DNA of 59,580 nucleotides from contig BRYA01000340.1 in NCBI GenBank assembly GCA_030267965.1, positions 1-59,580 of the forward strand, written 5' to 3'. Under the pieces are notes generated by a model, which ran no database searches, was not told the origin of the DNA, and was given only the letters and a program-made list of their open reading frames with translations. The stretch comes from Triparma columacea. Its lineage: Eukaryota > Sar > Bolidophyceae > Parmales > Triparmaceae. Made by a program: the position numbers and the translations under genes. Shown one piece after another: positions 1 through 59,580 of this stretch (positions are counted from its first letter, which is position 1; every line of letters starts with the position of its first letter).

Positions 1-640
1 AGTGCCAGTGTCTCAGAGTACACCTAGGCAAGCTCTTCAAGCCCCTACATGACCATTTTGGGTGACATTGAAAAGTCGACGCCAAAAGACATCGGGGTTA
101 GCAACTTAGGGCTGAGATTTTGAACTTCATATATCATCGCCCAAACATCAAACCAAACTGCATAGTTGGTGCATCTGTCTCAGAGTACACCTAGGCAAGC
201 TCTTCAAGCCCCTACTTGACTATTTTGGGTGTCATTGAAAAGTCGACGCCAAATCATATCGGGGTTAAAAAGTCGACGCCAAAAGACATCGGGGTTACTC
301 CATTTAGGGCTGAGATTTTCAACTTCATATATCATCGCCCAAACATCAACCCAAGCTGCATAGGCAGTGCAGCTGTCTCAGAGTACACCCAGGCAAGCTC
401 TTCAAGCCCCTACTTGACTATTTTGGGTGTCATTGAAAAGTCGACGCCAAATCATATCGGGGTTAAAAAGTCGACGCCAAAAGACACCGGGGTTAGCCAT
501 TTAGGGCTGAGATTTTCAACTTCATATATTGTCGCCCAAACATCAAACCAAGGTGCATAGGCGGTGCAGCTGTCTCAGAGTACACCCAGGCAAGCTCTTC
601 AAGCCCCAACTTGACCATTTTGGAGGGGAATTTTTTTTTT
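1..640. repeat. Tandem repeat, 167/198-bp unit, about 3.3 copies
   Basis: The anchor TCTCAGAGTACACC recurs at about 11, 178, 376 and 573, giving spacings of 167, 198 and 197. The roughly 31-base difference is an internal duplication: the first unit has one copy of a segment starting AAAAGTCGACGCCAAA, while later units have two adjacent copies. The array is cut by the left edge of the window and its last unit decays near 620. A 114-residue reading frame crosses it but only follows the repeat. I read it as satellite-like DNA. Confidence 0.9.
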
Positions 641-680
641 TTCAGCGACGCCAAAAGTGACTAGGGGATAGCCCAAACCC

Positions 681-905
681 TTTACTTCTCTTTACTTCTC
701 TTTACTTCTCTTTACTTCTCTTTACTTCTCTTTACTTCTCTTTACTTCTCCTTACTTCTCCTTACTTCTCCTTACTTCTCCTTACTTCTCTTTACTTCGC
801 TTCACTTCACTTCACTTCTCTTTACTTCACTTCACTTCACTTCTCTTTACTTCACTTCACTTCACTTCTCTTTACTTCTCTTCACTTCTCTTTACTTCTC
901 TTTAC
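681..905. repeat. 10-bp minisatellite (TTTACTTCTC)n with CTTCACTTCA variants
   Basis: About 22 head-to-tail copies of TTTACTTCTC, with CTTACTTCTC variants near 750-790 and interspersed TTCACTTCAC units from about 795. It is pyrimidine-only apart from A on this strand. No gene signal. Confidence 0.9.
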
Positions 906-1987
906 TACACACTAACACACACACACACACACACAAACACACACATCACTACATTATACTCTTCTCTTCACTACTCTCTTCTCTCAACTCCTCTAACACA
1001 CTCATACACACACTCTCTCTTCCTCTCACACCCACACAAACACACACACCACTCTACCTTATATTCTTCTCTCCCCTACTCTCTTCTCCCAACTCCTCTA
1101 ACACACTCACACACTCACACACTCACACCTCACACACCAAAACTTACCCATCAACACTCACACACCAACACTTACACACCAACACTCACACACTCACACA
1201 CCTACTAACTTGCACACTTACACACTTACACCTCACACACCAAAACTTACCCATCAACACTCACACACCAACACTTACACACCAACACTCACACACTCAC
1301 ACACCTACACACCTCTACACACCTACACACCTACACACCTACACACTACACACTACACACTCTCTCACACTCACACAAGCACAAACACAAACACAAACAC
1401 ATACACAAACCAAAACGCAAACCCAAATGCAAACACAAGTCTCCCCAAATGGTGCCGATCCCAAGGATACGCCTGCTTTTATTCATCCCCAACCACCCAA
1501 CTTCACCTTATCCTGCTGCTTCTCCCTACCTTCTCACATCTCTTCTCTCCACTGCTTCTCGTCGCGCTCTCATCTGATCACTCCTTCTTCATCTCTCCTG
1601 ATCACAACCATATACTAAAATACACTCTCTTAACGCTGTATCTCCCTTCAAAACAACTACATGACCCCCAATCAGCCTCACTCCTCTCTTCTCCTCCCTT
1701 CTTTTCTCCCTTCCCCTCACCTACACAATACTCTCCCCACACACCCCCTTCCTTAACCCTCAGTCTCCCAACCCCACATCTTACAAAATTCTTTATCATA
1801 ACACACTACTCTAATATTTATTTCATTTTATTCAAATACAAAATTGAACTCTCTAGTTTTTCTCCTCCCTCATCTTTCTAATTTGTAACACTTTCTTGTG
1901 TTTTACCCATTTTCTTATTGATCCTTCTTAACATTTTTATGTTTCTTACTATTTTCCGATCTATCTGTGAATGTTGTTTGTTCACAT
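906..1987. repeat. CA-rich then TC-rich low-complexity DNA
   Basis: From 906 to about 1440 the sequence is a degenerate (CA)n/(ACACTC)n field with an internal duplication: a block beginning CTCACACACCAAAACTTACC occurs near 1131 and again near 1232. From about 1440 to 1987 it is pyrimidine-rich and A/T-rich. Long reading frames here (for example 1210-1881) are Thr/His/Pro/Ser-rich composition effects. No gene supported. Confidence 0.75.
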
Positions 1988-4900
1988 TTAAATCGCTTCG
2001 CCTACTTTCTCTTCTTCATCTTTAACCGGCACAACACTGCTTACTTTATATTTCCCACCTCCTACCCCTACAAGATCACCACCATCAGCGCCTCCAACAC
2101 TTGCTCTCCTAATACTTGCTCTCAAAGTACCTGCTTGACCACTCCCAGTTTCAGCATCAACACTCGCTCTCCTCACACTCTCTCTCCTTCTAGCATCTCC
2201 TGCTCCTGGAATGTATTCAACTGGCACCCTTGCTCTCATTCCATTATCAAACCACTCTGGTTTCTCCTCTTCCCATCTTTCCCAATTTGCCTCCACCCAA
2301 GCTTTCACTTCTTCTTCAATTGCCTTCCAATGATGCTTTGAGTACTTGAATGTGTACTTTGCTTTGACAGCATCTGAGCCCTCTCTGAAATTCTTCACCG
2401 TTAAGTCCTTACCCCTTTGCAAGCTATAGAAGGTGCCCCAATATTTTTTCTCAATGTTATAAAAAAATTCAGCAAACAACACAACTGTAGATGGTATAAA
2501 TATTCCAACTACCTTCCATGCAAATCTAATCACCTCCTCTGCAACATCTACTCTTTCAGCTACTAATATAGCTATTGGAAGACTTCCCATCGTCAACACA
2601 AATCCAAACATCCAATACATCCCTCCAACCTCATTAGGATGCCTAAATTGCACAATTGATGTAAAGTCTGTCACGACTTTTATCAGAACTCTTATTACTG
2701 TGCTGGCCAATATCTCGGCATTTCCTCCTACAGGTGCCCAATACCAAAAGTCTCCTCTGAAGATCTTCACCAATAAGTAAACACAAAGGTCAGTCCCAAC
2801 ATAGAGAGAGACCCATTTACCTCCAATGAGCCCTAACACAACTATTGTCATGCACCTTATCACAAGCATACATGCGCTAAATAGCATCATTGACACAAAA
2901 ATAATTGATCTTTTGGTGGGATTTGAAGGCACGTAACCATAAAAATAAGGCACTTGCTCTCTCTTCACTGGGTCAGTGTCATAGTCATAACTGATAGTTG
3001 CAGATGCATAGCCTGTTGTCAGTGCTGAAACAATAAGTGAGACCCAAGCTGCATCTGCAATATCCCCATCATTCGTTGCAATAGCCATAAGTTGGATAAT
3101 CACTCCAGGTATGGCTTCAGCAAACATTTCTGCGCATTTCATGGTAGTCAACCCTGTCAGAGCATCAAATGCTTGTCCTACTTGCTGTTTTTCCCCTTTT
3201 GCAACCCTGTAAGCATCAACAGCAGGTTTAAATCCAATCAAAATAGGAAACCACTCCCTTAATACCCACAACATCCCCAACTTTTTGTTCTGTGCCCAAA
3301 CAGTAAACATTTGAAGCCCAATTGACACTACCAAACTTGCTAAAGATGCCTTAAAGTACCCATACTTCTTACCTCTCCAAAACATGTACGTCACATACAC
3401 ATCAGTAAGCAAATCAAACATGGATGTAACAGCACCAACAGTAACTCTCCAAAACATTCCCCAAGGTGCTGATTTCACTACACCCTTCCCTATCTCCACA
3501 AACATGCCCTCCATCCATGGAAACTCCTCAAACAGCTCTCCAACAGCCCTGTTCTGCAATCTCCACCTATCTACCCCTGCCTTAATCACCTTCCTGCTCT
3601 TCAAACAAGGCATCAAGTTGTTCCCAATCACCCTTGCCTCCTTCCCCTCCACACACTCAAGCTTGGTAGACACTGAGCTGTTGGAGCTAAGCTCACAAAG
3701 CCTTGCCCTCTTCAGCAAAGTGACAAACCAAGGGTATTTCTTCACAACCTCTCTTAAAGCGACATTCTTGTTGCAAACCTCCTCAACATGTCTCTCTCTG
3801 TCCTTCCTTGAGTGTGCTCCTCCAAGTTGTCCTCCATCCCAAACCAAATCAGCACCCAAGGCCTCTCCAGCCTCCTTAGACATCTCCAGTAAAGGGACAA
3901 GGTCAATAAAGTAGCGTTCTGCTTCAGCAGCCTCGTCTAGGTGCCTCTCCAGAGTTGATTTTGTTGCCTCCACATTCAAACTTTTCCCAAGCTCTACCTT
4001 GGTGACAAATTCTACCTTGGTTGTCTTCTCACCCCTTTTTGTGAACTTTATCGTGACTTCTTCAGATGCCCTTTGTGCAGTAGATCTCTGAGTGCTGCTC
4101 AAAGCATTACTTTCTTCCATGTTCTCCTCTATTGGCGTCATTATAATAACAATAGTATTTTCATCCACCTTGTGCAGCTTCATCAGATTCCAGAACTCCC
4201 TGTCTCTGTGAAACCCACCATGTTGTGATTCCAACTTCTGCCTTCTCCTCACAACCACTTCCCATGTCCCCTTCTTCTCGTCAACAACCCTCTCAACATC
4301 TCCTGTTGTTTCTTGGTGGACTCTGCTTCCAAAGTCCCAGAAGTAGGCAGCAACTTCTTCCAAACCTGCTCTAACTGTCACTGTTGTCTTTCCCCATCCC
4401 TTTCCCTTCTCTTCCACCTTAATCCATGTATCTGAAAGAGGGAATGCACCTTCAACCTTTTGTTTGCCTTCAAGCTCTAGGAACTTGGCATCAAATGTCT
4501 CAGTGGACATTTCTTTGATTTCACCTATTCCACTTATTATCTGGATCCTGATTGAAGCGTCAATGTCTTTGCTTCTGTCAAACAACTTCCTTAAGTCTGA
4601 GACTTGTGCAAGAAACCTTGGTGCAATCTTGTTCATGATAGAAGAGTAGAAAACACCACCAAGGTCTAACTTTGTTGTAAAAGTCACTGAAGTTTGTGGC
4701 ACACCTCCAATAGAGTCTAATGTCTCAAATACCCATACTGTGTGTGCCTTCACTAATACATTCCCAGCCTTCACAGGGTAGTCGTTGTGTAGTTCTTCTG
4801 TGTCTCCAACATCAATGACAACTTTGCCGTTGTCTTGCTTGAACCAGGTAACTTTACTTCTGTTGTCACGGGGAGAAAATCCAGGAATGCCAATATTTCT

Positions 4901-7759
4901 CGTTGTTATGTAGTAGAGAGTGTGGGGATTAACATTTACTACCTTCATAGTGTTTATCCCGTTCATTTTGGCTTTCTTCATTTCGTCTCTGCTGTTTAGA
5001 CCGATTATTTCATTTGCTGCACACCTCTCCACACTCGCATCAACCACAGTAGTAGCAACTCCAGTGCAAAGACTTGCCCCATCAACATGGACTAGCTTCA
5101 TCTTGACCCTCTCATCAGGACTCTTCAATTCATCAAAGTTCTTATCCTCCTTGCACTTCTCATAGAATTCCTTCCCTTTGCTGATTGCCACCTTCTCCTC
5201 ATCTGTATAATCTTGAGTCTCATTCTTGATGATGTTGGCAAGAGAGGCCAGTGCAGCTTTATCAACCTCTTCATCCCGCTTGAAGGAGTCCCTGAGCACT
5301 GCTATCATACTTAGTACTTGTGGAGTAGATCTGTCGACAATTTTTACTGGAATATACCCTCCTGTGTCCAAAAATTGGGTCAATGTAAGTTTACACTGGA
5401 GAACACCATTGTGGTCCTCAATATTCTTTGCAGTGAGAATGCCACTTGTTCTAGCAAGCACAAGCTTTCCAAGTTTTTCCCCATAGTCTACCTGCTCCTC
5501 TGCTGGGACAAATGCCAATGACATCTTGCTGTCTTGGTGCCCCTTTTGCCAAACAAATCTCATGACGGCCTCTCTTTTCTGAAAAGGGAAGGGAAGTTTC
5601 GTTACTACTGCAAATAGCCTCTCATTGATCCTTCCCTGTCCTTCCATCTTTATCTCAAGTCTTGCAGGCTCCCCTCTCTCTCTGCTCTTAAGCATCCTCT
5701 CCCTGCTGCAGAACTCAAAGGCCCAAGCAGCTGCTTCCTCGGCTGAGCAGTCGGCGACACATTCAGCTCTACCAAAACTGAGTGTCTTTTCCCCTTTCTC
5801 CTGCTGCTTGTACTTGATCTCCATCTTCACTCCCCCATAAGGTGACTCGAGAGGCCCCCACCCTTCTTCATCCTCCCCACCAAAGAGCTCCTCCAACTCC
5901 TCAAACACCTTCTTCTGGTCCTCCTCCAACTCAACCCCCTGCTTCATCCTCTCCACCAAAACCCCCCTAACCTCTGCATCAACCATCTTCCCATTCCTCC
6001 TGAACTTCTCCTGCAAATTGTTGGCCTCAACAAGCTGACTCTTTGCAAGGTAGCCAACGGTTTTGTTCGTCACTGTCTTATGAATGCCACTAAATTTGAG
6101 ATCAACTGTTTGAATGCGTGTGACTCTACAGACGTTTGGGGCAATCTCAGCAATAAAGTACACGCCAGTCGACTCTGCAACAACAAATCCCTCCTTGCTG
6201 ATATCCTCAAAACTAGCCGCATTGTAAAGTTGAATTGGCACAATGCCCAATATGTAGGTCGCTCCACCCTTGCCCAACTTGACATTGCTCCAAACATTCC
6301 ATGTTTCGAAGAGCCGATCTTGAAGTGGCCTCTGTAAGTATTTTCCTGCATGGTAGTGAAGGCTGTGGCTGCCATCAAGATCATGCCTGATTACCCTTGT
6401 CAAAGAGCCATTTACAAGCTGGTGTTTCTTGGACCTTTCATATGTCTCCAAAACAAATAGTTCAGCCAGCATACCCTCTGCTGACTTGTCCACAGTGACC
6501 CCAAAGGCTGCCCACACCTTGTCCTCCTCTCTCCACAGGAACTTGTCCACCCCCTCCTTTAACGTCCCCTTGACTCTCTTTCCCTTCCCATACAGCTCAT
6601 TCTCCAACCCTCCAACTCCTTCAAGCATCCTCTCCTCCTCCTCTGTAAGTGGAGACGGACTAGGCATAACCTCCTCCACAAAGTGCTTCTTCCTCCTCTC
6701 ATCAACAACCTCGGGATTGTGAAAGTTTTTCTCGATCTCCTCCACCAGGCCTTTAATTGACGTGTAAATGGTGTTGACGTCCCCCCTCCCCTCCCCCCCA
6801 CTTGCCGAACTACCCAAAGAAGCCCCCCCCATCCCCTCAGTTTCCAACATTCCGACAAGAGTAAGCGCGGTTTGCCCATATTCGTAGCTCGCAAGCCTGA
6901 TCTCGCCCTCGACCCTCGCTCTCTGCGCATTCGTAGAAGTCGCAATCTTGACAAGTTTCGTCTTAGCCTCCTTCAGTAAGCTTTTCTCGTCCTCCGACTT
7001 TATCACGATGCACCGGCCTGAGCCATCATTGCTCACGACCCGGATTCTCAGGAGGTACTGGACAGCTGTCGTCCCCCCTAAGTAGTGTTGCCAAAATACA
7101 ATCCTATCCCCCTTCTCCCTATGGATAGTGGCGCGTCGGAAAACTCCCGAATTACAATCGGTGAGAATATAATCGAGGACAAGCTGCTGCTCGTCATGAA
7201 CGACTACGCCGACATTTGCTCTCTTGGTATCCCACGACTGTTCAATGATGCCTTCAACGGCACCACGCTCGACAAGCACACCCACCATCTCCTCGTGGGC
7301 TTGTTTGTGCTGGTATTTCATCTTATGGAAGGTGGTGTGACCAGTGTCATCGTCCATGGCACCCTCAAGGGCTGCAGCAAGGTCTTTTGCGGCCTCAGGG
7401 GCGGCAGTATTCTCTGCGGCAACCTCAGGGGCGTCGACATAGTCTTCGGTGGCCTTGGGGACAATGGCGCGGTGTTGTGCTACCTCAATGGTCTCAACGC
7501 GATCGGCGGCACGTTCGTGAGCTGCGGCGCGATCTGCAGCGGCCCTAAGGGTGACGGCAAGGTCATTTACAACCGTGACAATGCCAGCTGCATTTTCGAC
7601 AAGGTTAGCTGCGTCATTGACAGCGGCAGCAAGCTCGTTAACAGCCGTAGCAGTAGCAGCAAAGTTGGACGCATGTTGAGCATTCGCAGCCTCGAGTTTT
7701 GCAATCTTCTCGTCCCTCTGCTTCAAGATTGAGGTGAGTAAATCCTCGCGGTCCGACAT
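1988..7759 (-). CDS. Giant START-like multidomain protein with XK-like membrane region
   Basis: One uninterrupted frame of 1,923 residues from the start chosen at 7759 (MSDREDLL); the frame stays open to an ATG at 7897, which would add 46 residues. Residues 1-130 are an Ala/Glu-rich coiled coil. Several START/SRPBCC-like segments follow (near residues 220, 415, 670, 900 and 1130), each with an AAxxFxxxxSR-like helix and a basic-hydrophobic beta pattern. Residues about 1440-1765 hold eight or so membrane segments, including FDLLTDVYVTYMFW and EMFAEAIPGVIIQL, which resemble XK-related scramblases. A basic tail follows. START-like domains bind lipids, so a role in lipid sensing or movement at a membrane is inferred; the family assignment is by eye. 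It has no intron, unlike several neighbours. Confidence 0.8.
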   Translation of the reverse strand: MSDREDLLTSILKQRDEKIAKLEAANAQHASNFAATATAVNELAAAVNDAANLVENAAGIVTVVNDLAVTLRAAADRAAAHERAADRVETIEVAQHRAIVPKATEDYVDAPEVAAENTAAPEAAKDLAAALEGAMDDDTGHTTFHKMKYQHKQAHEEMVGVLVERGAVEGIIEQSWDTKRANVGVVVHDEQQLVLDYILTDCNSGVFRRATIHREKGDRIVFWQHYLGGTTAVQYLLRIRVVSNDGSGRCIVIKSEDEKSLLKEAKTKLVKIATSTNAQRARVEGEIRLASYEYGQTALTLVGMLETEGMGGASLGSSASGGEGRGDVNTIYTSIKGLVEEIEKNFHNPEVVDERRKKHFVEEVMPSPSPLTEEEERMLEGVGGLENELYGKGKRVKGTLKEGVDKFLWREEDKVWAAFGVTVDKSAEGMLAELFVLETYERSKKHQLVNGSLTRVIRHDLDGSHSLHYHAGKYLQRPLQDRLFETWNVWSNVKLGKGGATYILGIVPIQLYNAASFEDISKEGFVVAESTGVYFIAEIAPNVCRVTRIQTVDLKFSGIHKTVTNKTVGYLAKSQLVEANNLQEKFRRNGKMVDAEVRGVLVERMKQGVELEEDQKKVFEELEELFGGEDEEGWGPLESPYGGVKMEIKYKQQEKGEKTLSFGRAECVADCSAEEAAAWAFEFCSRERMLKSRERGEPARLEIKMEGQGRINERLFAVVTKLPFPFQKREAVMRFVWQKGHQDSKMSLAFVPAEEQVDYGEKLGKLVLARTSGILTAKNIEDHNGVLQCKLTLTQFLDTGGYIPVKIVDRSTPQVLSMIAVLRDSFKRDEEVDKAALASLANIIKNETQDYTDEEKVAISKGKEFYEKCKEDKNFDELKSPDERVKMKLVHVDGASLCTGVATTVVDASVERCAANEIIGLNSRDEMKKAKMNGINTMKVVNVNPHTLYYITTRNIGIPGFSPRDNRSKVTWFKQDNGKVVIDVGDTEELHNDYPVKAGNVLVKAHTVWVFETLDSIGGVPQTSVTFTTKLDLGGVFYSSIMNKIAPRFLAQVSDLRKLFDRSKDIDASIRIQIISGIGEIKEMSTETFDAKFLELEGKQKVEGAFPLSDTWIKVEEKGKGWGKTTVTVRAGLEEVAAYFWDFGSRVHQETTGDVERVVDEKKGTWEVVVRRRQKLESQHGGFHRDREFWNLMKLHKVDENTIVIIMTPIEENMEESNALSSTQRSTAQRASEEVTIKFTKRGEKTTKVEFVTKVELGKSLNVEATKSTLERHLDEAAEAERYFIDLVPLLEMSKEAGEALGADLVWDGGQLGGAHSRKDRERHVEEVCNKNVALREVVKKYPWFVTLLKRARLCELSSNSSVSTKLECVEGKEARVIGNNLMPCLKSRKVIKAGVDRWRLQNRAVGELFEEFPWMEGMFVEIGKGVVKSAPWGMFWRVTVGAVTSMFDLLTDVYVTYMFWRGKKYGYFKASLASLVVSIGLQMFTVWAQNKKLGMLWVLREWFPILIGFKPAVDAYRVAKGEKQQVGQAFDALTGLTTMKCAEMFAEAIPGVIIQLMAIATNDGDIADAAWVSLIVSALTTGYASATISYDYDTDPVKREQVPYFYGYVPSNPTKRSIIFVSMMLFSACMLVIRCMTIVVLGLIGGKWVSLYVGTDLCVYLLVKIFRGDFWYWAPVGGNAEILASTVIRVLIKVVTDFTSIVQFRHPNEVGGMYWMFGFVLTMGSLPIAILVAERVDVAEEVIRFAWKVVGIFIPSTVVLFAEFFYNIEKKYWGTFYSLQRGKDLTVKNFREGSDAVKAKYTFKYSKHHWKAIEEEVKAWVEANWERWEEEKPEWFDNGMRARVPVEYIPGAGDARRRESVRRASVDAETGSGQAGTLRASIRRASVGGADGGDLVGVGGGKYKVSSVVPVKDEEEKVGEAI

Positions 7760-7897
7760 TAGCCTGTGAGAGCGCGGGGGGAAAAGAAAGTGCAGAGGAA
7801 AGAGCTGGGTGAGACGCCTCGGAAATAGTATCGCAGGGTACTGTTGCCGTAAAAGTCCAAAAATAATGCTATTCAGGCTTGGGAAACCCTTTGCCAT

Positions 7898-8313
7898 TTT
7901 CCATTTTTGCCATCTTCAACTCCAGCTGTTGTGGGGTCTTCTCCACCGGAGGTCTCCTTCCTCCCTCCTTCCTCCCTCCCCTCTCCCATCCGCTCCCCAC
8001 CTCCCCTCCCCCGGGCCCCCGATTCCACCACAATCCCTCACCTTTACTCGTTCCTATCCTTCCCACTCCTTGACAAGAGTAATTCCCTGCCCACCTGCCG
8101 GTGCCTCGAGAATGGAGAAGCTTGGTCTGAAGCCACAAGTACCTCCTCAGAAAATTAAACGTAATACGGCTAATTGAATATATATATGGAAGAGTCCGAT
8201 GAGTATAAACAAAGCACTACGGTGTTCAGTCGAAATTAAGAGAAGTCTCCTGGAAATTGCTGCTCCTCATAAAAATAAAAGGCCATTTGGTTTCGTTAAA
8301 AAGAATGTTTGCC
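7898..8313. other. Intergenic stretch upstream of the START-like gene
   Basis: Holds the presumed promoter of the minus-strand START-like gene and a CCTCC-rich tract near 7948-8030. The short frames on both strands have low-complexity composition. I see no gene, RNA or mobile element here. Confidence 0.5.
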
Positions 8314-8706
8314 TCAGTCGAGTGCCCTATCTATGTACAACCCGTTTGCCAACCCTTGCTGTCCTCCCTCCAACACCTTTCGATTAGGTTTTTCATTTCC
8401 TCTGGCCGCTTCCCCTCGTAGACGAACCACGAAGGGTTCGCTCAATAATCGCTTCTTCTGCATTTGTGTGAGTCCCTTGTCAGCTCGAAGCTCGGGGGAG
8501 AACACGTGGTTGACGTTTCCGTCGACGTCGTATGTAAAGGGTAGCTCAGCTCATTGCTCAGCTTCGGGTGGAGCGACACGGCGAGCGGAAAGGACAGGAG
8601 GGTGTGCGCGAGGGGGGTGGAGAGGAGGGACTGGTAGTGCTTTGCGGCCTCAGTGCGACCGGACCAAAGGATGTCGGCGACCGCCAATTTGTCACCCTTG
8701 AAGGCC
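8314..8706 (-). pseudogene. Possible gene remnant with intron acceptor and frameshift
   Basis: An acceptor-like CCCGCAG ends at 8707 and is followed on the minus strand by about 45 residues with protein-like composition (AFKGDKLAVADILWSGR onward). Near 8530-8545 the good reading switches frame and then runs YDVDGNVNHVFSPELRADKG to a stop at 8314. A donor-like AGGTGAGAATGG lies near 8800, but the frame it would join has an in-frame stop and no start codon. Either the gene is broken, or a base was lost in assembly, or I missed an exon. Function not recognised. Confidence 0.35.
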
Positions 8707-8858
8707 CTGCGGGTTCGGGGGCGGGAGGGGGGGGGGGCAACGATCGGAAGGTTGCATTAATATTTTTGAAACTGTGGTTCTTATTTTCTTCCATTCTCAC
8801 CTACTGTGACCTCATTGGTTGAATTTTTCACAATGCACTACACCCGCGTTCCCGTTCT

Positions 8859-10571
8859 CTACGCGTAACAGCTCCTTAACTCAGACTGCCTCTCCTCACA
8901 AACCTCTGAGAAGTTGCCGACCTTGAGCCACTCGAACTTGAAGCTCGCGTCGCCGCCGTAGTGGTACATCATGAAGCTCGAGATGTACGTAGAAGTAGCA
9001 GCCACGAGGACAAACAACGTAGTCTTACCCACCGTTTCTGTGATACTGAGGATGAGATTGGGAAGCTTAACCTGGAAGCGGGTTGCCAAGATCCTCGAGA
9101 ACACGACTAGGACAACAATCTCGTTTATGAGGTCGACTCCCAAGCCAATCATCCCACGCTTGAAGTTTTCGGGGCCGATCTCGTCGATTAAGAAGAAGCT
9201 TCGTCGATTCGTGCTCCAGATGATTGGGAAGATGATTAGGGTCCCGATGCTTGAGATGAGCTCGGCGAGCTCTTTCGCCACGATCAAAACAATAAGCTCC
9301 TCTCTTGCCAGCATATTTTTCTCCTTGATGCATTTTCTGATTTCCCAAATATTATCGAGCAAGTCAACGACGGGCGGGATCATCATGGAGACAGCTGAGT
9401 CGTATGAGCCGAAGAGGAGCGCACAGTGGAACTCGTACATCAAATCGATAACAAATCCCGCAACGAATATGAAGAAAAAACGGACACTAGGCTGGAGCCA
9501 TCGTTTGCTGCTCCTTTTCATCCCCCAGCGGTAGCCGAGGCGGACCCAGGACAGCCCCAGCACCGCTACATTTTGCCAGTAGCCGCTTGTAGCATGGAAG
9601 AGGCCCGATGAAAGAGGAATCACGACAAGGGAAGAGGAAAGCCCATCGGCAAAAAATGCCAAAAAAAACCTGTAATGAGAGTCGTTTGCGATTTTCCCGT
9701 GGAGCTTGAGCTTGACACCATCATCAAGGGAGGCATGACTCCCCTCTATTTTTTCCTCTAATAATTCTCCGTCGCAGTCAAGCCCATTGGGAGGATCGTC
9801 GACGCGAGTAACGCATCCCTTCTCCACATCATTGTCATCATTTGAGTCAACAACGTCTTCAGCAGCACCAACAGTCTCCCCATTTACTACGCTCTCGGTC
9901 GCAGCGACGACGTGCTCGTCCTCCAGCTTGGGGCTCTCTTTAGTGCTCGGAGCGGCTTGGGCGAGGGGGGGGGGAGTCGGAGCAACCGAGCTGAGTCCCC
10001 CGCTAAAGAACCGGTCTAGTAGAAACGCGGCTGTAAAAGTCATCAAGGGGAGCATGATGGGACCGGTATACACATCATAGAAGGGCACGGGAAAAGCCCA
10101 GGCACTCGACATGTAAAGGAGCAGCGCCCAGAGGAGTAGAGAATATAAGGCGGCCACTCCCATGTTAATGATGAAGTTCATCATTATCACATAACTATCC
10201 AACCCATGCTGAACTATTACGCACTTCAAATAGGCTAGACTAATCCCAAGGGCCCCAGCGAAGCGCAAGAACTGCTGCAGTGGGTAAACGACCCTCAAGA
10301 AAGTTGGGTTCGCATCGCGGCCTTCGAAGGCGGGCTCGAGTGGAATGCATGTAGCTGCCCCCGCAATGAGGGTTGGGATGACGTATGTGATGAATACGAT
10401 GAGGGTGGCTCTTGGAATGCTGAATGTGTCGAGGGAAGTGTGGTAGTTTTCCTTCATCCTCATCCAAAAGACGCCTTGCACAAAAGCCTTGGGCTCTCCC
10501 TCTAGCGCTTCTGTTTTGGAGGGGGTAGGAGTGCTAGTGGAAAACATGGAAGCAGTCTCATGTGTGTGCAT
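8859..10571 (-). CDS. Multi-pass membrane protein, unknown function
   Basis: Single-exon frame of 570 residues; an alternative start is Met9 (MFSTSTPTPSK). About ten hydrophobic segments fall in two groups, residues 50-190 and 300-550, separated by a strongly acidic, Asp/Glu/Val-rich loop of about 100 residues. The last segments lie in LILSITETVGKTTLFVLVAA and what follows. I do not recognise a named family. Size and layout recall the membrane proteins at 41422-43236 and 43503-45381, so a lineage-specific membrane family is possible, but I could not align them convincingly. Confidence 0.8.
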   Translation of the reverse strand: MHTHETASMFSTSTPTPSKTEALEGEPKAFVQGVFWMRMKENYHTSLDTFSIPRATLIVFITYVIPTLIAGAATCIPLEPAFEGRDANPTFLRVVYPLQQFLRFAGALGISLAYLKCVIVQHGLDSYVIMMNFIINMGVAALYSLLLWALLLYMSSAWAFPVPFYDVYTGPIMLPLMTFTAAFLLDRFFSGGLSSVAPTPPPLAQAAPSTKESPKLEDEHVVAATESVVNGETVGAAEDVVDSNDDNDVEKGCVTRVDDPPNGLDCDGELLEEKIEGSHASLDDGVKLKLHGKIANDSHYRFFLAFFADGLSSSLVVIPLSSGLFHATSGYWQNVAVLGLSWVRLGYRWGMKRSSKRWLQPSVRFFFIFVAGFVIDLMYEFHCALLFGSYDSAVSMMIPPVVDLLDNIWEIRKCIKEKNMLAREELIVLIVAKELAELISSIGTLIIFPIIWSTNRRSFFLIDEIGPENFKRGMIGLGVDLINEIVVLVVFSRILATRFQVKLPNLILSITETVGKTTLFVLVAATSTYISSFMMYHYGGDASFKFEWLKVGNFSEVCEERQSELRSCYA

Positions 10572-10924
10572 TATGGATCGGGTTGGGTGGAAGAGGAAAA
10601 TGGGATTTTGAGGATGGTGGGGGTTATGTCGAGTGGAGGGTTATGGTTAACCCTACAGCCGTATAGCGCCCCCAAAACGTAGCTCGCGAGTGTTTTACAA
10701 CAGCTCAGAAGTCCTTCTTTTTTTTTGTCTCATTTTCTGTTCGGATTCTGTTGAGAAAAAACATGGGTCCTGGAGTCACAGAAGTACACAGTTAGTTTGT
10801 TAGTCCAGAACTCAAGGAAAGGTCGAAACTTCCTTCGTAGGGGTAAAATAAAACGATTTATGCTACTGCGATTCACTGCGACAAACAGTTCTCGGAATTA
10901 TCACTCGTCTTGTATTATCACTCG
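10572..10924. other. Intergenic, no gene seen
   Basis: Lies between the start of the membrane-protein gene and the stop of the GNAT gene, both on the minus strand. It should hold the promoter of the former and the 3' end of the latter. I see short T runs but no coding, RNA or repeat signal. Confidence 0.5.
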
Positions 10925-11998
10925 TCATGTAATGTCTCTAACCATGAAGCTCCTCCCAAAAACCACCGTCCCGTACTTCCCTTTCGCCCCCATCGATCCT
11001 ATGCTCTCCGGTTCCCCGAATCCTACCTTCCTGTAAAGTCTTATGGCCCCCTCGTTATCATCATCGACTTCTAGCGTCAGGCACTCTACAGCGTTATCCG
11101 TCCCCTTGTAAGTCTCCTCTGCGAACGCCCTCACACCCTCCATCAGCTCCCTCCCTATCCCCCTCCTCCTGTACCCCTCATTCACCAGCATGTTCTTGCA
11201 GTGCACGTGGTTCGGGAGCCTGCCCCTGCTCCCCCCCCTCCTCCAGACGAAATCGACGCAACCGACTATACAACCGGTGGAGCTGTCAACACAGGTAAGG
11301 GTCCTGTCGCCCTTGAGGAGGCTCCCGGAGTCGGAGCGCAGCGTGAGGCCGGACAAGGTGCCGCTGGCGTAATCTTGCACTAGTCTATTACTGTGGGGGA
11401 GAAATCGGAAGGAGTTAATTAGTGGGTAGCGATTGAATATAAAGAAGCTTCATTCCTTCCTCACCTAGCCTGCTCTTCTGTCATTACGTACACCCTGTTA
11501 CCGAGCAGATTATTGACCCCGACGAATCCCCCGCTGACGATCCCCACAAGCATTCCCGGTGTGATGTCCCCTTCCCCCCCACCACCCCCTGTTCCACCGA
11601 CCTGCAGGTTCAGACCATCGAGGAGGGCACCTACAACGAGGCCTGCGCCGACGCCGCTGAAGACGCTCTTGAGGCGGTCAAGAGGTGAACCCTCGAAGGC
11701 TTGCTTCTTCTGAGCCTGCTGCTCGACTAGCGCTGAGGGCGTTGTTTGAGCTCGAAAGCTTGCTAGCTGTTCTACCTAGAATACATAGTGGATGTTGTTA
11801 GTAGGTATATGTGTGGGGGCGCTTTGGAAGGCTCTTTGGAAGGCGCTTTGGCTGATACCTCACCGACTCTTTGTCTGAAACTTGTGCATATTTGAGGTTT
11901 CCTTTACGTTTAGGTAGTGATAATCCTAATATATAGTTATATGAATCTATAGGTGATACAATTAATACTAATAAGAGTACAGGAAAAAGCTTCATCAA
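10925..11998 (-). CDS. GNAT-family N-acetyltransferase, probably plastid-targeted (3 exons)
   Basis: Exons 11998-11864, 11775-11465 and 11390-10925 join to 303 residues. Intron 1 starts GTGAGGTATC and has a textbook TACTAAC branch site before TTCTAG; intron 2 is GTGAGG to CCCACAG. The N-terminus is a signal peptide (MMKLFPVLLLVLIVSP) then a basic stretch, as for secondary-plastid import. Residues about 75-140 contain two glycine-rich hydrophobic segments. The C-terminal half is a GNAT fold with acetyl-CoA loop RRRGIG at 223-228 and the motif-B stretch EGAIRLYRKVGFGE. GNATs move an acetyl group from acetyl-CoA to an amine; the substrate is not evident. Reading only exon 3 would miss half the protein. 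Confidence 0.85.
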
Positions 11999-12165
11999 AA
12001 AAATGGGATCTCAGATCAGAAGAAGGAAGAAATCGGACGAATTCCTAAAACAAACAAATAGAATTACACCTTGGAAGTTGGGCGGCATGATATTCATCAT
12101 TTAAGTGAGGAGAAGAAGTGAAAGAAAACGAAGATTGATTTAACTTTGACAACAACAAGTTATTC

Positions 12166-13743
12166 CTACAGAAACTCCAGAATAACTCTCCACAAAACTT
12201 TCGGGATCTTCTCACGTGCCTCACTTACCCTTAGCGCCGCGGGGTCTTCGCTTACCCTTAGCTTCGCGGGGTCTTCAACTCCTTCAATTCGCTTCCGCTT
12301 GGGTTGATTCTCCACGTGATCCCAGGTTCCCTTGAGGCACAGAAGAGCGGTGACGCGTTCCTTCACAGCGTTGTTGCGATGCCACCTGTAATGGAGAAGG
12401 TCCTCGACAGACGGCATATCTTTATCTTCAGCGGCATCGTCTAGGGCTTCGCAGTCCAAGAAGGCTTCTTCACCGATGGAAACAGCAGGAGATAGAAATA
12501 GTTCCGTCAGGGAGGAGCATCTGCTGAAGGCGAATTCGCCAATCGTCATCACAGAGTCCGGGATTGTGATGGCCGTGAGGGAGGAGCATCCTATGAAGGC
12601 GCATACACCAATCGTTGTCACTCCTTCCGGGATGGTGATGGCCGTGAGGGAGGAGCATTCTTCGAAGGCGCACTCGCTAATCGTCGTCACTCCATCCGGG
12701 ATGGTGATGGCCGTGAGGGAGGAGCATCTGGAGAAGGCAAATTCACCAATCGATGTCACTCCGTCCGGGATGGTGACGGCCGCGAGGGAGGAGCATCTGT
12801 GGAAGGCGTGTTCGCCAATCTCCGTCAATCCGTCCGGGATGGTGATGGCCGTGAGGGAGGTGCATCCGGAGAAGGCGCCATACTTAATTGTCGTCACTCC
12901 ATCCGGGATGGTGATGGCCACAAGGGAACATTCAAAGAAGGCATTCCTGTCAATCGTTGTCACTCCTTCCGGGATGGTGATGGCTGTGAGGGACCAGCAT
13001 GAAGAGAAGGCGCATTCGCCAATCGACGTCAATCCGTCAGGGATGGTGATGGCTGTGAGGGAGGAGCATCCCCTGAAGGCGCAAAAGCCAATCGTCGTCA
13101 CTCCATCTGGGATGGTGATGGCCGTGAGGGAGGAGCATCCTTCGAAGGCGCCATCGCCAATGGTTGTCACTCCGTCCGGGATGGTGATGGCCGTGAGGGA
13201 ACGGCATTCGTAGAAGGCGCGATCGCCAATCTCCGTCACAGAGTCCGGGATGGTGATGGCCGTGAGGGAGGAGCATCCAGAGAAGGCGTCCTCGCGAATT
13301 GTCGTCACTCCATCTGGGATGGTGATGGCTGTGAGAGAGGAGCATTCGTAGAAGGCAGCTTTGCTAATCGTTGTCACTCCGTCAGGAATGGTGATGGCCG
13401 TGAGGGAGGAGCATCCAGAGAAGGCATAAGCGCTAATCGTCGTCACTCCTTCCGGGATGGTGATGGCCGTGAGGGAGGAGCATCCGCTGAAGGCACAATC
13501 GCTTATCGTCGTCGCTCCGTCCGGGATTGTGATGGCTAAGAGGGAGGAGCATCCGCTGAAGGCGTTAACGCCAATCGTCGTCACTCCGTCCGGGATTGTG
13601 ATAGCTGCGAGGGAGGCGCATCCCAAGAAGGCGTTATCGGCAATCGACGTCACTCCTTGTGCAAAAGTCACTTCTGTGAGTTCCAAATCGTCTTTGAAGC
13701 TCCCTGCCTCGTCTGTGCCATAGTATACTGCTGTTTTGGGCAT
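12166..13743 (-). CDS. BspA-type leucine-rich repeat protein, copy 1 (18 repeats)
   Basis: Single exon, 525 residues, starting MPKTAVYYGTD. It has 18 LRR_5/BspA-type repeats of 23 residues (69 bp) with consensus TAITIPDGVTTIGxxAFxxC plus SSL; repeat 11 is one residue short. Differences cluster at the two residues after IG and the two after AF. The C-terminal domain of about 95 residues (MPSVEDLLHYRWHRN through LCLKGTWDHVENQP) ends KVLWRVILEFL, shared by all seven copies in the window. It carries an extra internal PAKLRVSEDPAALRVSE duplication. No signal peptide or membrane anchor, so an intracellular location is inferred. BspA-type repeats mediate protein binding in bacteria and protists. Confidence 0.93.
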   Translation of the reverse strand: MPKTAVYYGTDEAGSFKDDLELTEVTFAQGVTSIADNAFLGCASLAAITIPDGVTTIGVNAFSGCSSLLAITIPDGATTISDCAFSGCSSLTAITIPEGVTTISAYAFSGCSSLTAITIPDGVTTISKAAFYECSSLTAITIPDGVTTIREDAFSGCSSLTAITIPDSVTEIGDRAFYECRSLTAITIPDGVTTIGDGAFEGCSSLTAITIPDGVTTIGFCAFRGCSSLTAITIPDGLTSIGECAFSSCWSLTAITIPEGVTTIDRNAFFECSLVAITIPDGVTTIKYGAFSGCTSLTAITIPDGLTEIGEHAFHRCSSLAAVTIPDGVTSIGEFAFSRCSSLTAITIPDGVTTISECAFEECSSLTAITIPEGVTTIGVCAFIGCSSLTAITIPDSVMTIGEFAFSRCSSLTELFLSPAVSIGEEAFLDCEALDDAAEDKDMPSVEDLLHYRWHRNNAVKERVTALLCLKGTWDHVENQPKRKRIEGVEDPAKLRVSEDPAALRVSEAREKIPKVLWRVILEFL

Positions 13744-13774
13744 TTTGAAAAAGGGGAGAGTTCCGGGGTTGAGA

Positions 13775-13784
13775 GGATCTTTTC
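13775..13784 (-). promoter_or_regulatory. Proximal AAAAGATCC element of BspA-type copy 1
   Basis: On the minus strand GAAAAGATCCTCTC lies about 32 bases before the ATG. The same AAAAGATCC core sits 20-30 bases before the start codons at 37841, 39544 and 58804, where it is preceded by TAT or TT. A core-promoter role (TATA-like) is inferred from the conservation and spacing. Confidence 0.5.
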
Positions 13785-14206
13785 ACCTGTCTTTTCGGTT
13801 ATCAACGGGATCAGGAGGGTTAGTGTTGGTGTGATGAAGAATGAGAGGGAACGTGAGAATCCTCAAGGATGCATCAATGGCAGGTCTCTGCCATAGTAAC
13901 CTTAGTATGGTGCTAACAGTATCGGAAAAGGGCCGACAGTAATATGATCTCGTCTACAAGACGGTTACACCCTAAACCCTCAAAAACAACCATGCCCTCA
14001 GAATACTCGAAACTGACTGAAGAGGGAATTTTGTTCCTTGGTTGTGGAGCTTAGGTAAAAACAAGATATGTACATAGGCCGTGGTATAAGGTCCGAAAGC
14101 TCAACGGGGTTAAACCCCAATTGTTATCCTCCTTACCTTAATTAAGCTATATTTTTGCAAAGTTGGCAAAAATCGAATTAAGGCATCCAAAGCAAATACC
14201 ATTCAA
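13785..14206. other. Divergent intergenic region
   Basis: Separates the minus-strand BspA-type gene from the plus-strand plastid membrane protein gene and should contain both promoters. It is A/T-richer than the genes. No coding or RNA signal seen. Confidence 0.5.
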
Positions 14207-15439
14207 ATGAGGTGTGTATACTTATTTTCCATATATTTATAATTAGTTACATTTGTATGATACATATATTCACAAAATGTGACTATATGTATCTTATAAC
14301 GCCAAAACAAGCTACAAAATGGAAACACATCCCGACATGCCGACATCATCCCCAAAATTAACCCTAACCCTTACCATCATCACCACTACAATCATCACCA
14401 CTATCACTATCACTCATCTCATAGGTCAATAACAATCCTCATCCTTACCACCCTCCTCTCCTCCACTTGCCCTTTCAACCTCCCTCGTCCCTTCCTTCAT
14501 TCTCCCATCCATTCTCCCACACTCCGACCCTCTCCTCCTTCAACAACCCGTCTCCATGGTGACTTATCATTTGCAGCTGACAAGCTCCCCTCCCTCTTCA
14601 AGAACTCTGTAATAATCCTAGCCTTTGGTGGTGGTTTAATCCCTGCAGCAATCGCAGCGAACAAGAGCATGCTAGCGACCATCACTGGTAGGAAGGGTGA
14701 AAAGGACCTTGAGGACTCGAAGAATTACCAGGGTAGAAGGGAGGAGTACAAGGACAGGCTATCCCTTGATCCAACAAAGTCCTCCACAGTGTACATCCCA
14801 ACAACTGCATCATCCGGTCCAACCCTACCCTGTTCCCCCCTCCTATTTTCCTCCCCCGTTTACCTATCCGACGTCGTGTCAATAGTCGGTCGGATAGAGA
14901 ACGTGGACTCCTTAGCCGACTGGAGGAACCTCCCCTCAACAAAAGTCCCGGATCTCGCTACCCCCGATAACCCCCCAATGTGGTTACCAAGGTCTACGTT
15001 TAAAACCAACATCCGCTCAGCCAAATTCAAGTCCTGGCCTGTAGATTCAAACGGTACACCCATAGGTGGTGATGAATTGCGGGGTACTGAGTTACCTCGC
15101 GTTAAATCATCAGGCGCCTCCATACCCGACGCTGCTTTGGACGCCGTGTTCGATACCTGGGCCTGGGGTGCGAGTGTAGCGACGCCTGATAAGGTAGGGA
15201 ATTGCTTGGGGAGGTGGAGACCTAATAAGGAGACATTTGACTTGGACGCATTTCAAAGGGACGCGGTTGCAGGGAGGGCGGTTACGGGATTGGCGATTGT
15301 TGCGTTTATTGTTATTCAAGTTAGCGCTTACGGGGTGCTTTTCGTGGCGCCGTTCTTGAGGGAGTTTTTCAACCTTGACATTGGCTTCGGGACGCTGGGA
15401 TCATGCAACCCTGAAGGGTGTGCTAATCTTTTCTTCTAG
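14207..15439 (+). CDS. Predicted plastid-targeted membrane protein (2 exons), unknown function
   Basis: The long frame lacks a nearby ATG. A 5-base first exon, ATGAG at 14207-14211, fits: its donor GTGTGTATAC opens an intron to the acceptor CTCATAG at 14424, and exon 2 (14425-15439) continues in phase to give 339 residues. The join yields MRSITILILTTLLSSTCPFN, a good signal peptide with a cysteine/proline/phenylalanine end, then a Ser/Pro/Thr-rich transit-like region. Residues about 75-100 (VIILAFGGGLIPAAIAA) and 290-325 (VTGLAIVAFIVIQVSAYGVL) are membrane segments. The middle is soluble. I recognise no family; a thylakoid or envelope protein is inferred. The tiny first exon is the least certain part. 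Confidence 0.7.
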
Positions 15440-15562
15440 GAGTACATACATGTTGAAGACCTCGCTGTTCACTTTTTTTTACGATTAAATCAGTATAACT
15501 ACTTTTACGACACGCTTTCCTCCTCCAGCTCCTCCTCCAGCTTCCTCCTCCAGCGCCCCCTT

Positions 15563-17461
15563 TTACTTCACAGTAAAGTTTGAACCGTGGCTCCCTACAG
15601 CTCCACACTCCCCCACTTCATGTTTGCTCTCCCAAAGGCCGGCGTCCTCAGCCTTGTGGATCCAGATCCTGAACTTCTCCTTCGTCACCTTCTTGTCGCT
15701 CCCGCTCTCTAGCTGCCGGAGCATCGTCATGTCGTGCTTCTCGAACGCTACCCTCATAGAGTCGGGCATTTCAGCGAGGACCAAATAAGGGTTCAAACCA
15801 CCTGGACCTAAGGGCAGCCTTTTTCCGTTGTCCTTGATGAAATGCATGTTCAAAGACGTATTGGTGCCGTAGTGGAAGTACTGGTAGTTCTCCTCCCCCC
15901 TTTTCTTCTTCCTCTTCCTCCTCATGGTGCTCTTTTCTGCACCTTGCGACTTCTCATCGTGAGCAGCATTATTGACGAGCATCTTCTCAGCCTCCCGGAT
16001 TGCCAACTTTGACTTCTTCCTAGCTCTAATCTCCTCGACATCTTCAAAATTAAGGTCGTGGTAGTTCTCTGGTACTGCCACTCCACAAACTGCAAAGTAA
16101 TACAGGTCCATGATGTTCCACAAGTCCCTCCCGTAAACGAGCTCGTTCAGTCCTTCTATGTGCTTGTCCCAGTACTCCTTCCCCATCACGCACTCCCTGA
16201 AGGCGTTCTGGGACTCGACCGCCGCGTGGTATATGCCCTCCCCACGGAGCTTCCTCTCGGCCTTTACAAAGAACTTGAACTTTATTATTGGATCGGTTGA
16301 CTTCTCGTTCATTAGCTTGAGGAGGTTGCAGCTATATTCGTCGGGCATATTAGACGAAGTTTCGATCTCACCGACCTCGTCCCTGGACTCGGACTCATCG
16401 ATTTCCTCATTGGTGTGTCTGTGTGATTTGTGTTCCTTGTGGGTTCCATGATGGTGGGACTTGTGATGGTGCGACTTGTGCGACTTGTGCCCAGATTTGT
16501 GCGTTGATCTGCGACGGGACTTATGAGTGCCGTGCCCGCAAGCCTCGTTGAGTTTGCTTATTTGGATGAAGTGTTCAATGAGTTTTATCATTCTGCTTTG
16601 ATCCCCCCCGTCTGCCCCTTCCTCTTCCCCATCAGGCGCTTCGCCTTTCATAAACACACCATCACCTAGCAATTCCGTACACATCACGCTGAATTGTAGA
16701 GGTGACATTCCCAGCTCTGTACCCCCGTAAAGCTGGAAAATGAACCTGGACATGTAGTCGCCCCTCGGAAGAGAGAGGAAGTTGAAAAGGCAAAGAAAAA
16801 ATGATTCCTGCGATATGGCCGGGGTGGGGTTAGATTAGAAATATGTGTCTCCCCCCCTTACTCCCCCCCTTACTACTCCCCATGCTCTCACCTTTGTAAT
16901 TTTGTCTTTTGTTGCAACGGAATTGCGGAAAAGTGTTTTCATAAATGGTAGTTGGATGCCTGCGGATTGCATGCCCTTGCCATTGTAAACCTCCTCGTCC
17001 TCTAGCGTGCCGTTCTTGTTCTCATCAAGGGCATCAAAGAGGTCGGACCATTGACCCTGGTCCTCCACGGTCATGCTGACGAGAAATTGGAACTGCTGCA
17101 CAGTCTTGGGTGGGGGTCAGTGAGAGTCGTGATATTAAGAAGTCGGTCGGAGGGCATGACATGGACAAGTAAAATAAGTTAGGGACGTCATGACGAGACA
17201 AGATATCGGATACGTGGAATAGAACTGTCGCGTATACCTCCTTCTCAACCTCCCCCCCTTGCCCCCAACCCGCCTCACCTCAGGTGTGAAAATCTCATTG
17301 TCCTTCCTCATTTGGTCCAACACGGCCCTCCTTTTCAATCTGTCCATTTCCGAGTTAGTTCTGATTCTCCCAGAGGAGGGTACAATTGAATCCACTCGTT
17401 GAATGCTATCAAGGCTTACGGTGCTCGCGATTGCGGCCCCCTTGGAACCACAAGCCCCCAT
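15563..17461 (-). CDS. EF-hand protein with N-myristoylation motif (3 exons)
   Basis: Exons 17461-17279, 17104-16892 and 16807-15563 join in phase 0 to 546 residues. I chose the second Met (MGACGSK) because it gives a Gly2/Ser6 N-myristoylation signal with Cys4 as a possible palmitoylation site, predicting membrane attachment. Exon 2 encodes a canonical EF-hand loop, DENKNGTLEDEE, with all acidic and Gly positions present. Exon 3 has a helical segment (DYMSRFIFQLYGG), then a His/Lys/Ser-rich stretch around residues 215-260 built from HKS/HGT units, and a conserved-looking C-terminal domain ending GSHGSNFTVK. Calcium sensing at a membrane is inferred; the basic His-rich stretch could bind metal or acidic partners. 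Confidence 0.82.
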
Positions 17462-17682
17462 TGTCACTCCTGTGCTGTGCTGTTATGTGTTTGAGGTTGG
17501 CTTCAATACCCCTTTCCGATGTCCTTCGGCCCTTTTGAGGCCCCCCGAAAAGCAATTCAATCTAAAGCGAAATATCGATTGTGTACAGTAGTAGAATATG
17601 AGACGGTAGGTTTTAGCAACAAATCCCAAAAAATGACAAAATCCGGGACAAAAAGCAAATCCACAATCCTATTCCTGAAATA

Positions 17683-18600
17683 ATGCTTCGTCAAATCTCA
17701 ACTTCACATTTTAAGCGCGCGGCTGCTACAACTTCGCTCGTCGCGGGGGCCATGCTAATCGCCGCTTGCACTGCAAACCCTGCAAATGCTCAATCCGACT
17801 CATCCCGAGTTGCAGTGTCCAAATCTGAATTTACTCCTCTCACAGTATCATCTAACGTCGTAGTCGGAAAGAACGTCCACAAGGTCACTCTCGACTTCCC
17901 TAGTCCCAATGATTCCCTCGGAATGACTACTGCTGGCATGCTCATGGTGCAGGGGGAGAAGCGCGATGGAAGCGGAACCATCGCTCGCCCTTACACTCCT
18001 GTGTCAAGAAACGATACCTTGGGGAAGCTCGAGCTCATCGTCAAGGACTACCCAAATGTCGGAAACGTGTCCTCCCACATTTGTGCCGCTAAGCCTGGAG
18101 ACAAGCTCGGTGTCAAGGGCTGCTTCACTAAAATCAAGGTCACCCCCAACAAATGGAAGAAGGTTGGCATGCTCGCTGGAGGTTCGGGAATCACGCCGTG
18201 CCTGCAGGTCGCAGAGGAGCTCCTTTCCTCCTCCGACGACAAGACTGAGATTACTTTGATTTTTTGCAACCAAACTCCCCAGGACATTTTCCTCCAGGAC
18301 CACATTGACGCTCTCGCTGCTAAATCCGGCGGCCGCTTCAAGGTCCACTACTGCGTGGACAAGGCAGGATTCTTCGACTTCTGGAAGGGACTTACTGGTT
18401 ATGTCAACGCCGACATGGTTAAGAAATACCTCCCTGCGCCAGCCGACGACAGTATGATTATGGTCTGCGGTCCTCCCCCAATGTACAAGGCCATCTGCGG
18501 AGGAAAGAAGTTCGAGAAGGGGAAGGCCCCCCAGCAGGGCGAGATCACTGGGATTTTGGGCGATATGGGATTCACTAACACCAACGTCTTCAAATTCTGA
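17683..18600 (+). CDS. NADH-cytochrome b5 reductase-like flavoprotein
   Basis: Single exon, 305 residues. The N-terminus (MLRQISTSHFKRAAATTSLV) is an Arg-rich, acid-free presequence followed by a short hydrophobic segment, as in mitochondrial outer-membrane/intermembrane reductases of the Mcr1 type. FAD-binding RPYTPVS is at 102-108, the flavin pyrophosphate motif GNVSSH at 127-132, the NAD-binding AGGSGITP at 165-172 and CGPPPM near 264. These are the diagnostic motifs of the ferredoxin-reductase-like fold. It would pass electrons from NADH through FAD to cytochrome b5 or a similar acceptor. It shares a 221-base divergent spacer with the EF-hand gene. Confidence 0.92.
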   Translation: MLRQISTSHFKRAAATTSLVAGAMLIAACTANPANAQSDSSRVAVSKSEFTPLTVSSNVVVGKNVHKVTLDFPSPNDSLGMTTAGMLMVQGEKRDGSGTIARPYTPVSRNDTLGKLELIVKDYPNVGNVSSHICAAKPGDKLGVKGCFTKIKVTPNKWKKVGMLAGGSGITPCLQVAEELLSSSDDKTEITLIFCNQTPQDIFLQDHIDALAAKSGGRFKVHYCVDKAGFFDFWKGLTGYVNADMVKKYLPAPADDSMIMVCGPPPMYKAICGGKKFEKGKAPQQGEITGILGDMGFTNTNVFKF

Positions 18601-18722
18601 ATCTCTGTTTGTACAACAGTGTAGCGAAAGGAAACGGTTTTAAGTAGAAAAGAAAATGGTCGCTCTCTTTTTTTCTGGGTCAAAGGCCATCCCACCCCCT
18701 CTCCTCCCCTACCCTATTCTAT

Positions 18723-21700
18723 CTACTTTTTCTTCGGCAAAGGTGGAGGTCTTCTCTTCGTTGGCACCCCGATTTCCCCAACGGGCATGGCACTTGCAGC
18801 GTTCCTCTCCGCCAAGGCCGTAGCCACTGGATCTGGAGCTTTTGGTCCCCTTGCGGCAATAGAGGCTAGGAAGGGGTTAGGAGGCCGGGCGGCGGGTGCA
18901 TCTCCTCCACCTCCTCGCGCTTTGATGGCATCCAAAAAGGGATTTCCTCGAGGTGGACGCGGCATCCCACCACCCTCTGCACCTCCCCTACTTTGGATTG
19001 CCGCAAGCATAGGGTTCGGTGGCCTTGCACCACCAGCGATAGCTGCTGCCATCGGGTTCGGTCCCCTGGCCTTAATTGCCGCTGCCATGGGATTCACCCT
19101 CATTGGCTCCCCTGAACCCCCTCCCCCCAAATCAGCGGCCTTTTCCAGAGCCCCCTCGTCGCTTACCGCAAGAACGCTGGCCCTTGCCTTCAGCGCCTTG
19201 CTTTTCGGCTCCCTCTTTTCCACCTCCTTTTTCTCCTTCTTTTTGGTTGCTCCACTTCCATGCTGGGACTCAAGCATTGCCCTCATACTTGCGCTCGTCT
19301 TTACCGCTCGAATCTCCCCCCCCCCCTCCCCGACCCCGCTGACACCTACATCCCCCCCGTTATTGAGCCCTCCCTGTAGCCCATCCTTGACACCCTTCCC
19401 TCCTCCCTCCGTCCTAGCCGCCATGGCCTTCGCCATGTCCAATTTCCTTTGCCTTGCCTCTTCCTCGTCGCTCAATTTCTTGAAAGCGCTCCTCTCCTTC
19501 TTTTTGAGCTCCGGTTCGCAGTCAAACACTCCCCCGATGACCTGCCCCCTCCCGGAAACGTCAAACTTGCAGAACCTGCGGTGATGAGCATGAGCAAGGG
19601 AGGTAATCGAGTTAGGGAGTGAAAAACCATTCCTGTTTTCGCTCTGCCTCACCTGTTCAAGACTTCCTCGTATCCAACCTCCAGAACCCCGCATAGGGTG
19701 GCCGCGTCGTTCTCCGCGTCAGGAACCTGCAGCTTTTGCCCCCTAATCTTAGCGAACTCTGCAATTGGATTATAGAGAGTTTAGTGTTAGCCATACGTGA
19801 GCCCTTTCTGAAGCTCTCTGTTGCAATAGCCCCCGGTTCTCACCTTCCAACAGCTCTGCCTTGTTCGGAGTCGCGTTACGGATGTTCTCCTCACTCTGCC
19901 AAATCTTGTAGAGCAGGCCTTTCCCCGACACTTTGCCGTCCTTCTCTGAGACTTTCAAAACGCCCAGCTCATCCGCTACCTTCTTGTAGGCTTTCTCCGC
20001 GTCGGCCTTTAACGTCTTGAGCACGTCCTTGCCGTACTGTTGCTGCAAGTACTCGCTCCTAAAGTCCTCAAGCGCGGCGTCCCTCTCAGCCTTCATCTCT
20101 GCGACTAAACCAATCGCCCCACCCTCGCCCCCCCCCTCCAACTCCTTCCTCCTCTTCTTCAGAACCTCTAGCCTCTCCTCAATCCCCACAAAGTGCGCAA
20201 TCTTTGCCTCCATGGAAGACTCGTCCGGGTAATAGTAGGCAGGTTGCCTCTCGTCAACTGCTTTCAGGGGCTTCAACTTCTCCTCTTTTTCAACCTCGTT
20301 GACAGGGTCCCATCCGCTCTTTACCGTCTCCCCGTCCTGCTGGGCAGACATGCTCTTGAGTTTGGCAATCAGGCCGTTCTTCCATTCGAGCTTCTGCCCG
20401 ACCTTCCCAGGCGTACTATCGAGCTCGAATGCCGACGGAAGGCAAGCGTAGACAGCCCGGAGCTCAGTTACGTCGTAGTCGCCCAAGTTCTTGAAGCACG
20501 ACACGTTGGCTCCCATTAGAAAGTTCTCACGGGCGATGTCATCCTTGTGCATGACGCACCAGTGCAACAGCTTCTTCTCTCTCAGCCTCTCCGCCAAAGC
20601 GAATGTAGCTAGACCGCCTTTCTTCTTCACCTCCTCCAAGTAACCCTTGACGCTAAGCTTGGAAATATTAACAGGAATGTAACTCCTCATGATCTTAAGG
20701 CACTGTTCGTTGGCCTCCTTTTGCTTTTCCAGCCATTCGTGCTCTCGCCTCGCTAGCTCCTCGGCTCTCTCCGGGGCAGTGTTCATTCTCTCGTTCCAGA
20801 TCTCGATCTGCCCCTCGTGCTTGGTGTTGCTCTGCTGAACCTGCGACGAGAAAATTGATTGGGCAGGGTTAACACGGAATATTATATAATGGCAGTTACC
20901 TTTTCTCGCCACCACCGGCTCTCTTCTCACCTTGAGCAGCTGCACCTTGAATTCCTTATCTTTCGTTTTCAACTCCTCGTTAACCTCTTTGGCAGTGGCG
21001 GCAAAAGTTGCGTCGTCGCTCCTCAAAACCTTTTCGAGAGCGTCCACGATCACGTTGAAGTCTTTCAGTTTAAAAGGGATCTGCTCCACCTGCTTCTTCT
21101 CTCCCACCAGCAATTTTTCAAGCTTCTCCCTTGCGGACTTTATCGTGATGGTCTTGCCCTTGTTACCACTCCTGGCACCGCCGGTAAGCTGGCTCAAGAA
21201 GCCCCTCCCCCCCATTGGAGGCAAGCCGCCCCCCCCGCCTGGCCCACCAAGTCCCTTCGCAGCGGCAGCGGCGGCAAAAGGGTTGCCTCCGCCAAATGGG
21301 TTAGGTGGACGGCCTCCTCCACTCGAGCTGCTCGCCACACTTTGGTCATCTCCGTCTCCTCCTGCCTTATTCCTCAACTGAGCCAAGAATGGGGGAGGCT
21401 TCCTACTCCCAAGCAGTGGCGCTTTGTCGTCCTCCTTGTCATTTTCCGCACTTTTCCCCCCGCTTTCCTTCTTCGTGAGTACGCGCTCTTCCGCGATGGA
21501 CTTGCTCGCGCTAGTAAGGGCCCTCCCGATGTTAGGGTTCTTGAGCAGATACATGACCTTGTCTAGCTTGCTCATCTCGAACATCATTTTGCTGTACTCG
21601 AGCTCGTGGTGGGCCTTCTTCTCCTCGGCCATTAGGAAGGCGTTACCGTTACTGCTTTCGATTGCCCACTCCAGCTCAGCCTCGGCCATTCCCGTGGCCT

Positions 21701-24700
21701 TCTTGAGGATCTGCATCTGTTCCTTGAGCTGCGACGTCCAAGCGAGGGGTTGCAATGTTGGGTTGGACTTTCGTTAAAGCTGTTTGTGCTACCTTGTGCT
21801 CTGCTAGCTCCTCACCTCCTTCTCCGCCTTCTCGTTCAGCGTCTGTTCTAACTTCTGTTTTTCCTTTTCCGCGTTCTCTGTGAGTTCAAGGACCTGATTC
21901 TTGTTGTGTTCAAGCTGCTCTTGGAGACTTGCCGCCTGCTTCTCTGCCTCTGCAATAGCGGCCTCCTTCGCTGCCTGGATCTTGTCCTGGATCTCGATAT
22001 GGATCTTTTCGTCCATTTCTGCGCGCATAGCTAGCTCAGTCTCCTTCTTAGCATCTTCGATCTGTATCAAGAACGGAAGAAGGGGGTTGCGTTAGTTAGT
22101 GGACTTCAGTGGATTAACCCATGGTACGATAACCCTATTTCATGTCTTAACCCTAATTCTTACCAGCTTCTGCTGCTGTTGTCTCGCCTCCTCGAGCTTC
22201 GCCTCCATCTCTGCCTTGGCGTCGTTTGCCTCTGCCTGAGCGAGCTGCAAGAGATGGAGCTTGAGTTCGATTGAGGACCTGCGACGATCGAGGAGAAGCG
22301 AAGCAACGACCGAAGGGTTGAGTTTTTTGTTATTGTTTTTGTTTTTGAACTATCGTGCAAATTGTGCCTCCCGTCCATGCTCACCTATCCTTAATCATTT
22401 TTGCCTGCTCCTCGTCGTCTTCCTCGTCGTCGGTCGTCTTGCCTTCTTCCCCCTGAGCGTCTCCGAGTATGACGCCAGCGTCCTCCTCTTCCTCTGTCCC
22501 CTTCGTAGCTCCTCCGCTTCCCCCTTCTCCCGCGTCTGCCGTACCAGTCGTTCCTTGGTTCTCCTCCTCTTCTTCCTCCTCTTCGTCTTCTCTCGTGCTC
22601 TTTGATCTCTTCAAGGCCGTGCTGTACCTTCTGTGTCGGCTTTCGGTCTGGTCAATGTCAGCGGCGTCCAAATCAGATGCTACCTCTCCGTCGCTTTCCT
22701 TCACCTTTTCAGCATTTCTGGTGCAAATCTCTTCAATCTTCGCCCTGCACGCTTCTACAGGCTCCTTCTCTTTCTTCTCTGCCCTTGCTAAGTCGCTGAT
22801 TGGTGGTCCAATGCTAGAGGAAGCGAAACGACGAGGGAATAGGATTGTGTTAGTTTGATCAAGTGGATCCCAATGGGCAATGCATCATATTTTTTTCTCT
22901 TCCATCCTCACCTCAAAACGCTTTCGTTATTTTCGAGCTGCTCAAGGAGCTTTTGGAAGCCTTGTAATGTCGTGCCGTTCTTGTCGAACCAAATCTCGCC
23001 AATGATATTGTTCACCTTGAGTACCTCTCCAATTGCGAACACCAGTTTATTCCCGGCCTTGTGGTGGCTAACGTCGACGTGCTTAAGCGTCTTGCTCCCT
23101 TTGAGGGCTTCCACGATTGGGATTATGTGTTCCCCGAATTTGTTGCTATGATCTCCGCTAAGATCAATCTCCTTGAGGGGCTCGGAACTCTTAACGAGCC
23201 TGCTTAGTGCGGTCTGAGCTCCGTGAATCGTGCCAGCCGAGGTAAAGAACCCAGGGGACATATTTCGGGCGGCGTAAAACCTCGTCAAGGTTCCTGGCTT
23301 TCTCTCAACAATACTCTGGGCTATAAGACCCATTCCATCGATTCCAAGCGAGCAGTCGTTGAGTGAGAGCGTGGATATTGGGAAGCGAGGGCTTGACTCG
23401 ATCTGGGTTGACACGGTGGCGACATCTGCGTGGGTGAACTTGTTTCTAGACAGGTTCAGTTCGACATCATTGATGAGGTTAGGGGAAGCGTTGGAAAAGA
23501 GGGCGGACAAAATCTCAGCGTAGCAGTCCGAGTTCAAGGTCGTCATGCTAATCATGTTGACGGTGGAGAGCCTTTCCGTCTTCTTCAAAAAGCCTCCGAG
23601 AGCCGCAGCACCCTCGCGGTCGAAGGGGTTCCGAGAAATGTCCACGCTCTCGAGAGATGTCCAAAGGCGGTTGTTGAGCTTTAAAGGCTCCAGGCACACT
23701 GCACCGTCGAATTGGGTGTTGACTAAGTTGAGCTTCGTGAGACATTGGGACAGGGCCAAGAAAAGCCCAAGGGCTTCCGAGCCCTTGGAACCTATGTTGT
23801 TGTGAGACAGGTCGAAAACCTTGAGGGTTGATGTCATCGTTGTGGCAAGGATGTTGCTGCAAAGGGTCTGGAAACCAGAAGCTGCTTTGATGGAACACTT
23901 GGACAGGTAAAGCTCGGTGAGCGCGCAAGTGTAGTCGTCGTCATCGAATTCTTCGGGCACAAAGGCGTTCGAGAGATGCGTAAGGCCGGCGTCGGTTATT
24001 GGGTTCTTTGAAAGGTCGAGGATCTGCGAAAAGCAGTGCGACGACGATCAATTTGGTTGGGTGAGTTTACGGGATTAGGATGGTCAAGACAAGATGGGCG
24101 GCAGGGTGAAGTGTAGGGACTAAAGTGAAGTGTAGGGACTGAGACTCGGGGAGCCCTCACCTTGACAGAACCTCCCACCGCAGCAACTTGCTCAAGCTTA
24201 GCAGCCGTCAGGCTCATGTTTCTGAAGATCATTTTCTCAATCACCTGCTTGTTAGCAATCGCAGCAAAGATACATTGTGTTCCCGTCGCAGATATGTACA
24301 ATGATTCTCCGGTGACAGTCTTGAACCAAGGAGAGTGGGCGATGATACTGCAAATGGCATTAACGTCCTTGTCGCCAAATGAAGGGCTCGAGACATTCTT
24401 GAAGCACTCAGTGAGGCTGATGGTTTTGTTCCCGACCTCTTCGGGGTTGGTCCTATAGCTGAGCCCCTGCAGCTCTGTGTAAATGTGACCGATAACTGTG
24501 TCTCGGACCTTGCCTTCCTCGTAAGTAACAGTGGCCTGGTAGGTCTCGACGTGAGCCTGGGCTGGCATCATTCTCTCCCAAGGCCTAGGCATCTCGGCCA
24601 GAAGCTCGAGGCTGCGCTCAGGGATGTAGTGGAGCATATTCTGGGGGAACTTGTAGCTTATCTGCATCCTCGCACACTGGATCGTGAAGAGGACGGAAAG

Positions 24701-25054
24701 ACCCACAGACTGGTCAAGTGACGCAGAGGGAGTGTTGGCAAACCTGAGGTCAAAGAGGTGCTTCTCATCTCTCATGAACACAATCTCCATCACATTGTCT
24801 TGGCCTTCGACGTGGCCCATCTGCATCACGTCGTATATATGAGCAGTCTTGGCAACCTTCAGGGATCCTGTCATGCCGATCTTGGCAGTGAAGACAAAGT
24901 ACTTTCCGACAATTAGGAGGCGGGCAACAGTCTTGCCGTGAGTCCTCCCATCAGGAAACTTCTCTATCCAAGTTGGCGTGCCTACCACGGTATTGTTGGT
25001 GATCTGGTTGGCAAAGTCCCATTCACGCTGAGTGAGGGGAGGGAGCTTCACCAT
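18723..25054 (-). CDS. CARMIL-like PH/LRR protein with coiled coil and WH2-like repeats (9 exons)
   Basis: Exons: 25054-24161, 24023-22912, 22813-22385, 22278-22164, 22061-21816, 21728-20931, 20840-19844, 19758-19653, 19575-18723. They sum to 5,550 bases, 1,849 residues, with every phase matching. Residues 1-298 look like a PH-type fold; 299-668 are ribonuclease-inhibitor-like LRRs (LTELYLSKCSIKAASGFQTL; LKVFDLSHNNIGSKGSEAL). Then come an acidic linker, a coiled coil (about 815-932), a Gly/Pro-rich segment and a helical domain. The tail (about 1700-1849) has five WH2-like units of the form NPxxAAIxxRG and ends PPPLPKKK. PH then LRR then Pro-rich tail is the layout of CARMIL actin regulators, so control of actin assembly is inferred. 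The exon 4 acceptor at 22279 is needed to keep frame; a nearer CAG would break it. Confidence 0.8.
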
Positions 25055-25232
25055 GGTGAGGTGGGGGGGGGGCGTGGAATCGGGAGCAAAAGGAGGAGAT
25101 GAAACGGTTGATGCGCGGGGGGATGCCAAGCGGGAGAAGGATCGGCAGTAAGGGTGTCCCTGGAAAGGTTTTGAAGGCTGTTCGGGTAAAAAGAAAGACC
25201 AAAGATCTGCTCCCCAGCCCAATTATCTACAC
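25055..25232. promoter_or_regulatory. Divergent promoter region, 178 bp
   Basis: Separates the start codons of the CARMIL-like gene and the dehydrogenase gene, so promoters and 5' leaders of both must share it. A G8 run lies at 25066-25073. No specific element identified. Confidence 0.5.
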
Positions 25233-26192
25233 ATGGGTGTTCCAGTTTGGTCGATTGCAGTAGTGATAATAGCCGTGTGGCCTTGGCTTAATGACATACT
25301 CTTCACCCCCACCTACCATGTACATAAGACCGGGGCTGTAGTGATCACAGGAGCGTCATCTGGAATCGGTCTTGATGCAGCATTGACGTTGGATTCTCTT
25401 GGCTTCACGGTGTTCCCAGGGGTAAGGAAGGAGGCTGATGCAAAGTCGTTGAAGGAGATGTCACCCTCTCTTCGACCCATTTTGATTGATACGACAGACA
25501 GTCAGTCTTGCGAGAGGGCAGCAAAGGAGGTCGAGAGTTTTCTTCTTGAGTCCGGGCAAGGGTTGGTTGGCGTCGTCAATAATGCGGGAATCAGCAGGAG
25601 AATTCCGATGGAACTTGAGAACATAGATGCAGTGTCTCAGATGATGGACGTGAATGTGGTGGGAGTCTTCCGCTCCACCCTTCCCTTCCTGCCCCTCCTC
25701 AGGGAGCACAAGGGTAGAATAGTCAGCACCGGAAGCGTCGCCGGGTTGATCGCAACCGCAGGCTCTGCTACGTACAGCGCTTCCAAATTCGCGGTCGAGG
25801 GAATCACGGACAGTCTCCGTCTAGAAATGGCCCCATTCGGCGTCTCGGTTAGCATTGTTGAGCCAGCATACGTGAAGTCGAAGATAGCTAGCAAGCAGGT
25901 TGGGGCGAATGCCCCCATACTAAAATCTCCTGCCGGAGACAATGCCAAGGCACTGTACGTCGACTTCCTCAGCAAGCAGGACAAGAAAAGGATCAAGGCA
26001 GAGGAGAAGGCTTCAACAACGAGCGCGTCTACAACCCCTGCGATCGTCCACGCGTTGACCTCGCCGAAGCCAAAAACTCGTTACATTGTTGCCAACTATT
26101 TCGGGCTCCCGGCTTGGATCCTAGGTTGGGTGCACTACGCCCTTCCTGACAGAGTCGAGGATACGCTCGTCACACTCATTTCAAGTAGATAA
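25233..26192 (+). CDS. Short-chain dehydrogenase/reductase, membrane-anchored
   Basis: Single exon, 319 residues. A hydrophobic N-terminal segment (VWSIAVVIIAVWPWL) should anchor it in the ER or another membrane. The classical SDR motifs are all present: cofactor loop TGASSGIG at 39-46, NNAG at 116-119, Asn141, and the catalytic set Ser168, Tyr181 (YSASK) and Lys185. The C-terminus has another hydrophobic stretch (YFGLPAWILGWVHYALP) typical of 17-beta-HSD/retinol-dehydrogenase-like SDRs. It would oxidise or reduce a lipid-like alcohol/ketone with NAD(P); the substrate cannot be told from sequence. The last residues run to within 62 bases of the convergent mosaic gene. Confidence 0.92.
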   Translation: MGVPVWSIAVVIIAVWPWLNDILFTPTYHVHKTGAVVITGASSGIGLDAALTLDSLGFTVFPGVRKEADAKSLKEMSPSLRPILIDTTDSQSCERAAKEVESFLLESGQGLVGVVNNAGISRRIPMELENIDAVSQMMDVNVVGVFRSTLPFLPLLREHKGRIVSTGSVAGLIATAGSATYSASKFAVEGITDSLRLEMAPFGVSVSIVEPAYVKSKIASKQVGANAPILKSPAGDNAKALYVDFLSKQDKKRIKAEEKASTTSASTTPAIVHALTSPKPKTRYIVANYFGLPAWILGWVHYALPDRVEDTLVTLISSR

Positions 26193-26254
26193 TTCTTGGG
26201 CGGTGGTCAGAGAGAATAAAATAGCGGTGTGCTTTTCACATACAACAGATTTTT

Positions 26255-29200
26255 TTACAAGTCCTCCTCGTAGAACCCTGGACGCTTTATGATAATACAT
26301 CCGCACTTCCCGTCCTCGAGCTTGAAAGGATCTCCTTGTCCCCCCTCCCCACATGTCCCTCCAACGAGATCCCATTCTCCGACCCCAGTAGCGTGAGGGA
26401 TATTCCGATCGTGTCCACCAGGAATCCGGCCGTTGCCTTGAATGACAAGGTAGTCAGCGACGCAGTTCTTATTCACGTAACAACTTCCTCCTCCACCCCC
26501 CCCCACGATGCCCGGACTAGTCCCCCCGCCTCCGCCTCCATAAAAGCCCCCCCCCCCCCCTCCTCCGTACTCTCCGCCGTTACCACCTTTCCACGGTTCT
26601 AAAACGAGCGCAGACAGTTGACAAAAGGGTTAGGACGGCGTCAATATTATATTCCAACGTCGTTCACTACGCTTTGCTACGCCGACCTCAACTCACCTCC
26701 TGCCTGCGGCGGGAACTTGCAGCCCATGACGTCCCCGCTATCCCCTCCCCCACCGCCACACCACGCTCGACCCATTCGTCCGTTACGAATATCGATCTTT
26801 GTGTGGGGAAGCTCTCCATCCTCGCCACCCCCAGGAACTCCGTTGCGAGATGCTCCGCCTCCGCCTCCCGATGCAACTAGAAGAGGCTCCAAACCAAGTC
26901 CTCCTCGACGCTGAATAATAGAATATCCTCCACCTCCACCTTTGATTAGCGACGAAAAGGGTTAGGATGAGGGACGTACGATTTTGTGTGTTTTGGACTT
27001 CACTTCACTTACCGCTCCCCCATATCTGGTTACCACCATGACCTTCTCCACCCCCCGGCATCCCGCCCAGCGCCGTCCCGTATCGATCCTCTAAGTTCAC
27101 TTCACTTCCGTCCCAGCTCGTAACCTCAACCTGGGATATAATTGATTGGTGAGCTCTTTCCTCTTTCTTAATTGCTTCGGTGTAACCCTTAACCCTAACA
27201 GAGCCCCTGACTCACCTGTTTTCCGTAAACGCCCTTGCAGCCACCACTTCCAACACACAACTCAAGTTTCTCCCTGGGCACAACCGAAAGCAGAGCCTCT
27301 ACGAAACCCCCTCCCCCACCATCCCCCCCCTCGTACTTTTTAATGTGGCCGCTCCCACCCCCCGCGCCCCACATCTGAATCTTGACTTGAAATACCTTCT
27401 CGGGCACCTCATACACATACACCCCTGGCTGGGGGAAAACGCTTATGCCCGTACTCTTGATGTGCTTCTGCCTGTGCTTGTCCCTGTCCTTAGCCCTCAC
27501 CAGCGCGACGCAGCCCTTCCAACTGCACCTGCATAACCTCAGCGCGCAAGTCTCGTTCTCGTGTTCCAGCCTCTCCTCTTCGCACTGCAACATTCGATGG
27601 GCCCCCCCGCTGAATGTCTCGCCACAACCCAATCTGCAGTAGAGCTCAGGAAAGGGTCGCTTGACGCACAGGTCCTTCATGTGAATTTCCAAATCTGAGA
27701 ATGCCACCCACTCTCCGCAGCGCCTCTCGCAAGGGACTAAACGCCGCGGGCATTCAACCTCCTCGTGATACTGAATGTTAGTGATGCTGCTCCCTTCCTT
27801 CAGGCTCATCCACTCCTCCTCCGTGTTCTTTAGCGGGCATCCTAGCGTACAGGCGATGATTCTCTTCCTACATTTTTCGTGCTCGTGGAAGTGCTGCTGC
27901 TGGCCCATTTTGACCCACTCTCCGCAACCCCATTCACAAATGACGAAATTCTCCTCCTGCCTTAGCATAGCTCGGTGGACGATTCGCAAACACCTTCTCC
28001 TACTCATGGTTCTTGGCGTGGTAACGGCGTCCTCTTTCTTACTCAAATATTCCTCGAACTTCCTCTCCCTCGCGGCTCTTGCCTCGAGGGTATTCTTCCT
28101 CTCATTGAACTTGTCCTCTGCATCCTTCTTTGCAGCTTCCATCCTTGCCGCAGCCTCCGCATCGACGGCTCCTTCCCTCGCTGCCTTCCCACTCACACCT
28201 CCTCCCCTTTTCTGCGCCTCGACAGCAGCCACACTCGCGCCGGCCTTGGCGGCAGCCGCCAGAACTGCTTTGTTCTGCGCTCGCAGGGTTGGGGTTAGGG
28301 TTAGGGTTAGGGTTAGCCGGGGGTGCGTGCATCGAGTGAACATTTGCTTCATTAGCCACTTCGCTCGCCGCCTCACCTGCATTTCCTCTTTCTTTTTTCT
28401 CTCCTCCTCGTCCCTAATTGCCTTCTCGGAGTCCATCCTCCTTTTTCTAGCAGCCGCTACTTCCTCCGCAGTCAAAGTTTTCTTGGCTGCCTTCTTCCTC
28501 CCCCCCCTCCTCTTTAATCTGGCCTCCTCTGCCTCGATCTCCTTCTGTCTGGCTTCCACCCTTTCATCCCTTGCCGCACTCCTCCTCAATTGATGCGTCC
28601 ACATCTCCATCTCCATCTCTATTTTTACCTCCTCGGCACTCTTAGGGGCCATCCTTATCAATTGCCTTGGCACGAACTTCGCAATGTCCTCTCTCTTGGT
28701 ACTTGGGATCATCTTATGTACAGGGGCGAGCGGATTTTCGACGGTGCACACTGCAAAGTCGTAAAGGAAGTCAAGTGTCTCGTCGTCCTGTCGGATCCTG
28801 GTCACGACGCATAGCTTCTCGGTCTTCATTCCCTCAAAGCGGTAGTAAATCTTGTCTCCCAATTTTAACTCCGCCTGGGCGTTCTTGCGCTTTTCGGCCA
28901 GCTTGTAATCGGGAAGCTCTGGGGCAGTCCAGCTGCTGTCTCCGAGGGCCTCGCAGAAGTAGAATCTCTCCCCTGTCACAGTGTCTGCATACTGCGTCCA
29001 ATCCATGCCGTCTACAGACGTCACCTTTCTCTCAATGGTGCTCCTTCTCCTCAAAACCGCCCACCCCTGTCTATCCCTCTCACTCTTGGCGACTTCGGGG
29101 GGCTTCAAGTATGTGTAAGCCTTGCTCTCCCATCTCTCGGGGATAGGCCTGCTGTGTCTCTGCTTGTAGTGCCTCTGAATGAGCAAGACGGCATCCTGCG

Positions 29201-32200
29201 ACGAGCGAAGCGATGAGAGGGGATGAGCGGGAACAGGTAGAGGAAGAGGAAGTGCAATGCGAGCGATGACAACTAGCCCACTAAAGGTACCCTTATGACA
29301 ACTCGCTTCGCTCATCTCCTTGCTCCACCTCACCTCCTTCTTCACCATGTCGGTGTCAACGTAAAAAACCTCGTTGGTGTCCTTGTCTTGGTACTCCTCC
29401 CAGTGCCCCAGCGTACGCCGCAGGGTGCTGTTGGCGATATGCCTCTTGTCGTTCCACTCCGCAGCACTCAAGGCGGGCCAAGGGTAAAACATGACGTCTG
29501 CGTCTTTAGGGCCATCAGGGTTGTCCGCACTCCCTGGCCTCTCCCCCTTCAAAACTGCGGCCACCTCGCGCGGTGGGAACCAAGAACTCGCTCCAGATTC
29601 AGCATGGGACCAAAATTCCTTCCCCTCGGGCTCAATCGTTCCCCTCCATACACATGTTGCCGTCTCGTGCACGTAAGCAGGTGGGAGCGGGGGCTTCTTC
29701 CTTCCCGCGAGCTTCGCGGATTTTTTTGCCCTCTCGTACTCCTCGCGCTCCTTGGTTTCTTCCTCTTGGTCTCTTTCATACTGGATGTCGTAGTAAAGTG
29801 GGGTCACTTGCCTGGTCACTGTAGCACGGAACATACCAAAGCTCCCCTCCTTATCCGCCATAACTTTGCTGCCAACGGGGACAAATCTCGGAACTTCTGG
29901 GTCGATGACCACCTGCCATCCTTGGATGGGAGGCTTCGAGGTGTTCTTCCTACATAGCGCCCATCCCTGCCTGAGCTTGAAGGTGCCGTCTGGCCACTTT
30001 GTCGGAACGAAAGCAAGTTGGACAGGAGCGTTGGCATCCAATTTCACTTGAGCTTCGTAGTCGGTGTCTGCCCCCTCCTTCTCGAACTTCATTTTTTCCA
30101 GGAACTTGAGCTTGTGTTTCTTGCGCATCTTGTCCATCTTCTCCTTGGTGCGCATTTTATGCACCGCCTCCGGGGGGGGATTCCAGCGGTACTTTGGTAG
30201 CAACCACGCCTCCCTCTCGGCCTCACGCATTTCCGATAAGGCGGCGTCTCCAGGCTGGATTTCTTTCTTGGGTCCCCTCTCCTCCTGTTTCACTACGACC
30301 TTTGTGTTTGCTGCTGACTCTGCGTCGATGGTTCTATGAGGGAAGTAAATGTTGACGAATCTGTTGGTTGCATTCAAAGCGTTCAAGAGTTTCTTGCTGT
30401 TCCTGTGATAGAATTCGTTCCCGTCTTGATCAACTCTGTGCTCCCACTCGTTGTGTAACCCAAGTTCCTCCTTCACTGTGGAACTCTGCATCAAGCCATC
30501 CCACGTCGCCTCGAAGGGTTTGACCCACTGGCAGTTCTCGGTCTCGCCATGTTTGTAAAAGCTCTCGCCGCTCAGAGTGTCACACATGACATCCCAGTTA
30601 CCATGTTTCCTCAAAAAGACTGACGTCTTTAAGACGCAGCTCCATGCCTCCCTTTTCTTTGCCATTAAATTGAATTCATCAGGCCTACTCCAAGTTGCTG
30701 CAGCGGCCTCGTCTTTCTCGCTCTGCATCACGGGGGCTTTCATAGCGAGCCTGTGCAAGGTACGGATGAGCGAAGCGAGGGTGGTAATCATGAGAATGTG
30801 CAAGCATCGACTCATCAATCCCTATTACAACACATCGTTCGTTGCTTCGTTCCTTCCATTCGCTCACTCACCTGTTCTCTCTAACCTTCTGCCTCTCCTT
30901 CTCGTCCTCCTCAAGTCTCTTCATCTCTTCAGTCTTGTTCCCATCCTCTAGTTCCTTCTTTTCCTCTCCACCCCCCTCCTTGGCCTGGTCTGTCTGTTTT
31001 TTCAGCATTTCTTCCATCAACTCCTCCTCAGTCTTGACGTGCTTGGCGTAGAAGAAATTTTTGGTGTCCCCGTCCTCCAACTCAATCCATTCCCCAAAGG
31101 TCCTTATCTGTTCGCTAATTTCCCTCATCATTCCCCACGCGTCGCCGTCCAATTCGATGCCCCTTTTGCAGCAAGACTCGAGCAGAGCATCCAGGCGCTT
31201 TCTAGTCTCCTCGTTTTCTCTCGCAATCTCCTCGCCACGAAGACTCTCAACTAATTCCTTCCTTCTATCAGTAATCATGCTCTCCCTAAGGGCGCTGCCG
31301 GATGGCTCGCCCAATCTAGCCTTGTCAGTGACGAGGAGGTCGTAAGGAAGATTACCGTGCATGTCTTTGGCCAGTGTGTTGCTGCGGTGAAGGTCCACAA
31401 TTACCTTGATGGTTTCGGCGTGGCTTCCGCAGCGGTTCTCGAGGCAAGCCTCGTGGAGCGCTGTCCTCTTCAATTGGTTAGCAGCGTCGACGAAGCAGTG
31501 CTTGAAGGTGTACATGAGGATCTGGATGAGGTGCTTGGGCTCTTCGATAATTTTTATCCATCGCATGTCCCCTTGCTTTCCTACCCAATAGCCAGCGTCG
31601 GGATCGGGGTCGAACCTGCGGGGTGGATAAGTTATTAGTTAGTTCGTCGTGGTTGCGGCGGCGATGATCGTTGGTGAGCTTCACTCCCTGAGGTCGCCCA
31701 AGTTTCGTTCCCCCCCCCGCGTCTCACCTTGCCAGCGCGTGCTCGGTGATTACCTTCGTTGGGGGGCCAATCATCTTGTGCTCCGACTCCTTAACGAAAC
31801 CGTACACCCTTTGGGCAGTCTCGAAGCACCAGTCCTTGAGGAACCTCTGTGCCTCGGAGCGCTTCATCTTCTCCCCTATAATCTGTCTGTAAAGCGTGCT
31901 AGCAACCCCTTCCACGGGGGGGTTGGCTTCGGGCCTTCCCATGAGCTCCAGCCCTGTTGTGCTCACAATTACCTTTCCACTCAAGACCTGCCTGAGATTC
32001 TCCTCCTCGTGGCTTGCGAGGACTTCAACGCATTCGGGGGAGCCAACTCTGGCGGCAGTGTGGAAGGGCGTGTTCCCGTAGTTGTCTACGATGTGCATGT
32101 TTGCGCCCTTTGATGAGCGAGCGAGGCGACGACCGGAAAGGTTGCATTAGTGCTGAGGTGAGAAACAGTATCTTGTTGAGCGGCAAGTCCAGACACAACT

Positions 32201-33968
32201 CACCTTTTCGAGAATAAACTGCAAAGTTTGTGGTTGGGAGGCCTTGGCTGCGTGGTGCAGGGCAGTGCGCCCTACATGATCACGCTGGTCTATGTTGCAG
32301 TGGCCGTCTACTATAATGGCTTCGCAAACGTCGCAGTGGCCGTTCGCTGCGGCGAGGGACAGAGCGGTGTAGGAGGTGGAGGTGCTCCTTCCAGGCTCGA
32401 GGGCGTCACACTGCTGGCCCGCCGAGATGTAAAGCTTAACGTCACATATGGACCCCGTGGCAGCGGCGATGAAAAAGTTTCGAAGAACAGGCGCGATTGG
32501 ATCCGCAATTGTGCCTCCCTCATTTCTCATCAGAGCCTGCATAAGCAGTTTGTCTCCCAATCTTGTTCCATCGTCATTCTTGAGCATTCCCCTCTTGAGC
32601 TCGACTCCGTGGTCCTTCAGGGTCTCGATGATGGTGAGGCCATCGATACCGTCCCTAAGGCACTCGTCAATCCACTGCTGCCATTCCTCAGGCAAACACG
32701 CAGGATTGGCCGCAGAAGCGTGGGGATTGAGGTGGTCGGGGTCGGGGTAAAGGTCAGGATGCCGCTCTTGCATTCGGCGGAAGGACTCCCAGGCCATTAC
32801 TCGGTGCATGAGGAGAGCGTGCTTGGAGGCTTGGAAGCCCTTGGTTGCCAAATTTTTCAAAAGCTTGTGCACATCGCACCCACGTTTCAAGTTTTCGATG
32901 ATCCAATCATACCAGTCGTCGGGGATCTCACCCGGCTTGCATTTCAACCCGGGCATCAAGGCTCTGAGCTTGGATAGGGCAGCGTTGACCGACTTGAACT
33001 TTGCCTCCCTCGTAGTTTGTCCGATACCCTGGAACCTCTTCATCCCTTTGTAGACTGTCGGCTGGCCGTTTTTATCGAGCTCGTGCCAAGTTCCTGTGAG
33101 GTGACACTCCATCACAAAGAACTTCGGGTGCATTGAAGTCTCTTCTCTCTCCTCAACCAGTTCAAAAGCCACTTTAAAATCTCTCTGCTTCGCCTGATCC
33201 TCAAGGAGAGAGACTGGAGTCGCATTGAGGGTATTTGCGAGCTTCGAGAAGCCCTTGTACTTAGGATTTCCCCCCTTTACCTTTGCAACAAAGGCTGCGA
33301 GGAGAAGCGAGGAGGAGTGAGGCGAGGTGGGGATAAGCAAGGAGAAGAGCGAGCGTTGGGATTGTGTGGCATTCACGTGAAGTGACACCGTCCATTCTCA
33401 CCTGCAAATTCACCAAACTCCAACATGCCGCTGCCGTCATCATCCACATCTGCGAGGAACTGGAGGTAGGGGAGAGGAGGATTAGGGAGGTGGCGGCGGG
33501 GGTTGTGTGGTGTGTGAAGGTGATCACTGCGGCGGTTGTGGTGGTGGAAGGTAGTAGTGACGTCTGATACAATCCCCCCCCCCCCCCCCCTCACCCTCAC
33601 TCACCTCCTTGGCTGCATCGATACTGAAGTCCATCTCCATTGTGTGCAGAATTTTCTGGACCTCGAACCCATCTAAAGTGCCGTTTCCGTCCACGTCGTA
33701 TTCCTCGAACTGCGGTGGCGTCGGGGGGGAGAGGTTAGAAAGTTCCTCCCCCTGGTCGGTTGCGGGTCCAGTGGCCAGGTTATCAACTTACCTGAGTGAC
33801 AAGCTCCTCGAACTCCATCGGAGTGAACTCGTTCACGTACTCTTGGGGGCACTTGTACCCATTGTACTCCAAATGGTGCTCGTCCTTAGGTCTTTTCTTG
33901 GTAATATCGACTCCCACAGCAAGGGAAGTCTCCCCTTGGGTCTCCTTCTTTTCCTCGTCTTTTGACAT
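26255..33968 (-). CDS. Mosaic protein: EF-hands, ankyrin, WW-like, IQ, TRAF-type zinc fingers, Gly-rich domain (12 exons)
   Basis: Exons: 33968-33792, 33709-33605, 33459-33402, 33294-32204, 32107-31728, 31615-30872, 30750-29334, 29195-28377, 28274-27216, 27130-27013, 26939-26697, 26598-26255. They sum to 6,555 bases, 2,184 residues, all phases matching. Residues 60-112 are two EF-hands (DVDGNGTLDGFE; DVDDDGSGMLEFGE), each near an exon end. Ankyrin-type repeats lie about 400-720 (GRTALHHAAKASQ; YGNTPFHTAARVGS). Residues 850-1450 hold several WW-like units (Trp about 20-25 residues from a second Trp, with a Y/F-Y/F pair). An IQ motif (VLLIQRHYKQRHSR) begins exon 8. A coiled coil and Cys/His fingers of TRAF type (about 1690-1870) follow, then a glycine-rich domain like that of ALK-type receptors. 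No signal peptide. A cytosolic calcium/calmodulin-linked scaffold is inferred. Exon 12 contains a 14-G run. Confidence 0.82.
28291..28316 (+). repeat. Interstitial telomere-like repeat, (TTAGGG)3-4, inside an intron
   Basis: GGGG then three perfect TTAGGG units and TTAG, in the intron between exons 8 and 9 of the mosaic gene (intron 28376-28275). The coding strand therefore reads CTAACCC repeatedly, which also supplies branch-site-like CTAAC sequences. TTAGGG is a common eukaryotic telomere repeat; whether it is this organism's telomere is not shown here. Confidence 0.85.
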
Positions 33969-34266
33969 GCTGCCAGGGGGGTCGGAAGAGAGTACAGGAG
34001 GGGGTGGCGGAGGAGAGCGCCGAGTGTCGGGGTTGGGGGTGGTGGTTTTGGAAGGTTTTAGGAATTATTCGAAACAGGAAAACAGGTGAGGAGTGAGGAG
34101 TTGGGAAAAATTTAGAAAAGGAAAGGAAGAAGCTGAAACGGCGGACGGTGCAAGGTCTCCGAATCATAATTGAAAAGCAGGGGCGGGTGTTGGCGAAAAG
34201 GGGGGGCGTGATCTAGGAGTTGGGCAGCAACGAGTTAAAGCTATCACCCTCGACAAGGGACAAGGG

Positions 34267-36582
34267 ATGGATTACAAGGCATGGAGATCGTCGAAGAACG
34301 CACACCGTCATTTCCTCAAGGAGGAGAAGGAGGACTACTACGGCAAGCCCCGTAAGGCCAAAATATTCGTAGATGCTACAGAGGACGAGGTCCTTGACCC
34401 AAGGGACAACATTTTCTTCATGGATGCCAAGGAGAAGAGGGAAAGCCAGGACGCGGCGGGGTGGCTCAATAGGGACAGTGCGAATGGATTGATGCAACAC
34501 AACTTGAGGATCATGAGCGGGAAGGCAGGAGTTAAGAAGGGGGGGAAGGTGCGTTGGGCGGCGAGCGAAGCGAGCCGTGAGGGGGCGGTGAGCGAAGCGG
34601 GGCGGTGAGCGAAGCGGGGCGGTGAGCGAAGCGGGGCGGTGAGCGAAGCGAGCCGCTGAAGGGTTTGGGGTGGGGGCTATGGTGGCAGCAGAGGACTCCT
34701 GAACATTCCCGGTTGGCGTAACCCGAGCAAAGCAAGCTTCCTGGAGGGGGGGGCATCGTTCACACAAGACGCGACTTCGCGCATTTCGCGAGCTGTTCTG
34801 CTCTCGAAATCCCGGGAGCCACGGGCCCTGGCTTTTTTGCTCGTCGCCTCACGCCCTTACCCCTCCCCCCCCCCCACCACCCCCCTCCCCCCAGATGAAC
34901 AAAAGCCAGCTGAACGACGACGAAGTGTTTGACCCCTTCAACCCCCAGGCCAACCTAAAATTAAACGGTGGTCCAATCCCCTACTCCAAGCACCGTAAGT
35001 TGAAGAAGCGCCGTGAGATCGTGGAGGACAAAGGACCTGCCATTGAGGAGAGCATGGCGACTTGGGCGACGGAGGATGAGAAGAAGGAGGAACAGCTTGG
35101 GGACTATGAGGACGGCCTTGATAGGCCGAAGAAGGTCAAGGAGCTGAGCGACAAGAGGAAGAGGGCACAGCTGATTAAGGGGAACCCTAATCCAGCAAGC
35201 AAGGTGAGGAAAGGGGTTCTGGGGGGGACAGGGGGGACGGGGGTGGTGGGGGGGTGGCTTGTAAATAATTTTTCTGTGCCCTTTGTGTCTTACTTGCGGA
35301 TCCTCTAACTCTTGCTGCTTTGGCGTTCCTCCCCCCTTAGATGCGTGAAGAGCTTGCATACAAGGCTCAGCTTGACAGTTACAAGCGCGCCAAGGGCGTC
35401 GACACCAGTGAGACCGTCGACGTTTCCGCCCTCGCGAATTACGGCGCCGTTGAGATAAGGAGGAAGAAGGGCGATGATGACGATGACCAGATAATGGACG
35501 AAGATGCGGCAGCGGCACTGCAGGCGGAAATTGATAGGGAGAGAGAGGAAAGGATGAGGGAAATTGCGGAGAAGGAACTGCACCAAAAGGAGAAACAACT
35601 GGTCATTAGGAGGCTGGGGAATATGGATATCGAGAGGAGGAGGGGGGTGCTGGGGAGAATTGCAAGCATGGGGAAACAACAGATTAAATTCATAAGGGGG
35701 CAATATGAGGAACCAACAAAAGTAGGTTAAAGGGTGGAGTTGGGAGTGGGGGGGGGGGGGGTCGAATGTGTGTCAATGACTAGGCCGCTACGTAAATAAT
35801 ATACTCAACCTTCCCCCCCTCTCCCCTCCCCCCTTCCCCCCCCCTTTTTTCAGATAATGCCCTTCCTCTGGCTCGGTAATTCTCAGACCGCCCACAACAA
35901 GAAGCTCCTAGTAGATCTCGGAATAACCCACGTCCTAAACACCGCCGTCGACGTCGACAACGCTTTCCCCGAGTTGTTCGTGTACTCCAAGATATCCCTT
36001 GACGACTCTGAGGATCAGGAGATGGACGGCGTCTTCGAGCACGCCTTCAAGTTCATAAACAGGGTCCGCGAGTGCGGCGGCCGCATCCTCGTCCACTGCA
36101 CAGCCGGCGTAAGCCGCGCCGCCACCATCGTGCTAGGGTACATAATACAGGAGGAGGAGCAGCTGTTGGTAGACGCGTACGTTTACGTTAGGTTTTTGAG
36201 ACCACCGGTGGAACCGAATGATAACTTCAAGTACCACCTGGCGCTGCTGGAGATGAGGTCCCACGAGGTCACGAGCGTGGCGTTCCACAAGGCGTGGAAG
36301 TTCTACAGCTACACGCAGCTTAAGAACGGGGCGGATGACGCTTGGGAGGGGGAAGGACAGGTGACGAGGAAACAGGGGGTGGGACTTTTTATTATGGCCG
36401 TGTTTAGGAAGCTGGGAGTGCCGAAGAAGAAGAGCTTGTGGAACAAGTTTCTTGACTCCATTTTTAGCACTTATGAAAACTCCAAGAACAACCAGAGGAT
36501 TGCTGCAGAGAGAATGGCAAGAGCTAAAGCTAAACAGAAGAACGCGGAGGGGAAGGGGAAGGGGAAGGGGGGGAAGAAGTAG
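34267..36582 (+). CDS. Dual-specificity protein phosphatase with long basic/acidic N-terminal extension (4 exons)
   Basis: Exons 34267-34548, 34895-35203, 35341-35721 and 35854-36582 join in phase 0 to 566 residues. The C-terminal exon carries the phosphatase: FLWLGNSQTAHNKKLL, then the P-loop HCTAGVSRAATIVLGY with the catalytic Cys and Arg, and the FLRPPVEPN helix start typical of atypical DUSPs. It should remove phosphate from Tyr and Ser/Thr, or from another phospho-substrate. The first three exons code a charged, mostly unstructured region (about 324 residues) with RKLKKRRE-type basic clusters suggesting nuclear entry. Exons 2 and 3 each begin with ATG directly after the acceptor, so alternative starts are possible, and the phosphatase exon alone could be translated from ATG 35857. 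The Lys/Gly tail ends GKGKGGKK. Confidence 0.85.
34558..34662 (+). repeat. Short repeats (GGCGGTGAGCGAAGC) in phosphatase intron 1
   Basis: Four to five tandem units built around GGTGAGCGAAGCGGGGC fill the first third of intron 1. The same GCGAAGCGAG string, in either orientation, occurs in introns of neighbouring genes (for example near 29205, 29300 and 30770). The rest of the intron is a C-rich acceptor tract. Confidence 0.75.
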
Positions 36583-36847
36583 ATGTGAAGTAGATGTACT
36601 ACTTTGTATTATAACCCTTTAGTTTTATTTACGCGTGTCTCTCTCCTCACTAGCCCAACCACACTACAGCCCTTATAATTAATTTTATTTCGTTGAATAT
36701 GAGGGTTCTTTGGCGACCTCGCCATCAAGGGCCCCCCCCTCCTCCCCACCCCCCCTTACCAATTAAAAACCCCAAACCCCCCACACCCCTATCCTCCAAA
36801 CCCTAGCATCCCTTGCCACCCCCCCAACATAACCCCCTTCTCCCCCT

Positions 36848-37606
36848 TCACTGGTTGCATTTCTCCTTGAATGTCTTGCTAGCTGAGAAGCTCGGTGTCT
36901 TGCTTGCTTTAATCAAAATAGCTTCCCCAGTCTTTGGGTTCCTTCCCATCCTTTCCTTCCTCTCGGACAGCTTAAAGGTGCCGAAACCTAGCATGGAGAT
37001 CTTACGACCGCGGGAGACTTCCTCGGTTATGGTGTCGATCACGGCGGCGAGGGCGGCCTCGGAATCTATCTTTGTTAGACCCGTCTTCTCAGATACTGCG
37101 GCCACGAAATCAGCCTGAGGGAGGGAGAGGGGGGAAGGGAGGGGGGAAGGGGGGGTGAGAGAGAGAAAGATGGTGTGTTACGTTGTGTGTGTATGGGGGG
37201 GTGTGTGGGTGTAGTGTGTGTGTAGGTGTGTGTCTGTTTAGGTGTCTGTGTGTGTATGTGTATACATGTGTGTGTGTGTTTGTATGTTTATATACTTCAT
37301 TAATACATCTCTATAGCAACGTATACGTGTGTGTGTATGTGTATATGTGTGACTGTGTATATATGTATGTGTATATACCCTTATAATTGTATATAGTGCG
37401 ATATTGAATGATATTCTCATAGTTCCAACAAAGTGAAATCTCGACAGCATAAAAATAAGGCCAAACAATTCTCATTATACTCTTACCTTCTTAACAGCAG
37501 GAGGTCCGTCAGCACCAAGAGCGAAGTTGTTCCCACGGATGACCTTCATAGGGACAAACGCTGAAGTTAAACTCAAAATCAGAGACACAAAGAGGAACGA
37601 CTTCAT
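36848..37606 (-). CDS. Plastid-targeted HU-family DNA-binding protein (2 exons)
   Basis: Exons 37606-37487 and 37114-36848 join in phase 0 to 128 residues. Exon 1 is a clean bipartite plastid presequence: signal peptide MKSFLFVSLILSLTSAFVP with the SA/F cleavage point of red-lineage secondary plastids, then a short transit region. Splicing recreates the normal HU start, VKKADFVAAVSEKTG. Exon 2 has the HU signature GFGTF and GRNPKTGE in the DNA-binding arm. HU is a bacterial-type histone-like protein that bends and compacts DNA, here most likely the plastid nucleoid. The presequence is a separate exon, consistent with capture of a targeting signal after gene transfer from the plastid. Intron 37486-37115 is filled with (GT)n. 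Confidence 0.93.
37163..37390 (+). repeat. (GT)n/(TGTA)n microsatellite in the HU intron
   Basis: Degenerate GT-rich repeat with TGTGTGTATGTG units covering most of the intron of the HU gene. The short frames over it (Cys/Val and Thr/His-rich) are artefacts. Confidence 0.85.
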
Positions 37607-37620
37607 GGCAGATTGTGGCA

Positions 37621-37661
37621 TCGGGGATTGGGGATTGGGGATTGGGGATTGGGGATTGGGA
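37621..37661 (+). repeat. 7-bp minisatellite (GGGGATT)n, about 5.5 copies
   Basis: Perfect GGGGATT repeats immediately upstream of the HU start codon (minus strand), thus probably in its promoter or 5' leader. On the minus strand the unit is AATCCCC. Confidence 0.9.
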
Positions 37662-37691
37662 GGGGGGATTATTATTAAAGGAAGGGGGAAA

Positions 37692-37840
37692 AACAACCTC
37701 TACTTCGTCTCTAACGTACCTCAGAATACATTGAGGGCTTAAACTGTTAACGTTGTTAACGAAAAAGACCGTATAATAAATCCAGGGTGAGGGTTAGGGT
37801 TACCAAAAGGACGGTATAAAAGATCCCCTCAATCCCTACG
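37692..37840 (+). promoter_or_regulatory. BspA-type promoter block with TATAAAAGATCC
   Basis: TATAAAAG lies at 37815-37822, 19 bases before the ATG, in a block starting AAACAACCTCTACTTCGTCT that is repeated before the next BspA-type gene (39400-39543). The block also has CGTATAATAAATCCAGGG and two TTAGGG-like units. Its repetition shows that promoter and gene were duplicated together. TATA-box function is inferred. Confidence 0.65.
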
Positions 37841-39220
37841 ATGAGTGAATTTGTCTTTGCTTATGGTGATGACGATAGAAATGACTATGGTGATAGTGAT
37901 GAAGACTATGACGTCCCAGATGATGGGGACTCTCCCCTTCCCAAAACAGCAGTATACTCCGGAACAGAGAGCTTCAGAGGCGATGATGAACTCACAGAAG
38001 TGACTTTTGCACAAGGAGTGACGTCGATTGGCGAGGGGGCCTTCTACAGATGCTCCTCCCTCACGGCCATTACCATCCCAGACTCAGTGACATCGATTGG
38101 CAAGGGCGCCTTCTACAAATGCACTTCCCTCACGGCCATCACAATCCCGGACGGAGTGACAACGATTGGCAGTCATACCTTCAGAGGATGCTCCTCTCTC
38201 ACGGCCATCACCATCCCGGACGGAGTGACGACAATTGGCGAACACGCCTTCGAAGACTGCGACTCCCTTACGGCCATCACCATCTCGGACTCAGTGACGA
38301 CAATTTCCGAAAGCGCATTCTCTGGATGCTCCTCCCTCACGGCCATCACCATCCCGGACTCAGTGAGGACGATTGGCGATGACGCCTTCTACGGATGTTC
38401 CTCCCTCACGGCCATCACCATCCCGGACGGAGTGACAACGATTAACAATGGCGCCTTCTACGAATGCTCCTCCCTCATGGCCATCACCATCCCGGACAGA
38501 GTGACGATGATTGACGTTTACGCCTTCGCTGGATGCTCCTCCCTCACGGCCATCACAATCCCAGTCTCAGTGATGAAGATTGGCGATGACGCCTTCCAAA
38601 GATGCTCCTCCATCACGGCCATCACCATCCCGGACGGAGTGACGAAGATTGGCAGAAGCGCCTTCGTCGGATGCTCCTCCCTCACGGCCATCACCATCCC
38701 GGACTCAGTGACGATGATTGGCGATGACGCCTTCAACGGATGCTCCTCCCTCACGGCCATCACAATCCCGAACTCAGTGACGATTATTGGTATGTACGCC
38801 TTCTACGAATGCTCCTCCCTTGCAGCCATCACAATCCCGGACTCAGTGACTACGATTGGCTTTCTCGCCTTTAGTAATTGCGTAGCCCTGACGAAACTCA
38901 TTCTATCTCCTGCCGTTTCCATCGAAGACGAAGACTGCTTCTCGAATTGCACTGCCCTAATCGCTGCCGCTGCTGATAAAAACATGCCGACTGTCAAGGA
39001 CCTCCTCCATTACAGGTGGCACCGCAATGTCGCTGTGATGGAACGAGTCAACGCTCTTCTATGCCTCAAGGGAACCTGGGATAACGTGGAGAATCAACCC
39101 AGCGGACAGGATTGTCTGAAGCAGAAGAAAATTGACGGAGTTGAAGCACCGCTAAAGGCAACTGAGACACGTGACAAGATCCCGAAAGTTTTGTGGAGAG
39201 TAATTCTGGAATTTCTGTAA
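37841..39220 (+). CDS. BspA-type leucine-rich repeat protein, copy 2 (14 repeats)
   Basis: Single exon, 459 residues. It starts with MSEFVFAYGDDD, an Asp/Tyr-rich acidic leader of about 35 residues also present in the copies at 39544 and 58804, then LPKTAVYSGTESF. Fourteen 23-residue BspA-type repeats follow, the last ending in the degenerate cap LSPAVSIEDEDCFSNC. The C-terminal domain MPTVKDLLHYRWHRNVAV to KVLWRVILEFL matches copy 3 almost exactly. Same orientation as copy 3, 323 bases downstream, with a shared promoter block: a tandem duplicate pair. No signal peptide, so a soluble intracellular binding protein is inferred; binding partner unknown. Confidence 0.93.
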   Translation: MSEFVFAYGDDDRNDYGDSDEDYDVPDDGDSPLPKTAVYSGTESFRGDDELTEVTFAQGVTSIGEGAFYRCSSLTAITIPDSVTSIGKGAFYKCTSLTAITIPDGVTTIGSHTFRGCSSLTAITIPDGVTTIGEHAFEDCDSLTAITISDSVTTISESAFSGCSSLTAITIPDSVRTIGDDAFYGCSSLTAITIPDGVTTINNGAFYECSSLMAITIPDRVTMIDVYAFAGCSSLTAITIPVSVMKIGDDAFQRCSSITAITIPDGVTKIGRSAFVGCSSLTAITIPDSVTMIGDDAFNGCSSLTAITIPNSVTIIGMYAFYECSSLAAITIPDSVTTIGFLAFSNCVALTKLILSPAVSIEDEDCFSNCTALIAAAADKNMPTVKDLLHYRWHRNVAVMERVNALLCLKGTWDNVENQPSGQDCLKQKKIDGVEAPLKATETRDKIPKVLWRVILEFL

Positions 39221-39399
39221 ACTCTTTTGTTGTTGAATCAATCGTTCCATTTTTTATCTGAAACACCCAACAACACCAACAGAGGGAGGAGTGGAAAAAA
39301 ATAAAGGGTACCGTAGGGTTCAAAAAGTAAGAAAAGGGACAAAAAAGAAGAAGACAAAAAATGGACAAAATTTATTGACAAAAAGGAAGGGGGGAAAAC

Positions 39400-39543
39400 A
39401 ACCTCTACTTCGTCTCTACCGTACCTCAGAATTCATTGAGGGCGTAAACTATTAACGTTGTACGTTGTTTACGACAAGACTGTATAATAAATCCAGGGTT
39501 AAGGTTAGGTTACGGTATAAAAGATCCTCCCTCCGTCCCTACA
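39400..39543 (+). promoter_or_regulatory. Duplicated BspA-type promoter block with TATAAAAGATCC
   Basis: TATAAAAG lies at 39516-39523 ahead of the ATG at 39544. The preceding bases from AAACAACCTCTACTTCGTC closely copy 37692-37814. The rest of the 39221-39543 spacer shows A-rich DNA only. Confidence 0.65.
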
Positions 39544-41040
39544 ATGAGTGAATTATACTTTGCTTATGCTGATGACTATAGTGATGACGATAGTGATGAC
39601 GATAGTGGTGATTATGGTGATGACTATAGTGGTGACGATAGTGATGAGTATGGTGATGACTATGACGGTCCAGATGATGGGGACTCCCCCCCTCCCAAAA
39701 CAGGAGTATACTCCGGAACAGGGAGCTTCAAAAACGATCGTGAACTCACAGAAGTAACTTTTGCACAAGGAGTGACGTCGATTGGCGAGGGCGCTTTCGA
39801 AGGATGCTCCTCCCTCATGGCCATCACCATCCCTGACGGAGTGACGTCTATTGAAAAGGGCGCCTTCTACAGATGCTCCTCCCTCACGGCCATCACCATC
39901 CCTGACGGAGTGACATCGATTGAAAAGGGCACCTTCTACAGATGCTCCTCCCTCACGGCCATTACCATCCCTGACGGAGTGACGTCGATTGAAAAGGGCG
40001 TCTTCCACGGATGCTCCTCCCTCACGGCCATCACCATCCCGGACGGAGTGACGGAGATTGCCGAGGACGTCTTCTACAGATGCTCCTCCCTAACGGCCAT
40101 TACCATCCCTGACGGAGTGACGTCGATTGGCGATGGCACCTTCTACAAATGCTCCTCCCTCATGGCCATCACAATCCCGGACTCAGTGACAAAGATTGGC
40201 GAATACGCCTTCTCCAGATGCTCCTCCCTCACAGCCATCGCCATCCCAGACGGAGTGACATCGATTGACGGGTACACCTTTTGCTATTGCTCCTCCCTCA
40301 CGGCCATCACCATCCCAGACGGAGTGACAACAATTGGCAAGGGCGCCTTCTGGGGATGCTCCTCCCTCACGGCCATCACCATCCCTGACGGAGTGACGTC
40401 GATTAACGAACACTTCTTCTACTTATGCTCCTCCCTCACGGCCATCACCATCCCGGATGGAGTGACAACGATTGGCCAACGCGCCTTCTCTGGATGCTCC
40501 TCCCTCACGGCCATCACCATCCCAGATGGAGTGACGACAATTGGCGAGGGCGCCTTCCACGTATGCTCCTCCATCACGGCCATCACCATCCCAATTGGAG
40601 TGACGACAATTAGCAATGGCGCCTTCTCTGGATGCTCCTCCCTCACGGCCATCACCATCCCGGACGGAGTGACGACGATCGGCCTTCAAGCCTTCAGAAA
40701 TTGCGTAGCCCTGACGGAACTTATTCTATCTCCTGCCGTTTCCATCGGTGAAGACTGCTTCGCGGGCTGCACTGCCCTAATCGCTGCCGCTGCTGATAAA
40801 AACATGCCAACTGTCGAGGACCTCCTCCATTACAGGTGGCACCGCAATGTCGCTGTAATCGAACGCGTTAACGCTCTTCTGTGCCTCAAGGGAACCTGGG
40901 ATAACGTGGAGAATAAACCCACCGGAACGGATTGTCTGAAGGAGAAGAAAATTGACGGAGTTGAAGCACAGCTAAAGGCAACTGAGGCACGTGATAAGAT
41001 CCCGAAAGTTTTGTGGAGAGTCATTCTGGAATTTCTGTAA
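39544..41040 (+). CDS. BspA-type leucine-rich repeat protein, copy 3 (15 repeats)
   Basis: Single exon, 498 residues. The acidic leader is longer than in copy 2 because of a (GATGACTATAGTG)-like DNA repeat at about 39570-39665 encoding Asp/Tyr/Ser/Gly. Fifteen 23-residue repeats follow; repeats 2-4 are nearly identical (DGVTSIEKGxFYRCSSL), pointing to recent unit duplication. The C-terminal domain ends KVLWRVILEFL. Neighbour of copy 2 with a common promoter block. Confidence 0.93.
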   Translation: MSELYFAYADDYSDDDSDDDSGDYGDDYSGDDSDEYGDDYDGPDDGDSPPPKTGVYSGTGSFKNDRELTEVTFAQGVTSIGEGAFEGCSSLMAITIPDGVTSIEKGAFYRCSSLTAITIPDGVTSIEKGTFYRCSSLTAITIPDGVTSIEKGVFHGCSSLTAITIPDGVTEIAEDVFYRCSSLTAITIPDGVTSIGDGTFYKCSSLMAITIPDSVTKIGEYAFSRCSSLTAIAIPDGVTSIDGYTFCYCSSLTAITIPDGVTTIGKGAFWGCSSLTAITIPDGVTSINEHFFYLCSSLTAITIPDGVTTIGQRAFSGCSSLTAITIPDGVTTIGEGAFHVCSSITAITIPIGVTTISNGAFSGCSSLTAITIPDGVTTIGLQAFRNCVALTELILSPAVSIGEDCFAGCTALIAAAADKNMPTVEDLLHYRWHRNVAVIERVNALLCLKGTWDNVENKPTGTDCLKEKKIDGVEAQLKATEARDKIPKVLWRVILEFL

Positions 41041-41421
41041 ACTCTAAGGAGGATTGGGGATTGGGTGTGCTGAGGCTGGGGGCGTACTTGACTTCAACCG
41101 ACAGTCAGTTTTTAGGAAATATTTTCTTGCCGCCTAAAACAGGTCACGGGAGATCAGTACGGTGAGGGGGGGCGGTGGTGACAGCGACATGGATAGGATG
41201 ACCGGGGGTTGAGCGCCGAAGGGTTTGTTTGGCAAAGGCCTTTCCGTGAAAGGGTCCAAATGAAAGGGTGGGTTTGGCCAGACCCACGTGTTTTTTCCGG
41301 ACAAATCTGTTCATGTATCTACGATCATTTTCCTCATAATTATCATACCAGTTAATAAATAAATAAAACTCGTACACAAAACAAATTGAATGTTATTATT
41401 ATCTGTTGCATGCTTCGTCAC
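41041..41421. other. Convergent intergenic, no gene seen
   Basis: Holds the 3' ends of BspA-type copy 3 and of the minus-strand membrane protein gene. I see no coding, RNA or repeat signal beyond a short GGGGATTGGG near 41050. Confidence 0.5.
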
Positions 41422-43236
41422 TCACTTTGCTACTGACAGAAGGATCAAACAGGAGAGCATCAGAGTCAAAAATATCTTCGCTACAAAACTCTTCAACAGG
41501 TTCCCGAAGTAGCTCCACCAACCCTTCATCCTCTTTGCACCTGTACTTAGGCTCCAATACTTAGAGTGAAAGACACCCAAGCCTCCAAAAACTTCCATGA
41601 AGACGCAGTAGAAGTCAAGTATGACTTCCGGGCCTAATTGAAATGAGACGATCGAAAATAATTGCGATCTATCCACAGCTTGACTTGCCTCGAGGTTTAA
41701 TGCGCCAGTAGGGACGGCGAAGATCAGGATTGCAACAGCTGCAGCAGAAGACAAATATTCCACAACCATATCATTATTTCCATCCTGTGCACGCAGCATG
41801 CCCCTCTTCCTGTAAGCCACCTTTTCCTCTTCCGTCCTTTTCCCTCCCTTTCGCAAACCATCCTTTAGGTAGTTGTTGAAAAAGAAGACCCTAACACCCA
41901 TCTCTAAAATGCATCCGAACAGTGACATGAGCTGCGCAACATGCTGGGAAGGTATAGATAGCTGGAGGACCCTACAGAGCAACGCTGTAGCGAACTCATA
42001 TGAGAACAGCATGACATCGGCAATCCAGACAGAGAGCCCATCGCCTACGAACTCGATAAGTTTGATTTCACCCTTGTTGCCCGTGACTTTCACCAAGAGA
42101 GCAAGCACAGAGATTGCCGCTTTCCATGCGTCATTGTCATATACATTGTAGAGCGTGAATATGAGGGACGCGTACACAACGACCATTACACAGGTAAAGA
42201 GACCGGGGAGGGCAGCGATCACGGCAGTTTTCAGTCGTTGTTTCATTGTCTTCTTCGTCTTCACTTTCACCATCTCTCCGTTGTCAGACGCTACTTTGTC
42301 ACGGGTACTTTTTACAGCCAATTGCATCAAATCTCCAATGCCCTTACCCATTAAATCAGGAACCATAGAGGTGCATGCCCCCCCAAAGACGCATATAATG
42401 ACAACCAGTACGCCACTCCCTAGACTTTTGCCACCGCAAGCGTAATAAACAGTCGGCAAAAACGCCGGAAGTGTCATGAGGAGGAAGAATCTGGAATAGT
42501 AAACCATTGGTACGCCCTTCTCAAACCCAAATAAAGCAAACGCACACATGCCCGCAAAAGAAAATGCGCATACTATACTGAGAAATTGCTTTGTCCGTCT
42601 TTCTCTCTTGTCAGAGTAAATATCCACAAACTCTACTCGACCGTAATCCTCGATCGTCGAGTTAGTTCCAAATTGAAGTATAGCGGCGTCTCGGATAGAA
42701 ACTCCTTGTAGAAAACTCCAAAGTCCGTAGATTACCCCTGCTGTAACAACGCATAGCACAGCAGATATGAGCAACATGGCGCCAATATTCCAGGTTGTCT
42801 GAACGAGCGCTTCCTTGAGTGTGATGTCGAATCTATGAGCTTCCTCGCCCTCCTTGAAGCCGCTCTTAGCTACAGCCTTATCGGCGTCCATCCTCTCGCC
42901 TAGCTCCAACAAAGAGTCGGAAATGTCGTTTGCCTGTGTTGCTCCCCTCCTGACACCAGGTGCTTCAACCGATGTCAGCGTTCTCTTGATACGTTGACTA
43001 GCCTCTTCTTCCTCTTTCGCCTCCCGCTTGCGCCTTTCCTCCAACTCCTGTAGGCAAGAGATAGCGAGCATGGACAAACCGCTGGGGGTTTCCTCACAAT
43101 CAGCAAAGGCCTTGATTTGAGCGAGGTCGAAAGAAGAGACTTTGTCGATCGCTCCGGACATTATCTCACGAAAAACATCAAGGATGTCGGCAGTGGGGGC
43201 TTTGAGAGCCGAAGATTTGTCCATGATGAATGCCAA
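41422..43236 (-). CDS. Multi-pass membrane protein, unknown function
   Basis: Single exon, 604 residues. The first 140 residues are soluble and include a basic/acidic coiled coil (QELEERRKREAKEEEEASQR). About eleven hydrophobic segments follow from residue 150 to the C-terminus, including FLLMTLPAFLPTVYYACGG and FVAKIFLTLMLSCLILL. No family recognised. It starts 267 bases from the divergent gene at 43503, which also codes a multi-pass protein with a soluble N-terminus, so the two may be co-expressed; that is inference from layout. Confidence 0.82.
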   Translation of the reverse strand: MAFIMDKSSALKAPTADILDVFREIMSGAIDKVSSFDLAQIKAFADCEETPSGLSMLAISCLQELEERRKREAKEEEEASQRIKRTLTSVEAPGVRRGATQANDISDSLLELGERMDADKAVAKSGFKEGEEAHRFDITLKEALVQTTWNIGAMLLISAVLCVVTAGVIYGLWSFLQGVSIRDAAILQFGTNSTIEDYGRVEFVDIYSDKRERRTKQFLSIVCAFSFAGMCAFALFGFEKGVPMVYYSRFFLLMTLPAFLPTVYYACGGKSLGSGVLVVIICVFGGACTSMVPDLMGKGIGDLMQLAVKSTRDKVASDNGEMVKVKTKKTMKQRLKTAVIAALPGLFTCVMVVVYASLIFTLYNVYDNDAWKAAISVLALLVKVTGNKGEIKLIEFVGDGLSVWIADVMLFSYEFATALLCRVLQLSIPSQHVAQLMSLFGCILEMGVRVFFFNNYLKDGLRKGGKRTEEEKVAYRKRGMLRAQDGNNDMVVEYLSSAAAVAILIFAVPTGALNLEASQAVDRSQLFSIVSFQLGPEVILDFYCVFMEVFGGLGVFHSKYWSLSTGAKRMKGWWSYFGNLLKSFVAKIFLTLMLSCLILLSVAK

Positions 43237-43502
43237 GGGGGATCGGTGTCACGATCGGTTGAGAGTGAGGTTGAGAGGTTAAGGCGCTTGAAATTACTAG
43301 ACGAGTGTTGTATAGTAGACAGTTGCCCCTGAACGTAAGATTTATAGGAATAGGTGCCTAAAGTGTAGAGGGGAAGAGGGAATAAATAAATGAGGGGAGT
43401 GAGGTCAAAGGGGACTAATCTGTTAGGGGATCAAATTAAAGCTTTAGGTCAGATCAAGGACCGCGGCAAAGTTGCAGCTGACTTTGACTTGTCCTTGTGG
43501 AT

Positions 43503-45381
43503 ATGCAGCGAATTCAGCCTTCATTTTCAAGTCGTTTTGTCCAGGGATCAGTGAGAACGCCACCCTCCCTCGATGCTTCGAGAGATCGAACATCTCTGAG
43601 CTTGCTTCTGTATTGGTCTGGTGTTCATCTGGACGTTGAGGTGAGGCAATGTTATAAATTATGATGGGTCATAAACGCCTGATGCATGAAAATAAACGTT
43701 TCACACACAAACCTCCTGCTCCAACTCGCTCCCCCAGAAATTTGATAACATCCTCGATGCTCATACGCAACAAGAGTTCGAGAGGAGGCTAGTTAGTGCA
43801 ACAAGAATGAAGGATGCGGCAGAGCTTATTGCTACTGTTCAGAAAAATTTCATGTGGCAGGTCAACGACAATAAAGCCCTTCTACCCTATCGAGACTACT
43901 TTGTCAAGAGACTTCTAACCTGGCTTTTGTGCGTTCCTACTCTTTTCGTCGGTCATTTTATTCCTGGACAATCTAAATATTATAAAGCGATGGAGCGAGC
44001 GACTCGCGTAGATTGGGGCCTTTCCGCGACAATTGTTGCATGGCTATTTATCAACATTCCCACAGTTCTTTACCTTGTGCTTTCTCCTGTGAAATCAGTA
44101 AGGGTCGAGAAAATGATCGTTATGGTGTATTTTACGTACATATTCATGTTGACGTTACCCTATGTATTTAGGGAGACGAAGAACTGTTATGATGAGGAGG
44201 TACGTGAAGAAAAAGCGAAATTTATTCAAGTTCAACTCTGACTCGCTCAACGCTCTACCCAGGTTATCTCTTGGCAAAATGATAGTATTAACTGGGAACG
44301 CTTGGGATACGAGGTTGTCCATCTTGGGAAAACCGATGGATCTATCCGAAAGGTTAGTGTCACAGACTTCCTTTTGGGAATGACGTCTCTTTCGAAATCC
44401 GAATTTTGGAGTCATACACTAAAGCATCGAGAAGAAGTTGAGTTGAGTCGAAGAAGAGAGTCTATGGTAGATGTTGATGGTTTTTTCAACAAGAGAGTGA
44501 ACGTCTACTACCAAAGTTTCTCCCAGCAGTTTCTTTTTCTCAGTATTGGTTGTGTCTTCGCTAGCACAACCTTTCTAGTGGAAGAATCTGTTGCCGAACC
44601 TCATCGCGCCCTCTGCAATGTGTTGTTTGGCTTACTATTCTTCGGCATCGTGATTACTTGGTATGGGTTGTATGGCGTAATCTTTCATCATATGCGGAAA
44701 GCCTATGTGAGAGTAAATAAGATTACATCAACATTTAGAGGATCCACGACGTTACTTCAAGCCACACAACTCTCTGACACGTTCGAAAACAATGAAAGAA
44801 CAGCAGACGAGGATTTCTTCGATTTTGAGAACGGAGCAAATCTAGAAATGTGGTACTTCATGCACGAGCATATTCACGATACCTGCAAAATACAAGTTGC
44901 AAGTCACAATGTAGTTATGGCATTGTTCGTGCTCATAATAGTTCTTGGCGCAATCGCGCTAGTAATCCTTACCTTTCTCACATCAATAGAACGTAACTTG
45001 GTTACCTTCGTCAATCTGTTTCTGTTGGAGCTCCTGCTAGTTGGCACGCTGCTGAAGCACACAACTACTGCTGCAACTTGCAACGAGAACTTCCATCATC
45101 GCACTCTTATGGACTTGCGGAAGATTGTATTTCATAAGACGCAAGAGCTCAATGAACTCTTATACAGGGCGGAGAATGAAGAAGAGGGCCTTAAATTGAA
45201 GATTGCGAGGAAACGAAAATGCGTGTCAAACCTCAACGCAGTCATAATAATGATCAAGGAGTGTCCAAAACTACCAGGGGTGATAATGGGATTTGAAATC
45301 AAGAAGGAGCTTATCGCAAAGGTTGTTCTTGCTGTTGTTGCGAGTTGCGCGAGTGCTCTTCTTCGACTTGGGTTGACTTAA
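43503..45381 (+). CDS. Multi-pass membrane protein (3 exons), unknown function
   Basis: Exons 43503-43640, 43738-44199 and 44263-45381 join in phase 0 to 572 residues. Intron 1 is GTGAGGCAATG to CCCCCAG, intron 2 (63 bases) GTACGTG to TACCCAG. Exon 1 starts MQRIQPSFSSRFVQGS and leads into KFDNILDAHTQQEFERR. About seven membrane segments occur, in two blocks: residues 85-180 and about 290-480. The region between is soluble (TDFLLGMTSLSKSEFW; RVNKITSTFRGSTTLL). A final coiled coil and a last hydrophobic helix end LLRLGLT. Family not recognised. The same frame continues open after the stop (see 45382-45846). Confidence 0.78.
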
Positions 45382-45846
45382 ATTTTTTATTATTTGTATG
45401 GCGATCAACACGGCGGCTTCTATTATTTGCACGTAGCGACGACCATCGCCGCCGTTCCCGATCCGATTTTTGTCGCTAGCACGCCTATCGCCAGCACACC
45501 CAAAGCCAGCACACTCAAAGCCAAACCCTACAAGACTTCCCCAAAACCCATCGTTCCCATTTCTCCAGACACACCTGAGGAAGAATGTCCGAGCCCCATA
45601 CCCGTGGCCAGGAAAAGAACGTCAACCAAGACCATTGAGATAGCAACTTCTGCTGCCTCCCACCCTTCTGTTATTGCTACGCCAAAGACTGTTAGGGTTA
45701 TTAAATCTCATCCAAAATCTTTCAGTTGGCCGGCCAAGTTCTCTCAAGGAAAGACAACAAGGTGGCGATCATTTAATCTCCATTTTCCATCTTTTAGGAC
45801 GTTGAATACCCTTCATACGCAATTTGACAACGATTGTATCGATTAA
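45382..45846 (+). other. In-frame open extension after a stop codon, about 155 codons
   Basis: Directly after the TAA of the preceding gene, in the same frame, an open stretch of about 155 codons runs to the next stop. It is Pro/Thr/Ser/Lys-rich with TP-repeats (ASTPIASTPKASTLKAKPYK) and has no ATG of its own. It could be a C-terminal tail lost to a nonsense change, a tail reached by readthrough or splicing, or chance. Beyond it, 45847-46264 contains short frames only and the promoter of the acyltransferase gene. Confidence 0.4.
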
Positions 45847-46264
45847 ATAGCACTATAGGCGATCATTACGCATACAGAGGCTAGATAAAGGCAAGCTACA
45901 CAACTCAAGTCGGTGTTTTCCTCTTCACTTTGCTTCTTCAAGGACGAGAAGGAGAGACTAGAGAGGGACTCTTAGGGCACTTCAAAGGTAAGAGGGGGGT
46001 AAGCGGGGTAGTGAGGGGGGAGAAGAGTGTTGGTGATTGTTCCAATGAAGAGGTAACCCACAATCAGATTCCTGCTATGATATGCGACGTGCATTTCGGA
46101 GACACGCGCAATGATATAACGCCAGCAATCGTCAAATGGCTGCCAAACGACCATACTGAGGAACACCATCCAACACCGCCCTAATCAAACAAGCATATCC
46201 ACACACCGCACGAAACCCCCACCTCACCCCTCCTCTCCTCCCCCCCTTGCACGCTTCAGCAAAA

Positions 46265-47356
46265 ATGCGCACTCTTCTCCTCCTTCTCCTCCTCCTCCTA
46301 ACTCTCCATCTCCCCCCCCTCAATTCCTTCCTCCTCCCTCCTTCCCCCTTCCCCCCCATCCCCACCTCTTCAAATAAGTTAAAACCTCACCTCTCCATCT
46401 CTCTCCGTTCCACATCTCTCCGTTCCACCTCTCCTTTATCACCTCCAACCTCCCTCCCCCTCTCCTCCCCCTCCACCCCTCCCCAACCCCTTCTCTCCCC
46501 TTTCCCCCGCTACCTAACAATCCTAGGTTGTTATACATTCGTAACCCTAACCTGTATATTCCTACCCTTAACACTCCTCTCAACATCCCTAACTGCGAAG
46601 CTTTTAAACCTAACTAAAACAAAAGGGGAGAAACTAGCTTTGAACGCTGGGTGTAAGTGCGTTAGTTTATTGCTGAGATTTATACCATTCTCATCCTTTA
46701 AAATAACCCGGAATAAACCACCCTCAACAAACGATGGAGGTATAATGCCCTTGGAGGAGACGAAGGGGAAGAAGGTTAAACCGAAGATATGGGTGTGTAA
46801 CCACCAGTCAATGCTGGATGTTTTCTACCTAATGGCATCGTACTCACGTGGCCTCATGAGTGACGACGTTAATGCAGCTGAGTCGAGAGGTAGTAGGAGG
46901 CCCGTTAAGATTTTATATTGGCGTGGTTTAGAAGCGAACCCTGTTACTAAAATGATGTTTAAAAAATGCGGGTTCATACCCGTCGACATGGAAGGTAACG
47001 CATCAGGCGTATCCAACAACTACGACGCTAAAACATTCAGAGCTGTACTTAAGGGTGTTAAGAAAGCTACGGAAGATGGGTTTGATGTTGGAGTACTACC
47101 GGAGGGACAACTTAACCCGAGATTTCAAGAGGGTTTACTTGAATGCTATCAGGGGGCGTGGAAAATGGCAAAGTTAACTAGGGGGGAAGTTGAGATTATC
47201 GGCATCAAAGGAACAGGGAGAATATGGCATGCGGATAAAGGAGTTGTTGGGGAAGGGAGGATTGTTGAAGTAAGAAGATGGGGGAAAGGGATACAGGATC
47301 CGGAAGAGGGGGCGGAGGAGTTTAAAAGAATTGTGGGGGAATATGGGAAGGGTTGA
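46265..47356 (+). CDS. Plastid 1-acylglycerol-3-phosphate acyltransferase (PlsC type)
   Basis: Single exon, 363 residues. The first ATG is at 46265; the frame is open 18 bases upstream but without another ATG. Residues 1-25 are a Leu-rich signal peptide ending PLNSF, then a Ser/Pro/Thr-rich transit stretch, matching secondary-plastid import. A membrane segment follows at 83-110. PlsC motifs: catalytic NHQSMLD at 179-185, KILYWRGLEANP and CGFIPVD about 215-241, and PEGQLNP at 279-285 in place of the usual PEGTR. The enzyme adds the second acyl chain to lysophosphatidic acid to make phosphatidic acid for plastid lipids. The altered substrate motif leaves room for another acyl acceptor. Confidence 0.9.
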   Translation: MRTLLLLLLLLLTLHLPPLNSFLLPPSPFPPIPTSSNKLKPHLSISLRSTSLRSTSPLSPPTSLPLSSPSTPPQPLLSPFPRYLTILGCYTFVTLTCIFLPLTLLSTSLTAKLLNLTKTKGEKLALNAGCKCVSLLLRFIPFSSFKITRNKPPSTNDGGIMPLEETKGKKVKPKIWVCNHQSMLDVFYLMASYSRGLMSDDVNAAESRGSRRPVKILYWRGLEANPVTKMMFKKCGFIPVDMEGNASGVSNNYDAKTFRAVLKGVKKATEDGFDVGVLPEGQLNPRFQEGLLECYQGAWKMAKLTRGEVEIIGIKGTGRIWHADKGVVGEGRIVEVRRWGKGIQDPEEGAEEFKRIVGEYGKG

Positions 47357-47409
47357 AAGGTTCGAGGAAATGCAGTTTTGATGAAGCAACCTTGTCAATG
47401 ATATTATTT

Positions 47410-48156
47410 TCACACAGTCAGGTCGCCCTTTATACACTCCTCTACAACCTTCCTAAGGTGTCCGTTCTCAAGCGCAGCCTTAACCCTATCTTTATCACCC
47501 AGTTGTTTCGAGACTTGTTTATCGTTCGCGTGCGTACCCGGTGTCACTGAAACGTGGAAAGGACATGATAATGGTAGTGATCGTGACAGCTTTGTTGACA
47601 CGCATAAACCTATTAACGTTGCCATTGAACAGTGGGGGACTGTTGGGGTGAAGGTCACGTGAATACGGGACTGGGGGGATATGGTTATCAAGGTGGGGGA
47701 TACTACGGAAAGGGAAGAGAGAGTTAAGGGGTGCTCAGGGTCGGTTATTGTTGATATGTAGTTGAATATCTCGGAGGGGGTGTAGGGGTCGTGGGAAGGT
47801 GTAGGGGGAGTGTTTGATGGGGGAGGGAAGGTGATTGTATGGGGTATGCAATGTTTAGTGGGTGGAGGGATATGATTATATATTTGTTGTTGTTGTTGTT
47901 TGGTGTTGTTGTTTATGATGTAGTTACAGAATGTGTTATCGTATGTTGTTGTAGTTGTGTTTATCCCCAAAGAGTCTCTAAATTGTGTGTTAAATTGATG
48001 ATCCTTGTCACACGATGCCTGCTCTTGTTTGTCCAAATTGTCAGCATTGAGAGCTTTATGGCGTAGGATGTCTTTGTACCATGATGGATATTCATTGTAT
48101 TCATTCAAATGCGTAGATGACGATTGTTTTACAATTGGATTGGCGTTATCTTTCAT
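47410..48156 (-). CDS. CIA2: CIA2/MIP18-family cytosolic iron-sulfur cluster targeting protein
   Basis: Single exon, 248 residues, ending 53 bases from the convergent acyltransferase stop. The C-terminal half is a MIP18 (DUF59-like) domain: PYTPSEIFNYISTITDPEHP, then TPTVPHCSMATLIGLCV with the conserved reactive Cys in PHCSMATLIG, CPFHVSVTPGTHANDKQV, and KDRVKAALENGHLRKVVEEC. This matches CIAO2 proteins, which with CIA1 and MMS19 deliver Fe-S clusters to nuclear and cytosolic enzymes. The N-terminal 115 residues are a lineage-specific extension rich in Asn, Thr and Gln, with a short Gln run, absent from typical members of about 160 residues. Confidence 0.94.
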   Translation of the reverse strand: MKDNANPIVKQSSSTHLNEYNEYPSWYKDILRHKALNADNLDKQEQASCDKDHQFNTQFRDSLGINTTTTTYDNTFCNYIINNNTKQQQQQIYNHIPPPTKHCIPHTITFPPPSNTPPTPSHDPYTPSEIFNYISTITDPEHPLTLSSLSVVSPTLITISPQSRIHVTFTPTVPHCSMATLIGLCVSTKLSRSLPLSCPFHVSVTPGTHANDKQVSKQLGDKDRVKAALENGHLRKVVEECIKGDLTV

Positions 48157-48454
48157 TATTTACAAATAATGAGCAAATAATTGGGGGTGGAGAAATGGGC
48201 AGAATTTGGCAAGAAAACTATACTATAGCTACGTTTCACAACTTACCAAACTCTTCACAATACCAACAACGACAATAATACCTACACCATATCCAAACAC
48301 ATTATAGGCTTTAGCTCAAATTTGGTCCCCAACAAAACTACATCGCCAAATCCCTAACTTTCAATCTCCTCCTCTCCATCTAAACATTCACGCCATACCC
48401 TAACTCAAGCGCTGTCAGTACTATTACTACCATCCTTCCCAAATCCTTCCCAAA

Positions 48455-49081
48455 ATGCCCAAATCAGCAGTATACTCTGGCAAAGAGAGCTTTGTGAATG
48501 ATCGTGAACTCACAGAGGTGATTTTTGCAAAGGGAGTGACGTCGATTGCCGATAACGCCTTCTTGGGATGCGCCTCCCTCGCAGCCATCACAATCCCGGG
48601 CGGAGTGACGATGATTGGCTATAACGCCTTCAGGGGATGCTCCTCCCTCGCAGCCATCACCATCCCGGACTCTGTGACGACCATTAGCTTTTGCGCCTTC
48701 GTCGGATGCTCCTCCCTCACGGCCATCACAATCCCGGACGGAGTGACGATGATTGACGAAAAAGCCTTTTACGGATGCGTAGCTCTGACTAGAATCAGTT
48801 TATCTCCTGCCGTCTCTATCGGTTCAAACTGCTTCTCAAACTGCACTGCCCTAATCTCTGCCGCTGCCGATCAAAATATGCCGACTGTCAAGGACCTCCT
48901 AAATTCTAGGTGGCACCGCATACTTGAACGCGTCACCGTTTTGTCCTGCCTCAAGACACTCTTTACGGACCAGAAAAAGAGGAAGCGACAGGACGGAAGT
49001 GAAGCGCAAACACTTGGGGTAACTGCGACACGCAAGAGGCTCCCGAAGGTTATGTGGAGAGTTATTCTGGAATTTCTGTAA
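48455..49081 (+). CDS. BspA-type leucine-rich repeat protein, copy 4 (5 repeats, short)
   Basis: Single exon, 208 residues, starting MPKSAVYSGKESF without the acidic leader of copies 2 and 3. Only five 23-residue repeats, ending LSPAVSIGSNCFSNC. The C-terminal domain is of a second subtype: MPTVKDLLNSRWHRILERVT, LCLKTLF-like core, the basic DQKKRKRQDGSEAQ and then RLPKVMWRVILEFL. It is the shortest copy and defines the minimal gene: cap, few repeats, C-terminal domain. First of three tandem units. Confidence 0.92.
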   Translation: MPKSAVYSGKESFVNDRELTEVIFAKGVTSIADNAFLGCASLAAITIPGGVTMIGYNAFRGCSSLAAITIPDSVTTISFCAFVGCSSLTAITIPDGVTMIDEKAFYGCVALTRISLSPAVSIGSNCFSNCTALISAAADQNMPTVKDLLNSRWHRILERVTVLSCLKTLFTDQKKRKRQDGSEAQTLGVTATRKRLPKVMWRVILEFL

Positions 49082-49504
49082 CTCTAAAATCAATTTGAAC
49101 AATGTAGGCAAGAAAAGTGTCATATTCTTTAGCTCTTTTCAGAAGCGACATGGCTCATGTTGCTCCCTGAGCTATTTTAGAGTAGCTCTTACAAGTAGAG
49201 GAAAAATGAGGAAAATGAGGAAAACCTTGGTGGGATTTGGGCAGAATTTGACAAGAAAACTGTATTATACACTTTAGCTACGTTTCACAACCAACCTAAC
49301 TCTTCACAATACAAACAACAATACTACTACCTACATCATATCCAAACACATTACAGGCTTTAGCTCAAATTTGGTCCCCAACAAAACTACTTCGCCCACA
49401 TCCCTAACTTTCAATCTCCTCCTCTCCATCTAAACATTCACTCCATACCCTAGCTCGAGCGCTATCAGTACTATTAGTTTCATCCTTCCCAAAACCTTCC
49501 CAAA

Positions 49505-50344
49505 ATGCCCAAATCAGCAGTATACTGGCAAAGAGTCATTCAGAGCTTCTTTGAAGATCATGAACTCACAGAGGTGACTTTTGCAGAGGGAGTGACGTCG
49601 ATTTGCTGTGAGGCCTTCTACGGATGCTCCTCCCTCGCAGCCATCACAATCCCGGACGGAGTGACGTCGATTGGCAATTGTGCCTTCAGCGGATGCTCCT
49701 CCCTCACGGCCATCACCATCCCGGACGGAGTGACAACAATTGGCAAGAACACCTTCTTCAGATGCTCCTCCCTCGCAGCCATCACAATTCCGGACACAGT
49801 GACGACGATAAGAGTTGGCGCCTTCAGGGGATGCTCCTCCCTCGCAGCTATCACCATCCCAGACACAGTGACGTCGATTGGCAATTACACCTTCAGGGGA
49901 TGCTCCTCCCTCGCAGCCATCACCATCCCGGACGGAGTGACGAAGATTGGCAATTACACCTTCTGCGAATGCTCCTCCCTCGCAGCCATCACAATCCCGG
50001 ACTCAGTGATGACGATTGAAGATTACGCCTTTTACGGATGCGTAGCTCTGACTAGAATCAATTTATCTCCTGCCGTCTCTATCGGTTCAAACTGCTTCTC
50101 AAACTGCACTGCCCTAATCTCTGCCGCTGCCGCTCAAAATATGCCGACTGTCAAGGACCTCCTAAATTCTAGGTGGCACCGCATACTTGAACGCGTCACC
50201 GTTCTGGTATGCCTCAAGACACTCTTTACTACCCAGAAAAAGAGGAAGCGACAGGACGGAAGTGAAGCGCAAACACTTGGGGTAACTGCGACACGCAAGA
50301 GGCTCCCGAAGGTGATGTGGAGAGTTATTCTGGAATTTCTGTAA
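49505..50344 (+). CDS. BspA-type leucine-rich repeat protein, copy 5 (8 repeats)
   Basis: Single exon, 279 residues, starting MPKSAVYWQRVIQS. Eight repeats; the last full ones (DSVMTIEDYAFYGC, then LSPAVSIGSNCFSNC) and the C-terminal domain nearly match copies 4 and 6, while the middle repeats differ. The flanks match the other two units. It ends RLPKVMWRVILEFL. Soluble and without a signal peptide. Confidence 0.92.
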   Translation: MPKSAVYWQRVIQSFFEDHELTEVTFAEGVTSICCEAFYGCSSLAAITIPDGVTSIGNCAFSGCSSLTAITIPDGVTTIGKNTFFRCSSLAAITIPDTVTTIRVGAFRGCSSLAAITIPDTVTSIGNYTFRGCSSLAAITIPDGVTKIGNYTFCECSSLAAITIPDSVMTIEDYAFYGCVALTRINLSPAVSIGSNCFSNCTALISAAAAQNMPTVKDLLNSRWHRILERVTVLVCLKTLFTTQKKRKRQDGSEAQTLGVTATRKRLPKVMWRVILEFL

Positions 50345-50783
50345 CTCTAAAATCAATTTGAACAATGTAGGCAAGAAAAGTGTCATAGAGTCTTTATTTC
50401 TTTTCAGAAGCGACATGCTCATGCTGCTCCCTGAGCAATTTTAGAGTAGCTCCCACCAAGTAGAGAAAAAATGAGGAAAGGCTTGGTGGGAGATTTGGGC
50501 AGAATTTGGCAAGAAAACTGCATAAACACTTCATTATACACTTTAGCTACGTTTTACAACTTACCTAACTCTTCACAATACAAACAACAATACTACTATC
50601 TACACCATATCCAAACAAATTATAGGCTTTAGCTAAAATTTGGTCCCCAACAATACTACATCGTCCAATCCCTTACTTTCAATCTCCTCCTCTCCATCTA
50701 AACATTCATCCCATACCCTAACTCAAGCGCTGTCAGTACTATTACTATCATCCTTCCCAAATACTTCCCAAATCCTTCCCAAA

Positions 50784-52253
50784 ATGCCCAAATCAGCAGT
50801 ATACTCTGGCGTAGAGAGATTCTATTTTGATCGTGAACTCACAGAGGTGATTTTTGCAAAGGGAGTGACGAAGATTGGCAAAGACGCCTTCCACGGTTGC
50901 TACTCCCTCGCAGCCATCACAATCCCGAACGGAGTGACAATGATTGGCATTAGCGCCTTTGAAAGCTGCGACTCCCTCGCAGCAATCACAATCCCGGACT
51001 CTGTGACATCGATTGGCCATAACGCCTTCTTGGGATGCTCCTCCCTCACGGCCATCACCATCCCGGACTCAGTGACGTGGATTTGCAATGGCGCCTTCAT
51101 GGAATGCTCCTCCCTCGCAGCCATCACAATCCCAGACTCAGTGACGATAATTGACAATTACGCCTTCAACAAATGCTCCTCCCTCACGGCCATCACAATC
51201 CCGGACTCAGTGACTATGATTGGCAATTACGCCTTCAGCAGATGCTCCTCCCTGGCAGCTATCACGATCCCGGACTCAGTTACAATGATTGGCAAAGACG
51301 CCTTCGATAGTTGCTCCGCCCTCGCAGCCATCACAATCTTGGACGGAGTGACGACGATTGGCGAAAGGGCCTTCCGCGGATGCTCCTCCCTTACTGCCAT
51401 CACAATCCCGGACACGGTGACGACTATTGCCTTTGGCGCCTTCAGGGAATGCTCCTCCCTCGCAGCCATCACAATCCCGGACTCTGTGACAACGATTGGC
51501 AGAAGCGCCTTCTTCGGATGCTCCTCCCTCACAGCCATCACAATCCCGGACTCTGTGACGGAGATTGGTGAGCGCGCCTTCTTGGGATGCTCCTCCCTCG
51601 CAGCCATCACAATCCCGTACTCAGTGACGAGGATTGGCATGTTAGTCTTCGAAGAATGCTCCTCCCTCACAGCCATCACCATCCCGGACTCAGTGACGTG
51701 GATTAGCGATGGCGCCTTCTACGGATGCTCATCCCTCACGGCCATCACCATCCCGGACTCAGTGAAGTCGATTGGCAATCTGCCTTCGACTTATGGCGCC
51801 TTCAGTGGATGCTCCTCCCTCACAGCCATCACTATCCCGGACTCGGTGACCACGCTTCATTATAGCGCCTTCAGTGGATGCACCTCCCTCGCAGCCATCA
51901 CAATCCCGGACTCAGTGATGACGATTGAAGATTACGCCTTTTACGGATGCGTAGCTCTGACTAGAATCAGTTTATCTCCTGCCGTCTCCGTTGGTAATGA
52001 CTGCTTTTCGAACTGCACTGCCCTTATCTCTGCCGCTGCCTCACAAAATATGTCGACTGTTGAGGACCTCCTCCATTCTAGGTGGCACCGCATACAAGCA
52101 CGCGTCACCGTTCTGGTATGCCTCAAGACACTCTTTACGGACCAGAAAAAGAGGAAGCGACAGGACGGAAGTGAAGCGCAAACACTTGGGGTAACTGCGA
52201 CACGCAAGAGGCTCCCGAAGGTTATGTGGAGAGTCATTCTGGAATTTCTGTAA
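50784..52253 (+). CDS. BspA-type leucine-rich repeat protein, copy 6 (17 repeats)
   Basis: Single exon, 489 residues from the ATG at 50784, chosen because MPKSAVYSG begins the sister copies; the frame is open upstream but that part is the duplicated promoter. Seventeen repeats, mostly of the DSVT subtype. Repeat 14 carries a six-residue insertion (IGNLPSTYGAF). C-terminal domain as in copies 4 and 5, ending VMWRVILEFL. Third and longest of the tandem units; its stop is 430 bases from the stop of the convergent kinase-RING-WD40 gene. Confidence 0.92.
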   Translation: MPKSAVYSGVERFYFDRELTEVIFAKGVTKIGKDAFHGCYSLAAITIPNGVTMIGISAFESCDSLAAITIPDSVTSIGHNAFLGCSSLTAITIPDSVTWICNGAFMECSSLAAITIPDSVTIIDNYAFNKCSSLTAITIPDSVTMIGNYAFSRCSSLAAITIPDSVTMIGKDAFDSCSALAAITILDGVTTIGERAFRGCSSLTAITIPDTVTTIAFGAFRECSSLAAITIPDSVTTIGRSAFFGCSSLTAITIPDSVTEIGERAFLGCSSLAAITIPYSVTRIGMLVFEECSSLTAITIPDSVTWISDGAFYGCSSLTAITIPDSVKSIGNLPSTYGAFSGCSSLTAITIPDSVTTLHYSAFSGCTSLAAITIPDSVMTIEDYAFYGCVALTRISLSPAVSVGNDCFSNCTALISAAASQNMSTVEDLLHSRWHRIQARVTVLVCLKTLFTDQKKRKRQDGSEAQTLGVTATRKRLPKVMWRVILEFL

Positions 52254-52682
52254 CTCTAAAATCAATTTGAACAATGTAGGCAAGAAAAGTGTCATAGAGT
52301 CTTTATTTCTTTTCAGAAGCGACATGCTCATGTTGCTCCCTGAGCTATTTTACAGCCATTCTATCTCTTACAAGTAGAGAGGGAAAATGAGGGGAAAATT
52401 CCAGAATTATTTCCCTCTCAAAGGCCCCTTGCACAATTTTTGCCCGCGAAGCAACGCTCGCAGCGCCGCATACCCGTGCAAGATTGGTATGGACTAATTT
52501 GTGTACGCCCGACAAAAGCCGGGAACAGCAAAAGCCGGGAACAGCAGAGGGAAGGGCAAAGGAAGGGAAAAGGAGCAACACGTCCAACAATGAGGAGTAA
52601 CAGGGAATTGAAGACACAGAGATGTCAGTAGCGAAACGTGACAAGTTGTTTGTATAAGCAACCACATCTTGATTAGGGTCGA
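52254..52682. other. Convergent intergenic, no gene seen
   Basis: The first 140 bases are the 3' flank shared by the three tandem BspA-type units. The remainder contains a short direct repeat (AAAAGCCGGGAACAGC, twice near 52514-52545). No coding or RNA signal. Confidence 0.55.
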
Positions 52683-54420
52683 TTATGTGCTCCACACCTT
52701 CACCGTAAAATCCTCAGAGCCTGACACTACCACATCACCAGCAATCGCAACATCATTGACCCGATTCATGTGCCCCGTCAATGTCTTGATGCATAATCCT
52801 GTAGATATCTGCCAAACCTTCGCCGTCTCGTCACTAGAACCTGACACTACCACATCACCTGCAATCGCAATGCTCATAACACCACGCGTGTGCCCAGTCA
52901 ATGTCTTGATGCATGATCCTGTAGATATCTGCCACACCTTCACAGTCTTGTCATCAGAACCTGACACTATCACATCACCAGCAATCGCAACATCATTGAC
53001 CCAACTCGTGTGCCCAGTCAATGTCTTGATGCATGATCCTGTAGATATCTGCCACACCTTCACCGTATTGTCACTAGAACCTGACACTACCACATCACCA
53101 GCAGTCGAAACGCTAAAGACATCATTCGTGTGCCCCGTCAATGTCTTGATGCATGATCCTGTAGATATCTGCCAAACCTTCACCGTATAGTCCCAAGAAC
53201 CTGACACTACCAAATCACCAGCAATCGCAACACCAACGACAACATCGGTGTGCCCAGACAATGTGATGCATGATCCTGTAGATATCTGCCACACCTTCAC
53301 CGTATGGTCACTAGAACCTGACACTACCAAATCACCAGCAATCGCAACACCATTGACACAATCCGTGTGCCCCGTCAATGTCTTGATGCATGATCCTGTA
53401 GATATCTGCCACACCTTAACCGTCTTGTCATAAGAACCTGACACTACAACATCACCAGCATTCGCAACGTTATTGATACCATCCGTGTGCCCCGTCAATG
53501 TCTTGATGCAACTTAAGTTCCTCGCATCGAATGTTCTGCCACTTGGCACGAGCTGTCCGACATACCTCTCATCTGTGCTCCACACCTTCACCGTCTGGTC
53601 CCAAGAACCTGACACTACCAAATCACCAGCAATCGCAACGCTATAGACACTATTCGTGTGCCCCGTCAATGTCTTGATGCATGATCCTGTAGATATCTGC
53701 CACACCTTCACAGTCTTGTCATAAGAACCTGACACTACAACATCACCAGCAATCGCAACACTACTGACAAAATCAGTGTGTCCCGTCAATGTCTTGATGC
53801 ATGATCCTGTAGATATCTGCCACACCTTCACCGTCTTGTCAACAGAACCTGACACTACAACATCACCAGCAATCGCAACACCATAGACCCAATCCGCGTG
53901 CCCCGTCAATGTCTTGATGCATGATCCTGTAGATATCTGCCACACCTTCACAGTCTTGTCATAAGAACCTGACACTACAACATCACCAGCAATCGCAACG
54001 CTAACGACAGCTTCAGTGTGTCCCGTCAATGTCTTGATGCATGATCCTGTAGATATCTGCCACACCTTCACCGTTTTGTCATAAGAACCTGACACTACAA
54101 CATCACCAGCAATCGCAACACTACTGACCCAATGCGTGTGCCCCGTCAATGTCTTGATGCATGATCCTGTAGATATCTGCCAAACCTTCACCGTCACGTC
54201 CCTAGAACCTGACACTACCACATCACCAGCAATCGCAACGCTATTGACAGTACCCGTGTGCCCCGTCAATGTCTTGATGCATGATCCTGTAGATATCTGC
54301 CACACCTTAACCATCCTGTCACTAGAACCTGACACAACCACATCACCAGCAATCGCAACACCATAGACCTTATGTGTGTGCCCAGTCAATGTCTTGATGC
54401 AACTTAAGTTCCTCGCATCT
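52683..54420 (-). repeat. 120-bp near-identical WD40-coding repeats, 14 copies
   Basis: The segment GATCCTGTAGATATCTGCCA recurs at 120-base spacing (for example near 52794, 52914, 53034, 53154, and 53694, 53814, 53934, 54054), with identical flanks and a few variable codons. A longer unit around 53500-53590 holds the inter-propeller linker and matches 54400-54480. Such DNA-level sameness points to ongoing recombination or conversion among repeats. Confidence 0.9.
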
Positions 54421-55745
54421 AAAGTTCTGCCTCCGCGAGACACCGTTCCGCCACTTGGAACGAGCTGTTCGACATACATCTCATCTGGTGGCCTCACACT
54501 TTCGCCTCCTCCACCACCTCCCTCAATTGTCCTACCTGAAGTGTCGATGAAATCTCCGACCTCAAAGCTTTGAACTCTCTCCCTACAAATTGGGCACCTC
54601 GGACTCGCCCTCAGTATGAGCTCCCCAACGCAACCCTGGCAGCAAGCGGAATGCAGGCACGGTGAGAAACGAGTCCTGGGTGGCGCGTCCATGCAAACAA
54701 CGCACTACGTGAAGGGAAAGAGTATGAACGGGAGTAACGAGCTGGGTAAGCATAAACAATAAAGTTACATCTATCTACTCTCAGTACTCACCTCTCTGAC
54801 ACGCGGAGCAGGTGTCGGTGCTGGTGCTGGAGGAGGAGGAACAACGTCTGGCTCTGCCTCCCTGACTTCACCTAGGAGCCTCGCTATACAATCTTCCAAG
54901 CCCGGCCTATCCTCGATGTCCTCGGCCGTGCACTCCATCGCAAGGTCCCTCAAGAGCTTCTCCCTCGCATCGTCGAACCCAGCTCTAGCGTCCGCAGGAA
55001 CAACTGAACGCCTTGCCCTCCTGAAGAGATTCCTATCACGGGGTTGCTGCGAGCTGTCGAATGCCTGCAACCCAGTCAAAAGCTCAAGCAGCACTACCCC
55101 GAACGAGAATACGTCGCTCGCAGTGGTGAACTCTCTAGACTCAAGGTAATATGGATCTATGTAACCCCACGTTCCCATGCCTCCTGTCATGGTGACGCTG
55201 GAATCCGCCTCCCTCGCGATTCCCGCGTCGGATATCTTGGCGTACATGTCGGCGTCGAGCAAGATGTTAGCACTCGTTACGTCCCTGTGGAAGATGCTTG
55301 GCTTGTACCTTTCCCTATCAGGTTGGTGAAGATAATGTAAACCCAAGGCGACACCTACTGCGATGTTAATCCTCTCCGATGCCGTCAAAGGAAGGACGGT
55401 AGTAGAAGGGAGAAGCCTATCCGCCAAACTCCCACCTGGCATGTACCGGTATACCAAACAAAGAGGATTACCAAATTCGCTTGAAGATCCCAACAAGGGT
55501 ACAATGTTCTCATGCCTGCACATGCTCAGCACGCTGAGCTCCCTCCTGAACTCAGTATCGTCAACCTGCATCCCTTGGATGGTCCTGATTACCTTGATGG
55601 CTACTTGAGAACTTCCAATTCGGCCAAGGTAGACATCGCCAGACCCACCCCTTCCTATCTTGTTCTGGACGCTGAAAGAGTTGGTCATACTCAAAAGTGA
55701 GGCGTAGCTGTACTGCGCGGAGCCATCAACGGCCAGGGCGCTCAT
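52683..55745 (-). CDS. Kinase-RING-WD40 fusion protein (2 exons)
   Basis: Exons 55745-54792 and 54704-52683 join in phase 0 across an 87-base intron (GTGAGTACTG to TTCACGTAG), giving 991 residues. The splice completes the RING: exon 2 opens with CVVC, supplying the first two zinc ligands. Kinase (about 15-300): P-loop GRGGSGDVYLG, Lys51, Glu69, Tyr gatekeeper in LVYRYMPGGSL, HRDVTSAN at 153-160, DAG (not DFG) at 173-175, GTWGYIDP; this is the IRAK/Pelle/plant-receptor-kinase type. RING: C319, C322, C334, H336, C340, C343, C354, C357, C3HC4. Then 14 WD40 repeats of about 40 residues in two sets of seven, each set preceded by a YVxQLVPSG linker. Predicted action: a phosphorylating, ubiquitin-ligating sensor with paired propellers. 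No transmembrane segment. Without the splice one would see a kinase and a RING-less WD40 protein. Confidence 0.87.
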
Positions 55746-56142
55746 GCTTCTGTTGGTTGAAAAGGATCTCTCTCTCGAAGGAAGGCCAACTGGGGAGAAT
55801 GGGGAGAATGGAGAGAATGAGGAGAATTGAGAATGGAGAATGAGGGAAAGAAAGGAAAGAAGAAAGAAGAAAAGGAGAATTCAGACGATTCAGAAGACGA
55901 GAAAGACAGAGACAGAGAAACTAATTTATTTCCTCAGTCCCCACTCCCAAAGCCCTAAGCCCAAAGCCCAAAGATTTGTTTTGCATACAAACCCTTAACT
56001 CGTCAAATACGATTATCTCATATCACCACTACGATACAATACAATATCCCTAAAAACACACCCCAAACCAGTCCTCCTACGTTGAGAAAAGAAGGAAAGG
56101 AAAATATTCGAGAAAAGAAGGAAAGGAAAATATTCTGGCACC
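55746..56142. other. Divergent intergenic with purine-rich repeats
   Basis: (GGAGAAT)n-like purine repeats at about 55793-55880 lie just upstream of the kinase gene start. A perfect 26-base direct repeat beginning GAGAAAAGAAGGAAAGG sits at 56084-56109 and 56110-56135, immediately before the ATG at 56143. Both genes' promoters should be here. Confidence 0.65.
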
Positions 56143-57582
56143 ATGGCGGAGCTCCCTCCAGCCATCACGACTACTACGGCCTATCCGCCTCCGAGACAAA
56201 CGGCACTTCTCCGAGCCTATTTAGTGAACTCTGCATCCTGCGGTGCCAAGTTCGATCTGGACAGCGGTGGAGGGCGGCATCACATTCTTTACCATCACTC
56301 GGACCGGCCACGTGAGGACGGGACTGGGGACCGTGACCGAAAAGCGATTTCCGTCTGAGGAGAAGATGACCGAGTACGCCCTCTCCCAAATTGCCGATAG
56401 GAAGAAGCGCGAAGGAGACAAGCGGTTCTTTGACGCGCCAGTCCCTCTCGCTCTGCCAGCCTCGATAATGAAGGGGAAGGAAAATGACGACCGCGCCGCC
56501 CCTTCCACAAATGGAGCCGACGCCGTCCCATTTCTTGTCGCCATAACCCCTGAAGCCCTCTTCCATGAGAGGCCCCCGTTCGCGAAGGTGAAAAGATTCC
56601 TGGATCTGTTAGGAACAAAACAGCAGCAGATCGAGTACCTCTTGAAGTGGCGCAAATCGCTGACTATCCTTGCCTCCCACGCCGACTTCGACACCCTCCA
56701 ATACGTCCTCCGCCTCTACCCAGATATCATGTACCTCTCTCTCTCCTCTCTCTCATGTGGACCATGTCGTGGTGGAAATAGCCTTCTTCTCTCCGCGGTG
56801 TTGAGCGGCCGTCAGGATGTCAACGTAATTACTCTACTCGCCAATGCTTCGCCGAAGGAGCTGATTTACGGCGGCCAGTCCCTTTCCAAGCTCGCCGAGG
56901 AGAAGAAATGCGGAGATGATGTCGTGGCAACCCTTGAAGGGCTCATGAGGGCCGAGTTTGACAATACGCACCTCTTCTATATGGTGCAGTCGTCGAGGTT
57001 TGAAGAGTTCCAGCGCCAAATCCTCCTTCGTGATAAGCAGGAGGTCCTAAAGCAGCTCATCTCTGAAGAAGGACAAGGCTGTTCATACTCCACCTTCCAT
57101 GCCCTTATTTTTTCGGACGCTCCCTCCTCGACAATAATCTCACTTCTCAGCATCTTGGATGATACGGCGAGGTCGAAAATATGTTCACAGAAGGGATATA
57201 AAGTTGGTTATCCTCTCTTCTGCCTGATCGGAACGAGAGCTGGCGCGACATTGAGCTTGTCCGCCAAGTCGCTCTTGCACATCCAGAGGCGATATCTTCC
57301 GTTTTTGTTCACCCGTCAACCGGGGCAAATGCATCCTACAAAGGACCCCGAACTCCACTGCTGAAAGCGTACAGTCTCAGAGAACGCTCGGCTTTCGACC
57401 TCGCCATCTACGACTTTTTGAAGAGGGAAGGCAATGAGTATAATAAAGTCGAAGTAGTTGCGTCGTCTAGTCCCAGAGAGAGCCTTCAGCAGAGATTCAC
57501 GGATGCAGAGGCTCGGGGGGAAGTGATTGATCTCGAGGAAGAAAGCCACGGCAACAACAGCAAGAAGAGAAAGGAGAGGTAG
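56143..57582 (+). pseudogene. Ankyrin-like nuclear protein gene with two frameshifts (or two sequence errors)
   Basis: Three overlapping frames read as one protein. Frame A, from ATG 56143 (MAELPPAITTTTAYPPP), makes sense to about 56270 (FDLDSGGG). Frame B then runs GITFFTITRTGHVRT to about 57200. Frame C continues RDIELVRQVALAHPEA to a stop at 57580-57582. The shift from A to B lies in the G-rich GGTGGAGGGCGG; B to C lies near 57185-57245. About 480 residues in all. Helical pairs such as SLTILASHADFDTLQYVL and NSLLLSAVLSGRQDVNV look ankyrin-like. The tail has VIDLEEE (a SUMO-interaction-like motif) and a KKRKER basic cluster, suggesting the nucleus. No donor/acceptor pair I could find restores the frame. 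Confidence 0.6.
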
Positions 57583-57652
57583 GGTGGGAAGAAGGAAGAC
57601 AAGAATGTGTGTCTAGAATGTGTTCATTATTATGAAAAGAGTGACTTTAGAG

Positions 57653-58804
57653 TTACAGAAATTCCAGAATAACTCTCCACAAAACTTTCGGGATCTTCTC
57701 ACGTGCCTCAGTTGCCTTTAGCGTGGCTTCAACTCCGTCAATTTGCATCAGACTATCCGGTCCAATGGGTTGATTCTCCACGTGATCCCAGGTTCCCTTG
57801 AGGCACAGCAGAGCGGTGACGCGTTCGATCACAGCGAGGTTGCGGTGCCACCTGTAATGGAGGAGGTCTGGGACAGTCGGCATATTTTTATCAGCAGCGG
57901 CAGCGATGAGGGCAGTGCAGTTCAAGAAGCAGTCTTCACCGATGGAAACGGCAGGAGATAGAATGAGTTTCGTCAGGGCGGAGCAATTTCTGAAGGCTTC
58001 ATCGCTAATCATCGTCACTCCGTCCGGGATTGCGATGGCCGTGAGGGAGGAGCATCCGTAGAAGGCATAATTGCCAATTGTCGTCACTCCGTCCGGGATG
58101 GTGATGGCTGTGAGGGAGGAGCAATCGTGGAAGGCGCTTTCGCAAATTGTCGTCACTCCATCCGGGATGGTGATGGCCGTGAGAGAGGAGCATCCCCTGA
58201 AGGCGCCCTCGCCAATCGTCGTCACTCCGTCCGGGATGGTGATGGCCGTGAGGGAGCATCCACAGAAGGCGTATTCGCCAATTGTCGTCACTCCGTCATG
58301 GATGGTGATGGCCGCAAGGGAGGAGCATTCTGCGAAGGCCCATTTGCTAATCGACGTCACTCCGTCCGGGATGGTGATGGCCGTGAGAGAGGAGCATTCG
58401 TAGAAGGCGCTACCGCCAATCGTTGTCACTCCGTCTGGGATGGTGATGGCCGTGAGGGAGAAGCATCCTTCGAAGGCGCTTTCGCTAATCGTCGTCACTC
58501 CGTCTGAGATTTTGATGGCCGTGAGGGAGGAGCATCTTAAGAAGGCGAATTTGCCAATCATCGTCACTCCGTCCGGGATGGTGATGGCCGTGAGGGAGGA
58601 GCATTCTTCGAAGGCGTAATCGCCAATTGTCGTCACTCCTTGTGCAAAAGTCACTTCTGTGAGTTCATGATTGCCTTCGAAGCTCTCTGTTCCGGAGTAT
58701 ACTGCTGTTTTGGGAAGGGGAGAGTCCCCATCATCTGGGTCGTCATAGTCACCACCGTAGTCATCACTATAGTCATCACCATAAGCAAAGTCTAATTCAC
58801 TCAT
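57653..58804 (-). CDS. BspA-type leucine-rich repeat protein, copy 7 (11 repeats)
   Basis: Single exon, 383 residues, starting MSELDFAYGDDYSDDYGG with the acidic leader seen in copies 2 and 3. Eleven repeats; repeat 6 is one residue short (FCGCSL), as is repeat 11 of copy 1. The C-terminal domain is of the LLHYRWHRNLAV/GTWDHVENQP subtype and ends KVLWRVILEFL. Coding part resembles copies 1-3, while the distal upstream sequence resembles copies 4-6. Confidence 0.93.
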   Translation of the reverse strand: MSELDFAYGDDYSDDYGGDYDDPDDGDSPLPKTAVYSGTESFEGNHELTEVTFAQGVTTIGDYAFEECSSLTAITIPDGVTMIGKFAFLRCSSLTAIKISDGVTTISESAFEGCFSLTAITIPDGVTTIGGSAFYECSSLTAITIPDGVTSISKWAFAECSSLAAITIHDGVTTIGEYAFCGCSLTAITIPDGVTTIGEGAFRGCSSLTAITIPDGVTTICESAFHDCSSLTAITIPDGVTTIGNYAFYGCSSLTAIAIPDGVTMISDEAFRNCSALTKLILSPAVSIGEDCFLNCTALIAAAADKNMPTVPDLLHYRWHRNLAVIERVTALLCLKGTWDHVENQPIGPDSLMQIDGVEATLKATEAREKIPKVLWRVILEFL

Positions 58805-59060
58805 TATAGGGATGGAGAGGATCTTTTAAGGCAGTGCTCGAGCTAGAGTATGCTGGGGTACGGTGTAAATGCTTAGATGGAGAGGAGAAGACTGAAAGTT
58901 AGGGATTTGGACGGTGTAGTTTTGTTGGGGATCAAATTTAACTAATATACAATGTGTTTGGATATGGTGTTGGTAGTAGAGTATCGTTGTTGGTATTATG
59001 AAGAGTTAGGTCGGTTGTAAAGAGTATCTAAAGCCTATAATACAGGCTATAATACAGCTT
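58805..59060 (-). promoter_or_regulatory. Composite BspA-type promoter of copy 7
   Basis: Next to the ATG, TTAAAAGATCCTCTCCATCCC (58810-58830) is the element of copies 1-3. Further upstream, CCATATCCAAACACATT, CCCCAACAAAACTAC and CTCTCCATCTAA match the distal block of copies 4-6. The join lies near AGCTCGAGCACTGCC (about 58832-58850). It looks like a recombinant of the two promoter types. Confidence 0.65.
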
Positions 59061-59415
59061 TCTTGTCAAAATGCCAAGTCTTTCTCACTAAGAACCCCAA
59101 AATGGTTGTGGGAGCCCCAATTCTGTCCCAATTTCCATTCCCAATTTCCAATCCCCAAATTCCCCACATTACGCCTCTATGATCTTCAAATTGTACTAAA
59201 TACAATCTATAGCCATTCAATTCCACTAAAATACCGTCACAAACACACAATAATAGTAATAGGCTCAAATATCACCCCAAATAAATATCCTAGAGCCGAC
59301 CTTCAAATTGAAATACCTTCAAATTAATCACACAACAAATACAAACAACGATACAAATACAATACACAAAATAAACAATCCTCTTGCTCGTTTTACCCAC
59401 CATCTACAATCAAAC
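59061..59415. other. Intergenic, no gene seen
   Basis: A/T-rich DNA with short CCAATTTCC-like repeats near 59125-59160 and CAA-rich stretches from 59325. Presumed promoter of the partial gene at the right edge. Confidence 0.5.
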
Positions 59416-59580
59416 ATGACATCAATACCAACAAAAATCCCCTCAACAATACCCTCAACAATCCCCCCCAACCTAAGCATGATGCAGCGTCTCACCACAA
59501 ACGTGAAGCTCATGATGCTCTTCCTCAGCCGCGTCCTCTTCTACTCCTCCTTCCTCGCCATGATCCTCCTAATTATATAC
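59416..59580 (+). CDS. Partial gene at right edge, predicted membrane anchor
   Basis: An ATG at 59416 opens a frame that stays open to the window end (55 codons). It reads MTSIPTKIPSTIPSTIPPN, then two Met-rich helical stretches and a hydrophobic segment ending FLAMILLIIY. The composition fits the N-terminus of a membrane protein, but the part seen is too short to name, and an upstream exon cannot be excluded. Confidence 0.45.
   Translation, partial: MTSIPTKIPSTIPSTIPPNLSMMQRLTTNVKLMMLFLSRVLFYSSFLAMILLIIY

Follow-up and report, generated by a model that had tools for sequence, protein, structure and literature searches.

The window analysed here, a stretch of 59,580 nucleotides from the alga Triparma columacea, carries on its minus strand (52683-55745) what is probably a member of a small, fast-diversifying receptor family, i.e., one spliced gene whose product would bind variable partners by paired propellers and signal by a kinase and a RING domain. 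The genes of this family have their exon/intron layout in common, retain the RING ligands and the motifs of a kinase, and show WD40 units in blocks of seven with an excess of amino-acid change at five positions per unit. The hypervariable WD40 positions, absent from the preliminary description of this DNA, are the real evidence for recognition.

Exon 1 (55745-54792, minus strand) is an open reading frame of 954 nt (318 codons) predicted, with Pfam, to encode an IRAK/Pelle-like kinase and a proline-rich linker. Exon 2 (54704-52683, minus strand) comprises 2,019 nt plus the stop codon (52683-52685), which ends the second WD40 block, and encodes the RING domain and 14 WD40 units. The predicted spliceosomal intron between them (54791-54705, minus strand, 87 nt, GTGAGT...ACGTAG) lies in phase 0, and its removal eliminates three in-frame stops and joins both exons to a product of 991 amino acids. 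The donor reads AG|GTGAGTACTG with 54792 as the last exon base, and behind the acceptor CACGTAG| exon 2 begins at 54704 with CVVC. The donor and acceptor, the kept frame and the loss of the intron stop, as originally described, are thus all present in the sequence. A Pfam search of the 991-residue product yields Pkinase, a C3HC4 RING and the 14 WD40 stretches that had been counted before.

An intron is found at the identical codon in three paralogues of the same genome, termed C216, C66 and C430 (78, 88 and 87 nt, respectively, compared to 87 nt in the window gene). The boundaries GTGAGT...ACGTAG are common to all four genes, indels fall inside the intron (1 nt in C66), and the flanking kinase codons are constrained. 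Furthermore, all four introns contain at the matching place a CTTAC or CTAAC motif, which we take to represent the yUnAy branch consensus, as well as a pyrimidine-rich stretch ahead of CACGTAG. A split into two separate genes, one for a 324-aa kinase whose frame runs to a stop in the intron and one for a WD40 protein with its start at 54692, is highly improbable: each frame does stand alone in the list of open reading frames, but 54692 is the sole listed in-frame ATG entry to exon 2, and a protein starting there would lose CVVC and with it the first two zinc-binding cysteines of the RING. Boundaries and codon position kept in four of four genes (introns of 78-88 nt) also speak against such a separation, as does the occurrence of kinase and RING as one protein in at least 12 relatives, one of which (P0066) comes from a transcript assembly. 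Because of the intron kept in the paralogues, the RING cysteines otherwise lost and the kinase-RING chains elsewhere, the interpretation as a single spliced kinase-RING-WD40 gene, already advanced in the preliminary description, can be regarded as close to settled on sequence grounds.

The kinase domain (residues 25-287; 54885..55673, minus strand; PF00069, E 2.3e-42) was modelled by AF2 with a mean pLDDT of 80.6 and a pTM of 0.82. Its assignment as IRAK/Pelle-like is borne out by IRAK4 as best PDB match by sequence (1.4e-43; followed by BRI1, BAK1, Pto and BIK1) and, on the basis of the model, also by fold (TM 0.80), which places it nearest to the RLK/Pelle-IRAK group. In contrast to IRAK4/Pelle and to plant receptor-like cytoplasmic kinases (BIK1, Pto, BAK1), no death domain was found, the kinase is fused to a RING and propellers, and D-x-G replaces D-F-G. 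The ATP-site (VAIK) Lys, the helix-C Glu, the HRD Asp and the D-x-G Asp are present in all 15 heads of an alignment (A2); D-x-G is shared by all 15 rows, and the D-A-G of the window kinase by the paralogues. Residue 157 in the catalytic loop of the window copy (55275..55277, minus strand) is Thr (HRDVTSAN), in place of the Lys found in all 14 aligned relatives, including C216 and C66. Lys in HRDxKxxN is a mark of active Ser/Thr kinases. C430, which is outside the 15-head alignment, reads HRDVKSAN, yet its kinase exon is frameshifted. Since the catalytic-loop Lys is lost, phosphorylation by the window copy appears doubtful from its sequence, and the domain may act as a weak kinase or a scaffold. 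Of the proposal that one chain unites sensing, phosphorylation and ubiquitylation, the domains stand, whereas phosphorylation in the window copy is doubtful due to the change from Lys to Thr.

The C3HC4 RING extends from CVVC to CPIC (54585..54704, minus strand), starting right at the acceptor. It is recognized by Pfam as zf-C3HC4_3 (PF13920, E 1.3e-11; 44.6 bits at a cut-off of 27), in agreement with the RING first described, and its eight zinc ligands are all present and kept in all four paralogous genes. Matches to the PDB are weak (RINGs of TRIM56, MEX3C, MYLIP and cIAP, best E 2.5e-4), AF2 left the domain unfolded (pLDDT about 34), and dN/dS ranges from 0.22 to 0.56 in six pairs with few changes. 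A linker with a Gly run (54405..54584, minus strand), ending with DARNL before the first blade, connects the RING to the propellers.

WD40 block 1 (53574..54404, minus strand) consists of seven units of about 40 aa and is predicted to form a seven-bladed propeller; its AF2 model contains 28 strands with a pLDDT of mostly 85-96. Block 2 (52686..53513, minus strand), likewise of seven units, was modelled more weakly (pLDDT about 44-78). The two are connected by an inter-propeller linker (53514..53573, minus strand; DERYVGQLVPSGRTFDARNL) with related linkers in C216, C66 and C430, the block-parting linkers of the four genes being of the type DERYV.QLVPSG...DARNL. The blocks comprise 7+7 units in the window gene and in C216, 7+7+7 in C66 and 5+7 in C430. 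Including a headless relative (C739), nine of the ten blocks in five genes contain seven units, which is the usual blade number of propellers. The best fold match of exon 2 is the highly repetitive Nostoc propeller 2ymu (E 8.2e-44), which also has near-identical blades; those of 2ymu are described as identical in sequence (PMC9218822), whereas five positions per blade differ here.

Kinase and RING queries were run against the genome to which the window belongs (37.85 Mb, 789 contigs) and retrieved C216, C66 and C430 as three close paralogues with kinase, intron, RING and WD40 units, the flanks and heads of which mark them as separate loci. The WD40 units are on average as similar between genes (nucleotide identity 0.851, 1,325 pairs) as within genes (0.856, 445 pairs), and 23 of 60 units have their nearest counterpart within their own gene (about 15 expected by chance from gene sizes). 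These values fit a putative exchange of repeats among the paralogues, possibly by unequal crossing-over or gene conversion. Repeat exchange among paralogues has likewise been described for fungal HET genes (PMC4986451).

In C430 the kinase exon is frameshifted and the first block has only five units, which may point to decay in part of the family. That the family as a whole represents a decaying, mobile-like set of repeats devoid of present function could also be read from the lost Lys of the window copy, the headless C739 and a RING-less relative (C645). However, this is improbable, given the constrained kinase of the intact copies C325, C216 and C66 (dN/dS 0.18, 0.20 and 0.16 in three pairs), the eight RING ligands in four of four genes and open frames of up to 1,056 aa.

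For the analysis of variability, the proteins encoded by exon 2 in the four genes were divided into 61 units (14, 14, 21 and 12), of which 60 were analysed, one with a deletion being dropped. Five positions per unit (11, 12, 14, 28 and 30) vary widely, while the other 30 of 35 are nearly fixed, and the combination of the five residues is distinct in every one of the 60 units. At the five positions pN/pS amounts to 2.75 (bootstrap 2.20-3.61), compared to 0.37 (0.30-0.46) at the other 30, and it exceeds 2 in each of the four genes (2.86, 2.49, 2.88 and 2.13). When neutral evolution was simulated 60 times at matching pS, the fifth-highest pN per codon did not exceed 0.32 (observed 0.47) and the single highest reached up to 0.58 (observed 0.70).

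Since the five positions had been chosen by their variability, the test was repeated with published HET positions fixed beforehand. For HET-E and HET-D, sites with a high dN/dS are reported at positions 10, 11, 12, 14, 30, 32 and 39 (PMC12222747). With the register taken from P0295, a protein annotated as HET-E-1 (GH at 8-9, V13, D31, W37), and with the present units being two residues shorter before the D, these sites map to 10, 11, 12, 14, 28, 30 and 37. Here, pN/pS is 2.41 versus 0.43 elsewhere (59 units), and all five variable positions fall within the seven mapped ones, positions 10 and 37 not being variable. Two controls weaken this match, as 2.41 is also reached by 256 of 20,000 sets of seven randomly drawn positions and a mask shifted by two yields 2.34; such high values arise because pS, the denominator, is small and noisy. 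The variable positions of all seven modelled blades of block 1 belong to the d-a loop, to the b-c loop or to strand a, of which the second residue is concerned. In WD40 propellers, these two loops make up the top face. According to the model, the near-identical WD40 units carry their diversifying positions together at the same loops, a feature of HNWD/NLR sensors.

Near-identical repeats are reported to be prone to misassembly from short reads (PMC12222747), and the block of five in C430 might be such a case. The repeat arrays being in part assembly chimaeras, with unreal unit counts and order, is nevertheless the least probable of the readings considered here, as nine of ten blocks have exactly seven units and misassembly would not create codons with an excess of amino-acid change.

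A less remote, though still unlikely, explanation is a housekeeping ligase of the KEG or COP1 kind with kinase, RING and WD40 domains, the propellers of which were recently amplified, so that repeat variety would be a by-product. Ligases combining RING with WD40 or RING with a kinase are known: KEG has the order RING-kinase-ankyrin-HERC2-like, and COP1 and TRAF7 are RING-WD40 ligases. The present protein resembles them in joining a RING ligase to a kinase or to WD40, but differs from KEG in its order of kinase, RING and WD40, and we know of no hypervariable units in KEG, COP1 or TRAF7. Constraint on the framework positions of the WD40 units would be compatible with a housekeeping role, and ongoing amplification is described to yield near-identical propellers in many lineages (PMC9218822). 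However, neutral drift would not be expected to raise pN/pS far beyond 1 at five positions while leaving it under 1 elsewhere, and rapid turnover is suggested by six related genes in which parts have changed or gone missing.

If the gene does encode a diversifying receptor, the paired seven-bladed propellers would bind variable partner molecules via their variable loops, the five positions forming one binding face. Binding may place the partner within reach of the RING, which would ubiquitylate it, and may cluster the kinases, which would activate one another; in consequence, the partner could be removed, or a response of the defence or mating-type kind could follow. Candidate partners include proteins of parasites or viruses as well as the products of other strains, as with HET-C. 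One may speculate, tentatively and with rather less confidence than for the receptor family as such, that a diatom-related alga reinvented the HET-type sensor of fungi without a nucleotide-binding switch: molecules of non-self origin or from rival strains would be captured by the hypervariable paired propellers and then phosphorylated and ubiquitylated by the very chain that binds them, with WD40, DUF285 and ankyrin as interchangeable tails of one kinase-RING chassis.

Hypervariable sensors with near-identical WD40 units are known mainly from fungi and bacteria, on NACHT/NB-ARC heads, and to our knowledge intracellular recognition receptors are little known in algae close to diatoms. If the proposed role holds true, the same sensor design would have arisen on a kinase-RING head in such an alga, providing a compact, testable case of one chain for sensing, phosphorylation and ubiquitylation and a natural repertoire of binding faces on propellers, with differences confined to five residues per blade.

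For fungal HET genes, repeats that are nearly identical, diversifying selection at the variable sites and, in HET-E, a double propeller are described (PMC12222747). The present gene shares with HET-E, HET-D and HET-R of Podospora anserina near-identical WD40 units variable at the few same positions, diversifying selection, a putative exchange among paralogues and a predicted double propeller (PMC12222747; PMC4986451). Unlike the HET proteins, its head consists of kinase and RING (no HET and no NACHT match), its units are two residues shorter, and HET positions 10 and 39 are not among its variable ones. Pfam provided no NACHT or NB-ARC match in the kinase exon and in the linker-RING pieces, nor is either among the best 25 of the 32 families listed for the whole protein. 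The protein would function like fungal HNWD sensors, yet is not an NLR member, since no NACHT or NB-ARC match was obtained. The nearest case within the same wider group is the brown-algal ROCO-LRR family of candidate immune receptors, likewise ochrophyte repeat proteins with diversifying sites, for which shuffling of the repeats and diversifying selection at four sites in each of them are reported (PMC11378527). These are described as ROC-COR plus LRR proteins with one repeat per exon and alternative splicing (PMC11378527), whereas here all 14 WD40 units reside in one exon and the Pfam search gave no ROC-COR match.

The combination of domains is no one-off, in view of the three further genes, C645, C739 and a wider kinase-RING family. 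In C645 (locus L053:3340-6087, minus strand) a kinase 79% identical to that of the window is followed, without RING, by DUF285 repeats (E 5e-180). Variation among its 12 DUF285 units is concentrated at four positions (pN/pS 1.87 versus 0.24, the positions being chosen by variability). Among other ochrophytes, TrVE_jg3223 of Triparma verrucosa and a protein of Chrysoparadoxa australica also combine the kinase (35-42% identity to the window kinase in A2) with a C3HC4 RING, but have ankyrin where the window gene has WD40, behind kinase-RING in the former and ahead of the kinase in the latter. Because of the DUF285 repeats of C645 and the ankyrin of these two relatives, one kinase or kinase-RING chassis is seen, at the level of sequence, to carry different repeat tails. 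C739 (locus L059:1695-2720, minus strand) retains one block of seven WD40 units (six scored by Pfam) and looks as if kinase and RING had been excised. It also shares sequence of the ACAACNAACAGAAGCATGAGCGCC type just upstream of the start codon with other members.

Each of three protein searches scored about 7,990 candidates, those with the most words in common, and listed the best 120. By Pfam, at least 12 proteins from elsewhere combine kinase and RING in one chain among the matches listed. Motif patterns for kinase, RING and WD40 together were found in none of the 354 proteins listed and for RING plus kinase in 10, the pattern being imperfect in that it missed P0019 and P0026, in which both motifs are present by Pfam. 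Two metagenomic proteins (P0125 and P0126) are kinase-RING chains with an apparent start of a WD40 unit at their end; Pfam scored WD40 on P0126 with 12.5 bits (E 0.25, cut-off 27) and gave no match on P0125. This provides a hint, short of a finding, that the kinase-RING-WD40 order may exist in other plankton. Kinases combined with near-identical WD40 units also occur in bacterial proteins (e.g., P0261, P0265, P0266 and P0351) and in jakobid P0282, but no RING motif was found in them by motif scan. P0282 (Andalucia godoyi, named HET-E-1-like) carries eight near-identical WD40 units first and the kinase thereafter. A term search of open-licence literature retrieved no description of a kinase-RING-WD40 protein, which shows little, and the main text of the Parmales genome paper mentions neither WD40 nor ankyrin nor protein kinase by the same type of search.

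A viral origin was considered and rejected: 37 IMG/VR loci contain distant kinase relatives (best segment identities 21-36%), the 37 kinase-motif frames of these loci show no RING or WD40 pattern, and megablast against 50,697 phage records gave no match.

After those of C216, C66 and C430, the next RING matches in the genome are 46% identical to the RING of the window gene and belong to a near-identical pair (L054, C735; L055, C650) with a MYND-like Cys stretch, a RING and TPR-like repeats, MYND and TPR being assigned by eye. The neighbouring gene in the window (50640-52253, plus strand) is of the BspA-type LRR kind (PF13306, E 6.3e-131) and consists of near-identical 23-aa units, for which pN/pS is 1.74 at chosen variable positions and 0.43 elsewhere (15 units, one out of register).
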